NCBI GenBank assembly: GCA_039033415.1
Contig: JBCCCR010000001.1
Span: 248,001 to 312,000, forward strand
Origin: Pseudomonadota bacterium
Lineage (GTDB): Bacteria; Pseudomonadota; Gammaproteobacteria; Xanthomonadales; SZUA-38
Direction: 5' to 3'
Length of the DNA: 64,000 nt
The position numbers and the translations under genes were made by a program. Positions 1 to 64,000 of the stretch are shown in pieces. Each line of letters starts with the position of its first letter. The stretch's first letter is position 1. Under the pieces are notes generated by a model. That model saw nothing but the letters and a program-made list of their open reading frames with translations, did no database searches and was not told where the DNA came from.

Positions 1-70
1 CATCTATATGGAGATCAGCGCTCACCCGTGAGGTGCGCATGATCCTACCTAACAAAACGGGGCTTAAGCG

Positions 71-865
71 GTGAGAAAGGGTTATGTCGATGGGCCATTC
101 GGCCAGCTTCATTACTATGAGGCGGGCGAGGGGCCCACGCTGCTGCTTGCGCATCAGTCGCCGGTCTGCGGCCGCCAGTTCGAGCGGGCGATGCCGCATC
201 TCAGCCGTCTTGGCGTCCGGGCCGTGGCGATCGACACCCCGGGATTTGGCAACTCCGATGTGCCCGCTGAACCGCCGACCATCGCCGAATACGCCGCGAT
301 GTTCCCAGCGATGTTGGATGGTCTGGGGCTGGCGAGCGCCCACATCCTCGGCCACCACACCGGCGCCGCCATCGCCTGCAGCTTCGCCGCGACAAATCCG
401 TCGCGCGTGGAGTCGCTCATTTTGAATGGTCCGCCGCTGCTGTCGGAGCAGGACCTCGAGCCGTTTCGCGACATCAAGTTTGAGTCACCGACCGTGCACG
501 CTGATGGGTCTCATCTGCAGGAGCGTTGGGATACCCGCGTCAAATACTCTGCCGGCTGGACCGACGAGGAAGCGATGCATCGCCGGCTGGTCGATCAGCT
601 GTGGGCCGGGGATACCCTCTGGTACGGCCATCGCGCGGCCTTCAGCTATCAGATGGAACCGGATTTTCTGGCGCTTTCGGGCAAGGTGTTGATCCTTACC
701 AACAGTGGTGACGATATCAACCACCTGGCAAAAAAGGCCCGAAACCTGCGGCCGGAATTTACGTACGTCGAGTTACCGGGCGGGACGCACGATATCGTCG
801 ACGAACAGCCGGAGGCCTGGTCAGAGGCAGTCGCCCGCTTCGTCCACGGCACGGACGCTGAGTGA
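71..865 (+). CDS. alpha/beta-fold hydrolase with His at the nucleophile position
   Basis: The 264-residue product has the full alpha/beta-hydrolase layout: an early LLLAHQSP oxyanion strand, DTPGFGNSD after strand beta-4, a nucleophile elbow, a late Asp (TNSGDD) and a late catalytic-type His (GGTHD). The elbow reads G-H-H-T-G, so the residue that is normally Ser, Asp or Cys is His. The Asp and His of the triad are kept. The start is a GTG without a strong Shine-Dalgarno. It resembles the first domain of the fusion protein at 13006-14637, which also has a Thr after an altered nucleophile. A secreted protein of unknown role follows 82 bp downstream on the same strand. I am confident of the fold; substrate and even hydrolase activity are unknown. 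Confidence 0.8.
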   Translation: MRKGYVDGPFGQLHYYEAGEGPTLLLAHQSPVCGRQFERAMPHLSRLGVRAVAIDTPGFGNSDVPAEPPTIAEYAAMFPAMLDGLGLASAHILGHHTGAAIACSFAATNPSRVESLILNGPPLLSEQDLEPFRDIKFESPTVHADGSHLQERWDTRVKYSAGWTDEEAMHRRLVDQLWAGDTLWYGHRAAFSYQMEPDFLALSGKVLILTNSGDDINHLAKKARNLRPEFTYVELPGGTHDIVDEQPEAWSEAVARFVHGTDAE

Positions 866-947
866 AGCGGGCGGGAAACGCTTGACGGGTATCACTGGAT
901 GTCGTCAGGCTGCCAGGCGTGGTCTGCGTAACGGTTGGGAGAAAGTG

Positions 948-1787
948 ATGATGAGATCAGCTGCCAGAACACTCGCGGTAGCGATGGCATTGGCGTGTTC
1001 GTGGACTGTCGCTCAGGCCGCGCCTGCGAGCGACGATGGACTCACGCTGGCGGGACTGAAAAACATCCGGCTCGTGGACGCGGGCAGTTTTGTCGTGGCC
1101 GGCAAACCGGGCTTCGCGCGCGAAGAGACGTTCGAGTTCCTCAGGCGCCCGGACGGCGGGATGACGCTTCTCTCGGCGACGACTATGCGCGACGGATCGC
1201 TGCGCGTACAGACCCGCTACGACTATGACGGCGACTGGAACGCCCTTCGGGCGATCGGTGCGGGTATCTATAAAGACGAGCCGGTAACCGTCCTGCTGGA
1301 GGCCAAAGAGAAACGTGTTGCGGTGAGCGTTCGCGGTGAGTCGACCAATATCGAGGCGACCGTGCCCTGCCCGGAGGGATGTTTTATGGACATGGGCCCC
1401 AGCGGCAGCCCGATGTTTGTGATGACGGAACGCTACGATCACCAGCGGGGGGGTACCCAAACCTATCGCTGGGCGGCGCAGGATCTGCGACGGGCCTTTA
1501 CGAGCCCGGACAACCAGCGGGCGGAGCTGACCCTGCTGCGGGAGCTGCCCGTCGTGCGGACCGACGGCTCGACTGTCACGATCCGCGAATACGACATGGT
1601 GGAACGCGTGCCAACCCCACAAGGCGGCGACTTTGTTCTGGAGTTTAACCTCTGGACTGACGGCGACGGTCGGCCGATGGGTTACCGGATCAATACCGCC
1701 GGCGGCAAACCCTCGGAGTCAGGTGTACTGGCTTTTCGAAAAGGGTTTGAAGACGTCAGAGAATCGGTTATCGCTGTCCGACGATAG
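948..1787 (+). CDS. exported protein of unknown function
   Basis: I start the gene at the tandem ATG codons at 948/951, which follow a GGGAGA ribosome-binding site and open a clear Sec signal peptide (basic MMRSAAR, hydrophobic LAVAMALACSW, cleavage near AQA-AP). The remaining ~255 residues look like a globular periplasmic or extracellular beta-rich domain with two nearby cysteines (VPCPEGC). The reading frame extends further upstream, but that part overlaps the preceding hydrolase and has no signal peptide. I do not recognise the family. Its position just behind an alpha/beta-hydrolase on the same strand suggests co-transcription. Confidence 0.75.
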   Translation: MMRSAARTLAVAMALACSWTVAQAAPASDDGLTLAGLKNIRLVDAGSFVVAGKPGFAREETFEFLRRPDGGMTLLSATTMRDGSLRVQTRYDYDGDWNALRAIGAGIYKDEPVTVLLEAKEKRVAVSVRGESTNIEATVPCPEGCFMDMGPSGSPMFVMTERYDHQRGGTQTYRWAAQDLRRAFTSPDNQRAELTLLRELPVVRTDGSTVTIREYDMVERVPTPQGGDFVLEFNLWTDGDGRPMGYRINTAGGKPSESGVLAFRKGFEDVRESVIAVRR

Positions 1788-1798
1788 TCCCCGCGACA

Positions 1799-2203
1799 CT
1801 AGCTTCGCCGGCGCAGGAACTTGAGTCCCGACCAGTCATGGTCAACCGCGCAGACTTTTACATCCACCCAGCCGGTGGGAAGAACAACCCGCCGCAGTTC
1901 GTCTTCGGTCAGGTCCTTGAAGAGCGGCGACGATTTTTTTGGCCAGGAAAGCCAGAGCATTCCTCCGGGCGCAACTTTTCCGAGGGCGGCGTCAATGCGG
2001 CGGGTCAGGTCGGAGCGCCGACGGCAAAACAGGTGTACCACGTCAGCCGTCTTGGCCCGCTTCATAAACCGCACACCCTCGGCGCCCGCCAGCAGTTCGT
2101 CGTAGTGATCCGGTGCACTCAGCACCAGACAGCGCATGCCGGGTTTGAGCCCTAACTTCTGGTAGAGCGGCTTTTTCGAATACCCGGCAGCAGCTTGGTT
2201 CAT
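1799..2203 (-). CDS. DUF3052-type protein
   Basis: About 134 residues. The start at 2203 is supported by GGAGG eight bases upstream; a longer frame to 2242 exists but would bypass that site. The N-terminus GYSKKPLYQKLGLKPGM and the following nucleotide-binding-like strand, LVLSAPDHY, match the DUF3052 family, small cytosolic proteins whose fold resembles a methyltransferase Rossmann core. WLSWPKKSS and the C-terminal W-V-D-V-K segment are also typical. There is no SAM motif strong enough to claim methyltransferase activity. It is convergent with the secreted protein gene, with stop codons about 11 bp apart. Confidence 0.75.
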   Translation of the reverse strand: MNQAAAGYSKKPLYQKLGLKPGMRCLVLSAPDHYDELLAGAEGVRFMKRAKTADVVHLFCRRRSDLTRRIDAALGKVAPGGMLWLSWPKKSSPLFKDLTEDELRRVVLPTGWVDVKVCAVDHDWSGLKFLRRRS

Positions 2204-2309
2204 AAAGATCGCCTCCGCACCAACGCTCAGCGGTGGGTGCACTCAATGATAGCAACTGCTGCTGTATCGCTGACGCCATGGGCTTCAACACCGGAACGGC
2301 GACACATTC

Positions 2310-2400
2310 TAATGTCGGTAAAACCGAATAATATTCGCGTTTAATCCGTATTTTCCGAACAGGTGTTTTTTCGTATTCTAACCATCGAAGCAGCCGGCAG
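2310..2400. promoter_or_regulatory. AT-rich upstream region with a 13-bp palindrome
   Basis: The stretch between the divergent starts at 2203 and 2430 is clearly richer in A and T than its surroundings. It carries CGAATA-A-TATTCG at 2325-2337, a perfect palindrome around one central base. This is a reasonable place for divergent promoters and an operator, but I cannot assign -35/-10 boxes or a regulator. Confidence 0.3.
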
Positions 2401-2429
2401 GGGTCGGCTCACGCAGGAGTTTAAGAGAA

Positions 2430-3038
2430 ATGATTTGGTCGCCAGCGAAAACCCAATTGCGCAATCTTCTGGCAGGTGCGGTGCTAGCTCTACCCGGCAT
2501 GGCCGCTCACGCAGAAGCGATGACCGAAACCCGGGACCCGGTGCGCGGCGTCAGCTTTTACAGCGTTCAGCTCGAATCAGCGCCACTCTGGCAATTCCAG
2601 ACGGCCGGCAGCCGCTTTTCTCCGGATGACGGCATGACCGTAGGCCTCAGCGCGCTGGTCGCCGACGATAACGCGCAGGTGATGGAGTACATCCTCTGGC
2701 TGCGTCACGACGGACCGCGAAGCTGGCTGCTGGGAGCGATGGATCAGCCGCTGACAATTCAGCTGGAAGACCGCCGCCTGCTGCCGGTGCCGCTCCACGT
2801 CGCCCGCGAAACTCACAACAGCTTACGCGAGCCATATATCGAGAAACTCGAGTTCGCGCTCGACCCTCGACTGGTCCAGATTCTGCTGGATGAACCGTCG
2901 GTCGTGCTCAAGCTTGAAACCGCGCTCGGAGAGGTCCAGAAGCCGCTCAAGCCTCACATGATTGAGACGCTGCGCAAGCTCACGGCCAAAGTTGCCACTC
3001 ACCCAATTCCAGCCCAGGTGGCATCCACCCAGGGCTAA
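2430..3038 (+). CDS. exported protein of unknown function
   Basis: The 202-residue product begins with a Sec signal peptide (KTQLRNLLAGAVLALPGMAAHA, cleavage after AHA). The mature part is about 175 residues, has no cysteines or obvious motif, and ends with a charged helical segment. A purine-rich AAGAGA precedes the ATG. The gene is monocistronic: an AT-rich promoter region lies upstream and a strong intrinsic terminator follows at 3077. Family not recognised; periplasmic location inferred from the signal peptide. Confidence 0.75.
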   Translation: MIWSPAKTQLRNLLAGAVLALPGMAAHAEAMTETRDPVRGVSFYSVQLESAPLWQFQTAGSRFSPDDGMTVGLSALVADDNAQVMEYILWLRHDGPRSWLLGAMDQPLTIQLEDRRLLPVPLHVARETHNSLREPYIEKLEFALDPRLVQILLDEPSVVLKLETALGEVQKPLKPHMIETLRKLTAKVATHPIPAQVASTQG

Positions 3039-3076
3039 CGTGTCCCCTCGTCCTGCTTCGGCAGGGCCTTACTTTG

Positions 3077-3104
3077 AGCCGCTCTCCCCGAGCGGCTTTT
3101 TTTT
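3077..3104 (+). terminator. intrinsic terminator
   Basis: An 8-bp perfect stem (AGCCGCTC with GAGCGGCT) and a TCCCC loop are followed by an eight-T tract. It sits 38 bp after the stop of the upstream secreted-protein gene and matches the classic Rho-independent form. Confidence 0.92.
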
Positions 3105-3175
3105 GCGTACTCGATTCGTTGAGCAACGTGTTGCTCAGGACGGTGGTAAAGCGGATTGGTGAGGAAAACGTTGTG

Positions 3176-3772
3176 TCAGATTCGCTGACAGCTGAGCTGC
3201 TCAGTCGTTTGGTCGTGAACGCTCTTTACCACGCCTGCTGGAAGCTGCAGCGCGCCTGCCAGCTTTTGTAGATAGGGATGGGGCTCGTTATTCAGCGCCA
3301 GCGATGACGCGGTATAGATCACGATTGCACCCTCAGGCGTGGTGTTGAGACTCACGATTGAGCTCATGGTCCAGCGTTCGGTAAGAGAATCCAGCACCTG
3401 CTGCTGCAGCGGCGTGCCTTGCAGCAGCTCGCGGGCATGAGTCAGCGATTCAAAATCTTGGTCTGCCATGCGGGCCGCCATGAGCGCGCGGACCGGCAGA
3501 ATGCCAGACACCCCCACATCCGAGGCTGACTCCTCACCGGTCGCCCGAAACTCGGACGCGAGGAGTGAACCCCAAATGGCTGCTTCGGTGTTTTCAACAA
3601 TACCCGGCAAGGCTCCGCGACGAGCATGGCTGGCTTGATATCGCTGGTAGCTGGCATGGGCCAGCTGGATTACCCCAGCGATGCCTCTCTCTCGTAGGTA
3701 CGTGCTGGCCTTGGAGTCAGCAGAACGCTTACCGTGCCGGGCGGATTCACCGGCGGATGTCGAAGACTTCAA
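3176..3772 (-). CDS. DUF533 / TerB-like tellurite-resistance-fold protein
   Basis: 198 residues. The C-terminal ~110 residues follow the DUF533 (YebE-like) pattern: an ALMAARMAD helix, LQQQVLDSLTERW, AIVIYTASSLALNNEPHPYLQKLAGALQLP and a final amphipathic helix. This is the all-helical TerB-like fold. The N-terminal part is basic and low in complexity, without the transmembrane segment seen in YebE-type proteins, so the product may be cytosolic. The gene stands alone, convergent with the terminator region at 3077-3104. Molecular role unknown for the family. Confidence 0.6.
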   Translation of the reverse strand: MKSSTSAGESARHGKRSADSKASTYLRERGIAGVIQLAHASYQRYQASHARRGALPGIVENTEAAIWGSLLASEFRATGEESASDVGVSGILPVRALMAARMADQDFESLTHARELLQGTPLQQQVLDSLTERWTMSSIVSLNTTPEGAIVIYTASSLALNNEPHPYLQKLAGALQLPAGVVKSVHDQTTEQLSCQRI

Positions 3773-3890
3773 CGTTCTGACCTAAAACAAACGATCGCCA
3801 TAGTGGGCTATTCATGCACTCGAGGAAAAATCGTTTTTACATCCGCTTTGATTCGAGAAAACCGAACTGTTTCAGAGGTCGACTCTAGAT

Positions 3891-4790
3891 TCAGCCAAGC
3901 AACTCATCCCTGGCCATCCGGGTGATTGCGGTAACCGCTGGGTGCTTAAGCTTTCGCTCGGGCGAAATAGCGTAGTACGACTCGGTGATGCCGTCGATCA
4001 GGCCTAGCAGTTCGCAGCGGTACATCTGGGTGACCTCCTGAGCGATCACGGCCGGCGCGGGGAAAAGACCCTTGCCGGCCTCTCCAAACGCTTTCAGCAG
4101 CGCACTGTCGTCGCACTCGACGGCGATCGAGGGCACAACGCCGTTGCGGTCGAACCACTCGTCGAGCTTCCGCCGCAAAACGGTATGTGAGGCCGGCAGC
4201 AGCACGGGCGCACCGTCCAGCGCGCCGGGGAAATCCGGCTTGAATTGCGCTACCAGCTCATCGCGGCCAAAGAACGCGACGCCGCTGGTACCCAGTGGGT
4301 GAGAGTAGGCTTTAACGTTCAGGCCCGTTGGCACCGGCCGGTCGGAGATGACCAGGTCCAGGTGATGCACCGCCAGCTCGCCCAGCAGCGTTTCCAGCGG
4401 GCCCTCGATACAGATGACCTTGACCGGGTTCTCGTCCGTCATCGCCGGCTGAACCATGCGGTACGTGATGAGCTTAGCGATGGTATTGACCACGCCGACG
4501 TTCAGCGTTTCCGGCAGCCCGGGCGTCTTGCTGCGAATTCGCTGGGTCAGCTCCGCGCCGAGCGAAAAGATCTCGTCCGCATACTGTCTGACCGTATGGC
4601 CGGTTTCGGTGAGGGTCAGGTTGCGACCGGTGCGATGAAAGAGCGCTTCGCCCACCGATTCCTCCAGCAGTTTGAGTTGCCCGCTGATGGTCTGCGGCGT
4701 CAGGTGAAGAATCTCTGAGGCCCGGGCGATGCTGCCCTCGCGGGCGACGGTCCAGAAATACATTAAGTGGTGGTAGTTGAGGTGTCTCAA
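3891..4790 (-). CDS. nhaR: LysR-family regulator NhaR
   Basis: The N-terminus LRHLNYHHLMYFWTVAREGS, the LTPQTISGQLKLLEE recognition helix region and FHRTGR are close to NhaR, the LysR-type activator of Na+/H+ antiporter genes. The substrate-binding half runs from about residue 90 to the end. I place the start at a TTG (4790) because GGAG lies just upstream and the protein then begins exactly as NhaR proteins do; an in-frame ATG at 4829 would add 13 residues and overlap the preceding gene. The gene follows the M20 peptidase on the same strand. No nhaA or other antiporter gene is in the window. Confidence 0.85.
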   Translation of the reverse strand: MRHLNYHHLMYFWTVAREGSIARASEILHLTPQTISGQLKLLEESVGEALFHRTGRNLTLTETGHTVRQYADEIFSLGAELTQRIRSKTPGLPETLNVGVVNTIAKLITYRMVQPAMTDENPVKVICIEGPLETLLGELAVHHLDLVISDRPVPTGLNVKAYSHPLGTSGVAFFGRDELVAQFKPDFPGALDGAPVLLPASHTVLRRKLDEWFDRNGVVPSIAVECDDSALLKAFGEAGKGLFPAPAVIAQEVTQMYRCELLGLIDGITESYYAISPERKLKHPAVTAITRMARDELLG

Positions 4791-4812
4791 GCTGTCTCCA
4801 ATGCCTCCGCCA

Positions 4813-6138
4813 TCAGGGTCCAACATCACGGCAGCGGGAGCAGTCCCGCAGCCGATACATCACCAGGGCGGCACGCTTCATTTGTTCGCTAAAAGTTTTC
4901 ATCAGCGCCGTTTCGCCCTCGGTGTGGCCGCCGTAGCCCATCAGCCCGAGGCCGTCCAGCGCCATCGTAACGTGTGCCGCGGCAAATGATATGTCCGCGG
5001 CGCCGGCGCGTCTTGGATCGACGGCTCTGACGTCGCCGAATCCGAGGTCCTGGCTGGCCTGATTGTAAATCCCCAGCAGTTCTCGATTGCCCGCGGTCGG
5101 GGCCATCGGCGGATAGCCGTCAGCAAAAACCAGGCTGGCGCCGGTGTGGGCAAGGTTCTTAGCGACGATCCGCTGCATGACCGCCTTCGCCTCGGCCAGC
5201 TGTTCGGGTGAAACGGCCCGGATCCCGCCTTTCACGCTCACCCCTCGCGCGATCACGTTGTTTTTGCCAAAGGCTGTGCCTCGGGCCGTGGTGGCATCCA
5301 GCGTAAGGTCGGTGCCGCCGACGATCACGCCAGGATTGAACGTCAGCAGCGGCACGTTCGAGAGCTCGGTGCGAAAGCTGTCCAGGATGCGGGCGGCCTC
5401 GAAAATTGCGCCATAGCCAATATCCGACCGAAAAATCTGCGACGAGTGCGCGGGTTTCCCGGTCACCTCAAGCTGCCATCCCATAGACCCGCGGCGCGAA
5501 ATCACCGCCGTCTCCGGGTCCCCGTCGCCGTCCTCAAACCCCATGGCGATATCGGCCCAGCGAGCCGCATCGAGCAGGGTCCGGTTTGCCTCTCTATGGG
5601 GCTGACCTCGGGACTCCTCGTCGCCGGTGATCACAACTTGCACCGAGATCTGGTCGAGCACGCCGGCGGTCTGCAAGGCCGCCAGGGCGTACAGCATAAT
5701 CACGTCCCCGCCCTTCATATCGGTGATGCCGGGACCACGCCAGCGGTTGCCCCCTAGCTCGGTGACCTCCTGAAAGGGGCTGTCACTGGCAAACACGGTG
5801 TCCAGATGACCGATGAGCAGCAGCCGGGTGCCGCTATTCCCATGGGCTGCCCATAGGTGACCCGCCCGGCCGAACACGGCCCCGTCATCCCAGCGAGTCG
5901 CAAAACCGAGCGCGTCGAAGCGGTCTCTTAGCAGATGACCAACTCGCGCGACGCCTTCCAGATTCTGCGTGCCGCTGTTGATATCCACCAGTTCGCGAAG
6001 CAGCGCCTGCGCCTCCGGAAGGGATGTGTCGATGGCGTCGACAATCGCCCGTTCGTTGGGATCCAGAGAAAAAGCCGGTGAGGCGGGCAGCAGGCACCCG
6101 GTTAGGAGAATCAGCAGGATTTTGAGCGGCTGGAACAT
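4813..6138 (-). CDS. M20-family metallopeptidase (carboxypeptidase G2-like), exported
   Basis: About 441 residues with a hydrophobic N-terminal signal (LKILLILLTGCLLPASPAFS). The L-T-G-C within it could be a lipobox, so either a Sec substrate or a lipoprotein is possible. M20 metal and catalytic motifs are in order: GHLDTVF (His ligand and Asp), GITDMKGGD (bridging Asp), GDEESRG (catalytic Glu, then ligand Glu), FEDGDGD and the C-terminal GGHTEGE His. The insertion after ISRRGS that binds the scissile amide in glutamate carboxypeptidases is present. Likely hydrolyses an N-acyl amino acid or peptide in the periplasm. Start: ATG 6138, with a GTG two codons upstream. Confidence 0.85.
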   Translation of the reverse strand: MFQPLKILLILLTGCLLPASPAFSLDPNERAIVDAIDTSLPEAQALLRELVDINSGTQNLEGVARVGHLLRDRFDALGFATRWDDGAVFGRAGHLWAAHGNSGTRLLLIGHLDTVFASDSPFQEVTELGGNRWRGPGITDMKGGDVIMLYALAALQTAGVLDQISVQVVITGDEESRGQPHREANRTLLDAARWADIAMGFEDGDGDPETAVISRRGSMGWQLEVTGKPAHSSQIFRSDIGYGAIFEAARILDSFRTELSNVPLLTFNPGVIVGGTDLTLDATTARGTAFGKNNVIARGVSVKGGIRAVSPEQLAEAKAVMQRIVAKNLAHTGASLVFADGYPPMAPTAGNRELLGIYNQASQDLGFGDVRAVDPRRAGAADISFAAAHVTMALDGLGLMGYGGHTEGETALMKTFSEQMKRAALVMYRLRDCSRCRDVGP

Positions 6139-6154
6139 CAGCACGATCTCTCAC

Positions 6155-6168
6155 TCATGGCGCCATGA
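6155..6168. promoter_or_regulatory. 14-bp perfect palindrome in a divergent promoter region
   Basis: TCATGGCGCCATGA lies between the divergent starts of the M20 peptidase (6138) and the lipoprotein hydrolase (6254), 16 bp upstream of the former. The position fits an operator. The regulator is unknown and chance cannot be excluded. Confidence 0.3.
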
Positions 6169-6253
6169 TGCAGCGCCAGCGGGCATCCGTCGAGGGTCGC
6201 GCGGGTGGAGGAGGTTAATGTTAGGCTGCCGGTCCCAGCCAGAGGTAACAATC

Positions 6254-7192
6254 ATGATCCGAAAGGTTCTGCCTGCTGTTTGCCTGACTTGGGTTCTAGC
6301 CGCCTGTGAATCACAGCGCAGTGAGGACACCAGTGCCGCCAGCTCGTCTGGGTCCGAGGACGTTCCTGCGGCCAGCGCCGGCCCCACGGAAGGCAAAACC
6401 TTCGCGCCCGACGGCGTGGAGATCCACTATCGTGTGATGGGCAGCAAACGCCAGAACTCCGATCCGACGCTCGTATTTGTGCACGGCTGGTCCTGTAATA
6501 CGGCGTTTTGGCGCGAGCAGCTTGCCGCGTTTGCCGAGAACTATCGGGTTGTGGCCCTCGATCTGGGTGGCCATGGCCAGTCTGGAACCGACCGCGGTGT
6601 GTGGACCATCGCCGGACTGGCCCAGGACGTGCAGGCCGTGGTCGACGAGCTGAAGGTAAGAAAGATGGTGCTGATCGGACACTCGATGGGTGGTCCGGTG
6701 AGTCTGGCTGCAGCCGCCCGGATGCCGGATCGGGTGGCAGGCGTTATCGGCGTAGACACGCTGCACAACGCTGACATCGAGTATCCGGTCGAGCAAGTCG
6801 GCCAAATGATGGCCGCATTCCAGGCGGACTTTGGCGGAAGCATGAAGGGCATGTTTGAGGGCATGGGCGGCGGGTCGCTCAACCCCGAGCTGCGGGACTG
6901 GATCGTCGCTGAAGCTCAGCAGACCGATCCTGAGGTTGCGGTGGCGCTGTTTGCTGACTTTGCACGGATCAGCCTTCCCGACATGCTGCAGAACGCCAAC
7001 ACGCCCATCCGGGTTATCAACGCAGGACCTGGCCCCATGACGCCGGTGACGGAGGTTGAGCTGAATCGCCGGTACGCGGACTACGAGGCGGTGCTGATGA
7101 AGGGTGTCGGCCACTTCCTCCAGCTGGAGCAGCCGCAGCGTTTCAACGCGCAGCTTCAGCGCACTCTGGATGCGCTGACCGGCCAGGGCTGA
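6254..7192 (+). CDS. alpha/beta-hydrolase lipoprotein
   Basis: The ATG at 6254 follows AGAGGT and opens a lipoprotein signal, MIRKVLPAVCLTWVLAAC, with Cys as the first mature residue. A Ser/Ala-rich linker then leads into a canonical alpha/beta-hydrolase: FVHGWSCN (oxyanion), DLGGHGQSG, nucleophile elbow G-H-S-M-G, and a terminal GVGHFLQLE catalytic His. It has a complete Ser-type elbow, in contrast to three other hydrolase-fold proteins in this window. About 312 residues, membrane-anchored and facing the periplasm. Substrate unknown. It is divergent from the M20 peptidase gene. Confidence 0.85.
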   Translation: MIRKVLPAVCLTWVLAACESQRSEDTSAASSSGSEDVPAASAGPTEGKTFAPDGVEIHYRVMGSKRQNSDPTLVFVHGWSCNTAFWREQLAAFAENYRVVALDLGGHGQSGTDRGVWTIAGLAQDVQAVVDELKVRKMVLIGHSMGGPVSLAAAARMPDRVAGVIGVDTLHNADIEYPVEQVGQMMAAFQADFGGSMKGMFEGMGGGSLNPELRDWIVAEAQQTDPEVAVALFADFARISLPDMLQNANTPIRVINAGPGPMTPVTEVELNRRYADYEAVLMKGVGHFLQLEQPQRFNAQLQRTLDALTGQG

Positions 7193-7257
7193 AACCTGCG
7201 GTCTATCGGCAGCCGGACGGGTAGGAAAAACCGCTCGATTCGGTACACTAAATCCCT

Positions 7258-7267
7258 TGTCCGGACA
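7258..7267. promoter_or_regulatory. TGTCCGGACA palindrome upstream of a methyltransferase gene
   Basis: This 10-bp perfect palindrome ends 11 bp before the start codon, just ahead of the GGAG ribosome-binding site. The same 10-mer occurs at 52540-52549 upstream of the CaiB/BaiF gene, and a 9-of-10 version lies at 21349-21358 near the second FAD oxidase. Shared placement suggests a common operator. Confidence 0.4.
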
Positions 7268-7278
7268 TTGGAGTCGCT

Positions 7279-8469
7279 ATGGATACCCGCCTGAATCACG
7301 CGCTCGACTTGCGAAAAGGTCGCGATGAACGCGCACGCGAACGGTTTGTCTCTGGTCTGCGGGGTTATGTGCTCATGGATTTGGCCGGCGAGCTCCGGCA
7401 GGACTACGACACCAAGCAGCTGCCGGCGCACCTGTCGGCCGGCGGTACCGAGCCCGCCGACGGAAGTGACGTGCATAACATCGTCAAAAACACGCCGGTC
7501 TTCAATTTTTATTCGTCGCTGCGCTGCACGGCTCAGGAGCTGGTTTGGGACAGCGTCATGGATTCGGTAGGCGCCAATCGTACGGAGCTGCAGACGACGT
7601 TTGAGACCCTGAGCGAGGCGCCCCGCGGCAGCCTCACGCTCGATCCCGAACTTGACCCCCCACGCTACGCTGACGCGGTGGATGTTCACCTGATGCCGTC
7701 AAACTACCGGGGCGCTGCTGACGCGGTGGTTGAGCCGGGGGCCGTTTATGACAACGGCCTCAATGTCTTTGCCTTCGGCGCGATGGGGCGCCAGCTCAAC
7801 GACATCGGCTGGTCGATGGCGACCTTCCTCAAGCTCAAGTTTCCGCACCTGAATCCGCAGCATATCCTGGATGTTGGCTGCACCATCGGCCACAACACGC
7901 TGCCCTGGAAACAAACGTTTCCCGATGCTGAGGTGACCGGCGTCGACCTTGCTGCCGCCTGCCTCCGGTACGCGCATGCGCGCGCGGAGGCGATGGATGT
8001 TGCCGTGCATTTCAAACAGGCCTCCGGCGACTGCCTGCCGTTTGAAGACAACTCTGTGGACGTGGTGTTCACATCCATGTTTCTGCACGAGCTGCCGGTC
8101 AAAATGATTCACGCTTTTATGGCCGAAGCTCATCGGGTGCTGAAGCCCGGTGGCGTGCTGCTCAATATGGAGCTCCCCCCGAACTCGGCGGTTGAGCCGT
8201 ACGATGGCTTTTACCTCGACTGGGACTGTTACTACAACAACGAGCCGTTTTATAAGCCGTTTCGCGATCAGGATTATCGAGAACTGACCACCAAAGGCGG
8301 GTTTGCCCCAGATCGCTTCTTCGAAGCCGTGATGCCCCGCCAAACTTACGTCAGCGAAGAGGAGTTCACCGGCGCGGTCACCGGCGCAGCAGAGTTTGAC
8401 GAGGATACGGGTCGGCTGTCAGACCAGATTAAGTGGTACGGTTTCGGTTCGGTGAAAGCGGATGACTGA
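7279..8469 (+). CDS. class I SAM-dependent methyltransferase
   Basis: 396 residues. The C-terminal two thirds is a Methyltransf_11/25-type Rossmann domain: motif I ILDVGCTIGHNT, GVDLAAACL (acidic ribose-binding position), SGDCLPFEDNSVDVVF and HRVLKPGGVLLN. The N-terminal ~150 residues form an extra domain of unknown role. GGAG lies 8 bp upstream of the ATG. The stop overlaps the next ORF by 8 bp, so the two proteins are translationally coupled and may act together. The methyl acceptor cannot be told from sequence; a small molecule is more likely than nucleic acid. Confidence 0.85.
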   Translation: MDTRLNHALDLRKGRDERARERFVSGLRGYVLMDLAGELRQDYDTKQLPAHLSAGGTEPADGSDVHNIVKNTPVFNFYSSLRCTAQELVWDSVMDSVGANRTELQTTFETLSEAPRGSLTLDPELDPPRYADAVDVHLMPSNYRGAADAVVEPGAVYDNGLNVFAFGAMGRQLNDIGWSMATFLKLKFPHLNPQHILDVGCTIGHNTLPWKQTFPDAEVTGVDLAAACLRYAHARAEAMDVAVHFKQASGDCLPFEDNSVDVVFTSMFLHELPVKMIHAFMAEAHRVLKPGGVLLNMELPPNSAVEPYDGFYLDWDCYYNNEPFYKPFRDQDYRELTTKGGFAPDRFFEAVMPRQTYVSEEEFTGAVTGAAEFDEDTGRLSDQIKWYGFGSVKADD

Positions 8470-8743
8470 TCTGTCGCGGGAGGTGCGAGGCGGCCGCAAG
8501 GCTTTCTATGACGATCCGGACGTCGATCGGCTGCTGGCGATTGTCACCAGATTGCTGGAAGAGCATTGGGCGCTTCGCGAGCGCCATACGGCGCTTGAAA
8601 AGCTGCTGGTGGAGAAGCAGTTGCTCGAGGACGAAGACATCGAGAGCTACGAGTTTGCTGAAGCCGACAGCGCGGTGCTGGATGCCGCCTCAGCGAAGCT
8701 GATTCGCGATGTTTTGGGTGCCGCACGAAACATCGAAAGCTGA
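8462..8743 (+). CDS. small acidic helical protein coupled to a methyltransferase
   Basis: 93 residues with an acidic, mostly helical sequence: a YDDPDVDRLLAIVTRLLEEHWALRERHTALEKLLVEK stretch likely to form a coiled coil, followed by an acidic tail. Its start lies inside the last codons of the upstream methyltransferase, which argues strongly for co-expression and perhaps a complex. I do not recognise a family. Confidence 0.7.
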   Translation: MTDLSREVRGGRKAFYDDPDVDRLLAIVTRLLEEHWALRERHTALEKLLVEKQLLEDEDIESYEFAEADSAVLDAASAKLIRDVLGAARNIES

Positions 8744-8785
8744 CGCCAACTCCGTCGGATAACCACAACACCCGAGGATTTCCCT

Positions 8786-9442
8786 GTGTATAGCCTGCTG
8801 ATCTTTTTTCATATCTTGTTGCTGGTGTTTTGGCTGGGGACAGACCTGGGTGTGTTTCTCGGTGCTAAGGTCACGGAACGCACCGACCTGTCGGTGGAAA
8901 CGCGGGTGACCGTTCTGAAGCTGGCGATGGTGCTCGACCGAATGCCGCGCACGGCGCTGACGCTGATTCTTCCCTCGGGGTTGACCCTCGCCTCGCAGCT
9001 AGGCCTGATCGATATGTCGAGCATGATGCTGACCGCCGTTTGGGCTGCTGGCCTCGTCTGGGCCGCAATCCTGTGGGTCGGCTTTCTCAACCCGGAAACG
9101 CCCCTGGAGCAGCGGGTTATGTTGTTCAACTTTGTAGCTAACGGTTTGCTCGCGCTGTTTGTGAGCGGTGTTGCCATCGGGATGCTCCTGGGCGTCAACA
9201 CGCCGACCTGGCTGGCGCTCAAGGTGCTGAGCGTCGGGCTGATTTTTGTCGCTGGCGTGGTGCTCGATATCCTCTTCAAGCCGGCGGTGGAGGCGTTTCT
9301 GGGGATTGTTACCGAAGGCGCAACCGATGAACGCAACGCGGCTTACAGCAAAGCGATCGGCCCGGTCTATTGGGCGGTCCTTGCCATCTATGCGCTGGTC
9401 CTGGCAGCCGCTTGGCTGGGTATCGATAAACCTTCGTTTTAG
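8786..9442 (+). CDS. integral membrane protein, five or six TM segments
   Basis: 218 residues starting at a GTG behind GAGGATTTCCCT. Hydrophobic segments lie near residues 1-23, 51-70, 80-97, 112-135, 140-160 and 188-208. The first carries a His within a run of aromatic residues (FFHILLLVFWLG), reminiscent of heme-binding small membrane proteins such as DUF2269/CopD-like proteins, but I cannot confirm heme ligation. It ends tail-to-tail with the EamA gene, sharing 4 bp. It could belong to the preceding methyltransferase operon (43 bp gap). Confidence 0.75.
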   Translation: MYSLLIFFHILLLVFWLGTDLGVFLGAKVTERTDLSVETRVTVLKLAMVLDRMPRTALTLILPSGLTLASQLGLIDMSSMMLTAVWAAGLVWAAILWVGFLNPETPLEQRVMLFNFVANGLLALFVSGVAIGMLLGVNTPTWLALKVLSVGLIFVAGVVLDILFKPAVEAFLGIVTEGATDERNAAYSKAIGPVYWAVLAIYALVLAAAWLGIDKPSF

Positions 9443-10326
9443 TCGTCCGATGCCGTCGGCGTCGGATGCATCAGCGTCGCCGCCGTAACCGCCAGCAGCA
9501 CGATGCCGGCACCGAGTAGCGTAGCGGGTGCGGGGCGGTCTCCCAGCATCAGCGTCGCCAGCACAATCGCGTAAATCGGCTCTAGCCCGCTGACCACGCT
9601 CGCCAGCTGTGCCTTTAGATGCCCGAGCGATTTCACAAACAGGGTTTGCGCCAGCGCGCTGCAGGCGAGCCCGAGCACGCCGATCAGCAGCAGATCCTGC
9701 GTGCCGGGCAAGGCGACACCTGAAAGGAGCACAATCGGCAGCAGGCATATGGCCGCGCCGGCCTGCTGACAGAACGCAACGTAAAGAAAGGAGACGCCTT
9801 GAACCAGGTGTCGATTCAGGAGCGTCAACAGCGCGAACGTGAAGCCCGAAAAAACGGCCCACCCGATGGCCGCGAGGCGCTGGGTGGCATCGTCCGGTGA
9901 AGCGACCAGGTAAAGGCCGACCAGCACCGCCAGCGCGGTGAGGCTGTCTGCCGGTCGCAGCCTCGTGCCGCTCAGCAGCGGTTCCAGCATAACGACAAAC
10001 AGCGGCGCGGTGGCGTAACCGACAACGCCGACGGCAACACTCGAAAGATTGATCGCGTGAAAGAACGCCAGCCAGTGAACGGCCAGCAGCAAGCCGCTGG
10101 CGACGAGTCCCAACCGCTGCGTCCGCGGCCAGGCAAACGACTGTCGGCGATTTTTCAGCCCGAGGGCGAGGCCTAGACCCAGCGTCAGCGCGGCGACCGC
10201 AGAACGGCCAAAAACGATCATCAGCGCACCGGCCGTAATCGCCTTGCCCAACACGCCGGCAAGGCCAAACAACAATACCGCCAGATGCAGCTCCAGCAGC
10301 GCGACGCGGTATGAGCGGGTGGTCAC
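9439..10326 (-). CDS. EamA/DMT-family transporter
   Basis: 295 residues with about ten hydrophobic helices organised as two EamA repeats, the drug/metabolite transporter architecture of inner-membrane exporters. The second repeat has the typical AQTLFVKSLGHLKAQLASVVSGLEPIYAI pattern ahead of the last two helices. The substrate cannot be predicted at this level. It starts 29 bp downstream of the CurA-like reductase on the same strand and may be co-transcribed with it. Confidence 0.88.
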   Translation of the reverse strand: MTTRSYRVALLELHLAVLLFGLAGVLGKAITAGALMIVFGRSAVAALTLGLGLALGLKNRRQSFAWPRTQRLGLVASGLLLAVHWLAFFHAINLSSVAVGVVGYATAPLFVVMLEPLLSGTRLRPADSLTALAVLVGLYLVASPDDATQRLAAIGWAVFSGFTFALLTLLNRHLVQGVSFLYVAFCQQAGAAICLLPIVLLSGVALPGTQDLLLIGVLGLACSALAQTLFVKSLGHLKAQLASVVSGLEPIYAIVLATLMLGDRPAPATLLGAGIVLLAVTAATLMHPTPTASDD

Positions 10327-10354
10327 GCCGCAGCGCTGTGAAGGCGGCGCCCGG

Positions 10355-11344
10355 TCAGAGGGCCACCATCGCTTTGCCGACGTTTTCGCCGCGCATCAGT
10401 CGGCAGAAGTGATCGGGGGCGTTCTCGATACCGTCAACCGAATCTTCCAGAAAGTGGATCAGGCCCTCCCGCAGCCAGCCGCCCACCGCCTTCTCAAACT
10501 CGGCGCGTGCGTCCTCGTGGTCGTAGACGACCATGCCTCGCACCGTAGCCCGGGCTTTGATGGTCCACGCGGGGTTTGGGCCCGGCGGCATGTCGTCACT
10601 GTTGTATTGCGCCATCAGTCCGCACAGCACAACCCGCGCGCCGATGGCCAGCTGCTCCATTGCGGCCTGCAGCAGATCTCCGCCGACGTTGTCGAAATAC
10701 ACGTCGATGCCGTCGGGGCAGGATTCCTTGAGTGCCTCGCGTACGTCCTGCGTCTTGTAGTTGATGCATGCGGCAAAGCCGGCCTTTTCGACGGCCCAGG
10801 CACACTTGCGTTCCGAACCCGCAACCCCGACAACCCGGCAGCCTTTGATCCTCGCAATCTGGCCGACCATGGAGCCAACCGGACCGGTAGCGGCCGAGAC
10901 CAGGACCGTATCTCCAGCCTTGGGCTCGCCGAGTCTGAGCAGACCCGCATAGGCGGTCAGGCCGGGCATGCCGAGAATGCCGAGCGTTGTGGAGACCGGC
11001 CCAAGGGAGGGATTGACCTTACGCGCCAGCGCGCCGTCGACAATCGGATACTCTTCCCAGCCGGTAAACGCCGCCACGATGTCGCCCTCGCGAAAATCCG
11101 GATGTTGAGATTCGAGCACCTCGGATACGGTCTCGCTGATCATCAGCTCCCCGGGCTGAATGGCGCCGGACAGGTGGCGACCGCTGATTTTCCCACGCAG
11201 GTACGGATCCAGGCTGATAAACAGCGTCTTGCAGAGCATCTTGCCTTCCACTGGGCTCCCGGCCTGACCGGTCGCGAGTTCAAAGTCTGCGGGCTCAGGC
11301 ACGCCCTGGCTTCGCGTTTTCAACACAATCTGCCTGTTATCCAT
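10355..11344 (-). CDS. NADP-dependent MDR oxidoreductase (CurA / leukotriene B4 dehydrogenase type)
   Basis: Start at ATG 11344 (MDNRQIVLKTRSQG), giving about 329 residues, the usual size for this zinc-free medium-chain group. The N-terminus has PDPYLRGK-type SLDPYLRGKIS, then DGALARKV, LGMPGLTAYAGLL, and the cofactor loop SAATGPVGSMVGQ with GVAGSERKC. These enzymes reduce the C=C bond of enones with NADPH. It is divergent from the seven-gene catabolic operon at 11430, with an inverted repeat between them, so co-regulation is likely and it may supply a double-bond reduction step for that pathway. Confidence 0.85.
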   Translation of the reverse strand: MDNRQIVLKTRSQGVPEPADFELATGQAGSPVEGKMLCKTLFISLDPYLRGKISGRHLSGAIQPGELMISETVSEVLESQHPDFREGDIVAAFTGWEEYPIVDGALARKVNPSLGPVSTTLGILGMPGLTAYAGLLRLGEPKAGDTVLVSAATGPVGSMVGQIARIKGCRVVGVAGSERKCAWAVEKAGFAACINYKTQDVREALKESCPDGIDVYFDNVGGDLLQAAMEQLAIGARVVLCGLMAQYNSDDMPPGPNPAWTIKARATVRGMVVYDHEDARAEFEKAVGGWLREGLIHFLEDSVDGIENAPDHFCRLMRGENVGKAMVAL

Positions 11345-11359
11345 GCATCCCGACCTGTG

Positions 11360-11389
11360 GTTAAATGTTATAGATATAGTACATTTAAC
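11360..11389. promoter_or_regulatory. inverted-repeat operator between divergent catabolic genes
   Basis: GTTAAATGT and ACATTTAAC form perfect 9-bp arms around a 12-bp AT-rich spacer that contains TATAGT, a good -10 candidate. The element is centred in the 85-bp gap between the CurA-like reductase (start 11344) and the FAD oxidase operon (start 11430), so one regulator bound here could control both. No regulator gene is adjacent. Confidence 0.55.
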
Positions 11390-11429
11390 GCTTCCGCAGA
11401 AAAAACACCTCTTATAGAACGGCAAGCTC

Positions 11430-13028
11430 ATGGCTCAGGCACGATCCAACGACACTCTGACAGACCAACTCATTCACCTGCTAGGCGCTGATCGCGTAGC
11501 GGTTGACGATGAAACCATCACCCTGATGTCCCAGGACGTCTACAAACACGGCGAGCCCGTGGCCGTGGTGGTTCGTCCGCAAAGCACCGAACAGCTCAGC
11601 CAGGTAGTCGCGGCTGCGGCGGCCGCCGGTCAGGCGGTAATCGCCCGCGGTGGCGGGATGTCTTACACCTCAGGCTATCTGGCCGTGCAGCCCGGGTCTG
11701 TGCTGGTCGACATGTCGGGCATGAACAAGGTCCTGGAAGTCAACGAGCAGGACATGTACGTCACGGTCCAGTGCGGATGCACCTGGATGGATCTTCACGA
11801 CGCGCTGAAAGGAACCGGCCTGCGTACCCCATACTGGGGAACGCTCTCCGGCATCACGGCGACCGTGGGTGGCGGCCTGTCTCAGAACTCCATTTTCTGG
11901 GGGTCCGGTCAGTTTGGCACCTGCGTCGACTCCGTGATCGGCCTGGAGGTCGTGATGGCTGACGGCGAGGTGCTGGCGACGGGCTCGGGCGCACAGCCCA
12001 ACGGCAGCCCGTTTTTCCGGCACTACGGCCCGGACCTGACCGGCCTGTTCAGCGGTGACAACGGCGCGCTGGGCCTGAAGGCCACCGCGACCTTCCGGCT
12101 GATACCTGAGCTTGAGGAGCGACGCTATCTCTCCTTTGCCTTCGAAACCTACGACAACCTGCTGGCGGCCATGAGTGAGGTTGCCCGCCAGGGTCTGGCC
12201 ATGGAGTGTTTCGCTTTCGATCCTTGCCTTACCGGCATGCGGATGCAGCGGGAAAGTCTCGCCAAAGACGTCAAGTCGCTCGCCGGTGTGATGAAAGCCA
12301 GCGGATCGGTCGGCGGAGCCATCAAGAGCGGACTGAAAGTTGCGATGGCCGGTCGGCGGTTTATGGAGGATGCCAACTACTCGGTTCACATCATGGTGGA
12401 GGAACGGGTCGCCGAGGCGGCTGATGCCGCCGCAGCTGCGATCCGGAAGATCTGCGAGGGCAGCAGCGGCGAGGCGCTGGATGACTCCATTCCGCGGATC
12501 CTCCGGTCCAACCCCTTCACGCCGCTCAACAACGTAGTGGGGCCCAACGGGGAGCGGTGGGCGCCGATTCACGCCATGCTGCCGCATTCCAAGGTTTCGC
12601 AGGTAACTCGCCAGATTTACGAGCTGGAGCAGCGCGAGGCGGAGACCCTCGAGCGGCACCAGATCCAGATCGGCTTTCTGTTTGCCACCGTGTCCACCAA
12701 CTGCTTTTGCCTGGAGCCGGTGTTCTTCTGGCCGGACGCGATGAAAGAGCTGCATGATCTCACCGTCGAAGCGCCGGTCCGCAAGAAGCTGAAAGGGTTT
12801 GACGAAGACCTGACGGCGCGAGCTGAAGTGCAGCGCCTGCGCAACGAGATGGTCGACATCTTCGCGGCCGCGGGCGCGGCGCACCTGCAGGTCGGCAAGA
12901 CTTATCCGCTGCATCAGATTAAGCCTCGCTCCTGGCAGGCCCTGAACGAGATCAAGCAGGCGCTGGACCCGGCGCGGCGGATCAATCCAGGCAGTCTCGG
13001 GCTGGGTGCTGCCGGCACCGACGCCTGA
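11430..13028 (+). CDS. FAD-linked oxidase (GlcD/VAO superfamily)
   Basis: 532 residues with an FAD_binding_4 (PCMH-type) domain over residues ~40-220: the diphosphate loop ARGGGMSYTSGYL, VDMSGMNKV, LRTPYWGTLSGITATVGGGLSQN and YGPDLTGLFSGDNGALGL, which corresponds to the GlcD motif ending in G-x-L-G. A C-terminal FAD-oxidase cap ends with ALDPARRINPGSLG. It presumably oxidises a hydroxy acid or phenolic/alcohol substrate. It is the first gene of a run of seven packed genes and overlaps the next by 23 bp. A clear paralogue lies at 21387-22973. Covalent flavin attachment cannot be judged. Confidence 0.88.
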   Translation: MAQARSNDTLTDQLIHLLGADRVAVDDETITLMSQDVYKHGEPVAVVVRPQSTEQLSQVVAAAAAAGQAVIARGGGMSYTSGYLAVQPGSVLVDMSGMNKVLEVNEQDMYVTVQCGCTWMDLHDALKGTGLRTPYWGTLSGITATVGGGLSQNSIFWGSGQFGTCVDSVIGLEVVMADGEVLATGSGAQPNGSPFFRHYGPDLTGLFSGDNGALGLKATATFRLIPELEERRYLSFAFETYDNLLAAMSEVARQGLAMECFAFDPCLTGMRMQRESLAKDVKSLAGVMKASGSVGGAIKSGLKVAMAGRRFMEDANYSVHIMVEERVAEAADAAAAAIRKICEGSSGEALDDSIPRILRSNPFTPLNNVVGPNGERWAPIHAMLPHSKVSQVTRQIYELEQREAETLERHQIQIGFLFATVSTNCFCLEPVFFWPDAMKELHDLTVEAPVRKKLKGFDEDLTARAEVQRLRNEMVDIFAAAGAAHLQVGKTYPLHQIKPRSWQALNEIKQALDPARRINPGSLGLGAAGTDA

Positions 13029-14637
13029 CGCCCCGACTCACGTTCCTGCCATGCGCTGTGCATACGCCAATATCGGCACGGCCGACCGGCCGCGCCTGAT
13101 CCACTATCGGACGGCTGGCGAAGGCCCGCCGCTGCTGATGCTGCACGCCTCGCCGCTGTCCTCAAAATCTCTGGTGCCGCTGGCGGAAGCCCTCGCGCCA
13201 CACGCGACGGTGCTGACACTAGACACGCCGGGTTACGGTCAGTCCGACCCGCTCACCGAGAACCCTGGGGGCCAGGGGCTCTCGGCCTATGTCGAGGCCA
13301 TCGAGGGGTTTCGGCGGGCCATGGGGTATGCGCGCGTCGGGGTTTACGGCACGGCCACGGGTGCTCAGATTGCCATCGAGTACGCCCGTGCCTATCCGGA
13401 GCGGTGCAGCTTTCTGATCGCCGACAATGCCGCCCATTTCAGCGACGATGACCGTGAAGCGATTACGGACGGCTACTTTCCTGACCTGACGGTTGACGAC
13501 CTCGGCGGCCACTTGATCCGAACCTGGTCGCTGGCACGCGATCAGCTGCTGTTTTTCCCCTGGCAGGACCCTGCCGCCCGCCTTCCGAACGCAGGTCTGG
13601 ATCCGGCCTTCACCGACGTATTTGCCCGGCAGATTCTGGAGGCTGGTCCAAGCTACGCCTGGGCCTATCGAGAAGCGTTTTTCAACGAAAAAGCCGAGCG
13701 CCTGCTGGCCGTGACCGTGCCGACGACCCTGATGCGGTGGGCCGGCAGCATCATCAAGCCTTACACCGACATGTTCGACGAGTATGAGATACCGGCGCAC
13801 TTTCGGATGCAGGTTTGCGGCCCGTCGATGGGAGACCGGATCTCGGGCCTGATCCACGCCGTCACTCATCATCAAAACCAGGTTGCCAACGGGTTGACCG
13901 GCGCGGCGGGCGCACCGGCCGAGGCGCCGCGAACCTATGTTGGCCGTTTTCATCTGCGGGTAACCGGTAGCGGTCGGCCGCTGCTGCTGCTCCATCAGCC
14001 GGGTTTCGATTCGCGAACCGCGCAACCGCTGGCGACCGTCCTGGGAACGGCGTTTCGCTGTCTTGCACCCGATCTGCCCGGGCACGGCGCGAGCAGCCCA
14101 TCGCAGGACTTGGCCGCGGATATGGTGGAGCTCTATGAAAGCCTGGCAGCGACTGAGGGCGGACCGCCGCCGGTGCTCGCGTTGGGCGAGTCGGCCGCGT
14201 TGGCCACGTTGCTCCACGAACGCTTTGGCTGTCCCATGACTCTGCTGAACCCCCGTCCGGTGGACGATTCGCCGGACGCCTTGCCCGCCCTGGAGCCTCG
14301 GTCGAGCGGCGCGCACTGGCAAGAGATCTGGCACTGGCTGCGGATGAGGCAGATGTTTGCGCCGTGGTACAAGACACAGCCTGACTCTGCACTGACGGGC
14401 ACGCCCGTGCTCGACGGCGAAACGCTGACCGCGCAGCTCAAGGCGGTGCTGGCCTGCGCTGACCTGCCGGCGACCCTGGCCCAGCTGGCTGCGCTGCCGG
14501 CGCCCAACCTTGACCGCGGCCGCTGGCTGACGCTGGCTGAGACGCCGCTCGGAGACGCGGCCCGAAAGGCGTTTCCCGATGCGCCGTGGCAATCACCCAT
14601 TCAACTCCATCAACTCGCTGAATCGCTGGAAGACTGA
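13006..14637 (+). CDS. tandem fusion of two alpha/beta-hydrolase domains
   Basis: 543 residues from a GTG that overlaps the upstream gene (an ATG at 13051 is an alternative). Domain 1 (~15-290) has LMLHASP, DTPGYGQSD and an elbow reading G-T-A-T-G, so Ala replaces the nucleophile. Domain 2 (~310-540) restarts the fold with RPLLLLHQPGF, PDLPGHGAS and the elbow G-E-S-A-A with a Ser. The second domain is short and may lack part of the cap. Domain 1 is most like the protein at 71-865. Within the operon it probably acts on the product of the oxidase; the inactive-looking first half may be structural or work differently. Confidence 0.8.
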   Translation: MLPAPTPDAPTHVPAMRCAYANIGTADRPRLIHYRTAGEGPPLLMLHASPLSSKSLVPLAEALAPHATVLTLDTPGYGQSDPLTENPGGQGLSAYVEAIEGFRRAMGYARVGVYGTATGAQIAIEYARAYPERCSFLIADNAAHFSDDDREAITDGYFPDLTVDDLGGHLIRTWSLARDQLLFFPWQDPAARLPNAGLDPAFTDVFARQILEAGPSYAWAYREAFFNEKAERLLAVTVPTTLMRWAGSIIKPYTDMFDEYEIPAHFRMQVCGPSMGDRISGLIHAVTHHQNQVANGLTGAAGAPAEAPRTYVGRFHLRVTGSGRPLLLLHQPGFDSRTAQPLATVLGTAFRCLAPDLPGHGASSPSQDLAADMVELYESLAATEGGPPPVLALGESAALATLLHERFGCPMTLLNPRPVDDSPDALPALEPRSSGAHWQEIWHWLRMRQMFAPWYKTQPDSALTGTPVLDGETLTAQLKAVLACADLPATLAQLAALPAPNLDRGRWLTLAETPLGDAARKAFPDAPWQSPIQLHQLAESLED

Positions 14638-14639
14638 CT

Positions 14640-15146
14640 ATGACATTGAAAGACACCATGCCCCTGCTGACCCGACACGAGGGGGTTTGGGAAGGCTACT
14701 ATCGCTACGTAGACATCAACGGGAACAACGTTGGTGAACACAAATCTCGCCTGCTGTGCCGGTTCCCTTCCGAGGACACCTATCACCAGACCAATAACTA
14801 CTTCTGGGCGGACGGCCGGACAGAGGTGCGGGATTTTCCCACCAAGATTGAGGATGGTCGCCTGATCTTCTTTACGGAGATCACGGGCTGGGCGGCGGAG
14901 GTACCGCTCGACGAGTTCGGCCGCACCGTGATGCTGCACTGGACCCGCAACGATGATCCCGGTCTCTACCTTTATGAGATGATCCAGCTGAGCGACTGCG
15001 GAAAATACCGCTCCCGCGTCTGGCAATGGTTTCGCAACGGACAGCTCGATCAGCGAACCCTGATCGACGAGCAGCGGATTTCGGACGATTGGGCCGCGTA
15101 CGAGAACTCAACCGACACCTTTAAGGACATCGCCACCTTCTTTTGA
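14640..15146 (+). CDS. calycin/lipocalin-like protein (DUF3598-like)
   Basis: 168 residues beginning 2 bp after the tandem hydrolase. It starts with LTRHEGVWEGYYRYVD and continues as alternating beta strands ending YRSRVWQWFRNGQLDQRTLIDEQR, the pattern of a small eight-stranded calycin barrel such as DUF3598. There is no signal peptide, so it is cytosolic. Proteins of this fold bind small hydrophobic ligands; a role in binding or isomerising a pathway intermediate is an inference. The family assignment is from pattern memory only. Confidence 0.6.
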   Translation: MTLKDTMPLLTRHEGVWEGYYRYVDINGNNVGEHKSRLLCRFPSEDTYHQTNNYFWADGRTEVRDFPTKIEDGRLIFFTEITGWAAEVPLDEFGRTVMLHWTRNDDPGLYLYEMIQLSDCGKYRSRVWQWFRNGQLDQRTLIDEQRISDDWAAYENSTDTFKDIATFF

Positions 15147-15652
15147 TGGAGCACTCCGCACCCGGCTGGCTCAAACGCCTGGACACCTTCGAGCGAGCGG
15201 CAACGTTTGCCGCCTTTACGTTCATGGTGCTGGCGATTTTTGCCGACGTGGTGTGGCGGGAAACCACGGGCGTCGGGCTTCACTGGGCCCGGCAGGCCGG
15301 CGTCTACGCCAACATTTTTGTCGTGATGCTCGGGCTGGGCCTGGCCTCCAGCGCCGGCACCCATCTGCGTCCCCGGTTTGCCGACAGCTGGCTGCCGGCG
15401 AGCTGGGATCGGCAGATCAACCGGCTCGCCGAAGCGCTGACCGCCATATTCTTTGGCGTCTTTGCCGCGTTCGGCTGGAGGATTACCTACAGCGCGCTGC
15501 AGCTTGAGGAACGTTCGGTGCTGATCGGCGTGCTGGTATGGCCGATGATGGCGGTCATTCCGCTCGCTTTTGTGATCGCCACAGTCCGTCACGGTGCATT
15601 CGCGCTGAATCCAGACTGGCGTCCCGCCGACCCCACGCGTACTGCGAGCTGA
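15146..15652 (+). CDS. TRAP transporter small permease (DctQ-type)
   Basis: 168 residues with four hydrophobic helices near residues 22-40, 54-72, 93-113 and 130-150, the DctQ layout, with the typical FADVVWRETTG segment after helix 1. ATG at 15146 overlaps the previous stop (TGATG). It pairs with the large permease 6 bp downstream. The periplasmic substrate-binding P subunit is not in the operon or elsewhere in the window. Confidence 0.85.
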   Translation: MEHSAPGWLKRLDTFERAATFAAFTFMVLAIFADVVWRETTGVGLHWARQAGVYANIFVVMLGLGLASSAGTHLRPRFADSWLPASWDRQINRLAEALTAIFFGVFAAFGWRITYSALQLEERSVLIGVLVWPMMAVIPLAFVIATVRHGAFALNPDWRPADPTRTAS

Positions 15653-15658
15653 CCAAAC

Positions 15659-16921
15659 GTGCTGGCCGCCCTGACACTCACCGCGGTTCTGCTGGCCCTC
15701 CTGGTTCTGCGCCAGCCGCTGGTGGTGGTGCTGGGTGTCGCTCTCGTCTGGGTCTACCTCAGCCAGAGTCCGGATCATCCCAGCTTCATATTGCTGGACG
15801 CCTGGCACGCGTTGAACCGGGACGTCCTGCTGTCGATACCGCTGTTTATCCTGTCGGGGCAGATCATGTCCCGGGGCGCCATGGCGACACGGCTGGTGCG
15901 TTTTGTGGCGGCGCTGACCGGCCCGATTCCCGGCGGCATGGCGATGGCGACCGTCCTGGCGTGTGCACTTTTTGCGGCCATATCCGGTTCATCAACTGTC
16001 ACGCTGCTGGCCGTCGGCAGCGTGATGTACCCTGCCCTGCTGGCGGCGGGCTACTCCCGCGCTTTTTCGCTCGGGGCGCTGTGCGCGGCGGGCACGCTGG
16101 GCATCATCGTGCCGCCAAGCATCCCGCTGATTCTCTATGGCGTGATGACCCGCGTATCGATCACCGATCTGTTTATCGCCGGCATCGGTCCGGCGTTGGT
16201 CCTCACCGCGCTGCTGAGCGCCTATGCCGTGGTCCGCAACTGGGACCAGCGCGGCGGCAGCTGGGATTTGAAGGAGATTGGCACCTCGCTGCGCGAGGGG
16301 ATCTGGTCGCTGCTGATGCCGGTCATCATCCTGGGCGGGATCTACTCGGGCCATTTCACCGCCACGGAATCGGCGGCGGTGGCGGTGGTGTATGCGCTGC
16401 TGGTGGAGGTGCTGGTGCATCGCGAGCTGGGTGCCAAGGGAGTTTATGAGGTGGTGGGTGACACCTCACGGCTGCTGGGCTCGCTGTTCCCAGTGCTGAT
16501 GCTCGCGGTGAGCCTCAACGTTTTCCTGACCTACGAACGCATCCCGGAGCAGGTGGTCGCCTGGTTCATGGAGCAGTTCTCCAGCCCCACGGAATTCCTG
16601 GTTACCAGCAATCTGTTTCTGCTGATGGTCGGCACGGTGATGGACATCGGCTCTGCGGTGCTGATCCTGGCGCCGATGCTGGCGCCCGTTGCCGCGGCGC
16701 AGGGTATTGACGCCGTACACTTCGGCATTGTGATGATCGTCAATCTCGAGATCGGCTACCTGACGCCACCTTTTGGCCTCAACCTGATTGTGGCCATGGG
16801 CGCGTTCAAGGAGGATTTTTGGACGATCTGCAAAGCGGTGGTGCCGTTTTTGCTGATCATGCTGACGGGGCTGGTGCTGGTAACCTTTATCCCGCGCATC
16901 TCGCTGTTCCTGCTGGGATAG
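15659..16921 (+). CDS. TRAP transporter large permease (DctM-type)
   Basis: 420 residues, start GTG, with about 12 membrane segments. Family motifs include FAAISGSSTVTLLAVGSVMYPALLAAGYS, AAGTLGIIVPPSIPLILYGVMT, and ILAPMLAPVAAAQGIDAVHFGIVMIVNLEIGYLTPPFGLNL close to the C-terminus. It forms the ion-coupled transport channel with the adjacent DctQ subunit in the inner membrane and probably imports an organic acid used by this operon. Confidence 0.93.
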   Translation: MLAALTLTAVLLALLVLRQPLVVVLGVALVWVYLSQSPDHPSFILLDAWHALNRDVLLSIPLFILSGQIMSRGAMATRLVRFVAALTGPIPGGMAMATVLACALFAAISGSSTVTLLAVGSVMYPALLAAGYSRAFSLGALCAAGTLGIIVPPSIPLILYGVMTRVSITDLFIAGIGPALVLTALLSAYAVVRNWDQRGGSWDLKEIGTSLREGIWSLLMPVIILGGIYSGHFTATESAAVAVVYALLVEVLVHRELGAKGVYEVVGDTSRLLGSLFPVLMLAVSLNVFLTYERIPEQVVAWFMEQFSSPTEFLVTSNLFLLMVGTVMDIGSAVLILAPMLAPVAAAQGIDAVHFGIVMIVNLEIGYLTPPFGLNLIVAMGAFKEDFWTICKAVVPFLLIMLTGLVLVTFIPRISLFLLG

Positions 16922-16945
16922 CTTTCGACCAAAAGAGGACGCCCT

Positions 16946-17833
16946 ATGAGTGCCGAGCCGCTGGACTACAAAGCCATCGACGCCGTGGTCAACATCTGGA
17001 CCGAGCGCGCGTTGTCCTGTCGCCCGGACTGGGGGCCGCAGTTTTTCTCCGGCAAGATGAGGGCCAAGCAGGGGTTGATGGCCGGCCTGACGCTGGAAGA
17101 GATGGTGCAGCGGATGGACGACGCCGGCATTGGGCATGGCTTTCTGGTGGCGGCCAAGTCGGGGCGCCCCGGACTTCCGGGCTGCTACCACATGCCCCTG
17201 GAAGTCGTGGCCGACGCCGTGCAGGAGTATCCGAAGCGGTTTTCCGGACTCTGCGGCATCGATCCCTTTATGGGCATGGAGGGCGTCCGTCAGCTGGAGT
17301 ACGCGGTCAAGGAACTCGGTTTCATCGGCGCACACCTTTACCCCCACTGGTTTGAGCTGGCCCCTGACCACGCCAAGTACTACCCGTTCTACACGAAGTG
17401 CTGCGAGCTCGGCGTGCCCGTGCAGATGCAGGTTGGGCAGTCGATGAACTATTCCCCGGACTACCGCTGCCGGAGTGTTGGTCAGCCGATCAAGCTGGAC
17501 CCGGTGGCCTGTGATTTCCCAGAGCTTAAGCTGATCGGGATCCATGTCGGGATCCCGTGGACGGACGAGATGATTGCGATGTGCTGGAAGCACGACAACG
17601 TGTTTATCGGCAGTGATGCCCACAGCCCCAAGTATTGGCCGGAGAGCTTCATTCGCTATATCGACAGCTATGGCAGCGGCAAAGTGATGTTTGGGACCGA
17701 TTTTCCGGTGCTGGATTTCGCCCGCACGATGGGCGAGATACGGGATCTGCCAATCCGCGAGAGCTCGCTGAAAAAGCTGCTTCGCGACAACGTCATCAAG
17801 GTTTATGGCCTGCCGGAAGACGCCGGCACATGA
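16946..17833 (+). CDS. amidohydrolase-fold protein lacking most metal ligands
   Basis: 295 residues of the Amidohydro_2 (ACMSD/LigW-type) TIM-barrel family. Family landmarks are FSGLCGIDPFMG, GFIGAHLYPHWF, FPELKLIGIHVG, NVFIGSDAHSPKYW and VMFGTDFPVLDF. However, the N-terminal D-x-H-x-H metal motif reads IDAVVNIW with both His lost, and the usual V-x-I-H-x-G reads VQMQVG. Only the later His (IHVG) and the final Asp (GTDFP) remain. A metal-independent decarboxylase or lactonase, or a non-catalytic role, is possible. GAGGACGCC precedes the ATG; the stop overlaps the next gene (ATGA). Confidence 0.8.
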   Translation: MSAEPLDYKAIDAVVNIWTERALSCRPDWGPQFFSGKMRAKQGLMAGLTLEEMVQRMDDAGIGHGFLVAAKSGRPGLPGCYHMPLEVVADAVQEYPKRFSGLCGIDPFMGMEGVRQLEYAVKELGFIGAHLYPHWFELAPDHAKYYPFYTKCCELGVPVQMQVGQSMNYSPDYRCRSVGQPIKLDPVACDFPELKLIGIHVGIPWTDEMIAMCWKHDNVFIGSDAHSPKYWPESFIRYIDSYGSGKVMFGTDFPVLDFARTMGEIRDLPIRESSLKKLLRDNVIKVYGLPEDAGT

Positions 17834-19257
17834 ACCTCGCCGGCGTGCTTCGCGCCGGTGCGCGAAACCGGCCTGATCATCCGGCCATCGAATGGGCCGG
17901 CGGGACCCTAAGCTACGAAGCCCTGTGGCGCGAAGTGGCGCTGGCGGCTGGCTGGCTGGCTGAGCATGGCGTCGAGGAAGGCGATCGGGTCGGTCTGTGT
18001 TTAAAGGAACACCCGGCCCATCTGGTGCTGCATTTTGCGATCCCCTATCTGGGAGCGGTGCTGGTGCCCATGGATCATCGCTGGACGGACGGCGAGAAGC
18101 TGGCGACCGGCCGGTCGATGAGCGTCAAACTGCTGATTCACGAACCTTCGGCCACCCCTCCGCAGGATCTGGCATCCGCCGCGCTGCCCGAGGCCTGGCC
18201 GGCGCGGGACGAACCGCCGGCCCTCACGGATGGCGGCGACCAGATCTGGCTGGTGTCGTTATCGTCGGGTACCACCGGACGACCCAAAGGTGCGCTCGTC
18301 TCGCACCAGCAGATGCTGGAGCGATTTATCAATCAGTGGGTGACGCTCGGCTTTAACGTCAGCGACCGCTTCTACGCCGCGTCGCCGCTGTACTTCGGCG
18401 CCGGCCGTTCCTTCGCGATGTGTTTCCTGGCGGCTGGTGCCACCGTTGTGATGTCGCCGCCGCCGCAGAAGCCGGCCCAAATTCTCCGCGAGATTAATGA
18501 GCTGGCGGTCACCGCGGCGTTCCTGGTGCCGACCAGCCTGCGCCGCATCGCCCCGCTTGCCGCCGGGTCGCAGCCCGCCTGGCCCAACCTTCGCCGACTT
18601 GTGGTGTCGGGTGAGCCGCTGTTTCCCGACGAGGCTGCGCAGTTCCGCGAGCGATTGTGCCCACGGCTGCTGGCCTACTATGCCTCGAGCGAAGGTGGTG
18701 GCGTGTCTGTGCTGCAGCCGGAAGATTTTGGTGAGTACTCAGCTACGGTGGGTCGCGCCGGCTTCCGGCTAGAGGTAGAGATCGTGGACTCTGACGGGGA
18801 GCCGCTTCCTGCGGGGGAAACCGGCCGCCTGCGCTACCGCGGGCCTGGCCTGGCGCGCGCTTTTGTCGACGAGCACGGGCAGCAGCAGGATGAAACCGGC
18901 GGCTGGTTTTACCCTGGTGATCTGGCCAGCGTCGACTCGCGGGGTTTCATCACGCTGCGGGGCCGAGAGAAAGACGTGATCATTCGCGGCGGGGTCAATA
19001 TCTATCCAGCCGAAATCGAGCGGCTGCTGGGACGCCAGCCGGGCGTTGCTGAGGTGGCGGTGGTCGGGCGTGAGAGCGAAGGCCGCGGGCAGGAGGTGGT
19101 GGCGTTTTATGCCGGTGACCCCGATCCGATGACGCTACAGGCAGTCTGTAAAGAGCAGCTTGCCCCTTACAAAGTCCCCGCCGAGTTCATTTGCCTGGCT
19201 GAGCTGCCGAAAGCTGGCTCGGGAAAAATCAACAAGAAGGCGTTGCCGGACCCTTAG
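17830..19257 (+). CDS. AMP-dependent acyl-CoA synthetase
   Basis: 475 residues from an ATG overlapping the upstream stop. ANL-superfamily motifs in order: LSSGTTGRPKGALVSH (phosphate loop), YYASSEGGG (A5), GWFYPGDLASVD (A7), GREKDVIIRGGVNIYPAEIE (hinge) and a C-terminal GSGKINKKAL with the catalytic Lys. It activates a carboxylic acid to its CoA thioester through an adenylate. It is short for the family but both domains are present. As the last gene of the operon with a TRAP importer, it most likely primes the imported acid or a ring-cleavage product; the substrate is unknown. Confidence 0.92.
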   Translation: MNLAGVLRAGARNRPDHPAIEWAGGTLSYEALWREVALAAGWLAEHGVEEGDRVGLCLKEHPAHLVLHFAIPYLGAVLVPMDHRWTDGEKLATGRSMSVKLLIHEPSATPPQDLASAALPEAWPARDEPPALTDGGDQIWLVSLSSGTTGRPKGALVSHQQMLERFINQWVTLGFNVSDRFYAASPLYFGAGRSFAMCFLAAGATVVMSPPPQKPAQILREINELAVTAAFLVPTSLRRIAPLAAGSQPAWPNLRRLVVSGEPLFPDEAAQFRERLCPRLLAYYASSEGGGVSVLQPEDFGEYSATVGRAGFRLEVEIVDSDGEPLPAGETGRLRYRGPGLARAFVDEHGQQQDETGGWFYPGDLASVDSRGFITLRGREKDVIIRGGVNIYPAEIERLLGRQPGVAEVAVVGRESEGRGQEVVAFYAGDPDPMTLQAVCKEQLAPYKVPAEFICLAELPKAGSGKINKKALPDP

Positions 19258-19267
19258 GCTGTGGGAA

Positions 19268-19296
19268 GCGCCGCCGACGTAGGGTGTCGACGGCGC
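19268..19296. terminator. hairpin between convergent genes
   Basis: GCGCCGCCGAC and GTCGACGGCGC pair with one mismatch around a 7-base loop. It lies between the acyl-CoA synthetase stop and the convergent sodB stop, where a bidirectional terminator is expected. No T tract follows on either strand, so intrinsic termination is uncertain. Confidence 0.4.
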
Positions 19297-19313
19297 CGGA
19301 TGGCGAAACCGGG

Positions 19314-19916
19314 TTATGCAAAGTTGTTGGCCGCAAATTCCCAGTTGATCAAATGATCGAGGAACGCTGAGATGTAGCCCGGCCGATTGTTCTGGTGGTC
19401 CAGATAGTAGGCGTGCTCCCAGACGTCGAGCGTCAGCAGCGGCTTTACCCCAGACTCGGTCAGCGGCGTCTCAGCGTTGCCGGTCGCGCGGATCTCCAGC
19501 CCCGAGTCGGTGGCAACCAGCCAGGCCCAGCCGCTGCCAAACTGCCCTGCGGCCGCAGCGGCAAACTGCTCTTTAAAAGCATCCAGGCTGCCGAAGGTGC
19601 TGTTGATCGCGTCGGCCAGCGCACCGCTGGGTTCACCACCGCCGCTGGGCGCCATGCTGTGCCACAGAAATTCGTGGTTCCAGCTCTGCGCAGCGTTGTT
19701 GAAAGTGCCCTGATCACCCTCAGCGGCGGCCTTGCGGGTGATTTCCACCAGCGACATGCCTGCATATTTTTCGCCCGCTTCAGTCTCCAGCGCAGCGTTG
19801 AGCTTGCTGATATAGGCGTTGTGGTGTTTGCCGTGGTGGTAGCTGAAGGTATCCGCTGAAACGTGCGGTTCCAGCGCGTCGGCTGCGTACGGCAAAGCCG
19901 GCAGTTCAAAAGCCAT
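19314..19916 (-). CDS. sodB: Fe superoxide dismutase
   Basis: 200 residues. Metal ligands are visible as His27 (first His of HHGKHHNAYI), His81 (AQSWNHEF), Asp164 and His168 (DVWEHAYYLD). The Gln in NNAAQSWNH and the overall sequence mark the iron type rather than manganese. Converts superoxide to oxygen and peroxide in the cytoplasm. GGAGCATCC lies upstream of the ATG, and a consensus TTGACA (-35 on the minus strand, 19970-19975) lies about 55 bp upstream, with no clear -10. Relevant as protection next to several flavin oxidases. Confidence 0.97.
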   Translation of the reverse strand: MAFELPALPYAADALEPHVSADTFSYHHGKHHNAYISKLNAALETEAGEKYAGMSLVEITRKAAAEGDQGTFNNAAQSWNHEFLWHSMAPSGGGEPSGALADAINSTFGSLDAFKEQFAAAAAGQFGSGWAWLVATDSGLEIRATGNAETPLTESGVKPLLTLDVWEHAYYLDHQNNRPGYISAFLDHLINWEFAANNFA

Positions 19917-20053
19917 TGGATGCTCCTTGGATGGGCTAAACAGAAGGCCGTAAGGTATCCCATAATCGATGTCAAAAGAATGAAAAAAACTCAGTGTTTC
20001 GGACGGCAGTCGCGGTAAACTTGGAGACCAGTGACAGATCGGTTGGCAAAGGC

Positions 20054-21247
20054 ATGTTTGAGCAGATTTCTCGCGTACCCCCGGACGTCATTCTCGGCCT
20101 CATTGCGGCGTACAAAGCGGACCCCAATCCGAACAAGGTGGACCTGGGTGTGGGGGTTTACCAGACCGAGGAAGGGCTTACACCGGTCCTCGATTGCGTC
20201 AAAGAAGCGGAAACGGCGCTCAACCGGTCAGAAAGCAGCAAAGCCTATCTGGGGCCTCGGGGTGTCGTGGGCTTTAATGAGTCGATCAGTCGCCTGCTGC
20301 TGGGTCCGGATCATCCGGCGCTCGAGGCCGGCCGCATCACTACAATCCAGACGCCCGGCGGTACCGGAGCACTGCGGGTGGCCGGTGAGGTCATCAAGTA
20401 TGTCCGGCCTGACTCGACAATCTGGGTGCCAACCCCGACCTGGCCGAATCACGAGGCGCTGTTTCCCGCGGCGGGCTTCAGTCTTGAACGTTATCGATAC
20501 CGGGACGGCAGCACCGGCGAGCTGGACTTCGCCGGCATGCTCGAAGATCTGGGGCAGCTCGGTCCAAACGACGTCGTGGTGATGCACGCATGCTGTCATA
20601 ACCCGGCGGGCATCGACCTGAACGCTGAGCAGTGGTCACAGGTCGTCGACCTGGGCGTGGACCGCGGGTTCCTGCCGCTGGTCGACATGGCCTATCAGGG
20701 TTTTGGCGTCGATCTGGACACGGACGCCATCCTGATCAGACTGCTGGCCGACCGGGCTCAGGAGTTTATGGTGACCAGCTCCTGCTCAAAAAACTTCGGC
20801 CTGTATCGTGAACGATGTGGCGCTATTTCTATGGTGCTGCCGAATCGCGACAAGGCGCTCGACGCTGAGTCGATCATCAATTCAACCACCCGCGGGATCT
20901 ACTCCATGCCGCCGACCCACGGTCCTGGCATTGTCGACCTTATTTTAAAGTCCGAAGAGCTCACGGCTCGCTGGCACGATGAGCTGGCCGCCATGCGAGA
21001 CCGCATCAACGGTCAGCGCAGCAAGCTGGTACAAAAGCTAAGAGACGCCGGGGTCCAACGCGATTTTTCGTTTATCGAGCGTCAATTCGGCATGTTTTCC
21101 CTGCTGGGCATATCACCGGAAGAGGTCGCACGGCTCCGCGACGAGTTCTCTATCTATCTGGTCGGCGATACCCGGTTCAACGTGGCGGGTCTGCGCGACA
21201 ACAATCTGGACTATTTTGTTAGTTCGGTCTACGAGGTACTGGCCTGA
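20054..21247 (+). CDS. aromatic/aspartate aminotransferase (class I)
   Basis: 397 residues from ATG 20054, which reproduces the AspC/TyrB N-terminus (MFEQISRVPPDVILGL). Family segments are seen throughout: KVDLGVGVYQTEEG, TPGGTGALRVAG, HACCHNPAGIDL, DMAYQGFG, and the PLP-lysine motif SSCSKNFGLYRERCGA. The C-terminal FSIYLVGDTRFNVAGLRDNN is also typical. AspC and TyrB are hard to separate by eye, so I give no symbol. The gene is divergent from sodB and not obviously part of the neighbouring flavin-oxidase pair. Confidence 0.92.
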   Translation: MFEQISRVPPDVILGLIAAYKADPNPNKVDLGVGVYQTEEGLTPVLDCVKEAETALNRSESSKAYLGPRGVVGFNESISRLLLGPDHPALEAGRITTIQTPGGTGALRVAGEVIKYVRPDSTIWVPTPTWPNHEALFPAAGFSLERYRYRDGSTGELDFAGMLEDLGQLGPNDVVVMHACCHNPAGIDLNAEQWSQVVDLGVDRGFLPLVDMAYQGFGVDLDTDAILIRLLADRAQEFMVTSSCSKNFGLYRERCGAISMVLPNRDKALDAESIINSTTRGIYSMPPTHGPGIVDLILKSEELTARWHDELAAMRDRINGQRSKLVQKLRDAGVQRDFSFIERQFGMFSLLGISPEEVARLRDEFSIYLVGDTRFNVAGLRDNNLDYFVSSVYEVLA

Positions 21248-21386
21248 TACGGCATAGCTGTTTTGCCAAACTGATATTGCGCTGACGCCTGAACCGGCTC
21301 ACTATTCCCAGTGCTGCATCACGTCAGCAGGGCCGGGCTGGCGAGGCATGTCCGGACTATTCGTTCCTCCAGCGGAGACCGATGAT

Positions 21387-22973
21387 ATGCAAACAGCCCC
21401 CATTGCCAGCAGCGATCTGGCCAGCGCTCTTTCGGAGCAGCTGGGTTCGCAGATTCTGATCACCGACGCCGAAGAGGCCACCTTCCTCGCTACGGACGTT
21501 TTTCGTGCGGGGCTGCCGCCGGTGGCCATCGTTGCGCCATCGAGCCGCGACGAGCTGTTGAGATGCCTGGCGATTGCCGATCAATACAGCGCGCCTATTG
21601 TGGTTCGGGGCGGCGGCGCGTCTTACACCGATGCCTATCTCGCCACGCGAGAGGGCACGATGCTGATCGACACTCGACGGCTCAAAAATATCGACGTGGA
21701 TGAGGCAAATGGTTTTGTCACCGTCGAGCCGGGCGTGACCTGGGCCGAGCTCAAGGAGCGGCTGGACCCGCTGGGTCTAAGAACTCCCTTCTGGGGGCCA
21801 TTTTCCGGCATCGCCGCAACCGTTGCGGGTTCGATGAGCCAGAACGCGATCAGTCATGGCAGCGGGGCCCACGGCGTGTCGGGCGACTCGGCGCTGAGCA
21901 TGGAGATTGCGGCCAGCGACGGCATAACGTTCCACACGGGAACGGCGGCCGCCGGCGCTCCGCCGTTCGCTCGCAGCTACGGCCCGGATACCACCGGACT
22001 GTTTTGCGGCGACTGCGGCGCGCTTGGCGTCAAGGTCTCGGTGACGCTTCCGCTGCTCAGCAAGCGCCCGGAGTTTGTTGCCCTGTCGTTTTCCTATCCA
22101 AACTTTGCCGCCCTGCACGCGGGCATGACCGCGGCGGCCCGCGCGGGGCTGGACGACGAACATTTTGCGCTAGACGCAGCGCTGTCTCAGGGACAGATCG
22201 CGCGCGAGGAGCGGGCGGGCCGGCGCAAGGAAATGGCGCTGTCGGTGCTCAAAAACGCCCGCTCCATGGCCAGTGGCGTCAAGCAGCTCGCCAAGATGGG
22301 GTTGGCCGGAGACCGGGCGCTGAAGCGTGCCGACTATTCCTGCCACTACCTCGTGCACGGCGTGGACAAGAAACACGCTGAGGCCAAGGCGCAGGAGCTG
22401 CGCCGAATCATGGACGAAGTGGCTGACGAAATTCCGAACACCGTACCGACGGTGGTGCAGGGTATGCCCTTTGCGCCGCTCTTTGCCGCGCTGGGTCCCC
22501 AGGGTGAGCGCTGGGTACCCGTCCACGGCATTTTCTCGCACGAGGATGTGCTGCCCTTCCACGTGGCTTTCGACGCTTTCGTCGAAGCGCGCCAGGCGGA
22601 CTTCGAGAAACACGGCGTGTGGGTCGGCGGCATGTTTGAAAACGTGGGGGCGGCCGGCTTCCTCTATGAGATCGCGATGTACTGGCCCGATGAACGCAGC
22701 ATCTACCACGACACCATGATCGACGCCGAATACCTCGGCAATCTGCCCAGCCATCCGGCCAATCCGGCAGCCCGCGAGTATGTACATCAGCTCAAAGAAG
22801 ACTTGGTGGACCTATATCAGGCGCACAACGCTGGTCACTTTCAGCTCGGCAAGGCCTATCCCTACTGGGACCGGCTGGACCCGATCAGTCAGCAGTTAAT
22901 CCGCTCGATCAAAGCCAGCACCGATCCCAAGGGATTGCTTAACCCCGACGCCCTGGGTATTCCCGCAATCTGA
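21387..22973 (+). CDS. FAD-linked oxidase, paralogue of the 11430 gene
   Basis: About 528 residues from ATG 21387, chosen because GGAG lies 9 bp upstream and the N-terminus then matches its paralogue in length; ATG 21348 would add 13 residues. It shares long blocks with the 11430-13028 product: RGGGASYTDAYLA, VTVEPGVTWAELKERLDPLGLRTPFWGPFSGIAATVAG, SYGPDTTGLFCGDCGALGVK and the C-terminal KGLLNPDALG. Same FAD_binding_4 fold, probably a related substrate. It forms a pair with the FAD monooxygenase 7 bp downstream. Confidence 0.87.
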   Translation: MQTAPIASSDLASALSEQLGSQILITDAEEATFLATDVFRAGLPPVAIVAPSSRDELLRCLAIADQYSAPIVVRGGGASYTDAYLATREGTMLIDTRRLKNIDVDEANGFVTVEPGVTWAELKERLDPLGLRTPFWGPFSGIAATVAGSMSQNAISHGSGAHGVSGDSALSMEIAASDGITFHTGTAAAGAPPFARSYGPDTTGLFCGDCGALGVKVSVTLPLLSKRPEFVALSFSYPNFAALHAGMTAAARAGLDDEHFALDAALSQGQIAREERAGRRKEMALSVLKNARSMASGVKQLAKMGLAGDRALKRADYSCHYLVHGVDKKHAEAKAQELRRIMDEVADEIPNTVPTVVQGMPFAPLFAALGPQGERWVPVHGIFSHEDVLPFHVAFDAFVEARQADFEKHGVWVGGMFENVGAAGFLYEIAMYWPDERSIYHDTMIDAEYLGNLPSHPANPAAREYVHQLKEDLVDLYQAHNAGHFQLGKAYPYWDRLDPISQQLIRSIKASTDPKGLLNPDALGIPAI

Positions 22974-22980
22974 TTCGCTC

Positions 22981-24147
22981 GTGCACGATATTGCGATTGC
23001 CGGCGGCGGCATCGGAGGGCTGACCGCAGCCTGCGGTCTCCTGAAAGCGGGGCACCGGGTCAGGGTCTTCGAGCAGTCGCCGGATCCAGGCGAGTTTGGC
23101 GCGGGGCTGTCGATAGCGCCCAACGCTGCCGCGGTGCTCAATGAGCTCGGCCTGCGTGACCAGATTTTGGCGTTGTCGAACCTGCCGCAGGACGGGCGCG
23201 TCCACGATGGCCGCAGCGGGGACCTGCTTTCTACCACACCCTACGGTGAAGCCGTCCGTGAGCACTTCGGCGACTACTACTATCAAACGCCTCGCTCCTC
23301 CCTCTACGACCTGCTGGCTGAGACGATCCATGCGTTGGACCCGGACTGTATCCACACCGGGCACCGGGTGACGGGATACAGCGAACACCGCGGCTACGCG
23401 ACGCTGCACTTTGCCGGGCAGCCCGATCAGGAGGCTGAGGTGTTGATTGGAGCGGACGGTCTTCGCTCGGTCCTTCGCGGCTCGATGGTGGGTGAGGTGC
23501 CGGCCCGCTTTACCCGATACATCGCATGGCGGGCTCTGATTCCGATGACGGATTTGCCCGAGTCGTATCAGGCGCCTCGCTCCAACGTCTGGATCGGGCC
23601 CCAACGCAACTTCGTCTTCTATCCACTCGCCGACAACACGCAGCTGAATTGTGCGATGTTCGCCGGAGACAGCGACTGGACCGAAGAAGGCTGGCGGCAG
23701 CGCGCGGAGGTCGCGGAGATCCGGCAGGCCTACCAGGATTTCCACCCAACCGTACAAACGGTGATCGACGCCCTCCCGGCTGACGGCTGCTACAAATGGG
23801 CGCTGTTCGACCGCGACCCGCTGTCGCGCTGGCATACGCCGCGGGTGGCGCTGCTTGGCGATGCCGCGCACCCCATGCTCCCGTTTCTTGGCCAGGGGGC
23901 GTCGATGGCGCTGGAGGATGCCGCTGAGCTCATCCATGCGCTGGGTCAACACGCTGATCCGGATCGGGCGCTTGCCGCTTACCAGGCGGCCCGGCTGGAG
24001 CGCGCGAACTGGGTGCTCCTGGAGTCGCGAGCGGCCGGCGAACGTTTTGCGAGCCCCAACCCGAGCGCTTCGCTGTTCAGCAACGATCAGGCGATGCAAA
24101 CCGGCAAGCTGTTTGGCTGGCGACCGCCCGCCCTGGCCAAAGGGTAA
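22981..24147 (+). CDS. FAD-dependent aromatic-ring monooxygenase (UbiH/salicylate hydroxylase type)
   Basis: 388 residues from GTG. It shows the three flavoprotein hydroxylase motifs: IAGGGIGGLTAACGL at the N-terminus, VLIGADGLRSVLRG (the DG motif) and ALLGDAAHPMLPFLGQGASMALEDA (the GD motif). Such class A enzymes use NAD(P)H and oxygen to hydroxylate, often with decarboxylation, a phenolic ring. Translationally close to the FAD oxidase paralogue, so the two probably act on consecutive steps. No UbiH/UbiF-specific context is present, so catabolism is more likely than ubiquinone synthesis. Confidence 0.9.
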   Translation: MHDIAIAGGGIGGLTAACGLLKAGHRVRVFEQSPDPGEFGAGLSIAPNAAAVLNELGLRDQILALSNLPQDGRVHDGRSGDLLSTTPYGEAVREHFGDYYYQTPRSSLYDLLAETIHALDPDCIHTGHRVTGYSEHRGYATLHFAGQPDQEAEVLIGADGLRSVLRGSMVGEVPARFTRYIAWRALIPMTDLPESYQAPRSNVWIGPQRNFVFYPLADNTQLNCAMFAGDSDWTEEGWRQRAEVAEIRQAYQDFHPTVQTVIDALPADGCYKWALFDRDPLSRWHTPRVALLGDAAHPMLPFLGQGASMALEDAAELIHALGQHADPDRALAAYQAARLERANWVLLESRAAGERFASPNPSASLFSNDQAMQTGKLFGWRPPALAKG

Positions 24148-24292
24148 AGCCCACCGACTCTCCCGTGCCTGCGCGGCACCATTCTCCCGATTGTCTGTCC
24201 TATTCGGTAAGTCACTGATTTTGCCAAGAAGGGCTTATGACGAGTGAAACGATATCCGTAGTCTGCTTTCCAGCACGCGGGCGGCTGACGCC

Positions 24293-24685
24293 ATGAATTT
24301 GCTGGAAGAAGCCGTGCCGAAGTTTTCCGTAGTCGGTGTACTAGCCGGCGCGATTGTGGGTTCGATGATTCTCGCCGGCGCGTTTGCAAGCCTGGTAATC
24401 TGGCTGGACGCGCTGACGCCAGGCAATGCCGATTCGAACCCCTTAAACGCCTACCTGCTGGCCCCGTTTGTGGCGATGGGGGCTGCCGGCGTGATTTTGG
24501 TGGTCTGCGGAATGCTGCATCGATTTACCGCCTGGAAGCTGAGCGCTGCGCAGGCCTTTCTCGTGACGGTGAGTTTCTGCACCTCGCCTCTGGCTCTAAC
24601 CGGCTTTTGGCCGTTTATTGTGTTGACTTTGGCCTTTAATCCGGTTGTTCTTTATGTGGCGTCAGTCGGTGGCGTGCTGGACTGA
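24293..24685 (+). CDS. small membrane protein, three TM segments
   Basis: 130 residues with hydrophobic stretches near residues 12-38, 50-72 and 85-125. It carries no charged or motif residues that suggest a function and I do not recognise it. The ATG lacks a clear ribosome-binding site. It is followed 31 bp later by another small membrane protein on the same strand. Confidence 0.6.
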   Translation: MNLLEEAVPKFSVVGVLAGAIVGSMILAGAFASLVIWLDALTPGNADSNPLNAYLLAPFVAMGAAGVILVVCGMLHRFTAWKLSAAQAFLVTVSFCTSPLALTGFWPFIVLTLAFNPVVLYVASVGGVLD

Positions 24686-24716
24686 CCCAGCGATCTGAAA
24701 CGAGGCTAAAGCGAAC

Positions 24717-25244
24717 GTGAAACCTAGAGAGATAACGGCGGTTGCGCTCAAGGTTTTCTCAATCTACATCCTGGTCAACGCCATTCAGGCGATTCCCTTT
24801 GTGACCAACTCACTGACTTGGTTGATCCAGGGCCGAGTCGCCGCTGGGGGCTACGAAACTCCGCTTTACTGGTTGCTCGGCGCGACATCGTTTTTCGTGC
24901 TTGTCTCGTTGGCGGTGTTGACCTGGAAACTTGGCGGCAGTGTCGTTAGGCAAGCAACTACCGGTGAAGACAACGACACCAGCAACCCGGTGATCACCGA
25001 AGCGTTTCTCCTGTCACTCCTGGGTATCTATCTGACCGTCATCGGTCTGCGGGGAGTATGGTATTCGACCTGGAATCTCGTCGCTTTGGCCCAGAACAAC
25101 ACGGAGCTGGACATTCGCAGTACCTGGTCAATGTTTGGTGATCTCTTTCAGGTACTGGTGGGCGTCTCGCTGATGGTGAAGGCGCCGGCCTGGTCGAGGC
25201 TGCTGCGGTGGCTGCGGGAAGCGGGCCTGCGGGAGAAGGTCTAG
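24717..25244 (+). CDS. small membrane protein, four TM segments
   Basis: 175 residues from GTG. Hydrophobic segments lie near residues 8-30, 48-72, 95-118 and 138-160, separated by a short acidic loop (GEDNDTSNP). Family not recognised. It follows another small membrane protein and may share its transcript. Confidence 0.6.
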   Translation: MKPREITAVALKVFSIYILVNAIQAIPFVTNSLTWLIQGRVAAGGYETPLYWLLGATSFFVLVSLAVLTWKLGGSVVRQATTGEDNDTSNPVITEAFLLSLLGIYLTVIGLRGVWYSTWNLVALAQNNTELDIRSTWSMFGDLFQVLVGVSLMVKAPAWSRLLRWLREAGLREKV

Positions 25245-25354
25245 CGCTTGGACAGACCTTTGGTCATCGGGGTCACAGCAAAGCCCTTATTGCCGCGCGT
25301 TACTTTTTCCGCCTAACTGCTCAGCGCTACGCTTTTTCCAACCCCCGCGCGACC

Positions 25355-25729
25355 CTAGCGATCTGCTTCGGCATGAGCCGCGCGGAACTCGGCAAGCCGG
25401 GCATGCAGCCAGTCACCGGACGCGATGGCGGCCTCGTTTGGGCACTTCATGAGATAAGGCTTGCGGCTCAGGGAGCTCTTGCTGGCCAGCCGATCAATAA
25501 ACTTTTCAGCCGACGTTGCGTAGCGGCGCCCGCGCCGGTATTTGAGTCGCAGGTGGGCCTCGGCGGCTTCGGCAGCGTGCTCTTTGCCGTTGCGCACGAA
25601 GCGACAGTCGCTTTTGCCGACGGCTCCAATCAGCTGTTCGATCTCGTTCGCCGCGATCGAGGCTTCGGCGACTGCGGCCGCGGGCCACACCACCGTCAAA
25701 GCCAGAGCGATCAGTAAGCGGACAGCCAT
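25355..25729 (-). CDS. DUF5329-type periplasmic protein
   Basis: 124 residues with a cleavable signal peptide (MAVRLLIALALTVVWPAAAVA). The mature part matches the DUF5329 pattern: EIEQLIGAVGKSDCRFVRNG, AEAAEAHLRLKYRRG, AEKFIDRLASKSSLSRKPYLMKC, then a WLHARLAEF helix. Two cysteines flank the domain and could form a disulphide. Its start lies within the last codons of the EEP lipoprotein gene (19-bp overlap), so they are probably co-translated. Function unknown. Confidence 0.75.
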   Translation of the reverse strand: MAVRLLIALALTVVWPAAAVAEASIAANEIEQLIGAVGKSDCRFVRNGKEHAAEAAEAHLRLKYRRGRRYATSAEKFIDRLASKSSLSRKPYLMKCPNEAAIASGDWLHARLAEFRAAHAEADR

Positions 25730-26592
25730 ACCTGCATCGGATTGTGGTCAGACGCTTTAGTCTGAGTGGTGGTCGCCTCAATGACCTGCAGACCACGTAC
25801 GTAGACATGATCCAGCGGCCGGCCCAGAAAGCGCTTGCGTACATCGGTACGAAACGCGACCGGCTGAAGCTTGTGACCGGCAACCAGCGAGCGCACGCGC
25901 TCCATGCGCGCGTGGCGCCAGGTGTTGAAGTCGCCCGTCAGAATGATGGGGCCCCGATGTTGCGAGACGATGGTGCTGATCTGCTGGAGCTGCCGGTCAA
26001 ACGCTGACAACCCCAACGAAAAATTGACGATATGTACGTTGACTACCAGCAGCGACTCCGGCTTTCCAGTGAGGGCGTACTCGGTTGCCAGCGTGGCTTT
26101 CGGGGAGCGCAGCCAGGGTTCTCGTGCCTGCAGATTGCACTGCACAAGGTGGGCAGCATCGCTCAGCGTCATCACGCCGGTTGGCGTCTTGCGCGACTGC
26201 CAGCCTGGTGCAAAGGCGTGGTAATGGTTTGACGTGATGTCTTGCCAGCCGGGGCTCGCTAATGGCGCTTCCTGGAGTGTAATGAGATCAGCGTCGCCAC
26301 CCAGCGCCTCAAGCTGCTGTCGCCAGCTGGCGCTGCTGCCTTTCCTGATGTTCCAGTTCAGCAGCGTGATCCGATCCGGGTCGAGGGAGGCTGCAGGCAG
26401 CCTGGGTGACGACGCCCAGCCTGTGCGGCAGGCACCCGCGTACTCGGTCAGCAGTGCGGTAGGTGAGTGAACCGAGAGGCGCGCGTCTTGCGTCGCCACG
26501 GACGCGCAGCCCTGCATCATCAGCGCCAGAATCGTCACAACGGCGTAACGATGCGTGCGCCGCAGTCGAAGTGTTTTGAGGGAAAAGGTCAT
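25711..26592 (-). CDS. endonuclease/exonuclease/phosphatase-fold lipoprotein
   Basis: 293 residues. The N-terminus has a hydrophobic segment ending ALMMQGC, a plausible lipobox. The EEP domain is complete: LLNWNIRKG (metal-binding Asn), LITLQEA (catalytic Glu), VVNVHIV, ILTGDFNTW (catalytic Asp/Asn), LDHVYVRG and ASDHNPMQVWL (final Asp-His). Members cleave phosphodiesters in DNA, RNA or phospholipids. An extracytoplasmic phosphodiesterase is likely. It lies 27 bp downstream of the XRE regulator on the same strand. Confidence 0.85.
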   Translation of the reverse strand: MTFSLKTLRLRRTHRYAVVTILALMMQGCASVATQDARLSVHSPTALLTEYAGACRTGWASSPRLPAASLDPDRITLLNWNIRKGSSASWRQQLEALGGDADLITLQEAPLASPGWQDITSNHYHAFAPGWQSRKTPTGVMTLSDAAHLVQCNLQAREPWLRSPKATLATEYALTGKPESLLVVNVHIVNFSLGLSAFDRQLQQISTIVSQHRGPIILTGDFNTWRHARMERVRSLVAGHKLQPVAFRTDVRKRFLGRPLDHVYVRGLQVIEATTTQTKASDHNPMQVWLSAY

Positions 26593-26619
26593 GCGGGCCG
26601 GAGTATACCCCGGCCAGCG

Positions 26620-27450
26620 TCAGCTCTCGCCGCAAAGCTCGCGCAGCAAACGGTCACTGACCTCGTCGGCCGGAAAAAACGATTCGATCCTCAGCTCATC
26701 CATGGTCACATCCTGCGGCGTGCCGAAGGTGGAAATGACGCTGAACAGTTTCAGGGCAGCGCCTCCAACGTTCAGGTCCAAGGTCAGCATGGGCAGCAGC
26801 GGCGCGGTATCCACCGTGGGTTCGGGGATTTCGCCCGCAAGCGCGATGAGCTGTTCCAGACGTTGGCGCAGCTCCTGGTCTCCGGTCTGCGCCAGGTCCT
26901 GGCGAAGGCGCTGAACAAAAGCGCGAGCTGCCGTGCTCCAGTTGCTGATGAGTGGCCGCAAGCCCTGTGGATGAAGCGTCATGAGGGCGATGTTGAGTCG
27001 ACCGTCAGGCGCGAGCGCCGCGTTCTTGAGGTTGTCGCCGCCCGCTGCACCGAGCAGCAAGTCGAGACAGCGGTTGGTCATCACCAAATTCCACTCCCGG
27101 TCGACGACTAGCCCGGGGTACGGCATCTGCTGATCCAGGATGCGGCTCAGCGCGTCGCTGACCGACCGCATATGTGATTCATTAAGCCCTCGCTGCTGGT
27201 AGACCTCCGCAAATCCGGCGGCGCCGAGTAGCTGATTGCGTTCGCGCAGCGGTACGTCCAGGGCTTCGGCCAGCTGGATCACCATGGCCCGACTGGGCTG
27301 ACTGCGGCCTGTTTCCAGCCAGCTCAGGTGCCGCTGAGACACGTTGGCGCTCAGGCTCAAGTCGAGCTGTGACAGCCGCCGCAGATTGCGCCAGCCGCGA
27401 AGCCTGGCGCCGAAAGAGCCGGACTGAAGATCTTGCTGTGGTATGGACAC
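26620..27450 (-). CDS. XRE-family regulator with MmyB-like ligand domain
   Basis: About 276 residues if started at GTG 27450, which has GGGAG five bases upstream; a TTG-initiated frame could reach 27537 but would run into the palindrome at 27534-27556. Helix-turn-helix at the N-terminus (FGARLRGWRNLRRLSQLDLSLSANVSQRHLSWLETGRSQPS), then a MmyB-type ligand-binding domain (PYPGLVVDREWNLVMTNRC). Such regulators often bind fatty acids or other small molecules. The adjoining operator suggests autoregulation and control of the divergent DUF2834 gene. The EEP lipoprotein and DUF5329 genes follow on the same strand. Confidence 0.85.
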   Translation of the reverse strand: MSIPQQDLQSGSFGARLRGWRNLRRLSQLDLSLSANVSQRHLSWLETGRSQPSRAMVIQLAEALDVPLRERNQLLGAAGFAEVYQQRGLNESHMRSVSDALSRILDQQMPYPGLVVDREWNLVMTNRCLDLLLGAAGGDNLKNAALAPDGRLNIALMTLHPQGLRPLISNWSTAARAFVQRLRQDLAQTGDQELRQRLEQLIALAGEIPEPTVDTAPLLPMLTLDLNVGGAALKLFSVISTFGTPQDVTMDELRIESFFPADEVSDRLLRELCGES

Positions 27451-27533
27451 GGACACTCCCGGGGCAATCGACTCGTGAGTCGCAGCACACTCCTTTGCAA
27501 GTGCCTGAGCATAGCGACCTGGACGTCGGACCG

Positions 27534-27556
27534 GCAATGACCTGTGAGGTCATTGC
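27534..27556. promoter_or_regulatory. 23-bp palindromic operator next to the XRE/MmyB gene
   Basis: GCAATGACCT and AGGTCATTGC are perfect 10-bp arms around a 3-bp centre. The element lies between the divergent XRE regulator (start 27450) and the DUF2834 gene (start 27609), an expected place for an autoregulatory site. The length and symmetry suit a dimeric helix-turn-helix protein. Confidence 0.65.
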
Positions 27557-27608
27557 GAGGGCGTCGGGTAAAACCAATCATGAGGCATCACAATTCAGAG
27601 GAACAACA

Positions 27609-27929
27609 ATGACTCCCATCAAATGGTTTTGCCTGATCCTCCTGGTACCGTTCACCGCGCTGACGGTCTATGCGGTTCAGCAAGTGGGCTACGTGGGCGT
27701 GGTGGCCTATCAGGGCGGCAGCCCGGCAGGCTGGCAGGTCTTTACCGATCTGGTGATCGCGCTTCTGCTGGTGATGGTCTGGATGTTTGTCGACGCTCGC
27801 CGAAACGGCCGCAACGTCTGGCCGTTTGTCGTGGCGACGCTGTGCCTGGGCTCCTTCGGGCCGCTGCTCTACCTGCTGCTGGCGCCTTCGACCGGGCCAG
27901 TGCAGGCCGGCGAGCCCGCGCAGAGCTAA
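27609..27929 (+). CDS. DUF2834 membrane protein
   Basis: 106 residues from ATG 27609, preceded by AGAGGA. Three membrane segments: residues 5-28, 42-62 and 72-92. The second ends with MVWMFVDARRNGRNVWPF and the third contains LGSFGPLLYLLL, both characteristic of DUF2834. Function unknown. It is divergent from the XRE/MmyB regulator across a palindromic operator and is probably its target. Confidence 0.75.
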   Translation: MTPIKWFCLILLVPFTALTVYAVQQVGYVGVVAYQGGSPAGWQVFTDLVIALLLVMVWMFVDARRNGRNVWPFVVATLCLGSFGPLLYLLLAPSTGPVQAGEPAQS

Positions 27930-28007
27930 ACGTCTTCGCTCGCGGAATGCCCGGAATTAACGTTCGTTTGCTGGTCACCGAGCGTAATTGGCTGGCAGGG
28001 TGGAGCG

Positions 28008-28835
28008 GTGAACGTCGCTCTGCCCGCATCGGCTGCCCTATGTTTATTCGCCTTGGGTGTGTGCCAGGCTCAGTCAGATCCCTTTGAACCTGATGACGCA
28101 CAGGCGTTTCTCGGTGCGAGCATGGATGGCGGTCAGCCGGACTTTATCGAGGACGTTGGAAGTTTTGATCCCGTAGAGGGATGGCGGATTCTCGGTCGGC
28201 AGCTCGACGGATCAGGTGACCTTGATTGGCAGGTGTTCTTCCGAGACCAGTTTCAGACTTGCCCGGTCGAGGTCGAGGTTAGAGTTCTTGCCGAAGACAA
28301 TTTCGCCCGGAATAACCTGCGTGTCGAGATTCTCGCCTTCAGACGAGACCTGATCCTAAATCCGAGCCAAGCTCCCACGGTTCTGCAGTCGTGCGCTGGC
28401 GCGCCGGTTGGGGATACGGCGATCACTTTTGAAACCTCAATCTTCCGAGACGAGTTCCCGACCTACTATCGAGTCCGTTCTTGCAGCAATTCCGGTTCCC
28501 TGAACTATCGATTCGAATACCGGATCACGAGTGAAGTTAATTGTATCCTCTCGATATCCGTTGTTGGTCGCGTGCAAGACGTGCGGAACGGTCGCGTTGT
28601 GCCCGGCGCGTACGTTTATTCTGACGAGAATGAGATCACGTTCAGTGCGCCGGATTCTGGCGTCTTCGAATTGTTAACACTCCAGGATGATGCGGTGATC
28701 CTCGACTTTTTTGCCGACGGGCTTGAGTCGCTCGGTCCAGTGAACATTGGGCCAGTCAGCCAAGGCGAAGCGGTTATCGACGTAACCTTGCTTGGCCAGC
28801 CGCCTGGGCTCATCTTTTTCTCCGGCTTCGAATAA
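28008..28835 (+). CDS. exported protein with PPC-like and carboxypeptidase-regulatory-like domains and an SGFE tail
   Basis: 275 residues from GTG with a signal peptide (ALPASAALCLFALGVCQAQ). The mature N-terminus DPFEPDDAQAF and later GDLDWQVFF resemble bacterial pre-peptidase C-terminal (PPC) domains. Residues ~185-265 (VVGRVQDVRNGRVVPGAYVYS, SGVFELLTL) look like a CarboxypepD_reg beta-sandwich. The last residues are LIFFSGFE, matching the F-R-SGFE end of the unrelated protein at 39359-44191. The coding sequence appears less GC-rich than its neighbours. Function unknown; extracytoplasmic location likely. Confidence 0.75.
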   Translation: MNVALPASAALCLFALGVCQAQSDPFEPDDAQAFLGASMDGGQPDFIEDVGSFDPVEGWRILGRQLDGSGDLDWQVFFRDQFQTCPVEVEVRVLAEDNFARNNLRVEILAFRRDLILNPSQAPTVLQSCAGAPVGDTAITFETSIFRDEFPTYYRVRSCSNSGSLNYRFEYRITSEVNCILSISVVGRVQDVRNGRVVPGAYVYSDENEITFSAPDSGVFELLTLQDDAVILDFFADGLESLGPVNIGPVSQGEAVIDVTLLGQPPGLIFFSGFE

Positions 28836-28872
28836 AGTTGTTCGTTCAGTCCGGGCTGGCTAGCCTTAGCCG

Positions 28873-29349
28873 ATGTCCGGATCCTCTCAGCTGACTCCTG
28901 CCCATGAGCAAACGTTAACGCGCGTGCGGCGTCTCGCCTGGCTGCTGGATCACGCAATCGCCATTCCCGGGACCCGGATCCGGTTTGGCCTCGACGGCAT
29001 CATCGGTTTGCTGCCGGGTGTCGGTGACGCCGCCAGCCTGGTGCTGGGCAGTCTGATCGTCTGGTGGTCTTACCGCTTCGATTTACCGCTGCGAGCTCGG
29101 CTCACCATGGTTTGGCACCTGCTGCTCGACGGGGTGCTGGGGTTGGTGCCGCTGGTCGGCGACCTGCTGGACCTGCAGTACAAAGCAAACCATCGGAACG
29201 TGACGCTCTTGCTTGAACAGCTGGAACGGGAGCCGCTGCCACCAACGGTTTGGCAGCGGGTGCTGGGTGTGATGATTCCCCTGGCGTTGGTGATGATGGC
29301 GCTAGGCTTGCTGCTGCTCCCCGTCTGGCTGCTGTTTAGCCTGTTCTGA
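28873..29349 (+). CDS. DUF4112 membrane protein
   Basis: 158 residues. It has the DUF4112 signature RVRRLAWLLDHAIAIPGTRIRFGLDGIIGLLPGVGDAAS, then VPLVGDLLDLQYKANHRNVTLL, with hydrophobic segments in the middle and a final TM helix (LALVMMALGLLLLPVWLLFSL). Role unknown. It ends 31 bp before the convergent paaE stop. Confidence 0.85.
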   Translation: MSGSSQLTPAHEQTLTRVRRLAWLLDHAIAIPGTRIRFGLDGIIGLLPGVGDAASLVLGSLIVWWSYRFDLPLRARLTMVWHLLLDGVLGLVPLVGDLLDLQYKANHRNVTLLLEQLEREPLPPTVWQRVLGVMIPLALVMMALGLLLLPVWLLFSLF

Positions 29350-29380
29350 TGAGCCACACCCAGGAAGGGTCAGGGAATCG

Positions 29381-30454
29381 TTAAACCTGATCGAAGTCGA
29401 CGACTACCTCGTCGGTGACGGGATGTGCCTGGCAGGTCAGGATGAACCCCGCTTCCACCTCCGCGGGCTCCAGGGCGTAGTTCACGTCCATGGTGACCTC
29501 GCCTTTGACCAGCTTGGCGCGGCAGGTACAGCAGACCCCCCCTTTGCAGGCAAATGGGAGGTCAGCACCAGCCTCGAGGGCAGCATCCAGGATGGACGTT
29601 CCGGCGGACGGCACGTCCAGCTCCATGCGGCGGCGGTCAGCGATGATGCTCACCTTGCGGCTCGGACCGGCCTCCACCGGCCCGGCCGCGGCCGCGCGGC
29701 CGGATTCGGTGCCAAACAACTCAATGTGGATATGAGCAGATCCAATCGATGAGTTCGTTTCCAGCCAGGACTTCAAACTGAGAATCATGCTTTCTGGACC
29801 GCAGAGGAACACCTCGTCGACGCGGTCAAGATCAATCAGGTGCTGCGAGAGCAGCGCCAGCTTGTCGGGGTCTACGCGACCGTTGAATAGCTCCGCATCT
29901 CGAGATTCGCGGCTCAACACGTGGAGCAGCTGCAGACGATCGGGATAGCGGTTCTTCAGGTGCTCAAGCTGCTGGCGCAGCATGATTGAGCTGGTTCGCC
30001 GATTACCGTAAACCAGGGTGAAACGGCTGGCTGGCTCGGTCGCCAGCGTGGTGGCGATGAGCGAAGCAATCGGCGTGATGCCGCTGCCCGCAGCGAGCGC
30101 CAGGTAGTGTTTTTCCTGGGTCTCGTCCAGCTCGGTGAAAAAACGCCCTTGCGGCGGCATCACGTCGAGCACCTCGCCGGCTTGTAGCGACTCGTTGGCC
30201 CAGCTGGAAAAGCGTCCGTCGCTCACTTTGCGAATGGCGACGGTCAGCCGATCCCCGACCGGGGTGCAGAGCGAGTAATTGCGCCGCAGCTCTTCGCCGT
30301 CGAGCTCCTTGCGGATGGTCAGGTGCTGGCCCTGCGTGAAATGAAAGGTATCGTCCAGCTCCGGTGGAACGTCGAAGGAGACGCACACCGAGTCGTCGGT
30401 GTCGGCGTCGACCGCGGCGACCGTGAGTGGGTAGAACTGCGTGCTTAGTGACAT
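29381..30454 (-). CDS. paaE: phenylacetyl-CoA epoxidase, reductase subunit PaaE
   Basis: 357 residues from ATG 30454. The ferredoxin-reductase half has the FAD motif RRNYSLCTP and the NAD(P) loop ALAAGSGITPI; the C-terminal 2Fe-2S domain has CKGGVCCTCRAKL followed by the fourth Cys in FILTCQAHP. It passes electrons from NADPH to the PaaAC di-iron epoxidase. The start overlaps the paaD end by 10 bp. Last gene of the paaABCDE operon. Confidence 0.95.
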   Translation of the reverse strand: MSLSTQFYPLTVAAVDADTDDSVCVSFDVPPELDDTFHFTQGQHLTIRKELDGEELRRNYSLCTPVGDRLTVAIRKVSDGRFSSWANESLQAGEVLDVMPPQGRFFTELDETQEKHYLALAAGSGITPIASLIATTLATEPASRFTLVYGNRRTSSIMLRQQLEHLKNRYPDRLQLLHVLSRESRDAELFNGRVDPDKLALLSQHLIDLDRVDEVFLCGPESMILSLKSWLETNSSIGSAHIHIELFGTESGRAAAAGPVEAGPSRKVSIIADRRRMELDVPSAGTSILDAALEAGADLPFACKGGVCCTCRAKLVKGEVTMDVNYALEPAEVEAGFILTCQAHPVTDEVVVDFDQV

Positions 30455-30957
30455 TTGAAATAATCGAAGGGTTCGAGGCAGCTCTGACACTGGTAGAGCG
30501 CTTTGCAGGCGGTAGAGCCAAACTGGCTGATCACCCGGGTATTGGTGCTGTCGCAGCGGGGGCAGTGGACCGCTTCGCTGTAGTCTCCCAGCAGCGCCCG
30601 CTTGCTGGTGGTGCCAGCCGGCGGCGCGATGCCGTATTCCTTGAGTTTCCGGCGCCCGTCTTCTGACAGCCAGTCGGTGGTCCACGGCGGGTCAAACACG
30701 GTTTCGACGGTCCCGTTGAGCGGGCTGGCATCTAGCACCTGCTGCACTTCACTCTCAATGGCGTCCATCGCCGGGCAGCCGCTGTAGGTCGGCGTGATCG
30801 TGACCACAACGTCGTTGCCGTCGCGGGAGACGCCCCGAATGATCCCGAGGTCTTCGAGCGTAAGAACGGGAATCTCCGGGTCACAAAGCTCGCTCAGACG
30901 CAACTTGAGCGCAGCGTAGTCGTCGACGGGTTGGCTGATTGCCTCAGAACTCATCAT
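30445..30957 (-). CDS. paaD: phenylacetyl-CoA epoxidase accessory protein PaaD
   Basis: 170 residues. An N-terminal MIP18/DUF59 domain (CDPEIPVLTLEDLGIIRGV, PTYSGCPAMDAIESEV) is followed by a C-terminal cysteine-rich module with two C-x2-C pairs (HCPRCDST, YQCQSCLEPF) that could bind zinc or iron. PaaD is thought to help mature the iron centres of the complex. ATG ATG at 30957/30954; located between paaC and paaE in the usual order. Confidence 0.95.
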   Translation of the reverse strand: MMSSEAISQPVDDYAALKLRLSELCDPEIPVLTLEDLGIIRGVSRDGNDVVVTITPTYSGCPAMDAIESEVQQVLDASPLNGTVETVFDPPWTTDWLSEDGRRKLKEYGIAPPAGTTSKRALLGDYSEAVHCPRCDSTNTRVISQFGSTACKALYQCQSCLEPFDYFKCH

Positions 30958-30973
30958 GCGGGACCCAACCTCG

Positions 30974-31738
30974 TTACCACTGTAGGCCGGGGTAGGCTCG
31001 CTGCATGAACTGCATCTCGGCGAGCATGTGCCCAAGATACTCGGTGTGCTCGCCGCGGCGGCCGCCGTCAACCTGCCAAGACACGTCGGGCACGGCAAGC
31101 GTTGCCTCCGCGAGGACCTTTTCCAGCTGAGTTTCCCAGCCTTGCCGAAGCTCTTCGCGCTGGACGGCAATGCCGGCGTCCACCAGACGCTGCTCCAGCT
31201 CGTCGGTGATGAACATTTCCGGGCCGTAGCCCCAGACCTTGCTGAGCGCATCAGCCATCTTGCCGTGCGACTCTTCGGTGCCGTCACCCAGTCGAATGAC
31301 CCAGCCCGAGGAATGTCTCAAGTGGTATTGCGCTTCCTTCACCGCTTTCCCTGCGATTCCGGCAAGCGTTCTGTCAGCGCTTTGGCTCAATGCCTGGAAA
31401 TAGGGCAGCTCAAAAGCGTCGACCAGGAGCTGCCTTGCCATGGTGTCAGCAAAGTTGCCGATCGGCAGCTCGCAGATCAGGAGGTTTCGGTACTGGCGTA
31501 TATCGCGCAGGTAGGCAAGCTGATCTTCGTCCCGGCCGAGGTTTTCCACCTCGCCGGCGTAGGTCAGCAGCAAGCGCGCGCGGCCCACAAAGTCGAGGCC
31601 GATATTGCCGAGGGCAATGTCTTCCTCCAGGAAGGGCGCGTGCGCTGTCCACTCAGAGATACGGTGCCCCAGCGTCAGGGCATCGTCGCCGAGCCTGAGC
31701 ACATACTCAAACAGGTCTTGTTGGCTTTGGCCGTCCAT
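30974..31738 (-). CDS. paaC: phenylacetyl-CoA epoxidase structural subunit PaaC
   Basis: 254 residues of the ferritin-like PaaC family: LGDDALTLGHRISEWTAHAPFLEEDIALGNIGLDFVGRARLL, then KEAQYHLRHSSGWVIRLGDGTEES. PaaC lacks a working di-iron site but dimerises with PaaA to form the epoxidase core. The start overlaps the paaB stop by one base. Confidence 0.96.
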   Translation of the reverse strand: MDGQSQQDLFEYVLRLGDDALTLGHRISEWTAHAPFLEEDIALGNIGLDFVGRARLLLTYAGEVENLGRDEDQLAYLRDIRQYRNLLICELPIGNFADTMARQLLVDAFELPYFQALSQSADRTLAGIAGKAVKEAQYHLRHSSGWVIRLGDGTEESHGKMADALSKVWGYGPEMFITDELEQRLVDAGIAVQREELRQGWETQLEKVLAEATLAVPDVSWQVDGGRRGEHTEYLGHMLAEMQFMQRAYPGLQW

Positions 31739-32025
31739 TACATGTGTTTCACTTCATCGGGGACTTCGTAAAACGAGGCGTGGCGATAGACTTTGTCGTC
31801 CATCGGGTCGTAGAACGACTCTGCTTCGTGCTCCTGGCTGGCAACAATGTCCTCGGATTTCACGACCCAGATGCTGACGCCTTCGTTGCGACGCGTGTAG
31901 ACGTCGCGCGCGTAGCCCAGCGCCGCCTCGTGGTCCTGCGCATGCAGGCTGCCGACATGTTTGTGGTCCAAACCGCGGCGCGAGCGGATAAAAACTTCGA
32001 ATAGGGGGAGTTTGTTGTCCGTCAT
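31738..32025 (-). CDS. paaB: phenylacetyl-CoA epoxidase subunit PaaB
   Basis: 95 residues, standard size. LFEVFIRSRRGLDHKHVGSLHAQDHEAALGYARDVYTRRNEGVSIWVV is highly characteristic. PaaB bridges PaaAC heterodimers in the multicomponent monooxygenase. It overlaps both paaA and paaC by single bases, showing a tight operon. Confidence 0.97.
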   Translation of the reverse strand: MTDNKLPLFEVFIRSRRGLDHKHVGSLHAQDHEAALGYARDVYTRRNEGVSIWVVKSEDIVASQEHEAESFYDPMDDKVYRHASFYEVPDEVKHM

Positions 32026-32981
32026 TACGCAGCCTCCGTGGCAGCAGCTTTACGCTCGGCGTGGGCCTGCGCTGCTTCGCGCACCCAGGCACCGTCTTCA
32101 TGAGCTTTGACGTGCTGGCGGATCCGGTCTCGATTGCAGATCCCGTTGCCTTTCACCACCCGCCAAAATTCGTCCCAGTCCAGTTCACCGAATTGATAGT
32201 GTCCGGCGTCCGCATCCCACCGGAGCTCCGGATCGGGAATGGTCAAGCCAAGGTAGTCGGCCTGCGGCGTGGTCTGGTCCACGAAACGCTGGCGCAGCTC
32301 ATCGTTGGTCTGGCGCTTGATTTTCCACGCCATGGACTGTTCCGTATTGGCCGACTCGGAATCCGGCGGACCAAACATCATCAGCGACGGCCACCACCAC
32401 CGGTTGAGCGCATCCTGCGCCATCGCCTTCTGCTCTTCGTTTCCTTGAGCGAGGGTCAGCATGATTTCGAAACCCTGGCGTTGGTGGAAGCTCTCTTCTT
32501 TACAGATACGCACCATGCCGCGGGAGTAAGGCCCGTAGGAGCAGCGGCACAGCATGACCTGGTTCATGATCGCCGCGCCGTCGACCAGCCAGCCGATGGC
32601 ACCGATATCCGCCCAGGACAGCGTCGGGTAATTAAAGATACTGGAGTACTTGGCTTTGCCGCTCTGCAGGTCAGCGATCATCTGGTCGCGACTCATGCCG
32701 AGGGTTTCAGCGGCGCTGTAAAGATAAAGACCGTGCCCCGCCTCGTCCTGCACCTTGGCCATCAGTACCGCCTTGCGGCGCAGGCTGGGTGCACGGGTGA
32801 TCCAGTTGCCTTCAGGCTGCATGCCGATCACCTCTGAGTGAGCGTGCTGGCTGATCTGCCGGATCAGGGTTTTCCGGTAGGCCGCTGGCATCCAGTCTTT
32901 GGGTTCAATTTTGGCGTCTTCCGCGATGCGCGCGTCAAATTCCGCCGTCAGGTGTTCGATGGACGAGTTGTGGGTCTTCAT
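32025..32981 (-). CDS. paaA: phenylacetyl-CoA epoxidase catalytic subunit PaaA
   Basis: 318 residues from ATG 32981 (MKTHNS); a GTG at 32990 is an alternative. Di-iron ligands are visible in the ferritin-like fold, including [17 protein letters not shown] and [13 protein letters not shown]. With PaaC it inserts oxygen into phenylacetyl-CoA to give the ring-1,2-epoxide. First gene of the minus-strand paaABCDE operon, directly behind an inverted-repeat operator shared with the divergent paaYZ genes. Confidence 0.97.
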
Positions 32982-33007
32982 AGCAATCACACGTTGAACG
33001 AACCACT

Positions 33008-33054
33008 AATATGATACAAAAAATTCCAAAAATCAAAACTTTCTGTATCATATT
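33008..33054. promoter_or_regulatory. PaaX-like operator between paaA and paaY
   Basis: AATATGATACA (33008-33018) and TGTATCATATT (33044-33054) are perfect 11-bp inverted arms. The inner half-sites TGATAC and GTATCA are 27 bp apart, in line with the half-site/27-bp spacing I recall for PaaX, the phenylacetyl-CoA-responsive repressor. The AT-rich centre can hold divergent promoters for paaABCDE and paaYZ. No paaX or paaR gene is in the window. Confidence 0.65.
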
Positions 33055-33095
33055 GCTTTTCTCGTGGCCAAACCTCCGATTTACAGGAAAAAACG

Positions 33096-33686
33096 ATGCC
33101 CGTTTATCGATTTAACGGCTTAACGCCGGTGGTTCACCCCAGGGCGTTTGTTCATCCCACCGCGGTGCTGATCGGCGACGTGCTCGTGGATGAAGACGTT
33201 TACGTTGGCCCTTGTGCCAGCCTTCGCGGCGACTTTGGCCGCGTCATTCTCGGTCCGGGTTGCAACGTGCAGGACACCTGCGTGATGCACGCTTTTCCCG
33301 AGCAGGATGTGGTCATCAAGCGCAACGGTCACATCGGGCACGGAGCGGTCCTGCACGGGTGTACCGTGGGCGAGGATGCGCTGGTTGGCATGAACGCCGT
33401 TGTGATGGACGAAGCGGTAATCGGCGCCGGTGCGTTTGTAGCGGCGTGCGCGTTTGTTCCCGCCAAATTCCACCTGCCCGACGGACATCTGGCGGTCGGC
33501 ACGCCAGCTCGCGTCGTGCGCGAGTTGAGTTCGAAGGAACGCGCCTGGAAAACCGCGGGCACCGTCGAGTATCAAGGCCTGGCAAAACTGTCTTTGACCG
33601 ATCTGCAGGAGGTTGCGCCGTTGGCGGAAGCTGAACCGGACCGACCCCGCATGGATATTTCCCGCTACCAGTTCAAACCCTCTTAA
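33096..33686 (+). CDS. paaY: PaaY, left-handed beta-helix hydrolase (gamma-carbonic-anhydrase family)
   Basis: 196 residues. The hexapeptide-repeat region ([35 protein letters not shown], then [45 protein letters not shown]) follows E. coli PaaY closely, and the His residues of the trimeric metal site are in place. PaaY is a thioesterase thought to clear dead-end CoA esters during phenylacetate breakdown. 12 bp upstream of paaZ. Confidence 0.95.
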
Positions 33687-33698
33687 GGAGAGCGACCC

Positions 33699-35750
33699 AT
33701 GAAGCTAGCAAGTTACGTGACCGGCGGCTGGCACCGCAGTGATGATGACGGCGTCACCGTCCGCAACGCCGTAACCGGTGAGCCGGTCGCTGAGGTCTCT
33801 TCAAGCGGCATCGATTTTGCGGAAGTTGCGCGCTACGGCCGTGATGTCGGCGGCGCAAACCTGCGTGCGATGACTTTTCACGATCGCGCCTTAGCGCTGA
33901 AGGCGCTGGCCAAATTCCTCATGGAGCGCAAAGAGAAGTTCTATGAGGTTTCCGCCTGGACCGGCGCCACCCGCGCTGACGGCTGGATCGATATCGAAGG
34001 CGGTATCGGGACGCTGTTTGCTTACTCCTCGATCGTCCGCCGCGAGTTTCCCAACGACACGGTCATGGTTGAGGGCGGCGTGGAGCCGCTGTCTCGCGAC
34101 GGCAGCTTTGTCGGTCGCCATATGCTCAGCCCGCGCGAGGGCGTTGCGGTGCACATCAACGCTTTCAACTTCCCTTGCTGGGGCATGCTGGAAAAAATAG
34201 CCCCATCCCTGGCGGCCGGCATGCCGGTGATCGTCAAGCCGGCCACCGTGACCTCATACCTGACCGAAACGATGGTGCAGGAGATCGTCGCGTCCGGCCT
34301 GCTGCCGGAAGGGGCGATTCAGCTCATCTGCGGGAGTACCGGCGACTTGCTCGGTCAGCTTCAGGAGCAGGACGTTGTCACCTTCACCGGGTCGGCCAGC
34401 ACCGGTGCGAAGCTACGCACGCACCCGAACCTGGTTGCGCGCTCGATTCCCTTCAACATGGAAGCGGACTCGCTGAACTGCTGCATCCTGGGTGAAACGG
34501 TGCAGCCCGATTCGCCGGAGTTTGACCTGTTCGTAAAAGAGGTGGCCCGCGAGATGACGGTCAAGGCGGGTCAGAAATGTACGGCGATCCGGCGCGCGAT
34601 TGTGCCGGCCAGCCGGATCGACGCGGTGCAGCAGGCGCTGGCCAAGCGGTTGGACAAGGCCGTGCTCGGCAACCCGGCAGCTGAAGGTGTGCGAATGGGC
34701 CCGCTGGTCGGTACCGATCAGCGGCAGGACGTATGGGAGGCGGTCCGCGCACTGACCGGGTCGGGGTGTGAAGTGCTCCACGGCGGTGAGCAGGCGTTTG
34801 CCGTAAAGGACGCCGATCCCGAGGCCGGCGCCTTTTTCCCGGCAACGCTGCTGGCTTGCGCTAAGCCGCTGGAGACTGAAGAGGGCCCTCATGCGGTCGA
34901 GCCGTTTGGGCCGGTCAGCACGCTGATGCCCTACGGTTCCGTGGCAGAAGCGGTGGAGATTGCGCGCCGAGGACGCGGGTCGCTGGTGGGTTCGGTATTC
35001 GCCTTCGACGATCGGGAGGCTCGGGACCTGGTGCTGGGAACCGCAGCCCATCATGGCCGGATTCTGATCCTCAATCGCGACTGTGCCGCTGCCTCTACCG
35101 GCCATGGTTCGCCGATGCCCACCCTGATCCACGGGGGGCCGGGACGTGCCGGCGGTGGCGAAGAGCTCGGCGGTGCTCGGGCGATCAAACACTATCTGCG
35201 CCGGACAGCGCTGCAGGGCTCGCCGACCACCCTGATGCGGATCACCAACGAATACGTGCCCGGCGCTGAGGTCAAAACTGATCCGGTGCACCCGTTCCGC
35301 AAGATCTTCGACGACCTGGAAATCGGCGAGTCGCTGACCACGCACCGGCGGACCGTGACCGAGGCGGACATCGTCAACTTCGGTTGCCTGTCCGGAGACC
35401 ACTTCTATGCGCATTTCGACGACGCTGCGGCAAAAGCCTCGCCGATCTTCGGCAAGCGCGTGGCCCACGGATATTTTGTCATTTCCGCGGCCGCCGGCAT
35501 GTTCGTCGATCCGGCCCCCGGTCCGGTGCTGGCTAACTACGGGCTGGATAACCTGCGCTTCATCGAGCCCGTGGGTATCGGCGACACCATTCAGGTGAAG
35601 ATCACGGTGAAGCAGAAGATCAAGAAGGAGCAGCGGGAGCCGGAAGACACGCCGCAGGGTGTCGTTCGGTGGGCGGTTGAGGTCACCAATCAGAACGATG
35701 ACCCGGTGGCGCTCTACGATATTCTGACGCTCGTGGAGCGTCACCCCTAG
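33699..35750 (+). CDS. paaZ: PaaZ, bifunctional oxepin-CoA hydrolase / aldehyde dehydrogenase
   Basis: 683 residues after AAGGAG. Residues ~1-515 are an aldehyde dehydrogenase with Glu255 (FNMEADS) and nucleophile Cys294 (AGQKCTAI). Residues ~530-683 form a MaoC-type (R)-hydratase with the catalytic pair Asp567/His572 (GDHFYAHFD). The hydratase half opens the oxepin ring and the dehydrogenase half oxidises the resulting semialdehyde. Both active sites look intact. The thiolase and later beta-oxidation genes of the pathway are not in the window. Confidence 0.96.
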
Positions 35751-35756
35751 TGCTAG

Positions 35757-36578
35757 CTACCAGGAGGGATCACCGCAGATGCCCGCCACCTTGGCGGGCA
35801 GATCGATCTCCAGATAGAGGCTGTTGCGCAGCAGCGGCAGCACCCTGCCTGGCGCCGCCGCCAGGCGCTGTTTCCAGGCCGGCGAGCGGCCGTTGACGAA
35901 ATGCACGTAACGGGCCTTGCCGACGACAAAATCGCCCGACAGCAGGCGAAAATACTCGACGAGCTCCGGCTGTGAGTACTCCTTCCAGTGAGGCCCGCTG
36001 GTAGGGACCCCGATGATCTCCTGGACGTTTGCGCCGGCACCGCGCAGCCTCAGCTGGCGCCATGCGCCTCGCACCAGCGATCCCGCCGCGTAATAGTTGG
36101 GTGTGGTCAGGATGATCCTGCCGCCGGGTTTAAGCACCCGATAGATCGCGCGCCAGAGGTTGACGGGGTTGAAGGTCAGATGTTCTAGCACCTCGCAAAA
36201 CAACACGACGTCGATCGAGTCGTCAACAAGCGAGTTCAAGCCGATGGGCTCAGCGAGTTCAGCGTTTTCCAGCAGCGCAATGTTGTGCCGCTGCGCGGTG
36301 GCCTGCACGCCGGGATCGGACACTGTGCCCTGACGATCGACGGCGGTGACCTGGTGGCCATCAGCCGCGTAAAGCACCGCCTGATGGAGCCAGTGCGCTC
36401 CAATATCCAGCACTGCCGCGGTTGGCCAGCGCCAGTTCTGTTGCGCGAGCTGGTGGGTGACCAGAAAGCGCGGGCCGTGTTCCTGCAGGTAGTTGGCGTC
36501 GGTATGCCCTTCAAGGAGCGCTGCTGGGTAAGACGCCCCTGGATACTCTTGCTTCCCCATCCCTGTTCGCGTCGTCAC
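35757..36578 (-). CDS. class I SAM-dependent methyltransferase
   Basis: 273 residues. Motif I is degenerate (AVLDIGAHWLHQAVLYAADGHQVTAVDRQ); DSIDVVLFCEVLEHLTFNPVNLWRAIYRVLKPGGRIILTTPNYY is the clear Methyltransf_23-type core. The unusual glycine-poor motif I means SAM binding should not be taken for granted. The C-terminal ~90 residues resemble those of polysaccharide or lipid methyltransferases. Convergent with paaZ and not part of the phenylacetate pathway on present evidence. Confidence 0.75.
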   Translation of the reverse strand: MTTRTGMGKQEYPGASYPAALLEGHTDANYLQEHGPRFLVTHQLAQQNWRWPTAAVLDIGAHWLHQAVLYAADGHQVTAVDRQGTVSDPGVQATAQRHNIALLENAELAEPIGLNSLVDDSIDVVLFCEVLEHLTFNPVNLWRAIYRVLKPGGRIILTTPNYYAAGSLVRGAWRQLRLRGAGANVQEIIGVPTSGPHWKEYSQPELVEYFRLLSGDFVVGKARYVHFVNGRSPAWKQRLAAAPGRVLPLLRNSLYLEIDLPAKVAGICGDPSW

Positions 36579-36624
36579 GGTCGTAACGCCAACTGTAATC
36601 GCGCGGCGGCTGGGACACTAGTGC

Positions 36625-36653
36625 ACTGAGTCAGCGCTAACTGAGTCAGCGCT
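36625..36653. repeat. two tandem 14-bp direct repeats upstream of the methyltransferase
   Basis: ACTGAGTCAGCGCT occurs twice with a 15-bp period (36625-36638 and 36640-36653). Each copy contains the palindromic cores TGAGTCA and AGCGCT. The repeats lie 47 bp upstream of the methyltransferase start at 36578 and could be two binding sites for one regulator. Confidence 0.55.
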
Positions 36654-36672
36654 GTCGGTTGATTAGGAAGAT

Positions 36673-36694
36673 CGCTCCCGACGACAGGGGAGCG
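36673..36694 (-). terminator. hairpin after the small membrane protein gene
   Basis: CGCTCCC and GGGAGCG form a 7-bp perfect stem with an 8-base loop, 8 bp beyond the stop of the minus-strand gene ending at 36702. On the minus strand it is followed by ATCTTCCTAATC, a weak T-rich run. A plausible but weak intrinsic terminator. Confidence 0.5.
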
Positions 36695-36701
36695 TTGGCC
36701 A

Positions 36702-36839
36702 TCAATCGCTGCTCGGGCGATCCTCTCCCACCGAGCGCGCGGGTTGAGTCAGGTCGCCCCGCAGCGTCCATCCAACAAAGGCGCCCAGCAGGGCGGCGGC
36801 GAGCAGTGAAGCGGAAATCTGTCCGGCAAGATACAACAT
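36702..36839 (-). CDS. 45-residue single-pass membrane protein
   Basis: A small gene with an excellent AAGGA ribosome-binding site seven bases from its ATG and only 2 bp after the preceding stop. The product starts MLYLAGQISASLLAAALLG, followed by AFVGWTLRG and an acidic/basic tail, giving one membrane helix with a short cytosolic end. The tight spacing to the BON-like gene argues for a shared transcript and function. No family recognised. Confidence 0.6.
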   Translation of the reverse strand: MLYLAGQISASLLAAALLGAFVGWTLRGDLTQPARSVGEDRPSSD

Positions 36840-36841
36840 CG

Positions 36842-37207
36842 TTAAGTCCTTATCAGCGTGGCTGCGGTCCCTGCAGCGTTTTCGTCTTCAGTCAAAAGCT
36901 CAACCTGAGCGTCCACCTCATCGATGGCGGGCATGCCGTCGAGCAAGGTGAGAATCTCAAATACCGTCGGCGTAATGGCGCCGGGCGCGGGCGATCGAAT
37001 TTTGCCCCGCAGCGTGATGTCGCGGCCATCCACCGTGACCACCATGTGTTTCACCGGGCCGATGACAGCGTCTGCCTGACGCATCACCTCGGCCTCGATC
37101 TCCGGCACGGTCTGAACAACGGTAGCCATGTTGAGCGCCACAAACGCCGCCGCGGCGGCGACATAGCGGGTGACTGAATACATTCTGTTACCAAGCAAGT
37201 TTGTCAT
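36842..37207 (-). CDS. BON/OsmY-like envelope protein
   Basis: About 121 residues from ATG 37207 (GGAAG upstream; ATG 37183 also possible). A hydrophobic N-terminal segment (YVAAAAAFVALNMATVV) acts as signal or anchor. The rest, EAEVMRQADAVIGPVKHMVVTVDGRDITLRGKI and FEILTLLDGMPAIDEVDAQVELL, looks like a BON domain (alpha-beta-beta with a conserved Gly), which is found in periplasmic proteins and OmpA fusions. The 45-residue membrane protein follows directly. Function inferred only as envelope-related. Confidence 0.6.
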   Translation of the reverse strand: MTNLLGNRMYSVTRYVAAAAAFVALNMATVVQTVPEIEAEVMRQADAVIGPVKHMVVTVDGRDITLRGKIRSPAPGAITPTVFEILTLLDGMPAIDEVDAQVELLTEDENAAGTAATLIRT

Positions 37208-37421
37208 GACACAATTCTTCCAGCCCTGTGGGTTAGGCGCCATAGCCTGCGACATTCGTTGACCTGGCAGCCACATTTGTTTGCTTGTGTAACAACCGGT
37301 CCGCTGCGGTCAGGGATTCGCCCTTTGTCAGCTTGGACCATTCGTGGAAATCGTCGTGATCCGAGCGGCCGATCGGTTAAGCTAGGCCAGCGCTGACGCC
37401 GTCAGCGAAAAGGATGAGTTG

Positions 37422-38210
37422 ATGATTGTTCAGCAGATCTGGACTGGGAACGCCTACCGAAACTTCAACTATCTCGTTGTCTGCCCGGACAGCGGCGAGG
37501 CGCTGGCGATCGACCCGCTGGATTACCGCAAGTGCCTCGCAGCGGCAACGGCAAACGGTTGGAAGATCACTCAGATCCTCAATACCCACGAGCATGGCGA
37601 CCATATTGGTGGCAACGGTCCTGTCCAGGCTGCTACCGGTGCGAAAATTCTGGCGCACGTGAACGCCAAGGACCGGATTCCTGATATGGATCGCGGGCTT
37701 CTGGCAGGCGATACGGTGCAGGTCGGGAAGGTGACGCTGCGCGCGCTGGACACGCCGGGTCATACAATGAGCCACATTTGTTTGCTGTCCGACAGCGACC
37801 AGCCGGCGCTGTTTTGTGGCGATACCCTGTTTAACGCGGGCGCCGGCAACTGCCACAACGGTGGCCATCCTGAGGAGCTCTACCAGACCTTTGTTCAGCA
37901 GCTGGATCGGCTCCCGGACAACACCCGGATCTACCCAGGTCACGACTACATCAACAACAACCTGCAGTTCACCCTCGACCGGGAACCGGACAACAGTCGC
38001 GCCGCTAAGCTCTTAGGGCAAACCCAGGATCAGGATCCGAATCAGCCGCTGATCACCACGCTGGCGCTCGAACGAGAGGTCAACACGTTTTTTCGGCTGC
38101 GCAGCCCCAGCGTAATTGCCGGGCTGCGCGAAAAGTTCTCTGATCTGCCAGAGAACCCAGATCCAAAAAGTGTGTTCCTCAAGCTCCGGGAGCTTCGCAA
38201 CAGCTGGTAG
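37422..38210 (+). CDS. gloB: hydroxyacylglutathione hydrolase (glyoxalase II)-type metallo-hydrolase
   Basis: 262 residues; ATG 37422 follows AAAAGGA. Metallo-beta-lactamase core with the di-metal motif THEHGDHIGGN, DTPGHTMSHICLL, FCGDTLFNAGAGNC and the final His in YPGHDYINNN, plus a glyoxalase-II C-terminal HAGH domain (residues ~175-262). Cleaves S-D-lactoylglutathione to lactate and glutathione in methylglyoxal detoxification. Not in an operon; symbol by homology. Confidence 0.85.
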   Translation: MIVQQIWTGNAYRNFNYLVVCPDSGEALAIDPLDYRKCLAAATANGWKITQILNTHEHGDHIGGNGPVQAATGAKILAHVNAKDRIPDMDRGLLAGDTVQVGKVTLRALDTPGHTMSHICLLSDSDQPALFCGDTLFNAGAGNCHNGGHPEELYQTFVQQLDRLPDNTRIYPGHDYINNNLQFTLDREPDNSRAAKLLGQTQDQDPNQPLITTLALEREVNTFFRLRSPSVIAGLREKFSDLPENPDPKSVFLKLRELRNSW

Positions 38211-38267
38211 CTCGGCTCTCGTGGGCGATTAGAAACGCCCAGGGATACCCCTGAAGTTACCTGGGGC

Positions 38268-38495
38268 TCAAGCGTCGAATTCCCGAAGCTGTTTTTCGAC
38301 CTCGGCCAGATTGATTTCGGTGACGCGCAGAATCTCGTCCAGCGTTTCCCGGTTCTCCAGCTCCAGTGCTCTCTCCCCCGAGTCAGCAGACAAGCCGCGC
38401 CGATAGTCTTGGCGAATGGCGTCACAGCGTTGGCTCAGCTCGTCACGACGCTGCTCTAGCTGCTCCCGGGTGGCTGTTTGAGGATTTTTGCTCAT
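38268..38495 (-). CDS. small coiled-coil protein
   Basis: 75 residues from ATG 38495, which overlaps the stop of the universal stress protein gene (ATGA). The sequence is a charged helix pair (REQLEQRRDELSQRCDAIRQDYRRGL, then ALELENRETLDEILRVTEINLAEVEKQLREFDA). It recalls the DksA/TraR coiled coil but has no zinc-finger module. Probably translated with the upstream stress protein. Confidence 0.65.
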   Translation of the reverse strand: MSKNPQTATREQLEQRRDELSQRCDAIRQDYRRGLSADSGERALELENRETLDEILRVTEINLAEVEKQLREFDA

Positions 38496-38941
38496 GGGAC
38501 CACCACAACCGGGCATTCAGCGTGATTGGCAACCGAGCTCGCCACGCTGCCCATGAGCAGTCGGCGAAGCCGAGAGGTGCCGCGACGACCGACCACCACC
38601 ATCAGGGCGTTCATTTTCTTCGCGGTTCTGGCGACAACCTGAGGTGGGTTGCCAAAAACCACTTCCGAGCTGGCGGCAATGTCAGCCTTTTCGATGTCCG
38701 CCACCACCGGCGGAAATAACGACTCGCGATCTTCGCGGATCTGCGCTTTGCGCTCCCGCGCCTGCGCCGCGGTTTCTTCCAGCGTGTAGTACTCAAAGGG
38801 TGACCAGTCGATCACGTGCAATAGGTGCATGTCCGCGTCGTGGCGCCTGGCCAGGATTTTGGCGAAATGGACTGCCTTCAAGCTCGCCTCGCTGCCGTCA
38901 TAACCCACAATAATGACGGATCTCGCTACGCGCTTTGCCAT
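38492..38941 (-). CDS. universal stress protein (UspA family)
   Basis: 149 residues from ATG 38941, with GGAG eight bases upstream. UspA fold with SVIIVGYDGSEASLKAVHFA at the start and the ATP-binding pattern G-x2-G-x9-G-S realised as GRRGTSRLRRLLMGS, then CPVVVV. An ATP-binding subtype is likely. Operonic with a small coiled-coil gene. Physiological trigger unknown. Confidence 0.9.
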   Translation of the reverse strand: MAKRVARSVIIVGYDGSEASLKAVHFAKILARRHDADMHLLHVIDWSPFEYYTLEETAAQARERKAQIREDRESLFPPVVADIEKADIAASSEVVFGNPPQVVARTAKKMNALMVVVGRRGTSRLRRLLMGSVASSVANHAECPVVVVP

Positions 38942-39358
38942 CGGTTGTTCTCCGGTTCTGGGCAATGGGACCGCGGTCTTAGAGGCCGCGGGATAGTCGC
39001 TGGAGGGTTTTGTCCCAGGAAACCGCATCGATCCGACAGCGGTTTCAACCAGCGTCCCTCAGCCTAGCAACGGTGGGTTTGCCGCGCAGTCCGTCCAGAC
39101 CACTAGTTTGCTAGGGGTTTCTCCTGAATTCCTCAGACCCTTTAGATGACGAAGCTGAGCCCTTCGAAGCGGCGACCAAAGCGCCTGGGCAGCTCCTCGG
39201 TCTGAGGTTTGCGCTATAGTTCAGACAGCCGGTGGCCAAAAGTCACCTGCTTTGGGGGATCAGTCGTCGAATTTCGTCGCCCAGGCCGGTCAGCGTGAGC
39301 CTGAATGTGGAGCAAATACGCTTCAACTACTGATACCTGAGGCAAAAGGGGTCTGCCG
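38942..39358. promoter_or_regulatory. 417-bp gene-free region upstream of the giant repeat protein
   Basis: No convincing gene lies here. It includes CTAG-TTTG-CTAG at 39103-39114 and a possible -10 (TATAGT, 39215-39220). Divergent promoters for the stress protein gene and the 1610-residue protein gene are expected inside it. Confidence 0.35.
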
Positions 39359-42300
39359 GTGGTCAAGAAACAGCTTTTCTTTGCAGCGCTTGCGACGCTG
39401 CTTATCTCTCAGCATGCGTTAGGTCAGCTAGCTACCGATCAGGACGGGGAGTGGTTTCCCGGCGTGGTCTGGGTGGGCGATACGCCCCCGCTGACAACCG
39501 AAACGGCGCAGCTGGGTCACGCTATCAGTCTGGACAGCGGCATTGCCCAGGGCAGCACCGTGACGGTACAGGGGCTCAATTTCCTGGAGCCTGGCGCGCT
39601 CAACATCGCTAATGAGCTGACGCTCGACGTGACCAACGGCGGCACCTGGATCGGCAGCTCGTTGACGCTGGGTGCGAGCACCGCGCTCAACCTGCAGGGC
39701 ACGTTCCTGCTGACCGACAACAACCAGAGCAGCCCGCCGCGCCTGCACCAGGGCAGCGGGGCAGGCCAGATCTTCCTCTTGCCCGGGGCTACCCTCGACG
39801 GGACTTTCGGCTCCGGTGTCCAGGCGGGGGTGCTTGCGCAGTTGAACTATCCGGGCACACTTTTTCAGTGGCAGGGGGGTACCATCATTGACGGCCCGGT
39901 GGAAAACCTCGGGCAGCTAAATCTTGCTGGATCGGACCTGAAGTCTATTTTCGGCCGGCTGATCAACAGCGGTACATTGGTTCACGGGGATAGCGGCGAT
40001 CTGCGGCTGCTAGGCTTTGCCCTGCAAAACGGGCCCGGCGGGGTCTACAACTTCGTTGCAGACGGCAATATCCTCAACCAATCCGGCGGCATCCTCGTCA
40101 ATCGGGGAATCCTACGCAAGTCGGCAGGAGCGGGAACGTCGAATATCAGCGTGTCGGTGACCGGCGAGGCAGGGGGACGGGTCGAGGTACAGTCGGGCTC
40201 GCTGCAGTTCACCTCCGACCTGACCTTTGACGATACGGTTTATGACGTTGCTGCCGGCGCCGAGCTGTTGTTCAGCAGCGGCAGTAGCCTGGTGCTGACC
40301 TCGGACAACTCGAACAATCCGGCGAAGGTCCACACGGGCAGCGGGGCTGGCCGGGTAAGGCTGCTGCCGGGGAGTACGCTCGATGGAGCCAACGGCAGCG
40401 GCGTGTCGGGTATCCGGGCCCAGCTCAACTTTCCTGGCGAGCTGCTGCAGTGGGAAGGCGGTAGCCTGGTCGACGGCGCCATTGAGAATATCAATCAGCT
40501 AAACCTTAGCGGGACAGAAATTAAGTTTATCAGCGGTCAGCTGGTGAACAGCGGACTGGTTGTACATGGTGATACCGGTCAGCTGAATCTGATTGGCAAT
40601 GCCGTGGTGAACCAGGCCGGCGCGATCTATGAATTGGTCTCTGACGCGGCACTCGTTAATCAGTCGAGTGGCACTTTCACCAACCGCGGCATCCTGCGGA
40701 AGGCCGGCGGCACCGGAGTGTCAACGATCGGTGTGGCGGTCAACGGTGAATCCGGGAATCGGATCGAGGTGCAGACGGGGTCCTTGCAGTTTGATTCGAC
40801 CCTAACCATGGACGACACCGACTACGACGTCGCGGACAACGCCGAGCTGCTGTTCAGCGGCGCCAGTACGCTGGTCCTGACCTCGGACAACAGCACCAAC
40901 CCTCCCAAAACTCACACCGGCAGCGGCGACGGCCGCGTGCGTCTGCTGCCCGGCAGCGTGCTGGACGGAGCTAACGGCAGCGGCGTCGCCGGCATACGGG
41001 CAAGGCTAAATTTTCCCGATGAGATGTTGCAATGGGAAGGCGGGTCGCTGATCGACGGAGCGATCGAAAATATCGGGCGCATCACGCTCAGCACGTCAGC
41101 TCCAAAATCGCTTTCGGGTCAGCTCATCAACACGACCCTGATCGAACACCGCGACGACGGACCGCTGAACATTGTGGGCAACGGGTTGGTAAACGAAACC
41201 AACGGCATCTACAACCTGGTTTCAGATGCCGACATTGTGAACGCGTCTAGCGGCAGGATCACCAACCGCGGCATCCTGCGCAAATCCGGCGGACTGGATA
41301 CTTCCAATATCAGTGTGCAGGTGAACGGCGAAGCGGGCCAGCGCGTCGAGGTGCAAAGCGGCACGCTCCAGTTTGACGCGCTGGCCACCTTTGACGACAC
41401 CGCCTACGTCGTCGACACCGACGCTGAGCTGGTTTTCGGTAGCGGCAGCAGCCTGCTCCTCACGTCAACCAACCGAACCGATTCGCCTCCCGTTCACACG
41501 GGAAGTGGCGGTGGCACGGTGCGCCTGCTGTCTGGCAGCTCGCTCGACGGCACCGCCGGCAGTGGCGTGGCAGGCATCCGGGCACAGCTCGATTTCCCAG
41601 GGGCCATGCTGCAGTGGGAGGGTGGTTCGGTGATCGACGGTGCCATCGAAAACCTGAATCAGATCAACCTCAGTGGGGCTGACACCAAGTCGATTTCTGG
41701 CCAGCTGATCAACAGCAGCCTAATCGTGCACAGCGGCGCGGGGCAGCTGAACCTTGTCGGCAACGCGCTGGTGAACCAGGTGAGCGGCATCTACGACCTG
41801 GTTTCTGACGCAGATATCGTCAATTCATCCGGAGGCATCATCACCAATCGGGGCACGCTTCGAAAGAGCGGCGGCGCCGGCGTATCAGCGATCAACGTAT
41901 CGATTAACGGAGAGTCTGGAGGGCTCGTTGAGGTGCTGTCGGGCTCCCTGCAGTTCGACGGACCGCTCCAGTTTGACGACACCGTGTATTCCGTCGCGAC
42001 TGGTGCTGAGCTGATGATCACCAATACGCTTACGCTGACTTCTGACAACTCCCTCAGCACGCCAAAGCTCCATAGAGGCGTTGGCAACGGCCGAATCCGG
42101 CTGGTGCCAGGCAGTAGACTCGACGGCACCTTCGGCAGCGGCGTTTCCGCCGTGAGGGCCCGACTCGACTTCCCCGGCGATCTGCTCCAGTGGGAGGGGG
42201 GTACTCTGGTGGACGGCGCTGTTCAGAACATTGGCCAGCTTAATCTGAGCACCGCTGATCCGAAAACCATTTCGGGTCAGCTGCAAAACCAGGGCCGAAT

Positions 42301-44191
42301 CGTTCATGACGGGTCTGGTCCGGTCAATCTGTTTGGTAACGGCCTCGTCAATGCCGCCAGCGGCGTTTACGAACTCATAGCTGACGGCGGAATTGTCAAC
42401 AGCTCGAGCGGGCTGATCACCAATCGCGGTGAGCTGAGGAAAAGTCAGTCCAGCGGAACGGCTGCCATTAACGCAACCTTGGCCAACGAGGGAGGGCTGG
42501 TCGTCGCTGACGCCGGCACGCTCGATCTGACCGGGCCGGTGACTTTTGCGTCCGGCGCGTTTCAGGTGCGCGACGGCGCGAGCATCAGTTTCAGCCAGGC
42601 ACTAAACGTACCGGCTGACGGCATCATCGGCGGCACGGGCACTCTGGATTCAACGAGCTTCAACGTCGCAGGTACGGTCGACCCGGGTGAGGATGTTGGC
42701 GTCCTGACCATTACCGGGGATCTGGACCTGCAGCCCGGCTCCACGACGGTGATCGAGATCGACGGGCTCAGTCAACACGACGTGGTTAACGTGTCCGGTA
42801 TGGTCACGACGGACGGCGGTTTTGACGTGCGGTTTGGGGGTGGCTTTGCCCCGGCGCTGGGCGATCAGTTTGTGATCGTCACAAGTTCCGGTCTGCTCGG
42901 CTCCCTCGACATTGCCGACTTTACGATCTCCGGACTCCAGCCTGGCGCCGACTTCAGCGTCACCGACGTCGGTGGTTCCGTAGTGCTGGAAGCGCTCAGC
43001 GACACCGAGCCGGGCGACACCCTGACCGACGTGCCGCCGCCGGTACCTCTGCTGCCCGGAGACGCGTTCGGCAGCGTGGTTGACGTCGACGGCAACGTGC
43101 TGGTGGTGGGTTTACCCGGCATGAACGGCGGTGAAGGCGCCATTGCGATCTACCTCGTTGAGGGTGGTGAGGCGGTGCTTGACGCCATGCTGCCGGTGCC
43201 TGACGGCTTTAGCGCCAGTGGCTTTGGATCGACGCTGGCGGTCAGCGGCGACACCATTGTGGTGGGCACCGACGGCGGCGAGCCGGCCACCCAAAAGATT
43301 GCCGGCGCCCTTGCGGCCGCCATTTTTCAGCGGGCGGCCAACGGCGGGTTCAGCTTCAAGGAGCCGCTCACCGCACCCTCATCGACCGCCGGAGATCGCT
43401 TCGGCTCGGCGGTGGCCATCAGCGGCGATACGGTGGTGGTTGGCGCACCGGAAGACGGGGAAGACGAAACCACCCCCTCGGGCGCCGCCTACCTGTTTAA
43501 CCGAAACAATCGCGGTGCGAGCTTTAACCGGACCAACAAGGTTAAACCGGCCAACCGCAACACGGCCGCGCGCTTTGGTCAGGCGGTTGCCATCCGCGGT
43601 CGAACCATGGCGGTTGGCTCCCCGCGCGCCAAGCCCAACGATCCCGGCACCACCTCGGGGTCCGCGAGCATCTTTGACGTGGTTCGCGGGGCGGCTACGC
43701 AGGTTGCCACCGCTACGGGCTCCAACTCGGATGACGGTGCAGAGTTTGGTGCGTCGGTGGACGTCGGTGCTGACGGTACGGTGATCGTAGGCGCGCCGAT
43801 GGAGACCAGCGGGCAAAGCCGGATTGGTGCTGCCTATCTGTTTGGCCGCCAGGGTGAGGTGTTCCAGGAAACCGATCGTCTCCAGCCTGAGGAGCCGCAG
43901 CCAGACGGCGAGTTTGGAAGATCGGTGGCCATCGACCCCACCGGTATCGTGGTCGGCGCGCCCAAGTCGGTGGCGGAGCTGATCGCTGCCGGAATTGTCC
44001 ATCGCTACAACCGCCAAACGAAGCAGGAGGGAGGGACGCTGCGCGGCAAGACCGGCCAGACCGGCTTCGGCACATCCGTGTCGATCGCGGACGGCCGGAT
44101 CGCAATCGGCTCGCCAAACACGGCCCAGTTTGCCGGTTCGGCCAGTCTGTTTCTGGATCAAGGCGGGGTCTTCCGAAGCGGCTTTGAATAG
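39359..44191 (+). CDS. giant exported protein: five tandem repeats, seven-bladed FG-GAP-like propeller, SGFE tail
   Basis: 1610 residues from GTG behind AAAAGGGG, with a signal peptide (KKQLFFAALATLLISQHALG). Residues ~129-1080 hold five repeats of ~192-195 residues, each with a G-S-G-x-G-x-V-R-L-L-P-G-S block, FPGELLQWEGGSL, ISGQLINS, a G-I-Y-x-L-V-S-D block, ITNRGILRKSG and a closing VLTSDNS. A linker with GTVDPGEDVGVLTITGDL resembles the end of autotransporter or adhesin passengers. Residues ~1237-1600 contain seven FGxxV-type blades with VVGAP repeats, an integrin-alpha-like propeller. It ends VFRSGFE. Probably a secreted or surface adhesin; no beta-barrel domain is present, so a separate export route is needed. 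Confidence 0.85.
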   Translation: MVKKQLFFAALATLLISQHALGQLATDQDGEWFPGVVWVGDTPPLTTETAQLGHAISLDSGIAQGSTVTVQGLNFLEPGALNIANELTLDVTNGGTWIGSSLTLGASTALNLQGTFLLTDNNQSSPPRLHQGSGAGQIFLLPGATLDGTFGSGVQAGVLAQLNYPGTLFQWQGGTIIDGPVENLGQLNLAGSDLKSIFGRLINSGTLVHGDSGDLRLLGFALQNGPGGVYNFVADGNILNQSGGILVNRGILRKSAGAGTSNISVSVTGEAGGRVEVQSGSLQFTSDLTFDDTVYDVAAGAELLFSSGSSLVLTSDNSNNPAKVHTGSGAGRVRLLPGSTLDGANGSGVSGIRAQLNFPGELLQWEGGSLVDGAIENINQLNLSGTEIKFISGQLVNSGLVVHGDTGQLNLIGNAVVNQAGAIYELVSDAALVNQSSGTFTNRGILRKAGGTGVSTIGVAVNGESGNRIEVQTGSLQFDSTLTMDDTDYDVADNAELLFSGASTLVLTSDNSTNPPKTHTGSGDGRVRLLPGSVLDGANGSGVAGIRARLNFPDEMLQWEGGSLIDGAIENIGRITLSTSAPKSLSGQLINTTLIEHRDDGPLNIVGNGLVNETNGIYNLVSDADIVNASSGRITNRGILRKSGGLDTSNISVQVNGEAGQRVEVQSGTLQFDALATFDDTAYVVDTDAELVFGSGSSLLLTSTNRTDSPPVHTGSGGGTVRLLSGSSLDGTAGSGVAGIRAQLDFPGAMLQWEGGSVIDGAIENLNQINLSGADTKSISGQLINSSLIVHSGAGQLNLVGNALVNQVSGIYDLVSDADIVNSSGGIITNRGTLRKSGGAGVSAINVSINGESGGLVEVLSGSLQFDGPLQFDDTVYSVATGAELMITNTLTLTSDNSLSTPKLHRGVGNGRIRLVPGSRLDGTFGSGVSAVRARLDFPGDLLQWEGGTLVDGAVQNIGQLNLSTADPKTISGQLQNQGRIVHDGSGPVNLFGNGLVNAASGVYELIADGGIVNSSSGLITNRGELRKSQSSGTAAINATLANEGGLVVADAGTLDLTGPVTFASGAFQVRDGASISFSQALNVPADGIIGGTGTLDSTSFNVAGTVDPGEDVGVLTITGDLDLQPGSTTVIEIDGLSQHDVVNVSGMVTTDGGFDVRFGGGFAPALGDQFVIVTSSGLLGSLDIADFTISGLQPGADFSVTDVGGSVVLEALSDTEPGDTLTDVPPPVPLLPGDAFGSVVDVDGNVLVVGLPGMNGGEGAIAIYLVEGGEAVLDAMLPVPDGFSASGFGSTLAVSGDTIVVGTDGGEPATQKIAGALAAAIFQRAANGGFSFKEPLTAPSSTAGDRFGSAVAISGDTVVVGAPEDGEDETTPSGAAYLFNRNNRGASFNRTNKVKPANRNTAARFGQAVAIRGRTMAVGSPRAKPNDPGTTSGSASIFDVVRGAATQVATATGSNSDDGAEFGASVDVGADGTVIVGAPMETSGQSRIGAAYLFGRQGEVFQETDRLQPEEPQPDGEFGRSVAIDPTGIVVGAPKSVAELIAAGIVHRYNRQTKQEGGTLRGKTGQTGFGTSVSIADGRIAIGSPNTAQFAGSASLFLDQGGVFRSGFE
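39743..42600 (+). repeat. coding tandem repeats, period about 576-585 bp
   Basis: Repeat starts at 39743, 40328, 40910, 41492 and 42068 give periods of 585, 582, 582 and 576 bp; the fifth copy is divergent at its end. The repeats diverge more at the DNA level than in protein, so they are old duplications under selection rather than recent copies. They lie wholly inside one gene. Confidence 0.85.
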
Positions 44192-44232
44192 GTCCACGAG
44201 CGGAATGTTGCGTTGCGGGTCCGGCCTTGGGT

Positions 44233-44255
44233 TGAGATGATCTCAGTGATATCAC
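44233..44255. promoter_or_regulatory. two adjacent palindromes upstream of a Sel1-like gene
   Basis: TGAGAT-G-ATCTCA (44233-44245) is followed immediately by GTGATATCAC (44246-44255), both perfect, ending 16 bp before the start codon at 44272. They could form an operator for that gene. Confidence 0.35.
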
Positions 44256-44271
44256 CGATAGGGTCGTCCCC

Positions 44272-44937
44272 ATGAATCAGCAGTCGCGCTCTGGACCTCT
44301 TCGTTTCGACGGATCTCGCAACCGAGCTTTTTGCTTAAGTCTGCTCATTCTCGCGCTGAGCGTGTTGAGCAATCCTGGCGTCGCCGCAGAAGCGCCTGAC
44401 GGAGAAGGGGCGCCGGTTCCGACAGGCTGTGACCTGCTGGCCGCCCATCCCTCAGATCCGGACAAGATCACCGAAGGGCTGAAGACGGCTGAGGTGATGA
44501 AACACCTAGACTCGGCGATCGCCACCTGCCGCCGCGACGCTGCGCTGTATCCGGACCAGCCTCGCCTGACCTACTACCTGGGTCGCTCTCAGTTCTATGC
44601 CGGCCAGGCGGAAGCGGGCTATACCAGCGTGAAGGCCGCTGCAGACGGCGGGCACGAGCAGGCCCAATTTGTCGCCGGGCTTTTGGCGTTGTCGGGCGCG
44701 GCCACCGGCGCTGCGGACCCATGCCTCGCGCTCGATTTTTGGGAAAAAGCCCGCGCGCAGGCCCATTTTGCCGCCACGGTTAGCGTGGCGGCTCACCAGA
44801 AAATGGATACCTTCGCGACCTGTCAGCAGCCCGATGCCGCGTCGGTTAGGGCGAGCGTGGAGGCCTTGTCGGGGCATCGCTATGCCGGGGAGTACTACAA
44901 CCAGCTCCTCCTGCAGGTGCTGGCGCTGGCTGACTGA
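44272..44937 (+). CDS. exported Sel1/TPR-like helical repeat protein
   Basis: 221 residues with a signal peptide (AFCLSLLILALSVLSNPGVAA). The mature part contains helical repeats of Sel1/TPR type: LTYYLGRSQFYAGQAEAGYTSVKAAADGGHEQAQFVAGLLAL and a later CLALDFWEKARAQAH. Several cysteines may form disulphides in the periplasm. Such proteins act as protein-protein scaffolds. No operon partner. Confidence 0.7.
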   Translation: MNQQSRSGPLRFDGSRNRAFCLSLLILALSVLSNPGVAAEAPDGEGAPVPTGCDLLAAHPSDPDKITEGLKTAEVMKHLDSAIATCRRDAALYPDQPRLTYYLGRSQFYAGQAEAGYTSVKAAADGGHEQAQFVAGLLALSGAATGAADPCLALDFWEKARAQAHFAATVSVAAHQKMDTFATCQQPDAASVRASVEALSGHRYAGEYYNQLLLQVLALAD

Positions 44938-44983
44938 CGTCTCAGGTGGGCCGACCGCTTGGTGTCAGCCCTGCCAATCATGG

Positions 44984-46201
44984 TTATGCCTCGACCTCAA
45001 ACGTCAGACCGGCGTTAGCCTGGAGGCGCGCCAGGAGCGGGGCGCCCATGGCGGAAGCAGGTGTCCAGAAACCCCCTTCGGTCACCACCTCGTCTTTCGC
45101 CAGGCACACCGCGGCCTCGCCCAGCATTTTGCTGGTCGAACCGTAGCCGGGATCCCGGTCGCCTTTCACCCGAACCCGAATCGAAACCTCGCCGTCGTTT
45201 TTTCCGATCAGCACAATATTGAAAAAGCCATGGGTGCGTTCGTGCTCATTGGGGCCTTCACCGGGGTCTGGCAACACAAATCGCTCCAGCACCCAGCGGC
45301 TGGGTGGGATAGCGGCGCCAATCATCAGACCGCTCATGCCTGCGGTTAACGCGGCGCCCTTCATCCAGCCGCCCAGGCCCCGCCCGACGATCACCGCTTC
45401 GTCGTAGCGAAAGTCTCGGCCGTACGGAAAGCCGGCCACCGCGTTGCCGCGCCGAACAATTTTGGTGTTGATGCCCGCCATAACAAACGGGCCTGTCCAG
45501 CCGGGGACGTCCGGATCGAACTTCAGGCCGTTTTGATCCCTGCCGTCGCGTCCCCGCTCCTCGTCTCGCGGATAAAGGCTGTAGGGATTGACCAGAGCGC
45601 GGGCCGTGTCACGGTCAGCGCGGGCCTCAGAGACGGCGTTCATCAGGCTGGCGGCGGTGCCGCCGCTGGCGCCGCCTTTGGCTGCCTTGAGACGGAATTT
45701 CACCTGATCGCACGGCTGGCCGTTTCGCTCGGATGCCGCTTCCTGCAGAAAATACACGCCAAGATCGGACGGAATCGAATCAAAGCCACAGGAGTGCACG
45801 ATGACCGCACCCGACTCCTGAGCGGCAGCCTCGTTAGCGTCGATCATGCGCCGAATCCACTGCGGCTCACCGGTCAGGTCACAGTAGTGAGTGCCGCTGG
45901 CGGCGCAGGCTGCCACCAGGTCGTCACCGTATTTGGCGTAAGGGCCGACGGTAGTGCAGACCACGCGGGTTGCCTGGCAAAGCTCGTCGAGGGACTGACG
46001 ATCGCCGCTGTCGGCGGTCAGCGTGGGCAGCTCGTCAGCACCCAGTGATTTTTTGAGCTCGTCGAGCTTGGCGCTGCTGCGCCCCGCCACGGCCCAGCGG
46101 AGGTCGCCACCGAGGCCATAGCGCTCGTTGAGGTACTCGGCCACGAGTTGCCCGGTGAAGCCGGTGGCTCCCAGCAGCACAAGGTCATAGGGCTTATCCA
46201 T
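44984..46201 (-). CDS. saccharopine-dehydrogenase-like / trans-acting enoyl reductase family protein
   Basis: 405 residues. N-terminal Rossmann motif YDLVLLGATGFTGQLVAEYLNERYG, followed by AVAGRSSAKLDEL, VVCTTVGPYAKYGDDLVAACAASGTHYCDLTGEPQWIR and HSCGFDSIPSDLGV, the signature of the Sccpdh_NADP group that includes mycobacterial trans-acting enoyl reductase. In bacteria outside mycobacteria the substrate is usually unknown; lipid modification is a guess. Monocistronic, convergent with the Sel1-like gene. Confidence 0.87.
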   Translation of the reverse strand: MDKPYDLVLLGATGFTGQLVAEYLNERYGLGGDLRWAVAGRSSAKLDELKKSLGADELPTLTADSGDRQSLDELCQATRVVCTTVGPYAKYGDDLVAACAASGTHYCDLTGEPQWIRRMIDANEAAAQESGAVIVHSCGFDSIPSDLGVYFLQEAASERNGQPCDQVKFRLKAAKGGASGGTAASLMNAVSEARADRDTARALVNPYSLYPRDEERGRDGRDQNGLKFDPDVPGWTGPFVMAGINTKIVRRGNAVAGFPYGRDFRYDEAVIVGRGLGGWMKGAALTAGMSGLMIGAAIPPSRWVLERFVLPDPGEGPNEHERTHGFFNIVLIGKNDGEVSIRVRVKGDRDPGYGSTSKMLGEAAVCLAKDEVVTEGGFWTPASAMGAPLLARLQANAGLTFEVEA

Positions 46202-46333
46202 GAGGCGCGCCTCGTCACTTTCGATTCAGAAGCACGTCATGGTGCACGGCCTCGTGCTGAAGGGGAAGCTTTTGCCTAACCGGTTTGGGACGGCACTTAG
46301 CGACATAACCACCCCGGCCTGTACTTCGGTCGG

Positions 46334-47851
46334 TCAGCGGGTTGTGCGGGAAAACTGCTCGTCGTCAAACTCCAGCATGAATTCACCATCGTTCGGGCCG
46401 GGCCGGAATGTGAGCGATTGCGGCTCCGAAAACGGATGCTGCTGAAACGCAAACAGTCCTGGACTGGCAGGTCGAAGCCTGGCCGTCTCGTCGCCCCACG
46501 TCACGCTCAAACCCGCTTGATCTTTGTGGATCGTGAGGTCGCGGTAAGGCTCGCCGCTGCGCCAGAGCCCGGTGAAGCCTGCCAGCTCTTTGGCGTCCGG
46601 TCGCCACGACCACCCCTGCCAGCGCTCATCCGCCTGATTCTGCTTAGCCTCATCCTGGCGGTAGGCCAGAAATCGCTCGACCCGCTCGGGGTATCGATCG
46701 ATCCGGAGCTGGCGCATCTTGGCTGCGTTTGGGTGATCGGTCAGGAACTGCAGGTACATGTTGACCGTTCGGCTGGTAAACCAGCCGGTCTGATTGTCGG
46801 AATTGGAGAATGCCGCAACTCCGATTCCCAGGGACGGAACAAATGCCATCATCGTCCGATTACCGGTGTAGCCACCGCCGTGAATGAACACTTCGTGCCC
46901 CTCAAAATCGCACAGGTTCCAGCCCAGCGAGTAGCCGCTGCACGCCAGCTCATACGGGTTGCGGCGATCTTCCATGCCGGTTTCCACCTGGCTGGCATGA
47001 GTGAGGTCGACAGATCGCTTACTAATCCCTGAATCTCGAGGGCCGGCCTGCTTGAGCTGCAGCTGGAGCCATCGCGCCATGTCGCGGGTGGAGGTGACAA
47101 TCCCGCCCGCAGACTGCATCTTGCCGTCAGTTTTGGGGCGCACCTCGTGCCAGCCTTTGTCCCCCTGCCAGATGTGGCTATAGGCCAGTTCCTGCAGCGA
47201 AAAGTCGGAGGTGCGAGCCGAGGTCCTCGAGAGCTTCAGCGGTTCAAATACCACGTCATCAAGCCACTGCTGCCACGTTTTCCCGGTCCGGGTTTCCAGT
47301 ATGGCTGAATAGATGTTGTAACCCAGGTTGTCATACTTGAAGCCAGCCGCCCGGCTCGATCCGTATTGCTGAATCAGGCGGGGATAGTCGGCCGGCTCGA
47401 TACGGGTGACGTAGGCCTCGATGTTGACGATAAAGTCGTTGTCCAGCGGCACCTGGTGCGTCAGCAGGTCGCTTAAGGTGTAGTCAGCCGCCTCAGCGCC
47501 GCCCGGCAGCTCCAGGTCTGGCCAGTGGTCTGCCAGCGTGCTGTCGATCTTGAGAACACCTCGTTCATCGAGGATGGCTGCCAGCAGACCCACGTATGAC
47601 TTGGTTTGAGAGGCGATGTAGATCGGTGTGTCGACCGTCAGCGGGGCCTGGCTTGAGGCTCGTCGCACGCCGGATACTTTGTTGAGCAAGACCTCATCAG
47701 CGGTGACCACCACCGCGGCGTAGCCGGGGCCCAGTCCGGGAATTTCATCGATGAACCGATCCAGCTTTTGGGCCGCTTCAGCCGGGGTTGTGGCGTGGGC
47801 GGTGATGCTGGCGAGCATCAGCAAAACAAAACAGCAGTGGCGTCGCAACAT
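46334..47851 (-). CDS. serine hydrolase, beta-lactamase/class C PBP-like, exported
   Basis: 505 residues with a signal peptide (CFVLLMLASITAHA). The S-x-x-K active-site motif is SQTKS in PIYIASQTKSYVGLL; the Tyr-containing second motif is YDNLGYN; HGGGYTGNR serves as the third (H/K-x-G) motif. A ~130-residue C-terminal extension is a beta-rich accessory domain. Such proteins are esterases, D-aminopeptidases or beta-lactamase homologues; resistance to beta-lactams should not be assumed. It starts 52 bp behind the AraC regulator on the same strand, which probably controls it. Confidence 0.87.
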   Translation of the reverse strand: MLRRHCCFVLLMLASITAHATTPAEAAQKLDRFIDEIPGLGPGYAAVVVTADEVLLNKVSGVRRASSQAPLTVDTPIYIASQTKSYVGLLAAILDERGVLKIDSTLADHWPDLELPGGAEAADYTLSDLLTHQVPLDNDFIVNIEAYVTRIEPADYPRLIQQYGSSRAAGFKYDNLGYNIYSAILETRTGKTWQQWLDDVVFEPLKLSRTSARTSDFSLQELAYSHIWQGDKGWHEVRPKTDGKMQSAGGIVTSTRDMARWLQLQLKQAGPRDSGISKRSVDLTHASQVETGMEDRRNPYELACSGYSLGWNLCDFEGHEVFIHGGGYTGNRTMMAFVPSLGIGVAAFSNSDNQTGWFTSRTVNMYLQFLTDHPNAAKMRQLRIDRYPERVERFLAYRQDEAKQNQADERWQGWSWRPDAKELAGFTGLWRSGEPYRDLTIHKDQAGLSVTWGDETARLRPASPGLFAFQQHPFSEPQSLTFRPGPNDGEFMLEFDDEQFSRTTR

Positions 47852-47903
47852 GGTGGGGTCCTGCGCTCAAAAAGGGCTCATGATGCCCTTCTGGCGGGAT
47901 CGA

Positions 47904-48773
47904 TTATTGAACCGATGTAACCCCGGAGCCGTGGTTGGCCAGCCGTTGCAGTGCCCCTGGCGTCAGGCCGGTATGCGACCTTGCGGCGCGGGTAAGATGA
48001 GCCTGATCCGCGAAGCCCGCCGAGATCGCGGAAGCGACAATCGGCTGCCCCGCAGCCAGCCCGGCCATGGCTCGGGCCAGCATGCACCGAGACCGATAGA
48101 CGCTCGGAGGGGTGCCAAACCAACGCCTGAAGCGTCGAGAAAGTGATACTCGATGGACGCCAGCTGAGTCCGCCAGCTGGGACAGCTGGCTGTTATCGGC
48201 GCCGTCGCGAAGCTGCTCGCGTAGCTCGGCGAGCCATGCGGGTGGCCGTCGCGTGCGGCCGGATTGACGCGGCGTGGCGTCGACCCCTCCGCGTGACAGC
48301 GCTACCAGGTCCAAGATCACCGCTTCGCTGGCTTCCTCCCGATCGGTCAGCAGGGCGAGCAGTTGGGTAACCTGGCCCTGAGTTTGCGGGGACTCGGGTG
48401 CCTGCCATTGCCAGCGGTTCGAGGTCGCCGGCAGTATGTCCGGCCAGCGCTCCGGGTCAATGTTGACAGCCAGGATCAGCGAACCGGCAGGGCCGTAGCG
48501 GTTTTCGTGGCGGAATTCGGCCGGCTTGATGCCGCAGGAGAACCGATAGAGATCCCTTTCCTGGCGACCGCCGGCTTCGAGCATCTCGCCGGTCAGGAGC
48601 CAGGAGACCTGGTGATAGTCGTGGCTGTGCCGACGCATGCGTTGGCCCGGGGCATAGTAGCTCAGGCCCGCGGTCAGCCCCTGCCCCCGGTAGAGCACCG
48701 TCTGCTGACTCCCCCTGGCAGCGGGAGTGTTGCTGGCTTTGCTTTGCACGTGATGACATCGGCTTAACGCCAT
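47904..48773 (-). CDS. AraC-family transcriptional regulator
   Basis: 289 residues: an N-terminal cupin-like sensing domain (YYAPGQRMRRHSHDYHQVSWLLTGEM) and a C-terminal double helix-turn-helix (LSQLADSAGVHRVSLSRRFRRWFGTPPSVYRSR, then ISAGFADQAHLTRAARSHTGLTPGAL). ATG 48773 leaves only 20 bp to the divergent gene, so a later start, for example GTG 48749, is possible. Likely regulator of the adjacent serine hydrolase and/or the divergent NmrA-like gene. Confidence 0.85.
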   Translation of the reverse strand: MALSRCHHVQSKASNTPAARGSQQTVLYRGQGLTAGLSYYAPGQRMRRHSHDYHQVSWLLTGEMLEAGGRQERDLYRFSCGIKPAEFRHENRYGPAGSLILAVNIDPERWPDILPATSNRWQWQAPESPQTQGQVTQLLALLTDREEASEAVILDLVALSRGGVDATPRQSGRTRRPPAWLAELREQLRDGADNSQLSQLADSAGVHRVSLSRRFRRWFGTPPSVYRSRCMLARAMAGLAAGQPIVASAISAGFADQAHLTRAARSHTGLTPGALQRLANHGSGVTSVQ

Positions 48774-48793
48774 GCCGGGTTACCCTATCGGTT

Positions 48794-49510
48794 ATGAAAA
48801 GACTCAGATCACTATTTTGGGGAGCCTTGGGCCTCCTGTCCTGGGCCATTATGGCTGGTCCCGCGACAGTTGCGGCCGCGGAGTCAGCCTCGGTGCTGGT
48901 TTTCGGCGGAACCGGGCGGCTCGGGTCAGAAGTGGTTAAAGCGCTGCTCGAAGACAATCATCGTGTCATGGTGTTTGCCCGGCCGAGCTCCGCCAGGGAG
49001 CGGCTCGAGGGGCTTCCCGTCAGTTTCGTGGTCGGGGACGTGCTGGACTCGGGCCAGGTCACGCAGCGGGTTGCGGAAGCGTCGCCTGACGTGATTGTCG
49101 ACGCGCTCGGACGAGGAGATGCTCCCGTGTCGTTCTATGCTGACAGCGCGCGAAACATCGCGCAGGCAGCGGCAGCCGCCGGGGTGCAACAGCTCATTCT
49201 GCATGGCTCGGTGGGTGCCGGCGACAGCGCTGAAGCGTATCCCAGCGGGCAGCTAAGCCGAATGCAGAAGCTGTTCGAAGCCAAGACCGCCGGCGAAAAC
49301 GCGGTTAGAGACAGCGGGGTACCGTTCACGATTATCCGTCACCTGCGGCTGCTTCGGCACGGCGCCGGCCCGAGCGATGGCCTCGAGCTGGTTGCTGACG
49401 AGACTGTCGGAGGTACGGTCAGCCGCGCGGATCTTGGCGCGGTCACGCGGCAGTGTGTGCTTCAGGAGCGCTGCTACAACCAGATCCTGCACGCGAGGTC
49501 TGATCGCTAG
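48794..49510 (+). CDS. NmrA/SDR-type NAD(P)-binding protein with signal peptide
   Basis: 238 residues. After a 28-residue signal-like N-terminus (RSLFWGALGLLSWAIMAGPATVAAAE) comes a Rossmann fold with VLVFGGTGRLGSEVVKALLEDNHRVMVFARPSS, VVGDVLDS and LILHGSVGAGDS. The C-terminus is short for an atypical SDR. A Sec signal in front of a dinucleotide-binding fold is odd, because NAD(P) is scarce in the periplasm; a membrane-tethered or flavin-binding protein is an alternative. Divergent from the AraC regulator. Confidence 0.75.
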   Translation: MKRLRSLFWGALGLLSWAIMAGPATVAAAESASVLVFGGTGRLGSEVVKALLEDNHRVMVFARPSSARERLEGLPVSFVVGDVLDSGQVTQRVAEASPDVIVDALGRGDAPVSFYADSARNIAQAAAAAGVQQLILHGSVGAGDSAEAYPSGQLSRMQKLFEAKTAGENAVRDSGVPFTIIRHLRLLRHGAGPSDGLELVADETVGGTVSRADLGAVTRQCVLQERCYNQILHARSDR

Positions 49511-49543
49511 CCACGCCCTGATCGACGCGGCTAGGCCGGCCGG

Positions 49544-51073
49544 CTATTTTTCGGTGCTGGCGCGGCAGCCGGTGGGGCAGCACTGTCCCGGCTGTTTCCC
49601 CCGCTTGAGCGCGCCGCTGTTGGCTTTTGCGGCGACGCCGCGATCGAGCAGCCGCTCGACGAGCTGCTGGCGTTCTTCCAGCGGGTAGTTGCGGTAGATC
49701 TCACGCTTCATGGCCTGTGGCGAACCGCCGCCGTGCAGACTGATCACCGAATACCATCCGCCGGTATCGGAAGCCGTCAGGTCCTGGATCATCCGCGCAA
49801 CGTCCATCCGCTGCGTGTAGGGCACATCGGGCCTCCCCCGCAGCAGCGTATCCAGATCTCCGGCCACCGCAGGGTTGTGGTCCTCTTCCGGTCCCGGCAG
49901 GGCGACCACCAGGCCGCCTGAAACGTCGTGGGCGAGCCGCTGCATGTCGTAAATCTGCGTCGCCAGAAGGAGTTTGCCGACGTTGGCGTAAACCGGTTCG
50001 GGCTGCCAGCTGCCTGCCGGATCTTCGATACCGTAGACCGATGACGCCACCCCGCAGGCGAAAAACCCTTCGACAATCTTGATGAGCTCAACCAGATCTT
50101 CCCGGATATGCTGCACCCGGGACGGGTCGAGACCGTTGGCCTCCGCCATCAGCACACCGGCGCCGATCAGCAGGTCGCCGAAGCCGGCGCGGGCGCCGAT
50201 GCAGCTGTGTCGATGGTGGGCAGCGTAGGCCGTGACAAGCTTCTCGGTGTGTTGCCAATGTCCGTCGAGAAAGACTTTGGCATCGGGCACAAACACCTTG
50301 TCGAAAAATGCCACGGCGGTCGACTGGCCGAATTTGGCGCTGAATTTGGCGGCCGCCTCACCGGGCCGTCCCGCGGGTCGGGTCACCAAAGTCAGACCCT
50401 CTGCATCCACAGGCACCGCGCAGCACAGGGCGTAGTCCGCGTCAGCCTCGGCCATCGTGCGGCAGGGCATGACGAGCAGTTCGTGCATATAAGGCCCGCC
50501 CGTAATGATCGCCTTGACGCCGGAAATCACGATCCCGTCCGCGCGGCGTTCTACGACCCGGACATAGCTGTCCGGCGTGCTTTGCGCATGAGGATGGAGC
50601 CGTCGATCGCCTTTGCCGTCCGTCATCGCCACGCCCAGCGTTAGGTCTTCATCCTGCACCTGGTGCAGATATTCAAGAAATCGCTGGTGGTGGCCTTCCT
50701 CGCTGTTGGCCTGCTCATCCATCGCCCAGGTGGCCTGGTAGAGGGCGTTGAGCGCGTCATGGGTCAGATAGCGCTGCGCGCAGCCGCTCTCCCGACAGAC
50801 CAGCCGCACGGCCTCAAGCTTGGCCAGGAGATCCTCACTGTGGCGATTGACGTGAAGCATGCGATTGACGGTTTTGCCGCTGGTGTTCTGTTTGGCCAGC
50901 ATCAGCGCCTGGGCGTCGGTGCAGTGCGCGAGGTCATACGTCACGCCCACGGCGGCAATGCCGGGGGCCAACCGGGGATCGTCAGCGACGCTCGTCACCC
51001 GCTCACCCTGGCAGTAGACCCTGGGCGAATAGCGGCGCAGGCTCTCTCGGTAGTCGGCGGCGGTCATCAGCAT
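49544..51073 (-). CDS. 4-hydroxyphenylacetate 3-hydroxylase / 4-hydroxybutyryl-CoA dehydratase family protein with lost cluster ligands
   Basis: 509 residues. The whole length tracks 4-hydroxybutyryl-CoA dehydratase (AbfD), from MLMTAADYRESLR through DPxMTDxKGDR-type VAMTDGKGDRRL to HGGGSPQAMK. AbfD binds a 4Fe-4S cluster through three Cys and one His. Here Cys98 and His287 are kept, but the second Cys is Tyr102 (GCAQRY) and the last is Ala294 (HHRHSCIGA). Cluster binding, and so the dehydratase reaction, is unlikely; a flavin-dependent hydroxylase or isomerase role is more plausible. The tail carries QCCPTGC. Translationally coupled to MmgE/PrpD (TGATG). Confidence 0.8.
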   Translation of the reverse strand: MLMTAADYRESLRRYSPRVYCQGERVTSVADDPRLAPGIAAVGVTYDLAHCTDAQALMLAKQNTSGKTVNRMLHVNRHSEDLLAKLEAVRLVCRESGCAQRYLTHDALNALYQATWAMDEQANSEEGHHQRFLEYLHQVQDEDLTLGVAMTDGKGDRRLHPHAQSTPDSYVRVVERRADGIVISGVKAIITGGPYMHELLVMPCRTMAEADADYALCCAVPVDAEGLTLVTRPAGRPGEAAAKFSAKFGQSTAVAFFDKVFVPDAKVFLDGHWQHTEKLVTAYAAHHRHSCIGARAGFGDLLIGAGVLMAEANGLDPSRVQHIREDLVELIKIVEGFFACGVASSVYGIEDPAGSWQPEPVYANVGKLLLATQIYDMQRLAHDVSGGLVVALPGPEEDHNPAVAGDLDTLLRGRPDVPYTQRMDVARMIQDLTASDTGGWYSVISLHGGGSPQAMKREIYRNYPLEERQQLVERLLDRGVAAKANSGALKRGKQPGQCCPTGCRASTEK

Positions 51074-52491
51074 CAGCGGATCCTCAGGGCCTGCGCCAGC
51101 GGCTCCAGCGAAGGGAGCTCGTCCAGGCGCAGCACGAGCTCGCGGATCTCTTCCGCCTGGGCGGCGCTGATCGCGCGCGTTGCGTTGGCCATAAACTTCT
51201 CGATGACCTCGTCCGCCGTAATCGGATTTTCGCGGGCGCCGCGATTCACCGGTTGACGGTGCTGCAGCAGACGCCCGTCCTTCAGCCGGATCTCCAGCGC
51301 ACCGCAGTATTGTTTGGGGTAGGTTGAATCCGGGTCATCGCGATAGCCCACACGGTCGGCGAGGGTGAGTATGTGCGGATCCTCATACGCCTCCGCCGAG
51401 AGCTCCTCGAGCGTAAAGCGGCCCTGCAACAGGCACGCGGCAATCAGGTAGTGGATGCTGAACTGAGCCTCGTACGAGCTGGCGGGACGCCGCTTGGCCG
51501 CCTCCGGCTCGCAGACTACGTTGACCTGCTTCGGGTGGATGAGCGCGGTCACCGAGTCGATTTGGTTGGGATCAAGGTTGTGCTCGTCACGCAAGGCCAG
51601 GGCACAATCGGCGAACGCATGGTTGAAGTGACAGGCCGGATAGGGTTTGAAGGCCACGTCCAGCAGTTCCCACGCTTGCCCCAGCTCCGAGAGGATTTGC
51701 TCGGGGTCTACGCCGTGGTGCTCACCCAGGTGCAGGTTAAACAGCGAATGCCTGCCCTCGTACGCCGTGGTTGGGCCGAGAAAGCCGGCACCCGCGAGGC
51801 TTGCCGCGGTCAGGCCACAGACGCCGGCCCAGCCGGGATGCATGCGCTTGGTCCAGTCGCCGGCGCTGAGAAACTCCAGGTTGCCGGCCGCCATGCTGAG
51901 CGCCACGCCCTGGGCGCGGGCGAGCTGCTCAGCGTCGAGCCCGCTGAGGTAACCGGCGGCGATGGTGGCGCCAAAAGTACCCACAAGGCCGGTAGGGTGG
52001 TGGCCTCGCTGCTGAAATCGTCCTTCAGCGAGCTTGCCGATCCGGGCGTCGCACTCCACCGCCAGCACGTAGGCTGCCAGTGCACGCGCGCCGCTTGCCC
52101 GCGCCCTCAAGCCAGCTCCCAGCGCCAGAGGCCAGGCGCTGGCCGTGCAGTGCACCACGCTGCCCGCATGGGTGTCGTCATAATCCAGGCCGTGGACCAG
52201 GATGCCGTTGAGCAGCACCGCGTCGCGCAGCGGCAGCGTCTGTTTATGGCCGATAACCGGGTAATCGCCTTCGCTGTCCGCCAGCGCCTGAATGCCGTTA
52301 GCGGCGGCGCTGGCGAAATCAAAAGTACCGGATGCCAGCGCGATACCGCAGGCGTCCAGGATGCACAGACGAGCATGCTGCACGACGTCGTCCGGCACGC
52401 CGGCAAGGTTGAAGGTCAGGGCAAAGTCGGCGAGACGGTCCGCGACGGTGGCTGCCGTGGACGATTCTGCGGGTTTGAGAACGGCGCTCAT
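51073..52491 (-). CDS. MmgE/PrpD-family protein
   Basis: 472 residues of the 2-methylcitrate dehydratase / cis-aconitate decarboxylase fold: VHGLDYDDTHAGSVVHCTASAWPLALG near the N-terminus, GTFGATIAAGYLSGLDAEQLARA, FKPYPACHFNHAFADCALAL, and VNRGARENPITADEVIEKF at the end. Known members dehydrate, decarboxylate or isomerise small acids. First gene of a two-gene minus-strand operon with the AbfD/HpaB-like gene, and divergent from a CoA-transferase, so it is probably one step of a CoA-linked pathway. No prpB or prpC is near, which argues against the methylcitrate cycle. Confidence 0.88.
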   Translation of the reverse strand: MSAVLKPAESSTAATVADRLADFALTFNLAGVPDDVVQHARLCILDACGIALASGTFDFASAAANGIQALADSEGDYPVIGHKQTLPLRDAVLLNGILVHGLDYDDTHAGSVVHCTASAWPLALGAGLRARASGARALAAYVLAVECDARIGKLAEGRFQQRGHHPTGLVGTFGATIAAGYLSGLDAEQLARAQGVALSMAAGNLEFLSAGDWTKRMHPGWAGVCGLTAASLAGAGFLGPTTAYEGRHSLFNLHLGEHHGVDPEQILSELGQAWELLDVAFKPYPACHFNHAFADCALALRDEHNLDPNQIDSVTALIHPKQVNVVCEPEAAKRRPASSYEAQFSIHYLIAACLLQGRFTLEELSAEAYEDPHILTLADRVGYRDDPDSTYPKQYCGALEIRLKDGRLLQHRQPVNRGARENPITADEVIEKFMANATRAISAAQAEEIRELVLRLDELPSLEPLAQALRIR

Positions 52492-52537
52492 GGCCTGCGC
52501 GCTCCTGGCTAGAGAACTCGTTTGGAGTTTACTTTAA

Positions 52538-52551
52538 AATGTCCGGACATT
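52538..52551. promoter_or_regulatory. 14-bp palindrome between MmgE/PrpD and CaiB/BaiF genes
   Basis: AATGTCCGGACATT is perfect and lies in the 75-bp gap between divergent starts at 52491 and 52567, ending 15 bp before the latter. Its core TGTCCGGACA recurs at 7258-7267. A repressor bound here would block both promoters. Confidence 0.6.
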
Positions 52552-52566
52552 ATACGGAGCCCCGCC

Positions 52567-53760
52567 ATGAAGCCTCTTGAAGGTCTACGGGTACTGGATA
52601 TCGCCACCTATATCGCTTCTCCCTACTGCGCCACGCTGCTGGCCGAGTTTGGCGCCGAGGTGATCAAGATCGAGCTGCCAGGCAGCGGAGAGCCGATGCG
52701 AAACTTCGGCACGCGCACCGCCTGCGGGGAAACGCTCGTGTGGCTGAGCGAAGCCCGCAACAAGAAATGCATCACGCTGAACCTCAAGAAACCCCGCGGC
52801 CAGGAGCTGTTCCGGCAGCTGGCGGCGGAATGTGACGTGGTCTGCGAAAACTTTCAGACCGGCACGCTAGAAGGCTGGGGAATCGGGTATGAAACGTTAA
52901 AGGCCATCAATCCGGGGCTGGTGATGCTGCGGGTCACCGGCTATGGCCAGACCGGACCCTATGCCGGGCGGCCCGGCTTCGGTCGAATCGCCAACGCGTT
53001 CGGCGGCATCAGCTTTCTTGCCGGTGAACCCGATGGGCCGCCGGTGACCCCCGGTTCAGCCACGCTGGCCGACTACATGACCGGGCTCTATGGAGCGCTC
53101 GGCGTGATGATGGCGCTCCGGGCGCGAGATCTGACGGGCGAGGGGCAGGTGGTTGATCTGGGGCTCTACGAATCGGTATTTCGCATCCTCGACGAACTCG
53201 CTCCGGCTTTTGACCAGGAGGGATTCGTCCGCCAGCGGATGGGCGCGGCGACGGTCAACGTTGTCCCCCATAGCCACTACCCGACGCGCGACGATCGCTG
53301 GGTTGCCATCGCTTGCACCAACGACAAGATCTTTGCGCGGCTGGCGGGCGAAATGGGCTGTTCCGAGGTTGCCGGTGACGGGCGGTTTGGCACCATCACG
53401 CGGCGCGAAGCGGCCCGGGACGCGGTGGACAGCCTCGTTACCGACTGGACCCGGTCGCTGACACAAAGCGAAATAATCGATCGCTGCGAGGGAGCGCAGG
53501 TTCCCTGCGGGCCGGTCTGCGCAATCGACGAAATTTTCGACGACCCGCAGTACGCGGCCCGCGAGAACATCAAGCGCGTTGCTGACCCCCGCATCGGCGA
53601 GCTTGCGGTGCCTAACGTGGTGCCGCGGCTTACGGGCACCCCGGGCGCGGTCGACTGGCTGGGACAAAGCCTAGGTCAAAGCAACGCCCTGATCTACGGT
53701 GAGCTGCTGGGTCTGACCGAGGCTGAGCAGCGCGCGCTTTCCGAGGAAGGCGTGATTTGA
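52567..53760 (+). CDS. CaiB/BaiF (type III) CoA-transferase
   Basis: 397 residues from ATG 52567, with CGGAG seven bases upstream. N-terminal MKPLEGLRVLDIATYIASPYCATLLAEFGAEVIKIELPGSGEPMR, SEARNKKCITLNLKKPRGQELF and the family's catalytic-Asp region, PGSATLADYMTGLYGALG, identify a formyl-CoA-transferase-like enzyme. It exchanges CoA between an acyl-CoA donor and a free acid. Divergent from the MmgE/PrpD and AbfD/HpaB-like genes across a palindrome, so it probably activates the substrate of that locus. Confidence 0.9.
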   Translation: MKPLEGLRVLDIATYIASPYCATLLAEFGAEVIKIELPGSGEPMRNFGTRTACGETLVWLSEARNKKCITLNLKKPRGQELFRQLAAECDVVCENFQTGTLEGWGIGYETLKAINPGLVMLRVTGYGQTGPYAGRPGFGRIANAFGGISFLAGEPDGPPVTPGSATLADYMTGLYGALGVMMALRARDLTGEGQVVDLGLYESVFRILDELAPAFDQEGFVRQRMGAATVNVVPHSHYPTRDDRWVAIACTNDKIFARLAGEMGCSEVAGDGRFGTITRREAARDAVDSLVTDWTRSLTQSEIIDRCEGAQVPCGPVCAIDEIFDDPQYAARENIKRVADPRIGELAVPNVVPRLTGTPGAVDWLGQSLGQSNALIYGELLGLTEAEQRALSEEGVI

Positions 53761-53770
53761 GGATGGTGCG

Positions 53771-53790
53771 GCAACCCTTTACTGGGTTGC
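53771..53790 (+). terminator. hairpin after the CoA-transferase gene
   Basis: GCAACCC and GGGTTGC pair over 7 bp with a 6-base loop, 10 bp beyond the stop codon. No T tract follows, so efficient intrinsic termination is uncertain. Confidence 0.4.
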
Positions 53791-53872
53791 GTGCATAGCT
53801 GTTGCGACAAGCTGACGTCTAATACTGACCAGTACACTTGACTCTCACCAGCCCGTTGGCAAAGATATTGCC

Positions 53873-54036
53873 TGACGGTGCCACGCTTGTCGTGGTTAAA
53901 AGGGAACCCGGTGCAAAACCGGGGCTGTACCCGCAACTGTAAGCCGGCAGCTGAAGGCCACGTAGCCACGGGAGACTTATCTCCGGGAAGGCGGCCTCCA
54001 CCAGCGTTTATCGGCGAGCCAGGAAACCTGCCGTCA
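53873..54036 (+). ncRNA. cobalamin (B12) riboswitch
   Basis: The element has the conserved cobalamin core: AAAAGGGAACCCGGTG, then CCGGGGCTGTACCCGCAACT, GTAAGCCGGC, GCCACG, GGGAAGGCGG and the B12 box AGCCAGGAAACCTGCC at 54017-54032. The closing helix pairs TGACGG (53873-53878) with CCGTCA (54031-54036). It lies about 190 bp upstream of the btuB start. Adenosyl- or methylcobalamin binding should lower btuB expression; the sequence between 54036 and 54223 would hold the expression platform, which I could not define. Confidence 0.95.
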
Positions 54037-54222
54037 TGTCGTTCGCCCAGGGTCCGGGATCAGACCATTGGGGGGGAATCCGCCATTTCGGCTTTCTTTG
54101 TAGCGACAACCGATTGACCACGATTGGTCGGGCCGCCCGCCCTGGCTTCTGCCAGCGCGGCCTGTTTGTTGCTGATTTCGCACCCCCGCCGCGGGCGGCC
54201 GGGACTGCGGTGGAGAAATGCC

Positions 54223-56235
54223 GTGAACCATCATTTCAACGATTCGCTTCGTGTTAGCCGGAGTGATCGCCAACCTTTTGTCGCTGATCGTCAGACCGAT
54301 TCCTTGCTGCGGCCACCGTTGCCAGGCGTCCTTCAGTGGATCTTCGGCGCATTGCTGGTGCCGGTAGCAGCCGTTGCCCAGGACGAGCCGACAACCGTCG
54401 ACCTCGGGCAGGTAGTGGTGACTGGCAGTAATCTGCCCACCGAAACCTCTGAGCTCGGGCGGTCAATTACGGTCCTCGACCAGGAAGACATCCTGGCTTT
54501 GGGTGTCGAATACGCCGCTGATGTCTTTCGCTTTGTGCCCGGGGTAGCAGTGAGCAGAACCGGTGGCTACAGCGGTTTGACCCAGCTGCGCCTGCGGGGT
54601 GCGGAGGGTAACCATGTCCTGGTGCTCATCGACGGCATCGAAGTCGCTGAGGCCGGCGGCGGGGAGTTTGATTTTTCTTCGCTCCTCGCTCGCGATATCG
54701 AGCGAATCGAGATCCTGCGAGGGCCGCAAAGCGGGCTCTACGGCTCCAACGCGCTGGCGGGTGTCGTTCATATTCGAACCCGGCGCGCGACGCCTGGCCT
54801 TGAGCTTGGCGGTACCGTAGAGGTGGGTGAGAACTCGAGCCGCCAGGCTTCCGTATCGATCGCCGGTGGCAGTGAGGAGCTGCACGGGCGCTTGAACTGG
54901 ATCTACCGTAGCTCCGAGTTTGACGTCTCCGAAGACAACTCGCTGATCGGGCGCGAGGATGACCAGGACCTGAACCGCACCGTGTCCGGCCAGCTGTCCT
55001 GGCTGGCGAGCAGCGCTCTGCGCTTTGATCTTCTCGGCCGGTTTACCAATCGCCATGCCGATACCGACGGCTTTGACTTCAGCGGTGGCCCGCTGCAGGG
55101 TCTGCCGGTCGATAACGACGGCAGCAGCAAGACCGAAGACCTGACGCTGGGCCTGTCGGCGAATCTGACGCTTGCCGGCGGTCGCTCGGAGAGCCGGCTG
55201 AGCTTCGAGTACACGGACAACGAAACGGTTGGCACCGGCTTCGGCAGCGAAGCCTCGCGAGAGCAGATCCGTGCCCAGACCACCTGGCTGTGGCAGGACC
55301 GCTTCGACCAGCGCACCACGCTGTTTCTCCAGGATGAGCAGGAGGAGTACCGCAACACTCAGCCTTTTGATCCCACGCAAGTCCCGACGCAAACTCGGGA
55401 CCTGACGGGTTTTGGGCTGGAGCATCGAGCGGCGATTGACGATACCTGGTTTCTCGGCGCGACGATTCGCCGGGACGACAACGATCAGTTCGAAGACGTC
55501 ACCACCTTCTCCGCTGACGCCGCGTGGAAGATCGCCAGCACCGGCACGCGCGTCCACGCCAGCATCGGCACCGGGGTTACCAACCCGACGTTCTTCGAGC
55601 AGTTCGGCTTTACCCCGGGGCAGTTCAAGGGCAACCCGAACCTCGAGCCCGAGGAGACCACGGGTTGGGATCTGGGTGTCGAGCAGCAGTTTCTGGACGG
55701 CGACCTGGTCATGGACCTGACGTATTTCGACGCGGATCTGGAGAAAGAGATCGTGTCGTTTTTCGACGTGACCGACTTTCTCTCCACGTCTATCAACCAG
55801 GATCAGGACAGCGAAAGAAGCGGCGTGGAGTTCGGCTTTGACTACTCACCCGAAGCGCCGTGGCGGGTGTCGGGGACTTTCACCCACATCGACGCCAGCG
55901 AACCTGCCGGCACCGAAGTTCGACGACCCGAAAACACCGCAAGCTTGACGGGTAGCTACGTGTTTGCGGATAACCGCGCCAGCGTCACTGCCAACCTGTT
56001 CTACAGCGACAGCCAGCTGGACAACGATTTTCGAAACTTCTTTGTGATCTTCGCCGCGGAACGGACCGAGCTCGACAGCTATTTTCTGCTCAACCTCAAC
56101 GGCAGCTACCGCATCACGCCGCAGATCGAAGCATACCTCCGGATCATCAATGCTCTCGACGAGGACTATCAGGAGGTGCTGGGTTACGAAACGCCCGGTC
56201 GAACGGCTTTTGTCGGACTGCGATTCGATCTTTGA
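54223..56235 (+). CDS. btuB: TonB-dependent vitamin B12 receptor BtuB
   Basis: 670 residues from GTG 54223 behind GTGGAGAAATGCC; frames reaching 54124 would run into leader RNA. A signal peptide (LQWIFGALLVPVAAVAQ) follows an extended 35-residue N-terminus. The plug has the TonB-box-like VVVTGSN, ADVFRFVPGVAVSRTGGYSG, LVLIDGIEV, IERIEILRGPQSGLYGSNALAGVVHI. The barrel runs to the C-terminal FVGLRFDL. Imports cobalamin across the outer membrane; the riboswitch directly upstream makes the B12 substrate secure. Confidence 0.93.
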   Translation: MNHHFNDSLRVSRSDRQPFVADRQTDSLLRPPLPGVLQWIFGALLVPVAAVAQDEPTTVDLGQVVVTGSNLPTETSELGRSITVLDQEDILALGVEYAADVFRFVPGVAVSRTGGYSGLTQLRLRGAEGNHVLVLIDGIEVAEAGGGEFDFSSLLARDIERIEILRGPQSGLYGSNALAGVVHIRTRRATPGLELGGTVEVGENSSRQASVSIAGGSEELHGRLNWIYRSSEFDVSEDNSLIGREDDQDLNRTVSGQLSWLASSALRFDLLGRFTNRHADTDGFDFSGGPLQGLPVDNDGSSKTEDLTLGLSANLTLAGGRSESRLSFEYTDNETVGTGFGSEASREQIRAQTTWLWQDRFDQRTTLFLQDEQEEYRNTQPFDPTQVPTQTRDLTGFGLEHRAAIDDTWFLGATIRRDDNDQFEDVTTFSADAAWKIASTGTRVHASIGTGVTNPTFFEQFGFTPGQFKGNPNLEPEETTGWDLGVEQQFLDGDLVMDLTYFDADLEKEIVSFFDVTDFLSTSINQDQDSERSGVEFGFDYSPEAPWRVSGTFTHIDASEPAGTEVRRPENTASLTGSYVFADNRASVTANLFYSDSQLDNDFRNFFVIFAAERTELDSYFLLNLNGSYRITPQIEAYLRIINALDEDYQEVLGYETPGRTAFVGLRFDL

Positions 56236-56330
56236 CGTCACTGGGGATCACAACAGCAGCCCAAGTTACCTGTTTGCATGTCGCCATCGCTAAGGTGGGT
56301 CACAGGCAAGTCATTTCTTTTCGTTAGTGG

Positions 56331-56361
56331 GGTCAAACGGGACAGGAGGTCCCGTTTGACC
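56331..56361. repeat. REP-like perfect inverted repeat, 13-bp arms
   Basis: GGTCAAACGGGAC, an AGGAG loop, and GTCCCGTTTGACC form a perfect 13-bp stem between the convergent ends of btuB and the gene at 56366-56809. No T tract follows on either strand. The GGTCA...TGACC ends recall REP elements mobilised by RAYT transposases, but no second copy is in the window. It may also serve as a bidirectional terminator. Confidence 0.55.
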
Positions 56362-56365
56362 GCAA

Positions 56366-56809
56366 TCAGTGAAACTTTTCCCCCGCCATCGGGCCGTCTT
56401 CGTCGTCGATGACCAGATCGCGTCGAACTGAGCGCCCCAGCAGTTTGGCGCAGAGCATAAAGTCGTTTTCTGCCGCCTTCTTCACCTGATCTACGAGCTG
56501 GCTGCCGCCGCGCTGCTCCGTGCCGATGCTCGCGCTGTAAGTGGCGTAGGCGTGCAGCTGCCCGATCCGCAGCTCGATAGCGTATTCACAGACCAGCAGC
56601 TTGTCGCTCCGATCATCTTCCTCCCATTCCGCGTAGGCCAGCCGACAGAGACCGTCGGGTGAGTCCACAACCACGCTGTCCAGCTCAAAGGCACTTGGCG
56701 CGGCCGGCCCGTCCATCAGCTCAAAGGTATGGGCGTGACCCAGAAATAGACGGCCGATTTGGTCAGCCGTGAGGTGGATCGTCACGCGGTCGTTGAGGCG
56801 GTCGGTCAT
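56366..56809 (-). CDS. conserved-looking protein of unknown function, coupled to zapE
   Basis: 147 residues, acidic, with no signal peptide or membrane segment. It reads as a single alpha/beta domain (FELMDGPAAPSAFELDSVVVDSPDG, LVCEYAIELRIGQLHAYATYSAS). The ATG overlaps the zapE stop (ATGA), so both are made from one transcript. I do not recognise the family; a link to cell division is only positional. Confidence 0.65.
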   Translation of the reverse strand: MTDRLNDRVTIHLTADQIGRLFLGHAHTFELMDGPAAPSAFELDSVVVDSPDGLCRLAYAEWEEDDRSDKLLVCEYAIELRIGQLHAYATYSASIGTEQRGGSQLVDQVKKAAENDFMLCAKLLGRSVRRDLVIDDEDGPMAGEKFH

Positions 56810-57894
56810 GGTTTGTGCTCCCGGGCCAGATACTCATGGGACTGCATTTCGGTCAGCCGGCTTAACGTCCGACGAAACTCAAACGCCAGCCGTTTTCCCT
56901 GGTAAATCCCGGCCGGTTCGACCGCCGCCGAAACGATGAGATTTACGTTGCGATCATACAGTTCATCAATCAGGTTGATAAAGCGTCGTGCCGGGTCGTT
57001 CATGCCGTCGGCGAGAGCCGGTACGCCGCTCAGGATGACGGTGTTAAACCGTCGGGAAAGCTCGATGTAATCAGCGCTGCTGCGGGGCTCCTCGCAGAGC
57101 TCGGCGAACGTGCACCAAACGATGCCTTCGGTGCAGGCCACGACACCCACCTCACGGCGATTGATCCTGAGGGTGGTCGTGCGGTGGATCTGCCCCGGCG
57201 CCAGGTCTCTCAGCGCCTGCTCGAGGCTCGCGTCAGCCTCGTCGCCCAGCGGCCAATGGTAGATCTTCGCTTGCGTGAGAATCCGCAGCCGATAGTCGGT
57301 TTCTCCATCGACATTCAGCACTTCGGTATGGCGCTTCAGCAGCTCGATTGCCGGCAGAAACTTGGCGCGCTGAAGTCCTTCCCGATAGAGGCCGTCCGGC
57401 TCAATGTTAGACGTTGCAACGAGCACCAGCCCGCGCTCAAACATCGCGTCCAGCAGCCCGCCGAGGATCATTGCGTCTGCGATATCCACGACAAAAAACT
57501 CGTCGAAACACAGCACGCGAGCCTGGCTTATCAGCTCGTCGGCAACCGGGATCAGGGGATCGGCCGTGCCCGCGTGGACGCCGAGGCGCTCATGGACGTC
57601 TTCCATGAAGCGATGAAAGTGAACGCGTCGTCGGCTGGCGATGGTCAGACACTCGTAGAACGTGTCCATGAGGTAAGTCTTGCCGCGGCCAACGCCACCC
57701 CAGAGGTAGAGCCCCTTGGGAGCTTCAAGCGTGCGACCCAGCAGCCGGCTGAGCAGCCCCGGGCGATCTTGCTCGACCTCCAGCGCTTGAAACAGCTGAT
57801 CCAGACGCTTCACGGCCTCCAGCTGGGCCGGGTCTTCGGTGAAGCCTCGGTTTTTGATGTCGTCCTGGTAGCGCCCCCAGGGGGTTTCACTCAT
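56806..57894 (-). CDS. zapE: cell division protein ZapE (AFG1-like ATPase)
   Basis: 362 residues with the AFG1 P-loop GGVGRGKTYLMDTFY, HFHRFMEDVHERL, Walker B VLCFDEFFVVDIADAMIL, sensor-type VATSNIEPDGLYREGLQR, and RFINLIDELYDRNVNLIVSA. ZapE is an ATPase reported to act on FtsZ rings under low-oxygen or heat stress. It overlaps genes on both sides by 4 bp, giving an operon of hydrolase-fold gene, zapE and a gene of unknown function. Confidence 0.95.
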   Translation of the reverse strand: MSETPWGRYQDDIKNRGFTEDPAQLEAVKRLDQLFQALEVEQDRPGLLSRLLGRTLEAPKGLYLWGGVGRGKTYLMDTFYECLTIASRRRVHFHRFMEDVHERLGVHAGTADPLIPVADELISQARVLCFDEFFVVDIADAMILGGLLDAMFERGLVLVATSNIEPDGLYREGLQRAKFLPAIELLKRHTEVLNVDGETDYRLRILTQAKIYHWPLGDEADASLEQALRDLAPGQIHRTTTLRINRREVGVVACTEGIVWCTFAELCEEPRSSADYIELSRRFNTVILSGVPALADGMNDPARRFINLIDELYDRNVNLIVSAAVEPAGIYQGKRLAFEFRRTLSRLTEMQSHEYLAREHKP

Positions 57895-58571
57895 CGGTCG
57901 GTGAGGTCCAGCTGTCGCTTGATGCCATTTTTCAGAACCCCTCGGAGATCCATCAGGCGCCGATGAAACTCGTGATCAGCGTCTTCCATCGGGATGAACT
58001 GGATATCACCGGGCAGCTCCTGGGCCCAGCTGTACACCGCGTCAGGCACGACGCACTCGTCCGTATCACCCTGCACGATCATCCAGGGGCATTCGGCGCG
58101 GGGCAGGGGGCTGAAGTCAAACTGATCGATCAGCGGCGCAACGCTGGTGAGATGCTGGGGCATGACGCTGGGGGCCGCTCGCGCCGTGACGTACGCGCCG
58201 AAACCATAGCCGGCCAGCCAGAGGGGCAGGTCAGGCTGCACATGACGGCTCCATTGGCATACCGCCAGCAGATCTTCCGATTCGCCAAACCCGCGGTCGA
58301 AGTGCCCTTCGCTTTCGCCGACGCCACGAAAATTGAGGCGAATAGTGTGTGCACCCAGTTCGCGCAGCGAGCGCTCCATCATCTGCACTACCTTGCTGTG
58401 CAGGCTTCCGCCCTCGGCGCTGACCGAATGGCAGATGACCGCTACGGCGCGGGCCGGCCCGCCCTCCGCTACGTCGAGCATGACCTCCAGCCGGCCGGCA
58501 GGACCTTTAAGAGACGCCCCACGCTGTTCGGCGGGAAAATGATCGGGGTTTTCGAGGTCGGTGGCGCTCAT
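57891..58571 (-). CDS. alpha/beta-hydrolase-fold protein with Gly instead of the catalytic Ser
   Basis: 226 residues of the COG2945-like group. Landmarks are VICHSVSAEGGSLHSKVVQ, RLNFRGVGESEGHFDRG, the elbow LAGYGFGAYV, VQGDTDECV (Asp) and EDADHEFHRRL (His). The family elbow is normally G-[FY]-S-F-G; here the Ser codon position reads GGT (Gly), one base from AGT. Asp and His are kept, so this looks like loss of the nucleophile alone. Coupled to zapE by ATGA. Confidence 0.8.
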   Translation of the reverse strand: MSATDLENPDHFPAEQRGASLKGPAGRLEVMLDVAEGGPARAVAVICHSVSAEGGSLHSKVVQMMERSLRELGAHTIRLNFRGVGESEGHFDRGFGESEDLLAVCQWSRHVQPDLPLWLAGYGFGAYVTARAAPSVMPQHLTSVAPLIDQFDFSPLPRAECPWMIVQGDTDECVVPDAVYSWAQELPGDIQFIPMEDADHEFHRRLMDLRGVLKNGIKRQLDLTDR

Positions 58572-58593
58572 GGCGTGGATGATAGCGGTACCG

Positions 58594-59157
58594 TCAGGCT
58601 GCCGCTACGGGGGCCGGCAGCGTTGCGCACAGCACCAGGGCGCGACCACCGCCGCTGACCCGCATACCGTGGGGTTGGTCCGCACGGAACGTCAGGACGT
58701 CACCGGCTGCCAGCGTGACCATCTCACCGCTGGCCGTACAGATGATCTCTCCCTGTACCACGTGACAGCAGCACTGCGATCCAGGGCTCCCGGCTCGCCG
58801 GCGCAGATTGGCGGCGGGCTTGAGTTCGATCCGTTCGAGAGCAAAGCCGACCAGCGGCTCGGGCAGCAGATCGACCACCGTGGCCTTGCCCCCCGACCGT
58901 TCCCGGCTCGCAAGCCGATCAGCCGGCACGTGCCGCAGGGCGTTCGGAGGCATCGCCAGCAGGGCCTCGATGCCCACCTGCAGCGCGGCGGCGACCCGGG
59001 CCAGGTTGTTCAGAGACGGGTTGCCGGCCCCGGACTCCATGTGGGTGACCGTCGAACGGGGGATGCCGGCGCTCTGCGCCAGCTGGGCCTGCGTCAGGCC
59101 GCGAGCGGTTCGAAGGTGCGTGAGGTTCGATGAGAGGTTGTGAGCAAGTTCTGCCAT
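58594..59157 (-). CDS. XRE-family regulator with C-terminal cupin domain
   Basis: 187 residues from ATG 59157. Helix-turn-helix at the start (HLRTARGLTQAQLAQSAGIPRSTVTHMESGAGNPSLNNLARVAAALQV) and a cupin near the end (HVVQGEIICTASGEMVTLAAGDVLTFRADQPHGMRVSGGG). This arrangement is typical of PuuR-like regulators of amino acid, polyamine or sugar metabolism; the ligand is unknown. Divergent from acpH with 51 bp between starts. Confidence 0.88.
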   Translation of the reverse strand: MAELAHNLSSNLTHLRTARGLTQAQLAQSAGIPRSTVTHMESGAGNPSLNNLARVAAALQVGIEALLAMPPNALRHVPADRLASRERSGGKATVVDLLPEPLVGFALERIELKPAANLRRRAGSPGSQCCCHVVQGEIICTASGEMVTLAAGDVLTFRADQPHGMRVSGGGRALVLCATLPAPVAAA

Positions 59158-59208
59158 GGCGCGTAAAATAGCAAAAATGACCGATCCCCTATATCGCGCC
59201 CCGTTTCC

Positions 59209-59826
59209 GTGAACTACCTTGCGCACGTGGTGCTGTCAGGCCCGGACCCCCAGTGGCAGCTCGGGGGCTATCTGGGCGACCACGTTCGGGGTCGCGGCTG
59301 GGCGGACTTTCCGACCGGCATGGCGAGTGGGATCCTGCTGCACCGGCAGATTGACGTCTATACGGACGCCCATACGGCATTTGCCGCGGCCCGGCAGCGG
59401 CTCGATCCGGCCTTTCGGCGTTATGCCGGGATCCTGCTGGACATGTTCTTCGACCACTTTCTGGCGGGATCTTTCGACCAGCTCACCGGCCGAAACCTAA
59501 GCGTTTTTGCGGGGGTTACCTACGGCAATCTGCGCGCCCACTGGCACGTGCTGCCGCCCAGCCTGCAGCGTTTTGCGAGGTACCAGGAGCGTCACAACCT
59601 GCTGACCAACTATGCGGACGAGGCGTGTCTGGCGCAGGTGCTCAAGGCGGTTTCGGGCCGTTTTAAGCGAGCCAATCCGCTCGCCGAAGGCCTGGGTCAG
59701 CTGCAAAAAAATCGGTCTGACCTGGAGGCGTCGTTTCTGGAGCTGTTTAAGGACCTGCAGGCGTTTGCGATACAGCGGCGCGAGGCCCTGAGCGCAGAAA
59801 ATCCTATTCGAACAGCCAGCCCGTAA
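59209..59826 (+). CDS. acpH: acyl carrier protein phosphodiesterase AcpH
   Basis: 205 residues. MNYLAHVVLSG, GGYLGDHVRGRG, GILLHRQIDVYTDAHTAF and YAGILLDMFFDHFLAGSF are AcpH signatures, with the HD-like metal residues His/Asp in HRQID and DMFFDHF. It removes the 4'-phosphopantetheine arm from holo-ACP. The 3' end overlaps the convergent 2-oxoglutarate oxygenase gene by 23 bp. Confidence 0.92.
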   Translation: MNYLAHVVLSGPDPQWQLGGYLGDHVRGRGWADFPTGMASGILLHRQIDVYTDAHTAFAAARQRLDPAFRRYAGILLDMFFDHFLAGSFDQLTGRNLSVFAGVTYGNLRAHWHVLPPSLQRFARYQERHNLLTNYADEACLAQVLKAVSGRFKRANPLAEGLGQLQKNRSDLEASFLELFKDLQAFAIQRREALSAENPIRTASP

Positions 59827-60490
59827 TGGAATACCGTCCCTGCCGCGCATAGCTGGCCACCTGGGACACAAAGTGATCCTGCGGCACGCGAAAGATGTTT
59901 AGACCATTGAAGCTGGGCGTCAAAGCGCCGTGGCTGACGCCGTCGCGAACAAAGTGCAGCAGCCCGCCCCAGTCTGGCTCCCACTCCTGAGTCAGATTCA
60001 TGACGTAGGCAAAGCGGCGCTCTTTGCCGCTGTAGGTGTCGTCATGCGTCCTCAAGAAGTGGCCGGGTCGATAGAGGCAGGCGTGGGCGTCCGCCCGCTT
60101 GAGATTGGTGTTGCCCGTGAGCGTCTGCCAAAACGCCAAGGACTCGGGAGCCGCAAGCCACTGCGCCCACGCCGCGCAGAAAGTGACTTGCGCCGGCAGC
60201 ACGTCTCGACGCATATAGGAAAATGAAAAGCCTGCCCGCGCCTGCCGACGCAGGTTTTCCGCAATCGCCGCCTGCTGCGCCGCGGGCATCTCTCTTAGCT
60301 CGGTAGCGCTGATGGCCAGCGGGCCGCTCCGGCCGGTGACCGCCAGATCCCAGTCCTTTTCTGCGGCGAGTTCGGCCGCCAGCTGCGCGGCGCTGGATGG
60401 CGAGAGGAAAGGGGCAAGCTGGGCAAAACCGTTGTCCGCTAGCTGCTGACGCGCGGCGTCAACAGCAAGGTCAGAGCAGACCTCAATCAC
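59804..60490 (-). CDS. 2-oxoglutarate/Fe(II)-dependent oxygenase
   Basis: 228 residues. The jelly-roll core shows H-x-D as RTHDDTY, a strand-rich FAYVMNLTQEWEPDWGGLLHF, then the distal His (PQDHFVS) and the 2-oxoglutarate Arg (RYSITGWLF). This is the P4Hc/OFD1-type group that hydroxylates prolyl or other side chains. Its start overlaps the stop of the ExeM-like gene (4 bp), so they are co-translated. Confidence 0.87.
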   Translation of the reverse strand: MIEVCSDLAVDAARQQLADNGFAQLAPFLSPSSAAQLAAELAAEKDWDLAVTGRSGPLAISATELREMPAAQQAAIAENLRRQARAGFSFSYMRRDVLPAQVTFCAAWAQWLAAPESLAFWQTLTGNTNLKRADAHACLYRPGHFLRTHDDTYSGKERRFAYVMNLTQEWEPDWGGLLHFVRDGVSHGALTPSFNGLNIFRVPQDHFVSQVASYARQGRYSITGWLFE

Positions 60491-62262
60491 AGGCGAAAAT
60501 CGACAACCATGGGGTCGTGGTCGGAGCTGCGCACCGGATCCGACTTGAACAGACCTTCGGGCCGGTTGCCTTGGCGGTAATCCAACCAGGCCGGGAAGTC
60601 TGCGTTGACGTGCCAGTAGCTTGCCGCGGCAATCCGCCCGGACAGCGCTCGGCCTGCGAGGGCCTGGTCGAGCGAACCGGCGGCGCCTCGGAACACGTAA
60701 GAGTACTGGGGCTCACGGCGGGACACCGCAGATCGAAAGCCACGTCGCGTCAGGGCCTGCACCGGATCTTCCCGGGAATAAGCGTTGAAGTCGCCGATCA
60801 GCAGCGTTTCGCTCGCGTTGAGTTCGGATTCATCGTCCAGCCAGTCGGCGATTGCCTCCGCAGCCTCGACGCGTTTGGGATTCCAGCAGCCCTGGCCGTC
60901 TCGCTGGTCAGCGTACTTGCCGCTGGCCTCACCACAGCCCTTGGACTTCAGGTGCAGCGAAACGACGGCCAGTGACCGTCCGCTGTCGAGGTGCCGGAAG
61001 GTCTGCGCTAAAGGCGGTCGGTTGTAATACTCGAAGGGTCCATCCAGCTTGGTGTGGGCGTCCCCGACCGGAGCAACGACGTCGCTGGCGTACATCAGGC
61101 CTACCGCAATCTGGTCACCGCCGCGTTGCCCGCCGGGCCAGCCGATGGTTTGGTACGCTCTGCCGCTCGCTTCACTGAGCGCCTGCGCCAGGTCAGCCGC
61201 GGCGCTGCCGGGATCGGTCCCGTCGTTTTCCAGCTCCTGCAGCGCCAGGATATCGGCGTCCAGCGCCGTTAAAGCGGCCACCAGCTTGCGCTGCTGACGC
61301 AGGTACTCGGCTTCGGTTCTAGCGCCCCGGGTGGTCGGAAAACCGCCGCCGCGGCCGTTCCCGTTAAAGAGGTTGAGCACGTTGAAGCCAACCACCCGAA
61401 GAGAGCCTGCCCGCGCCGGCGCGGCCGGGGCCGCCCGAGGCTGAGTTGGTTCGGGCGTGACCGTTTCGGTCAATCGCAGCCGATAGCCGCCACGGTGATC
61501 CAGAACGCCGGTCAGGTTGCCCACCTTCTGACCCATGGCGGGCAGGCGGCTTCGGCCGTTTGGCCACCAGCTGATCTCCGACAGGTCGCGTCGATCGGAG
61601 AGATCGTCCAGCGCTATCGACCGGCGAAGGTTGTTGACGCGCATCTCGCTGGCGATGCGGCCGGGCTCGGCAACCTCGGTCGGCGACAGCAGACGGCCGC
61701 CCGCGGCGACCACGGCCTGACCGGAACCGCCGAACCAGGTGACGCCGCTGAACCGCATGTCGCTGGTTACGGTGATCAGCATCCCCTCCAGGCTCTCGAT
61801 ATGTCGTCCGCGAAGCGGCAGAAAAACCGGGCTGGGGGCCGGTACGACCGCGTCTCCGCAGGCCTCGAAGCGGCGGCTTTCAACGGCCGTCAGGGTCTTG
61901 TCCAGCTCGGTGACCGTGCCGGCCACCCGCACGCGATCGCCGCTGTCGGCCTCGACGCCGACGGCGAACAGGGCATCGGAGGTTTGCGGATCGTTATCCG
62001 GGGCAGCGCTCTGGAGAAACACACCGCTGATGCGGTTCTCCTCGTCGCGCTGGACTGCCGTCACGACGCCCTCGACGATCACCTGCTGACCGACAAGCTC
62101 GCTCCGGGGTTTGCTGCCTTGGATTTGTCCGATCGTGCTGGCCGGGTCGCCACAGACCAGTGGCGCCTGGGTCTGGCAGCCGCCCAGCATCAGGAGCAGG
62201 CCGAGGCCGGCCGCTTGGAGGGCCCGCAAGGTGGGGCTTACTGAAGCTGGTCGACCATCCAT
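60487..62262 (-). CDS. ExeM/NucH-type extracellular nuclease lipoprotein
   Basis: 591 residues. The N-terminus has a lipobox (LGLLLMLGGC). Residues ~30-280 hold OB-fold-like segments (GQQVIVEGVVTAVQRD, GVFLQSAAPDNDPQTSDALFAV) typical of ExeM/NucH. The EEP nuclease domain spans ~285-591: VVGFNVLNLFNG, ILALQELENDG, VVSLHLKSKGCG, LLIGDFNAYSREDP, and SSDHDPMVVDF. It likely degrades extracellular DNA for nutrients or biofilm turnover while attached to the envelope. The start overlaps the cytochrome gene by 25 bp. Confidence 0.88.
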   Translation of the reverse strand: MDGRPASVSPTLRALQAAGLGLLLMLGGCQTQAPLVCGDPASTIGQIQGSKPRSELVGQQVIVEGVVTAVQRDEENRISGVFLQSAAPDNDPQTSDALFAVGVEADSGDRVRVAGTVTELDKTLTAVESRRFEACGDAVVPAPSPVFLPLRGRHIESLEGMLITVTSDMRFSGVTWFGGSGQAVVAAGGRLLSPTEVAEPGRIASEMRVNNLRRSIALDDLSDRRDLSEISWWPNGRSRLPAMGQKVGNLTGVLDHRGGYRLRLTETVTPEPTQPRAAPAAPARAGSLRVVGFNVLNLFNGNGRGGGFPTTRGARTEAEYLRQQRKLVAALTALDADILALQELENDGTDPGSAAADLAQALSEASGRAYQTIGWPGGQRGGDQIAVGLMYASDVVAPVGDAHTKLDGPFEYYNRPPLAQTFRHLDSGRSLAVVSLHLKSKGCGEASGKYADQRDGQGCWNPKRVEAAEAIADWLDDESELNASETLLIGDFNAYSREDPVQALTRRGFRSAVSRREPQYSYVFRGAAGSLDQALAGRALSGRIAAASYWHVNADFPAWLDYRQGNRPEGLFKSDPVRSSDHDPMVVDFRL

Positions 62263-62750
62263 TGCACGGTGACGCGAACCTGCTCATCGCTCAAGTCCAT
62301 GCGCCCACCGCGAGCGGGCATCAGGCCGGCATCACCCTGATAGCCTTCGATGGCGTGCTGGACCAGGGTGTCCATGCCTTGGGCGAGCCGAGGCTCCCAG
62401 GCGGCACTTTCGAGCTTCGGTGATCCAGCGACGCCGCTGGTATGGCACGCGGCGCAGACGTTGTCATAAATCAGTCCGCCGTCGGTAGACCCGTCGAACG
62501 CCAGCGCGGGCGCCGCTGCGGCGGCGGCTGCTTCTGCAGCGGCCCTGGCGGCGGCACCGGTTTCGCCGGCGTAGACGTCACCGACGGGTGCGATGCGCGC
62601 TTCCAGCGCCGCAACCTTATCGGGGTTATCCGGCCGTGACGTCAGCTTGTTCAGCTGAATTGCCGCCAAAATCACCACCACGGTGAACACCGCTAGCCCA
62701 GCTATCAGCAGGGCAAAGTTTTTCATGAATATCTGATCTTGCTCGCTCAC
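62238..62750 (-). CDS. cytochrome c5-type protein
   Basis: 170 residues from GTG 62750, giving the common c5-type start VSEQDQIFMKNF; ATG 62726 is an alternative. An N-terminal membrane helix (FALLIAGLAVFTVVVILAAI) anchors an Ala-rich linker and a monoheme domain with NVCAACHTSGV (C-x2-C-H) and a Met ligand in GLMPARGG. Periplasmic electron carrier. It lies upstream of the ExeM-like nuclease, with no functional link visible. Confidence 0.88.
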   Translation of the reverse strand: MSEQDQIFMKNFALLIAGLAVFTVVVILAAIQLNKLTSRPDNPDKVAALEARIAPVGDVYAGETGAAARAAAEAAAAAAAPALAFDGSTDGGLIYDNVCAACHTSGVAGSPKLESAAWEPRLAQGMDTLVQHAIEGYQGDAGLMPARGGRMDLSDEQVRVTVQWMVDQLQ

Positions 62751-62983
62751 CGCGGTGACCCTTAAACCCAAAAAAAATCCGCGTGATTATAGCGGTCCGC
62801 CTGCGCCCTGTCTTCCGTACTGTGAGGTCGGGCGCTGCTGGCTGTGCAGCGTGCGACAAAGTAAACTGGCCCGCTCCGCAGAACTGCGGATTTAGTCCGG
62901 TAGCTGTGGCGACAGCCGCCGGCCCAGTCGAGGGTGGAATTCATGCGACCTGTTCAGCAGGCGGATCAAGATAAGGCGATCTG

Positions 62984-64000
62984 ATGGCGCGCAACCGCAC
63001 TGACGCGCTGGTCATCGGGGCCGGCGCGGTGGGTCTTTCCTGCGCGTACTTTCTCAACCGGGCAGGTCTGAGCGTGCAGATCCTCGAGCGCCGCAAGGTG
63101 GGCGCCGGCACCTCGTTTGGGAACCTGGGTTTGATCACGCCGTCCCACGCCAAGCCGCTTCCGGGGCCGGGTGTACCGCTCAAGACCCTGAAATCCCTGT
63201 TCGATCCGACCGGCAGCTTCCACGTTCGGCCCCGCGCGGATGCGGAGCTGCTCCGGTGGATGCTCGGCTTCACCAAAAACTGCAACAAAAAGCAGCACGA
63301 CTACATTGCCGCGGCACGCCGGCAGCTGATGGCCAGCTCCCGGGAGCTCACCGAAAAGCTGGTGCTCGGGGAAAAGCTCGACTGCCAGTTCAACGATGGC
63401 GGGCTGATGATGCTGGCGATCAGTGACGCCGGAATGGCTGATTTGAGCGCGCTGGGCAGTTCACTGAAGGAGCTGGCGGTGGAGTCCAGCGAAGTCGACG
63501 GTGAGGGGCTGCGCGAGGCTGAACCGTCTCTGCGCAAGAACGTCCTGGGTGGACTCTGGCTGCCTGGAGATGCGTCGCTGCGACCCGATCGATTCACCGC
63601 CGAGCTCAACTGGGCCTGCCACAAGCGCGGCGTGCAGCTTCAGGAAGACTGCGAGATCAAGGCGCTCAACACCGACGAAGGCAAGCTTGTTTCCGCGTTT
63701 ACGGACCGCGGCACCTACGAGGCCAGTCACTTTGTCATGGCGGCGGGCGTTTGGACCCCTGAGATTGTTAAGTCGCTCGGCCTGCGCGTGCCGATTCAGG
63801 CGGGTATGGGGTATTCCCTGACCAGCGTTCGGCCCGATCCGTGTCCGTCGTTTCCGCTTTTGCTGCACGAGGCGGGAATGGCCGTGACGCCGTTTGAGGA
63901 CACCTACCGGATTGGCGGCACGATGGAGTTTGCCGGACCGGACGCCGCGCCCAACCCGAAGCGATTTATGGCGCTGATCGAGGGCGCGCAGCGCTATCTT
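62984..64000 (+). CDS. FAD-dependent D-amino acid dehydrogenase (DadA-like), truncated by the window end
   Basis: 339 codons are visible with no stop, so the gene continues beyond 64000. ATG 62984 follows TAAGG. The dinucleotide loop ALVIGAGAVGLSCAYFLNRAGLSV, ERRKVGAGTSFGNLGLITPS, LPGDASLRPDRFTAEL and FVMAAGVWTPEIVKSLGLRVPIQAGMGYSLT are as in DadA-type dehydrogenases. It oxidises D-amino acids (or a related amine such as hydroxyproline) and feeds electrons to the respiratory chain. Substrate not determined. Confidence 0.88.
   Translation, partial: MARNRTDALVIGAGAVGLSCAYFLNRAGLSVQILERRKVGAGTSFGNLGLITPSHAKPLPGPGVPLKTLKSLFDPTGSFHVRPRADAELLRWMLGFTKNCNKKQHDYIAAARRQLMASSRELTEKLVLGEKLDCQFNDGGLMMLAISDAGMADLSALGSSLKELAVESSEVDGEGLREAEPSLRKNVLGGLWLPGDASLRPDRFTAELNWACHKRGVQLQEDCEIKALNTDEGKLVSAFTDRGTYEASHFVMAAGVWTPEIVKSLGLRVPIQAGMGYSLTSVRPDPCPSFPLLLHEAGMAVTPFEDTYRIGGTMEFAGPDAAPNPKRFMALIEGAQRYL

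Follow-up and report, generated by a model that had tools for sequence, protein, structure and literature searches.

Organisation of the locus

The stretch of DNA analysed here (the window; 64,000 nucleotides from a gammaproteobacterial genome of the order Xanthomonadales) contains an operon of seven genes, designated B to H (11430-19257), and, divergent from it, gene A for a CurA-like reductase (Table 1). On sequence evidence both were confirmed as genuine, all eight genes lying close to where a preliminary description had placed them, and the order A|B-H, J, K, L is preserved in the sister species, with protein identities of 84-99%. No internal terminators were detected within the operon above the level of shuffled sequence. 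In the range of gaps given earlier (-23 to +24 bp), the lower value had to be revised: the overlap of -23 bp between B and C resulted from the use of a GTG start for C, relatives of which start at the ATG of MRCAYANIG (13051), and this most likely start leaves a gap of +22 bp. H starts with an ATG and shares 4 bp with G; the conserved start of A is at 11344 on the reverse strand.

Table 1 Genes and other features of the locus (positions within the window)
Feature	Position	Strand	Evidence or remark
Upstream cassette	7279-9442	+	
Methyltransferase-domain protein	7279-8469	+	upstream cassette
93-aa ORF	8462-8743	+	upstream cassette
Membrane protein	8786-9442	+	upstream cassette
A: CurA-like NADPH-dependent enone reductase	10358-11344	-	divergent from operon; NF058644, 384 bits
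Palindrome, candidate operator of divergent promoters	11360-11389		A/B intergenic region; perfect 9+9 inverted repeat
B: FAD oxidase, VAO/PCMH-like superfamily (FAD_binding_4)	11430-13028	+	PF01565, E=1e-34
C: tandem alpha/beta-hydrolase-fold protein	13051-14637 (ORF from 13006)	+	Pfam, elbow motif, model
D: DUF3598_N lipocalin-like barrel, probable ligand-binding protein	14640-15146	+	PF12204, model, Foldseek
E: TRAP transporter small permease DctQ	15143-15652	+	PF04290, E=4e-18
F: TRAP transporter large permease DctM	15659-16921	+	PF06808, E=1e-95; TIGR00786 above cut-off
G: Amidohydro_2-fold protein without N-terminal HxH	16946-17833	+	PF04909, E=1.5e-38
H: AMP-forming acyl-CoA ligase, conserved partner of G	17830-19257	+	PF00501/PF13193

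The inverted repeat reported between A and B was found to be a perfect palindrome, GTTAAATGT-N12-ACATTTAAC, which is identical in the sister species, and a related TATAATGTTATA core is present in the same gap in other lineages. When a 22-base pattern derived from it was searched with up to three mismatches, only one other match was obtained in the genome, 29 bp upstream of an operon on contig C34. Candidate regulators for the two sites are an unassigned divergent gene at C34:11096-11809 and a GntR/UTRA gene on C29. Furthermore, the families of the upstream cassette also recur around B elsewhere (clusters c20 and c34, in 15 and 9 loci, respectively).

Properties of the encoded proteins

Except for the generic dctM subfamily assigned to F, no operon member received an NCBIfam name at cut-off. 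A is best described as CurA-like, although its score with the curcumin reductase model (384.5 bits) lies under the NCBIfam equivalog cut-off of 440. B possesses the FAD-binding domain (E=9.7e-35), in agreement with the oxidation by an FAD oxidase proposed earlier. It shares FAD_binding_4 and a weak C-terminal similarity with the VAO/4-phenol-oxidising flavoproteins (p-cresol methylhydroxylase, vanillyl-alcohol oxidase and eugenol oxidase); however, only its N-terminal half aligns well with these. An EYRTH-like C-terminal Tyr-Arg motif binds the phenolate in the 4-phenol-oxidising VAO family. This motif is absent from B, where G-K/R-x-Y replaces it, and the B family has an AxHxQxGKxY-like sequence at the place of EYRTH in 8s7r.

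The tandem fold of C was borne out, but its reading as a hydrolase fails for the N-terminal domain, in which the elbow G-x-Nu-x-G has no nucleophilic Ser, Asp or Cys and takes the form G-x-[A/H/K]-T-G, with A, H or K in 33 of 34 sequences. In the structure model (pLDDT 90), with the fold of fluoroacetate dehalogenase and epoxide hydrolase, A117 sits at the elbow. As the nucleophile is missing, C would not be a normal esterase. Strong C-like genes number at most one in most of the 23 test genomes and usually adjoin B; two alphaproteobacteria carry 21 and 29 C-like genes, and a search of viral contigs with C revealed no relatives.

D scores 29.1 bits with PF12204 (cut-off 22), and its model (pLDDT 92) was matched by Foldseek to DUF3598, phycobiliprotein lyases and nitrobindin. 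It should be noted that the likeness to S-type bilin lyases is one of fold, with moderate matches (TM about 0.6) to a common barrel. The phycobiliprotein lyases (CpcT/CpeT, CpcS/CpeS) and nitrobindin share this barrel with D, whereas by Pfam and sequence D belongs to DUF3598_N only, outside the CpeT and CpeS families.

Uptake by a TRAP transporter had been proposed, and both DctQ and DctM are indeed present; the importer is, however, incomplete in the window, as no DctP binding protein is encoded in the operon. A DctP (PF03480, E=3.6e-37) is encoded on contig C34 (L164:5024-6049), behind the operator-like site, and is the likely partner of the E-F permease, the binding protein thus being encoded apart. 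The amidohydrolase fold of G was upheld, with profile membership in the Amidohydrolase 2/ACMSD family and relatives in PDB such as BB4693, 4-oxalomesaconate hydratase and ACMSD. The usual N-terminal HxH metal ligands are missing: PF04909 matches only from profile position 56, and IDAVVNIWT replaces IDxHxH (alignment A5). The Pfam matches of H agree with the proposed activation by an acyl-CoA synthetase, and G and H are adjacent also on plasmids of Variovorax, Comamonas and Rhizobium.

Recurrent partner genes

Gene neighbourhoods were compared in 80 loci with B homologues, mostly from marine proteobacteria. Co-occurrence, which the preliminary description had proposed as a check, was evident, with A in 42, C in 42 and D in 20 loci, and further families recur: nitrilase (38), isochorismatase (13), two PuuE-like families (12 each), LeuC/LeuD (23/25), CaiB (34), HMGL (24) and a GST-type family (10), together with hydantoinase A/B and maleate-isomerase/arylmalonate-type families. 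Sets with two branches were also seen, LeuCD with HMGL/CaiB and LeuCD with an isocitrate-lyase-type gene. In the VOC proteins of cluster c10, histidines that could serve as metal ligands are not apparent. Gene sets around B differ among lineages, so substrates may differ as well. In 6 genomes a CpeT gene lies no further than about 15 kb from B, where about 0.17 would be expected; in the window genome itself, none adjoins the operon.

In the window genome, the partners are dispersed. Contig C34 carries, behind the operator match, DctP, an amidase, a second C and recurrent partners, as well as CaiB and HMG-CoA-lyase genes; contig C29 has a LeuCD-type pair (LeuC 72% identical); and contig C19 encodes an isochorismatase and two PuuE-type imide hydrolases (61-81% identical), which by family membership provide imidase and half-amidase genes. 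Elsewhere, a Comamonas plasmid has, in one run, G, H, ACAD, an alpha/beta-hydrolase, an isochorismatase and two polysaccharide deacetylases, and alphaproteobacterial MAGs have G, isochorismatases and H followed by C and/or B.

Proposed pathway and alternative substrates

The accessible literature on tetrapyrroles, bilins, maleimides and this combination of enzymes yielded no described bacterial pathway, and that on pJE1 nothing; the earlier label of an uncharacterised catabolic operon stands. The genes probably belong to an undescribed, genome-dispersed pathway by which bacteria take up a nitrogen-containing ring compound as food, perhaps one derived from the degradation of chlorophyll, heme or related pigments. 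Our tentative reading, to which we would give slightly less than an even chance, is that the operon forms one arm of a dispersed N-heterocycle catabolism, acting most likely on linear tetrapyrroles or mono- and dipyrrolic fragments. Linear tetrapyrroles are the best guess because of the CpeT/CpcT (bilin-lyase family) linkage in other genomes and the lyase/nitrobindin-like fold of D. Among the known oxidation products of chlorophyll and heme are maleimides and hematinic acid (PMC7318184).

From the observed gene content, linkage, conservation, shared operator-like site, missing active-site residues and predicted folds, we infer the following substrate and reactions. The substrate would be imported by E-F with the DctP encoded on C34; B would take a hydride from an activated C-H, A would saturate a conjugated C=C, C might promote C-C or ring cleavage, and D might hold the ligand. 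Oxidative opening of the N-heterocycle would lead to imides, and the ring opening of lactams and imides could fall to PuuE-type cyclic-imide hydrolases together with amidases of the isochorismatase and nitrilase families (C19, C34), with G-H processing the product acid and activating it with CoA. Alkyl-maleates may then be hydrated by the LeuCD-type enzyme (C29), and the hydrated diacids may be CoA-activated by CaiB and cut by the HMG-CoA-lyase-type enzyme (C34) to pyruvate and acyl-CoA. A fuller proposal is regarded as doubtful: that linear tetrapyrroles (bilins, chlorophyll/heme breakdown products) are mineralised in marine and soil proteobacteria along a widespread, undescribed aerobic route, with alkyl-maleimides and alkyl-maleates as intermediates, pyruvate and acyl-CoA as end products and release of the ring nitrogen.

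Against a tetrapyrrole count the lack of CpeT next to the window operon, and the canonical heme oxygenase (PF01126), which is missing in 24 of 26 test genomes (one above-cut-off and one below-cut-off match in the others), leaving the opening of the macrocycle unexplained. Being absent in nearly all test genomes, heme oxygenase was dropped as a link to tetrapyrroles; it is dispensable if the substrate consists of preformed linear or fragmented tetrapyrroles. In heterotrophs, moreover, proteins of the CpeT/DUF3598 type may have other ligands.

A different N-heterocycle (pyridine or nicotinate type, ureide or hydantoin, pyrrole alkaloid), degraded through the same amide and alkyl-maleate endgame, seems unlikely, even though N-ring pathways in general make use of the imidase, isochorismatase, nitrilase and hydantoinase A/B families and the maleate-isomerase/arylmalonate-type family recurs; it leaves the CpeT linkage unaccounted for, and equally the two-branch LeuCD sets, which suit two kinds of alkylated maleimide. 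Imidases and amidases are employed in nicotinate pathways, and the PuuE-type proteins have a relative in the cyclic imidase HxnM (PMC9304392). Nicotinate degradation by HxnM and HxnN in Aspergillus nidulans follows a similar logic, with ring reduction/oxidation, opening of the cyclic imide by a PuuE/HpPgdA-type imidase and release of ammonia by an amidase (PMC9304392), but the upstream enzymes differ, and the diacid here appears to be routed via the LeuCD-type hydratase, CaiB and HMGL-type lyase. Nicotinate and nicotine pathways, considered for their relatives of amine-oxidase-type, isochorismatase and maleate-isomerase enzymes, were retained as a rival only, because the oxidase and the alkyl-maleate part differ. 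Likewise, C5-branched dicarboxylate catabolism (citraconate, itaconate, dimethylmalate; hydratase, CoA transferase, lyase) shares LeuCD-like, CaiB-like (mesaconate/glutarate CoA-transferase relatives), HMGL-like and CitE/MaoC or isocitrate-lyase-type enzymes, which here are linked to oxidase, reductase and amidase modules foreign to it.

Catabolism of alkylphenols or methyl-aromatics by a gentisate-like route to citraconate, with B acting like p-cresol methylhydroxylase and the GST-type enzyme isomerising maleyl intermediates, is quite improbable. Membership of B in the VAO/PCMH superfamily, the GST-type isomerase family, the LeuCD-type hydratase and the flavin monooxygenase L, which resembles 3-hydroxybenzoate 6-monooxygenase below cut-off, would fit such aromatic routes; however, amidases rank among the commonest partners, and a methylgentisate/xylenol variant was judged weak because B lacks EYRTH and the recurrent partners include no recognisable family of aromatic ring-cleavage dioxygenases. 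Little more can be said for the catabolism of an N-free terpenoid, polyketide or lactone with incidental amidases, to which we attach a low probability: polyketide and terpenoid degradation, too, typically involves a CurA-like reductase, a VAO-like oxidase, a CoA ligase, CaiB and HMGL, but in several lineages amidase and imidase genes share operons with G, H, B or C, and the neighbours point to N-ring (imide/amide) chemistry instead of the terpenoid and lactone substrates suggested earlier. Least probable is a mosaic in which B/A/C and other modules were recruited in each lineage for different substrates. The six B-family members of the window genome, with differing neighbours, and the multiplied C-like genes of the two alphaproteobacteria are in its favour, but in distant lineages B is accompanied by the same downstream families, which the window genome retains at other loci (57-81% identity).

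Chlorophyll is made and broken down at about 10^12 kg per year (PMC7318184), yet we came across no description of a bacterial route by which its linear and monopyrrolic products are finally mineralised. Even with another N-heterocycle as substrate, a recurrent pathway is defined, marked by an alpha/beta-hydrolase-fold protein devoid of a nucleophile and by an unusual amidohydrolase. B-C-A clusters are present in the cultured carriers Paraglaciecola, Thalassotalea algicola and Sphingobium sp. TomTYG65, where the substrate may be sought.

The monooxygenase locus at 21.4-24.1 kb, which had been suggested to feed the operon, found no support in this role. Its oxidase K is a distant paralogue of B (36% identity), and K and L form an independent repeated pair, a further copy of which lies near C2:254181. 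Genes for superoxide dismutase (SOD) and an aminotransferase lie between this locus and the operon.

Operon organisation

Genes A (the divergent reductase) to H lie where the preliminary description had placed them, and the inverted repeat reported there between A and B is a perfect palindrome. The gap of -23 between B and C was not upheld; it becomes +22 when C is begun at the start conserved in its relatives. H overlaps G by 4 bp. The order A|B-C-D-E-F-G-H, with the downstream genes J, K and L, is wholly kept in the sister species.

Features of the window and of related regions of its genome (G000)
Feature	Position	Description
A		CurA-like; ADH_N_2 and zinc-binding dehydrogenase domains (Pfam); under the NCBIfam cut-off
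Palindrome	11360-11389	between A and B
B-H	11430-19257	seven-gene operon
B		FAD_binding_4 (Pfam)
C	probable start 13051	two alpha/beta-hydrolase domains (Pfam)
D		DUF3598_N (Pfam)
E/F		TRAP DctQ/DctM (Pfam)
G		Amidohydro_2 (Pfam)
H	start 17830	AMP-dependent ligase (Pfam)
Cassette	7279-9442	methyltransferase-domain protein, 93-aa ORF, small membrane protein; families recur beside B homologues
Genes straddling the window start	71-862; G000:C1:246489-248862 (L166)	second CurA-like gene (53% to the second copy of L077), VOC protein (c23), one-domain protein resembling C; these, too, belong to the recurrent families
FAD oxidase and flavin monooxygenase, two copies	21348-24147; G000:C2:254181 onward (L046:16149-18904)	separate repeated module, apart from the operon
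Gene pointing away from the C34 operon, on the other side of the operator-like site	L164:11096-11806 (+)	237 aa, no Pfam match; product 57% identical to a gene beside the same partners in L051

Conserved neighbourhood of B

An alignment of B was scanned against bacterial genomes, and gene calling and clustering were applied to the resulting 80 loci, mainly from marine gamma- and alphaproteobacteria (including Paraglaciecola, Aliiglaciecola, Porticoccaceae/SAR92, Halieaceae, Kordiimonas and many marine MAGs). A and C were present at 42 loci each, D at 20, G at 8, TRAP Q/M at 7 and H at 5. Elsewhere C is mostly a one-domain protein immediately 3' of B, the tandem form being a variant (19 sequences). 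No more than one strong C-like gene is present in the majority of 23 tested genomes, and it usually adjoins B, which is far above chance. Two alphaproteobacterial MAGs, those of loci L142 and L145, show a large unexplained expansion of C-like genes (21 and 29, often tandem pairs).

Around B recur a nitrilase-superfamily amidase (38 loci), a CaiB CoA-transferase (34), LeuC/LeuD-type hydratases (23/25), an HMG-CoA-lyase-like family (HMGL; 24), an isochorismatase (13) and two PuuE-allantoinase-like 'polysaccharide deacetylases' (12 each). Further repeated neighbours are GntR/UTRA, DUF1838, an amine-oxidase-type flavoprotein, several VOC proteins, TonB receptors, MFS, GST-type, maleate-isomerase/arylmalonate-type, MmgE/PrpD, REDY/HapK-like and hydantoinase A/B proteins. 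The operon families are also carried by the sphingomonad plasmids pJE1 and pTomTYG65b. The latter has LeuCD twice, once accompanied by an isocitrate-lyase-family enzyme and once by HMGL and CaiB. The cyclic imidase HxnM is a relative of PuuE-type proteins (PMC9304392), and this kinship and the partner families together suggest imide opening, deamidation, alkyl-maleate hydration and C-C cleavage.

G and H would be part of this proposed imide/amide chemistry. G homologues (64-71% identity) sit with H-type ligases on annotated plasmids. Comamonas endophytica has a run of G, H, acyl-CoA dehydrogenase, alpha/beta hydrolase, isochorismatase and two polysaccharide deacetylases, and Variovorax one of acyl-CoA dehydrogenase, TctC, alpha/beta hydrolase, G and H. 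In Rhizobium an isochorismatase follows G and H a few genes further, in Roseomonas G is flanked by ligase and isochorismatase, and in alphaproteobacterial MAGs G, one or two isochorismatases and H precede C and/or B. At locus L069 a partial G gene (79% identical) adjoins HMGL, CaiB and LeuCD.

Partner genes in the window genome

When the genome was queried with proteins of the partner families, CaiB (63%) and HMGL (75%) were located on contig C34; isochorismatase (81%) and two PuuE-like genes (77%, 61%) on C19; and LeuC (72%), LeuD, cupin (70%), GntR/UTRA and MFS on C29. C34 also carries a reverse-strand run of cluster c3, cluster c17 (69%), an amidase (c2, 64%), a VOC protein (c10), a second tandem C, TRAP DctP and another VOC protein. 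A 22-base pattern derived from the palindrome region of the window recurs just once in 6.4 Mb (at most 3 mismatches; about 0.03 expected anywhere by chance on a rough estimate), 29 bp upstream of this c3-to-DctP run; a control pattern gave zero matches. Because of this operator-like match, the window operon, whose importer lacks a binding protein and which has no amidases, and the C34 run probably make up the two halves of a single regulon.

Predicted active sites and folds

In the B family, an AxHxQxGKxY-like sequence replaces the C-terminal EYRTH of a 4-phenol-oxidase-type structure, so a para-phenol substrate is not implied. The tandem alpha/beta-hydrolase reading of C stands as to its domains and less well as to function. 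Its relatives of solved fold are fluoroacetate dehalogenase and epoxide hydrolase, which have Asp at the elbow. A model of C with high confidence (pLDDT 90) puts residue 117 at this position, and 33 of 34 sequences carry Ala, His or Lys there, so C is unlikely to be a normal hydrolase. T118, H47, P50, D73 and W174 are conserved. G has IDAVVNIWT instead of its family's IDxHxH start. D is modelled as a lipocalin-like barrel (pLDDT 92), closest among solved folds to DUF3598 proteins, then to phycobiliprotein lyases (3bdr, 4tq2) and nitrobindin.

Candidate substrate

Our leading guess for the substrate is linear tetrapyrroles. Oxidation of chlorophyll and heme yields methyl-ethyl-maleimide, methyl-vinyl-maleimide and hematinic acid (PMC7318184), two kinds of imide that match the two PuuE-like genes and the two LeuCD branches. 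At L101, L108 and L117 a gene of the CpeT/CpcT family (PF06206, E=3e-36) is at most three genes away from B, and others lie inside B loci L069 and L100. In six of 15 CpeT-bearing carrier genomes a copy lies no more than about 15 kb from B, against about 0.17 expected under random placement and independent genomes, a statistic that is indicative only. Against this reading count the near absence of heme oxygenase from carrier genomes and the absence of CpeT beside the window operon.

The enzyme families are already known. As in the preliminary description, the set could not be matched to a described pathway: neither the combination nor the pathway was found in the searchable literature, which takes in few subscription papers. 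The operon and its partners probably form a catabolic regulon; that this is a first pathway for bacterial tetrapyrrole mineralisation is a tentative and rather doubtful proposition.

Genes of the CpeT/CpcT (bilin lyase) family number eight in the window genome and seven in the sister species; in a set of 14 control genomes the family occurs in Synechococcus alone.
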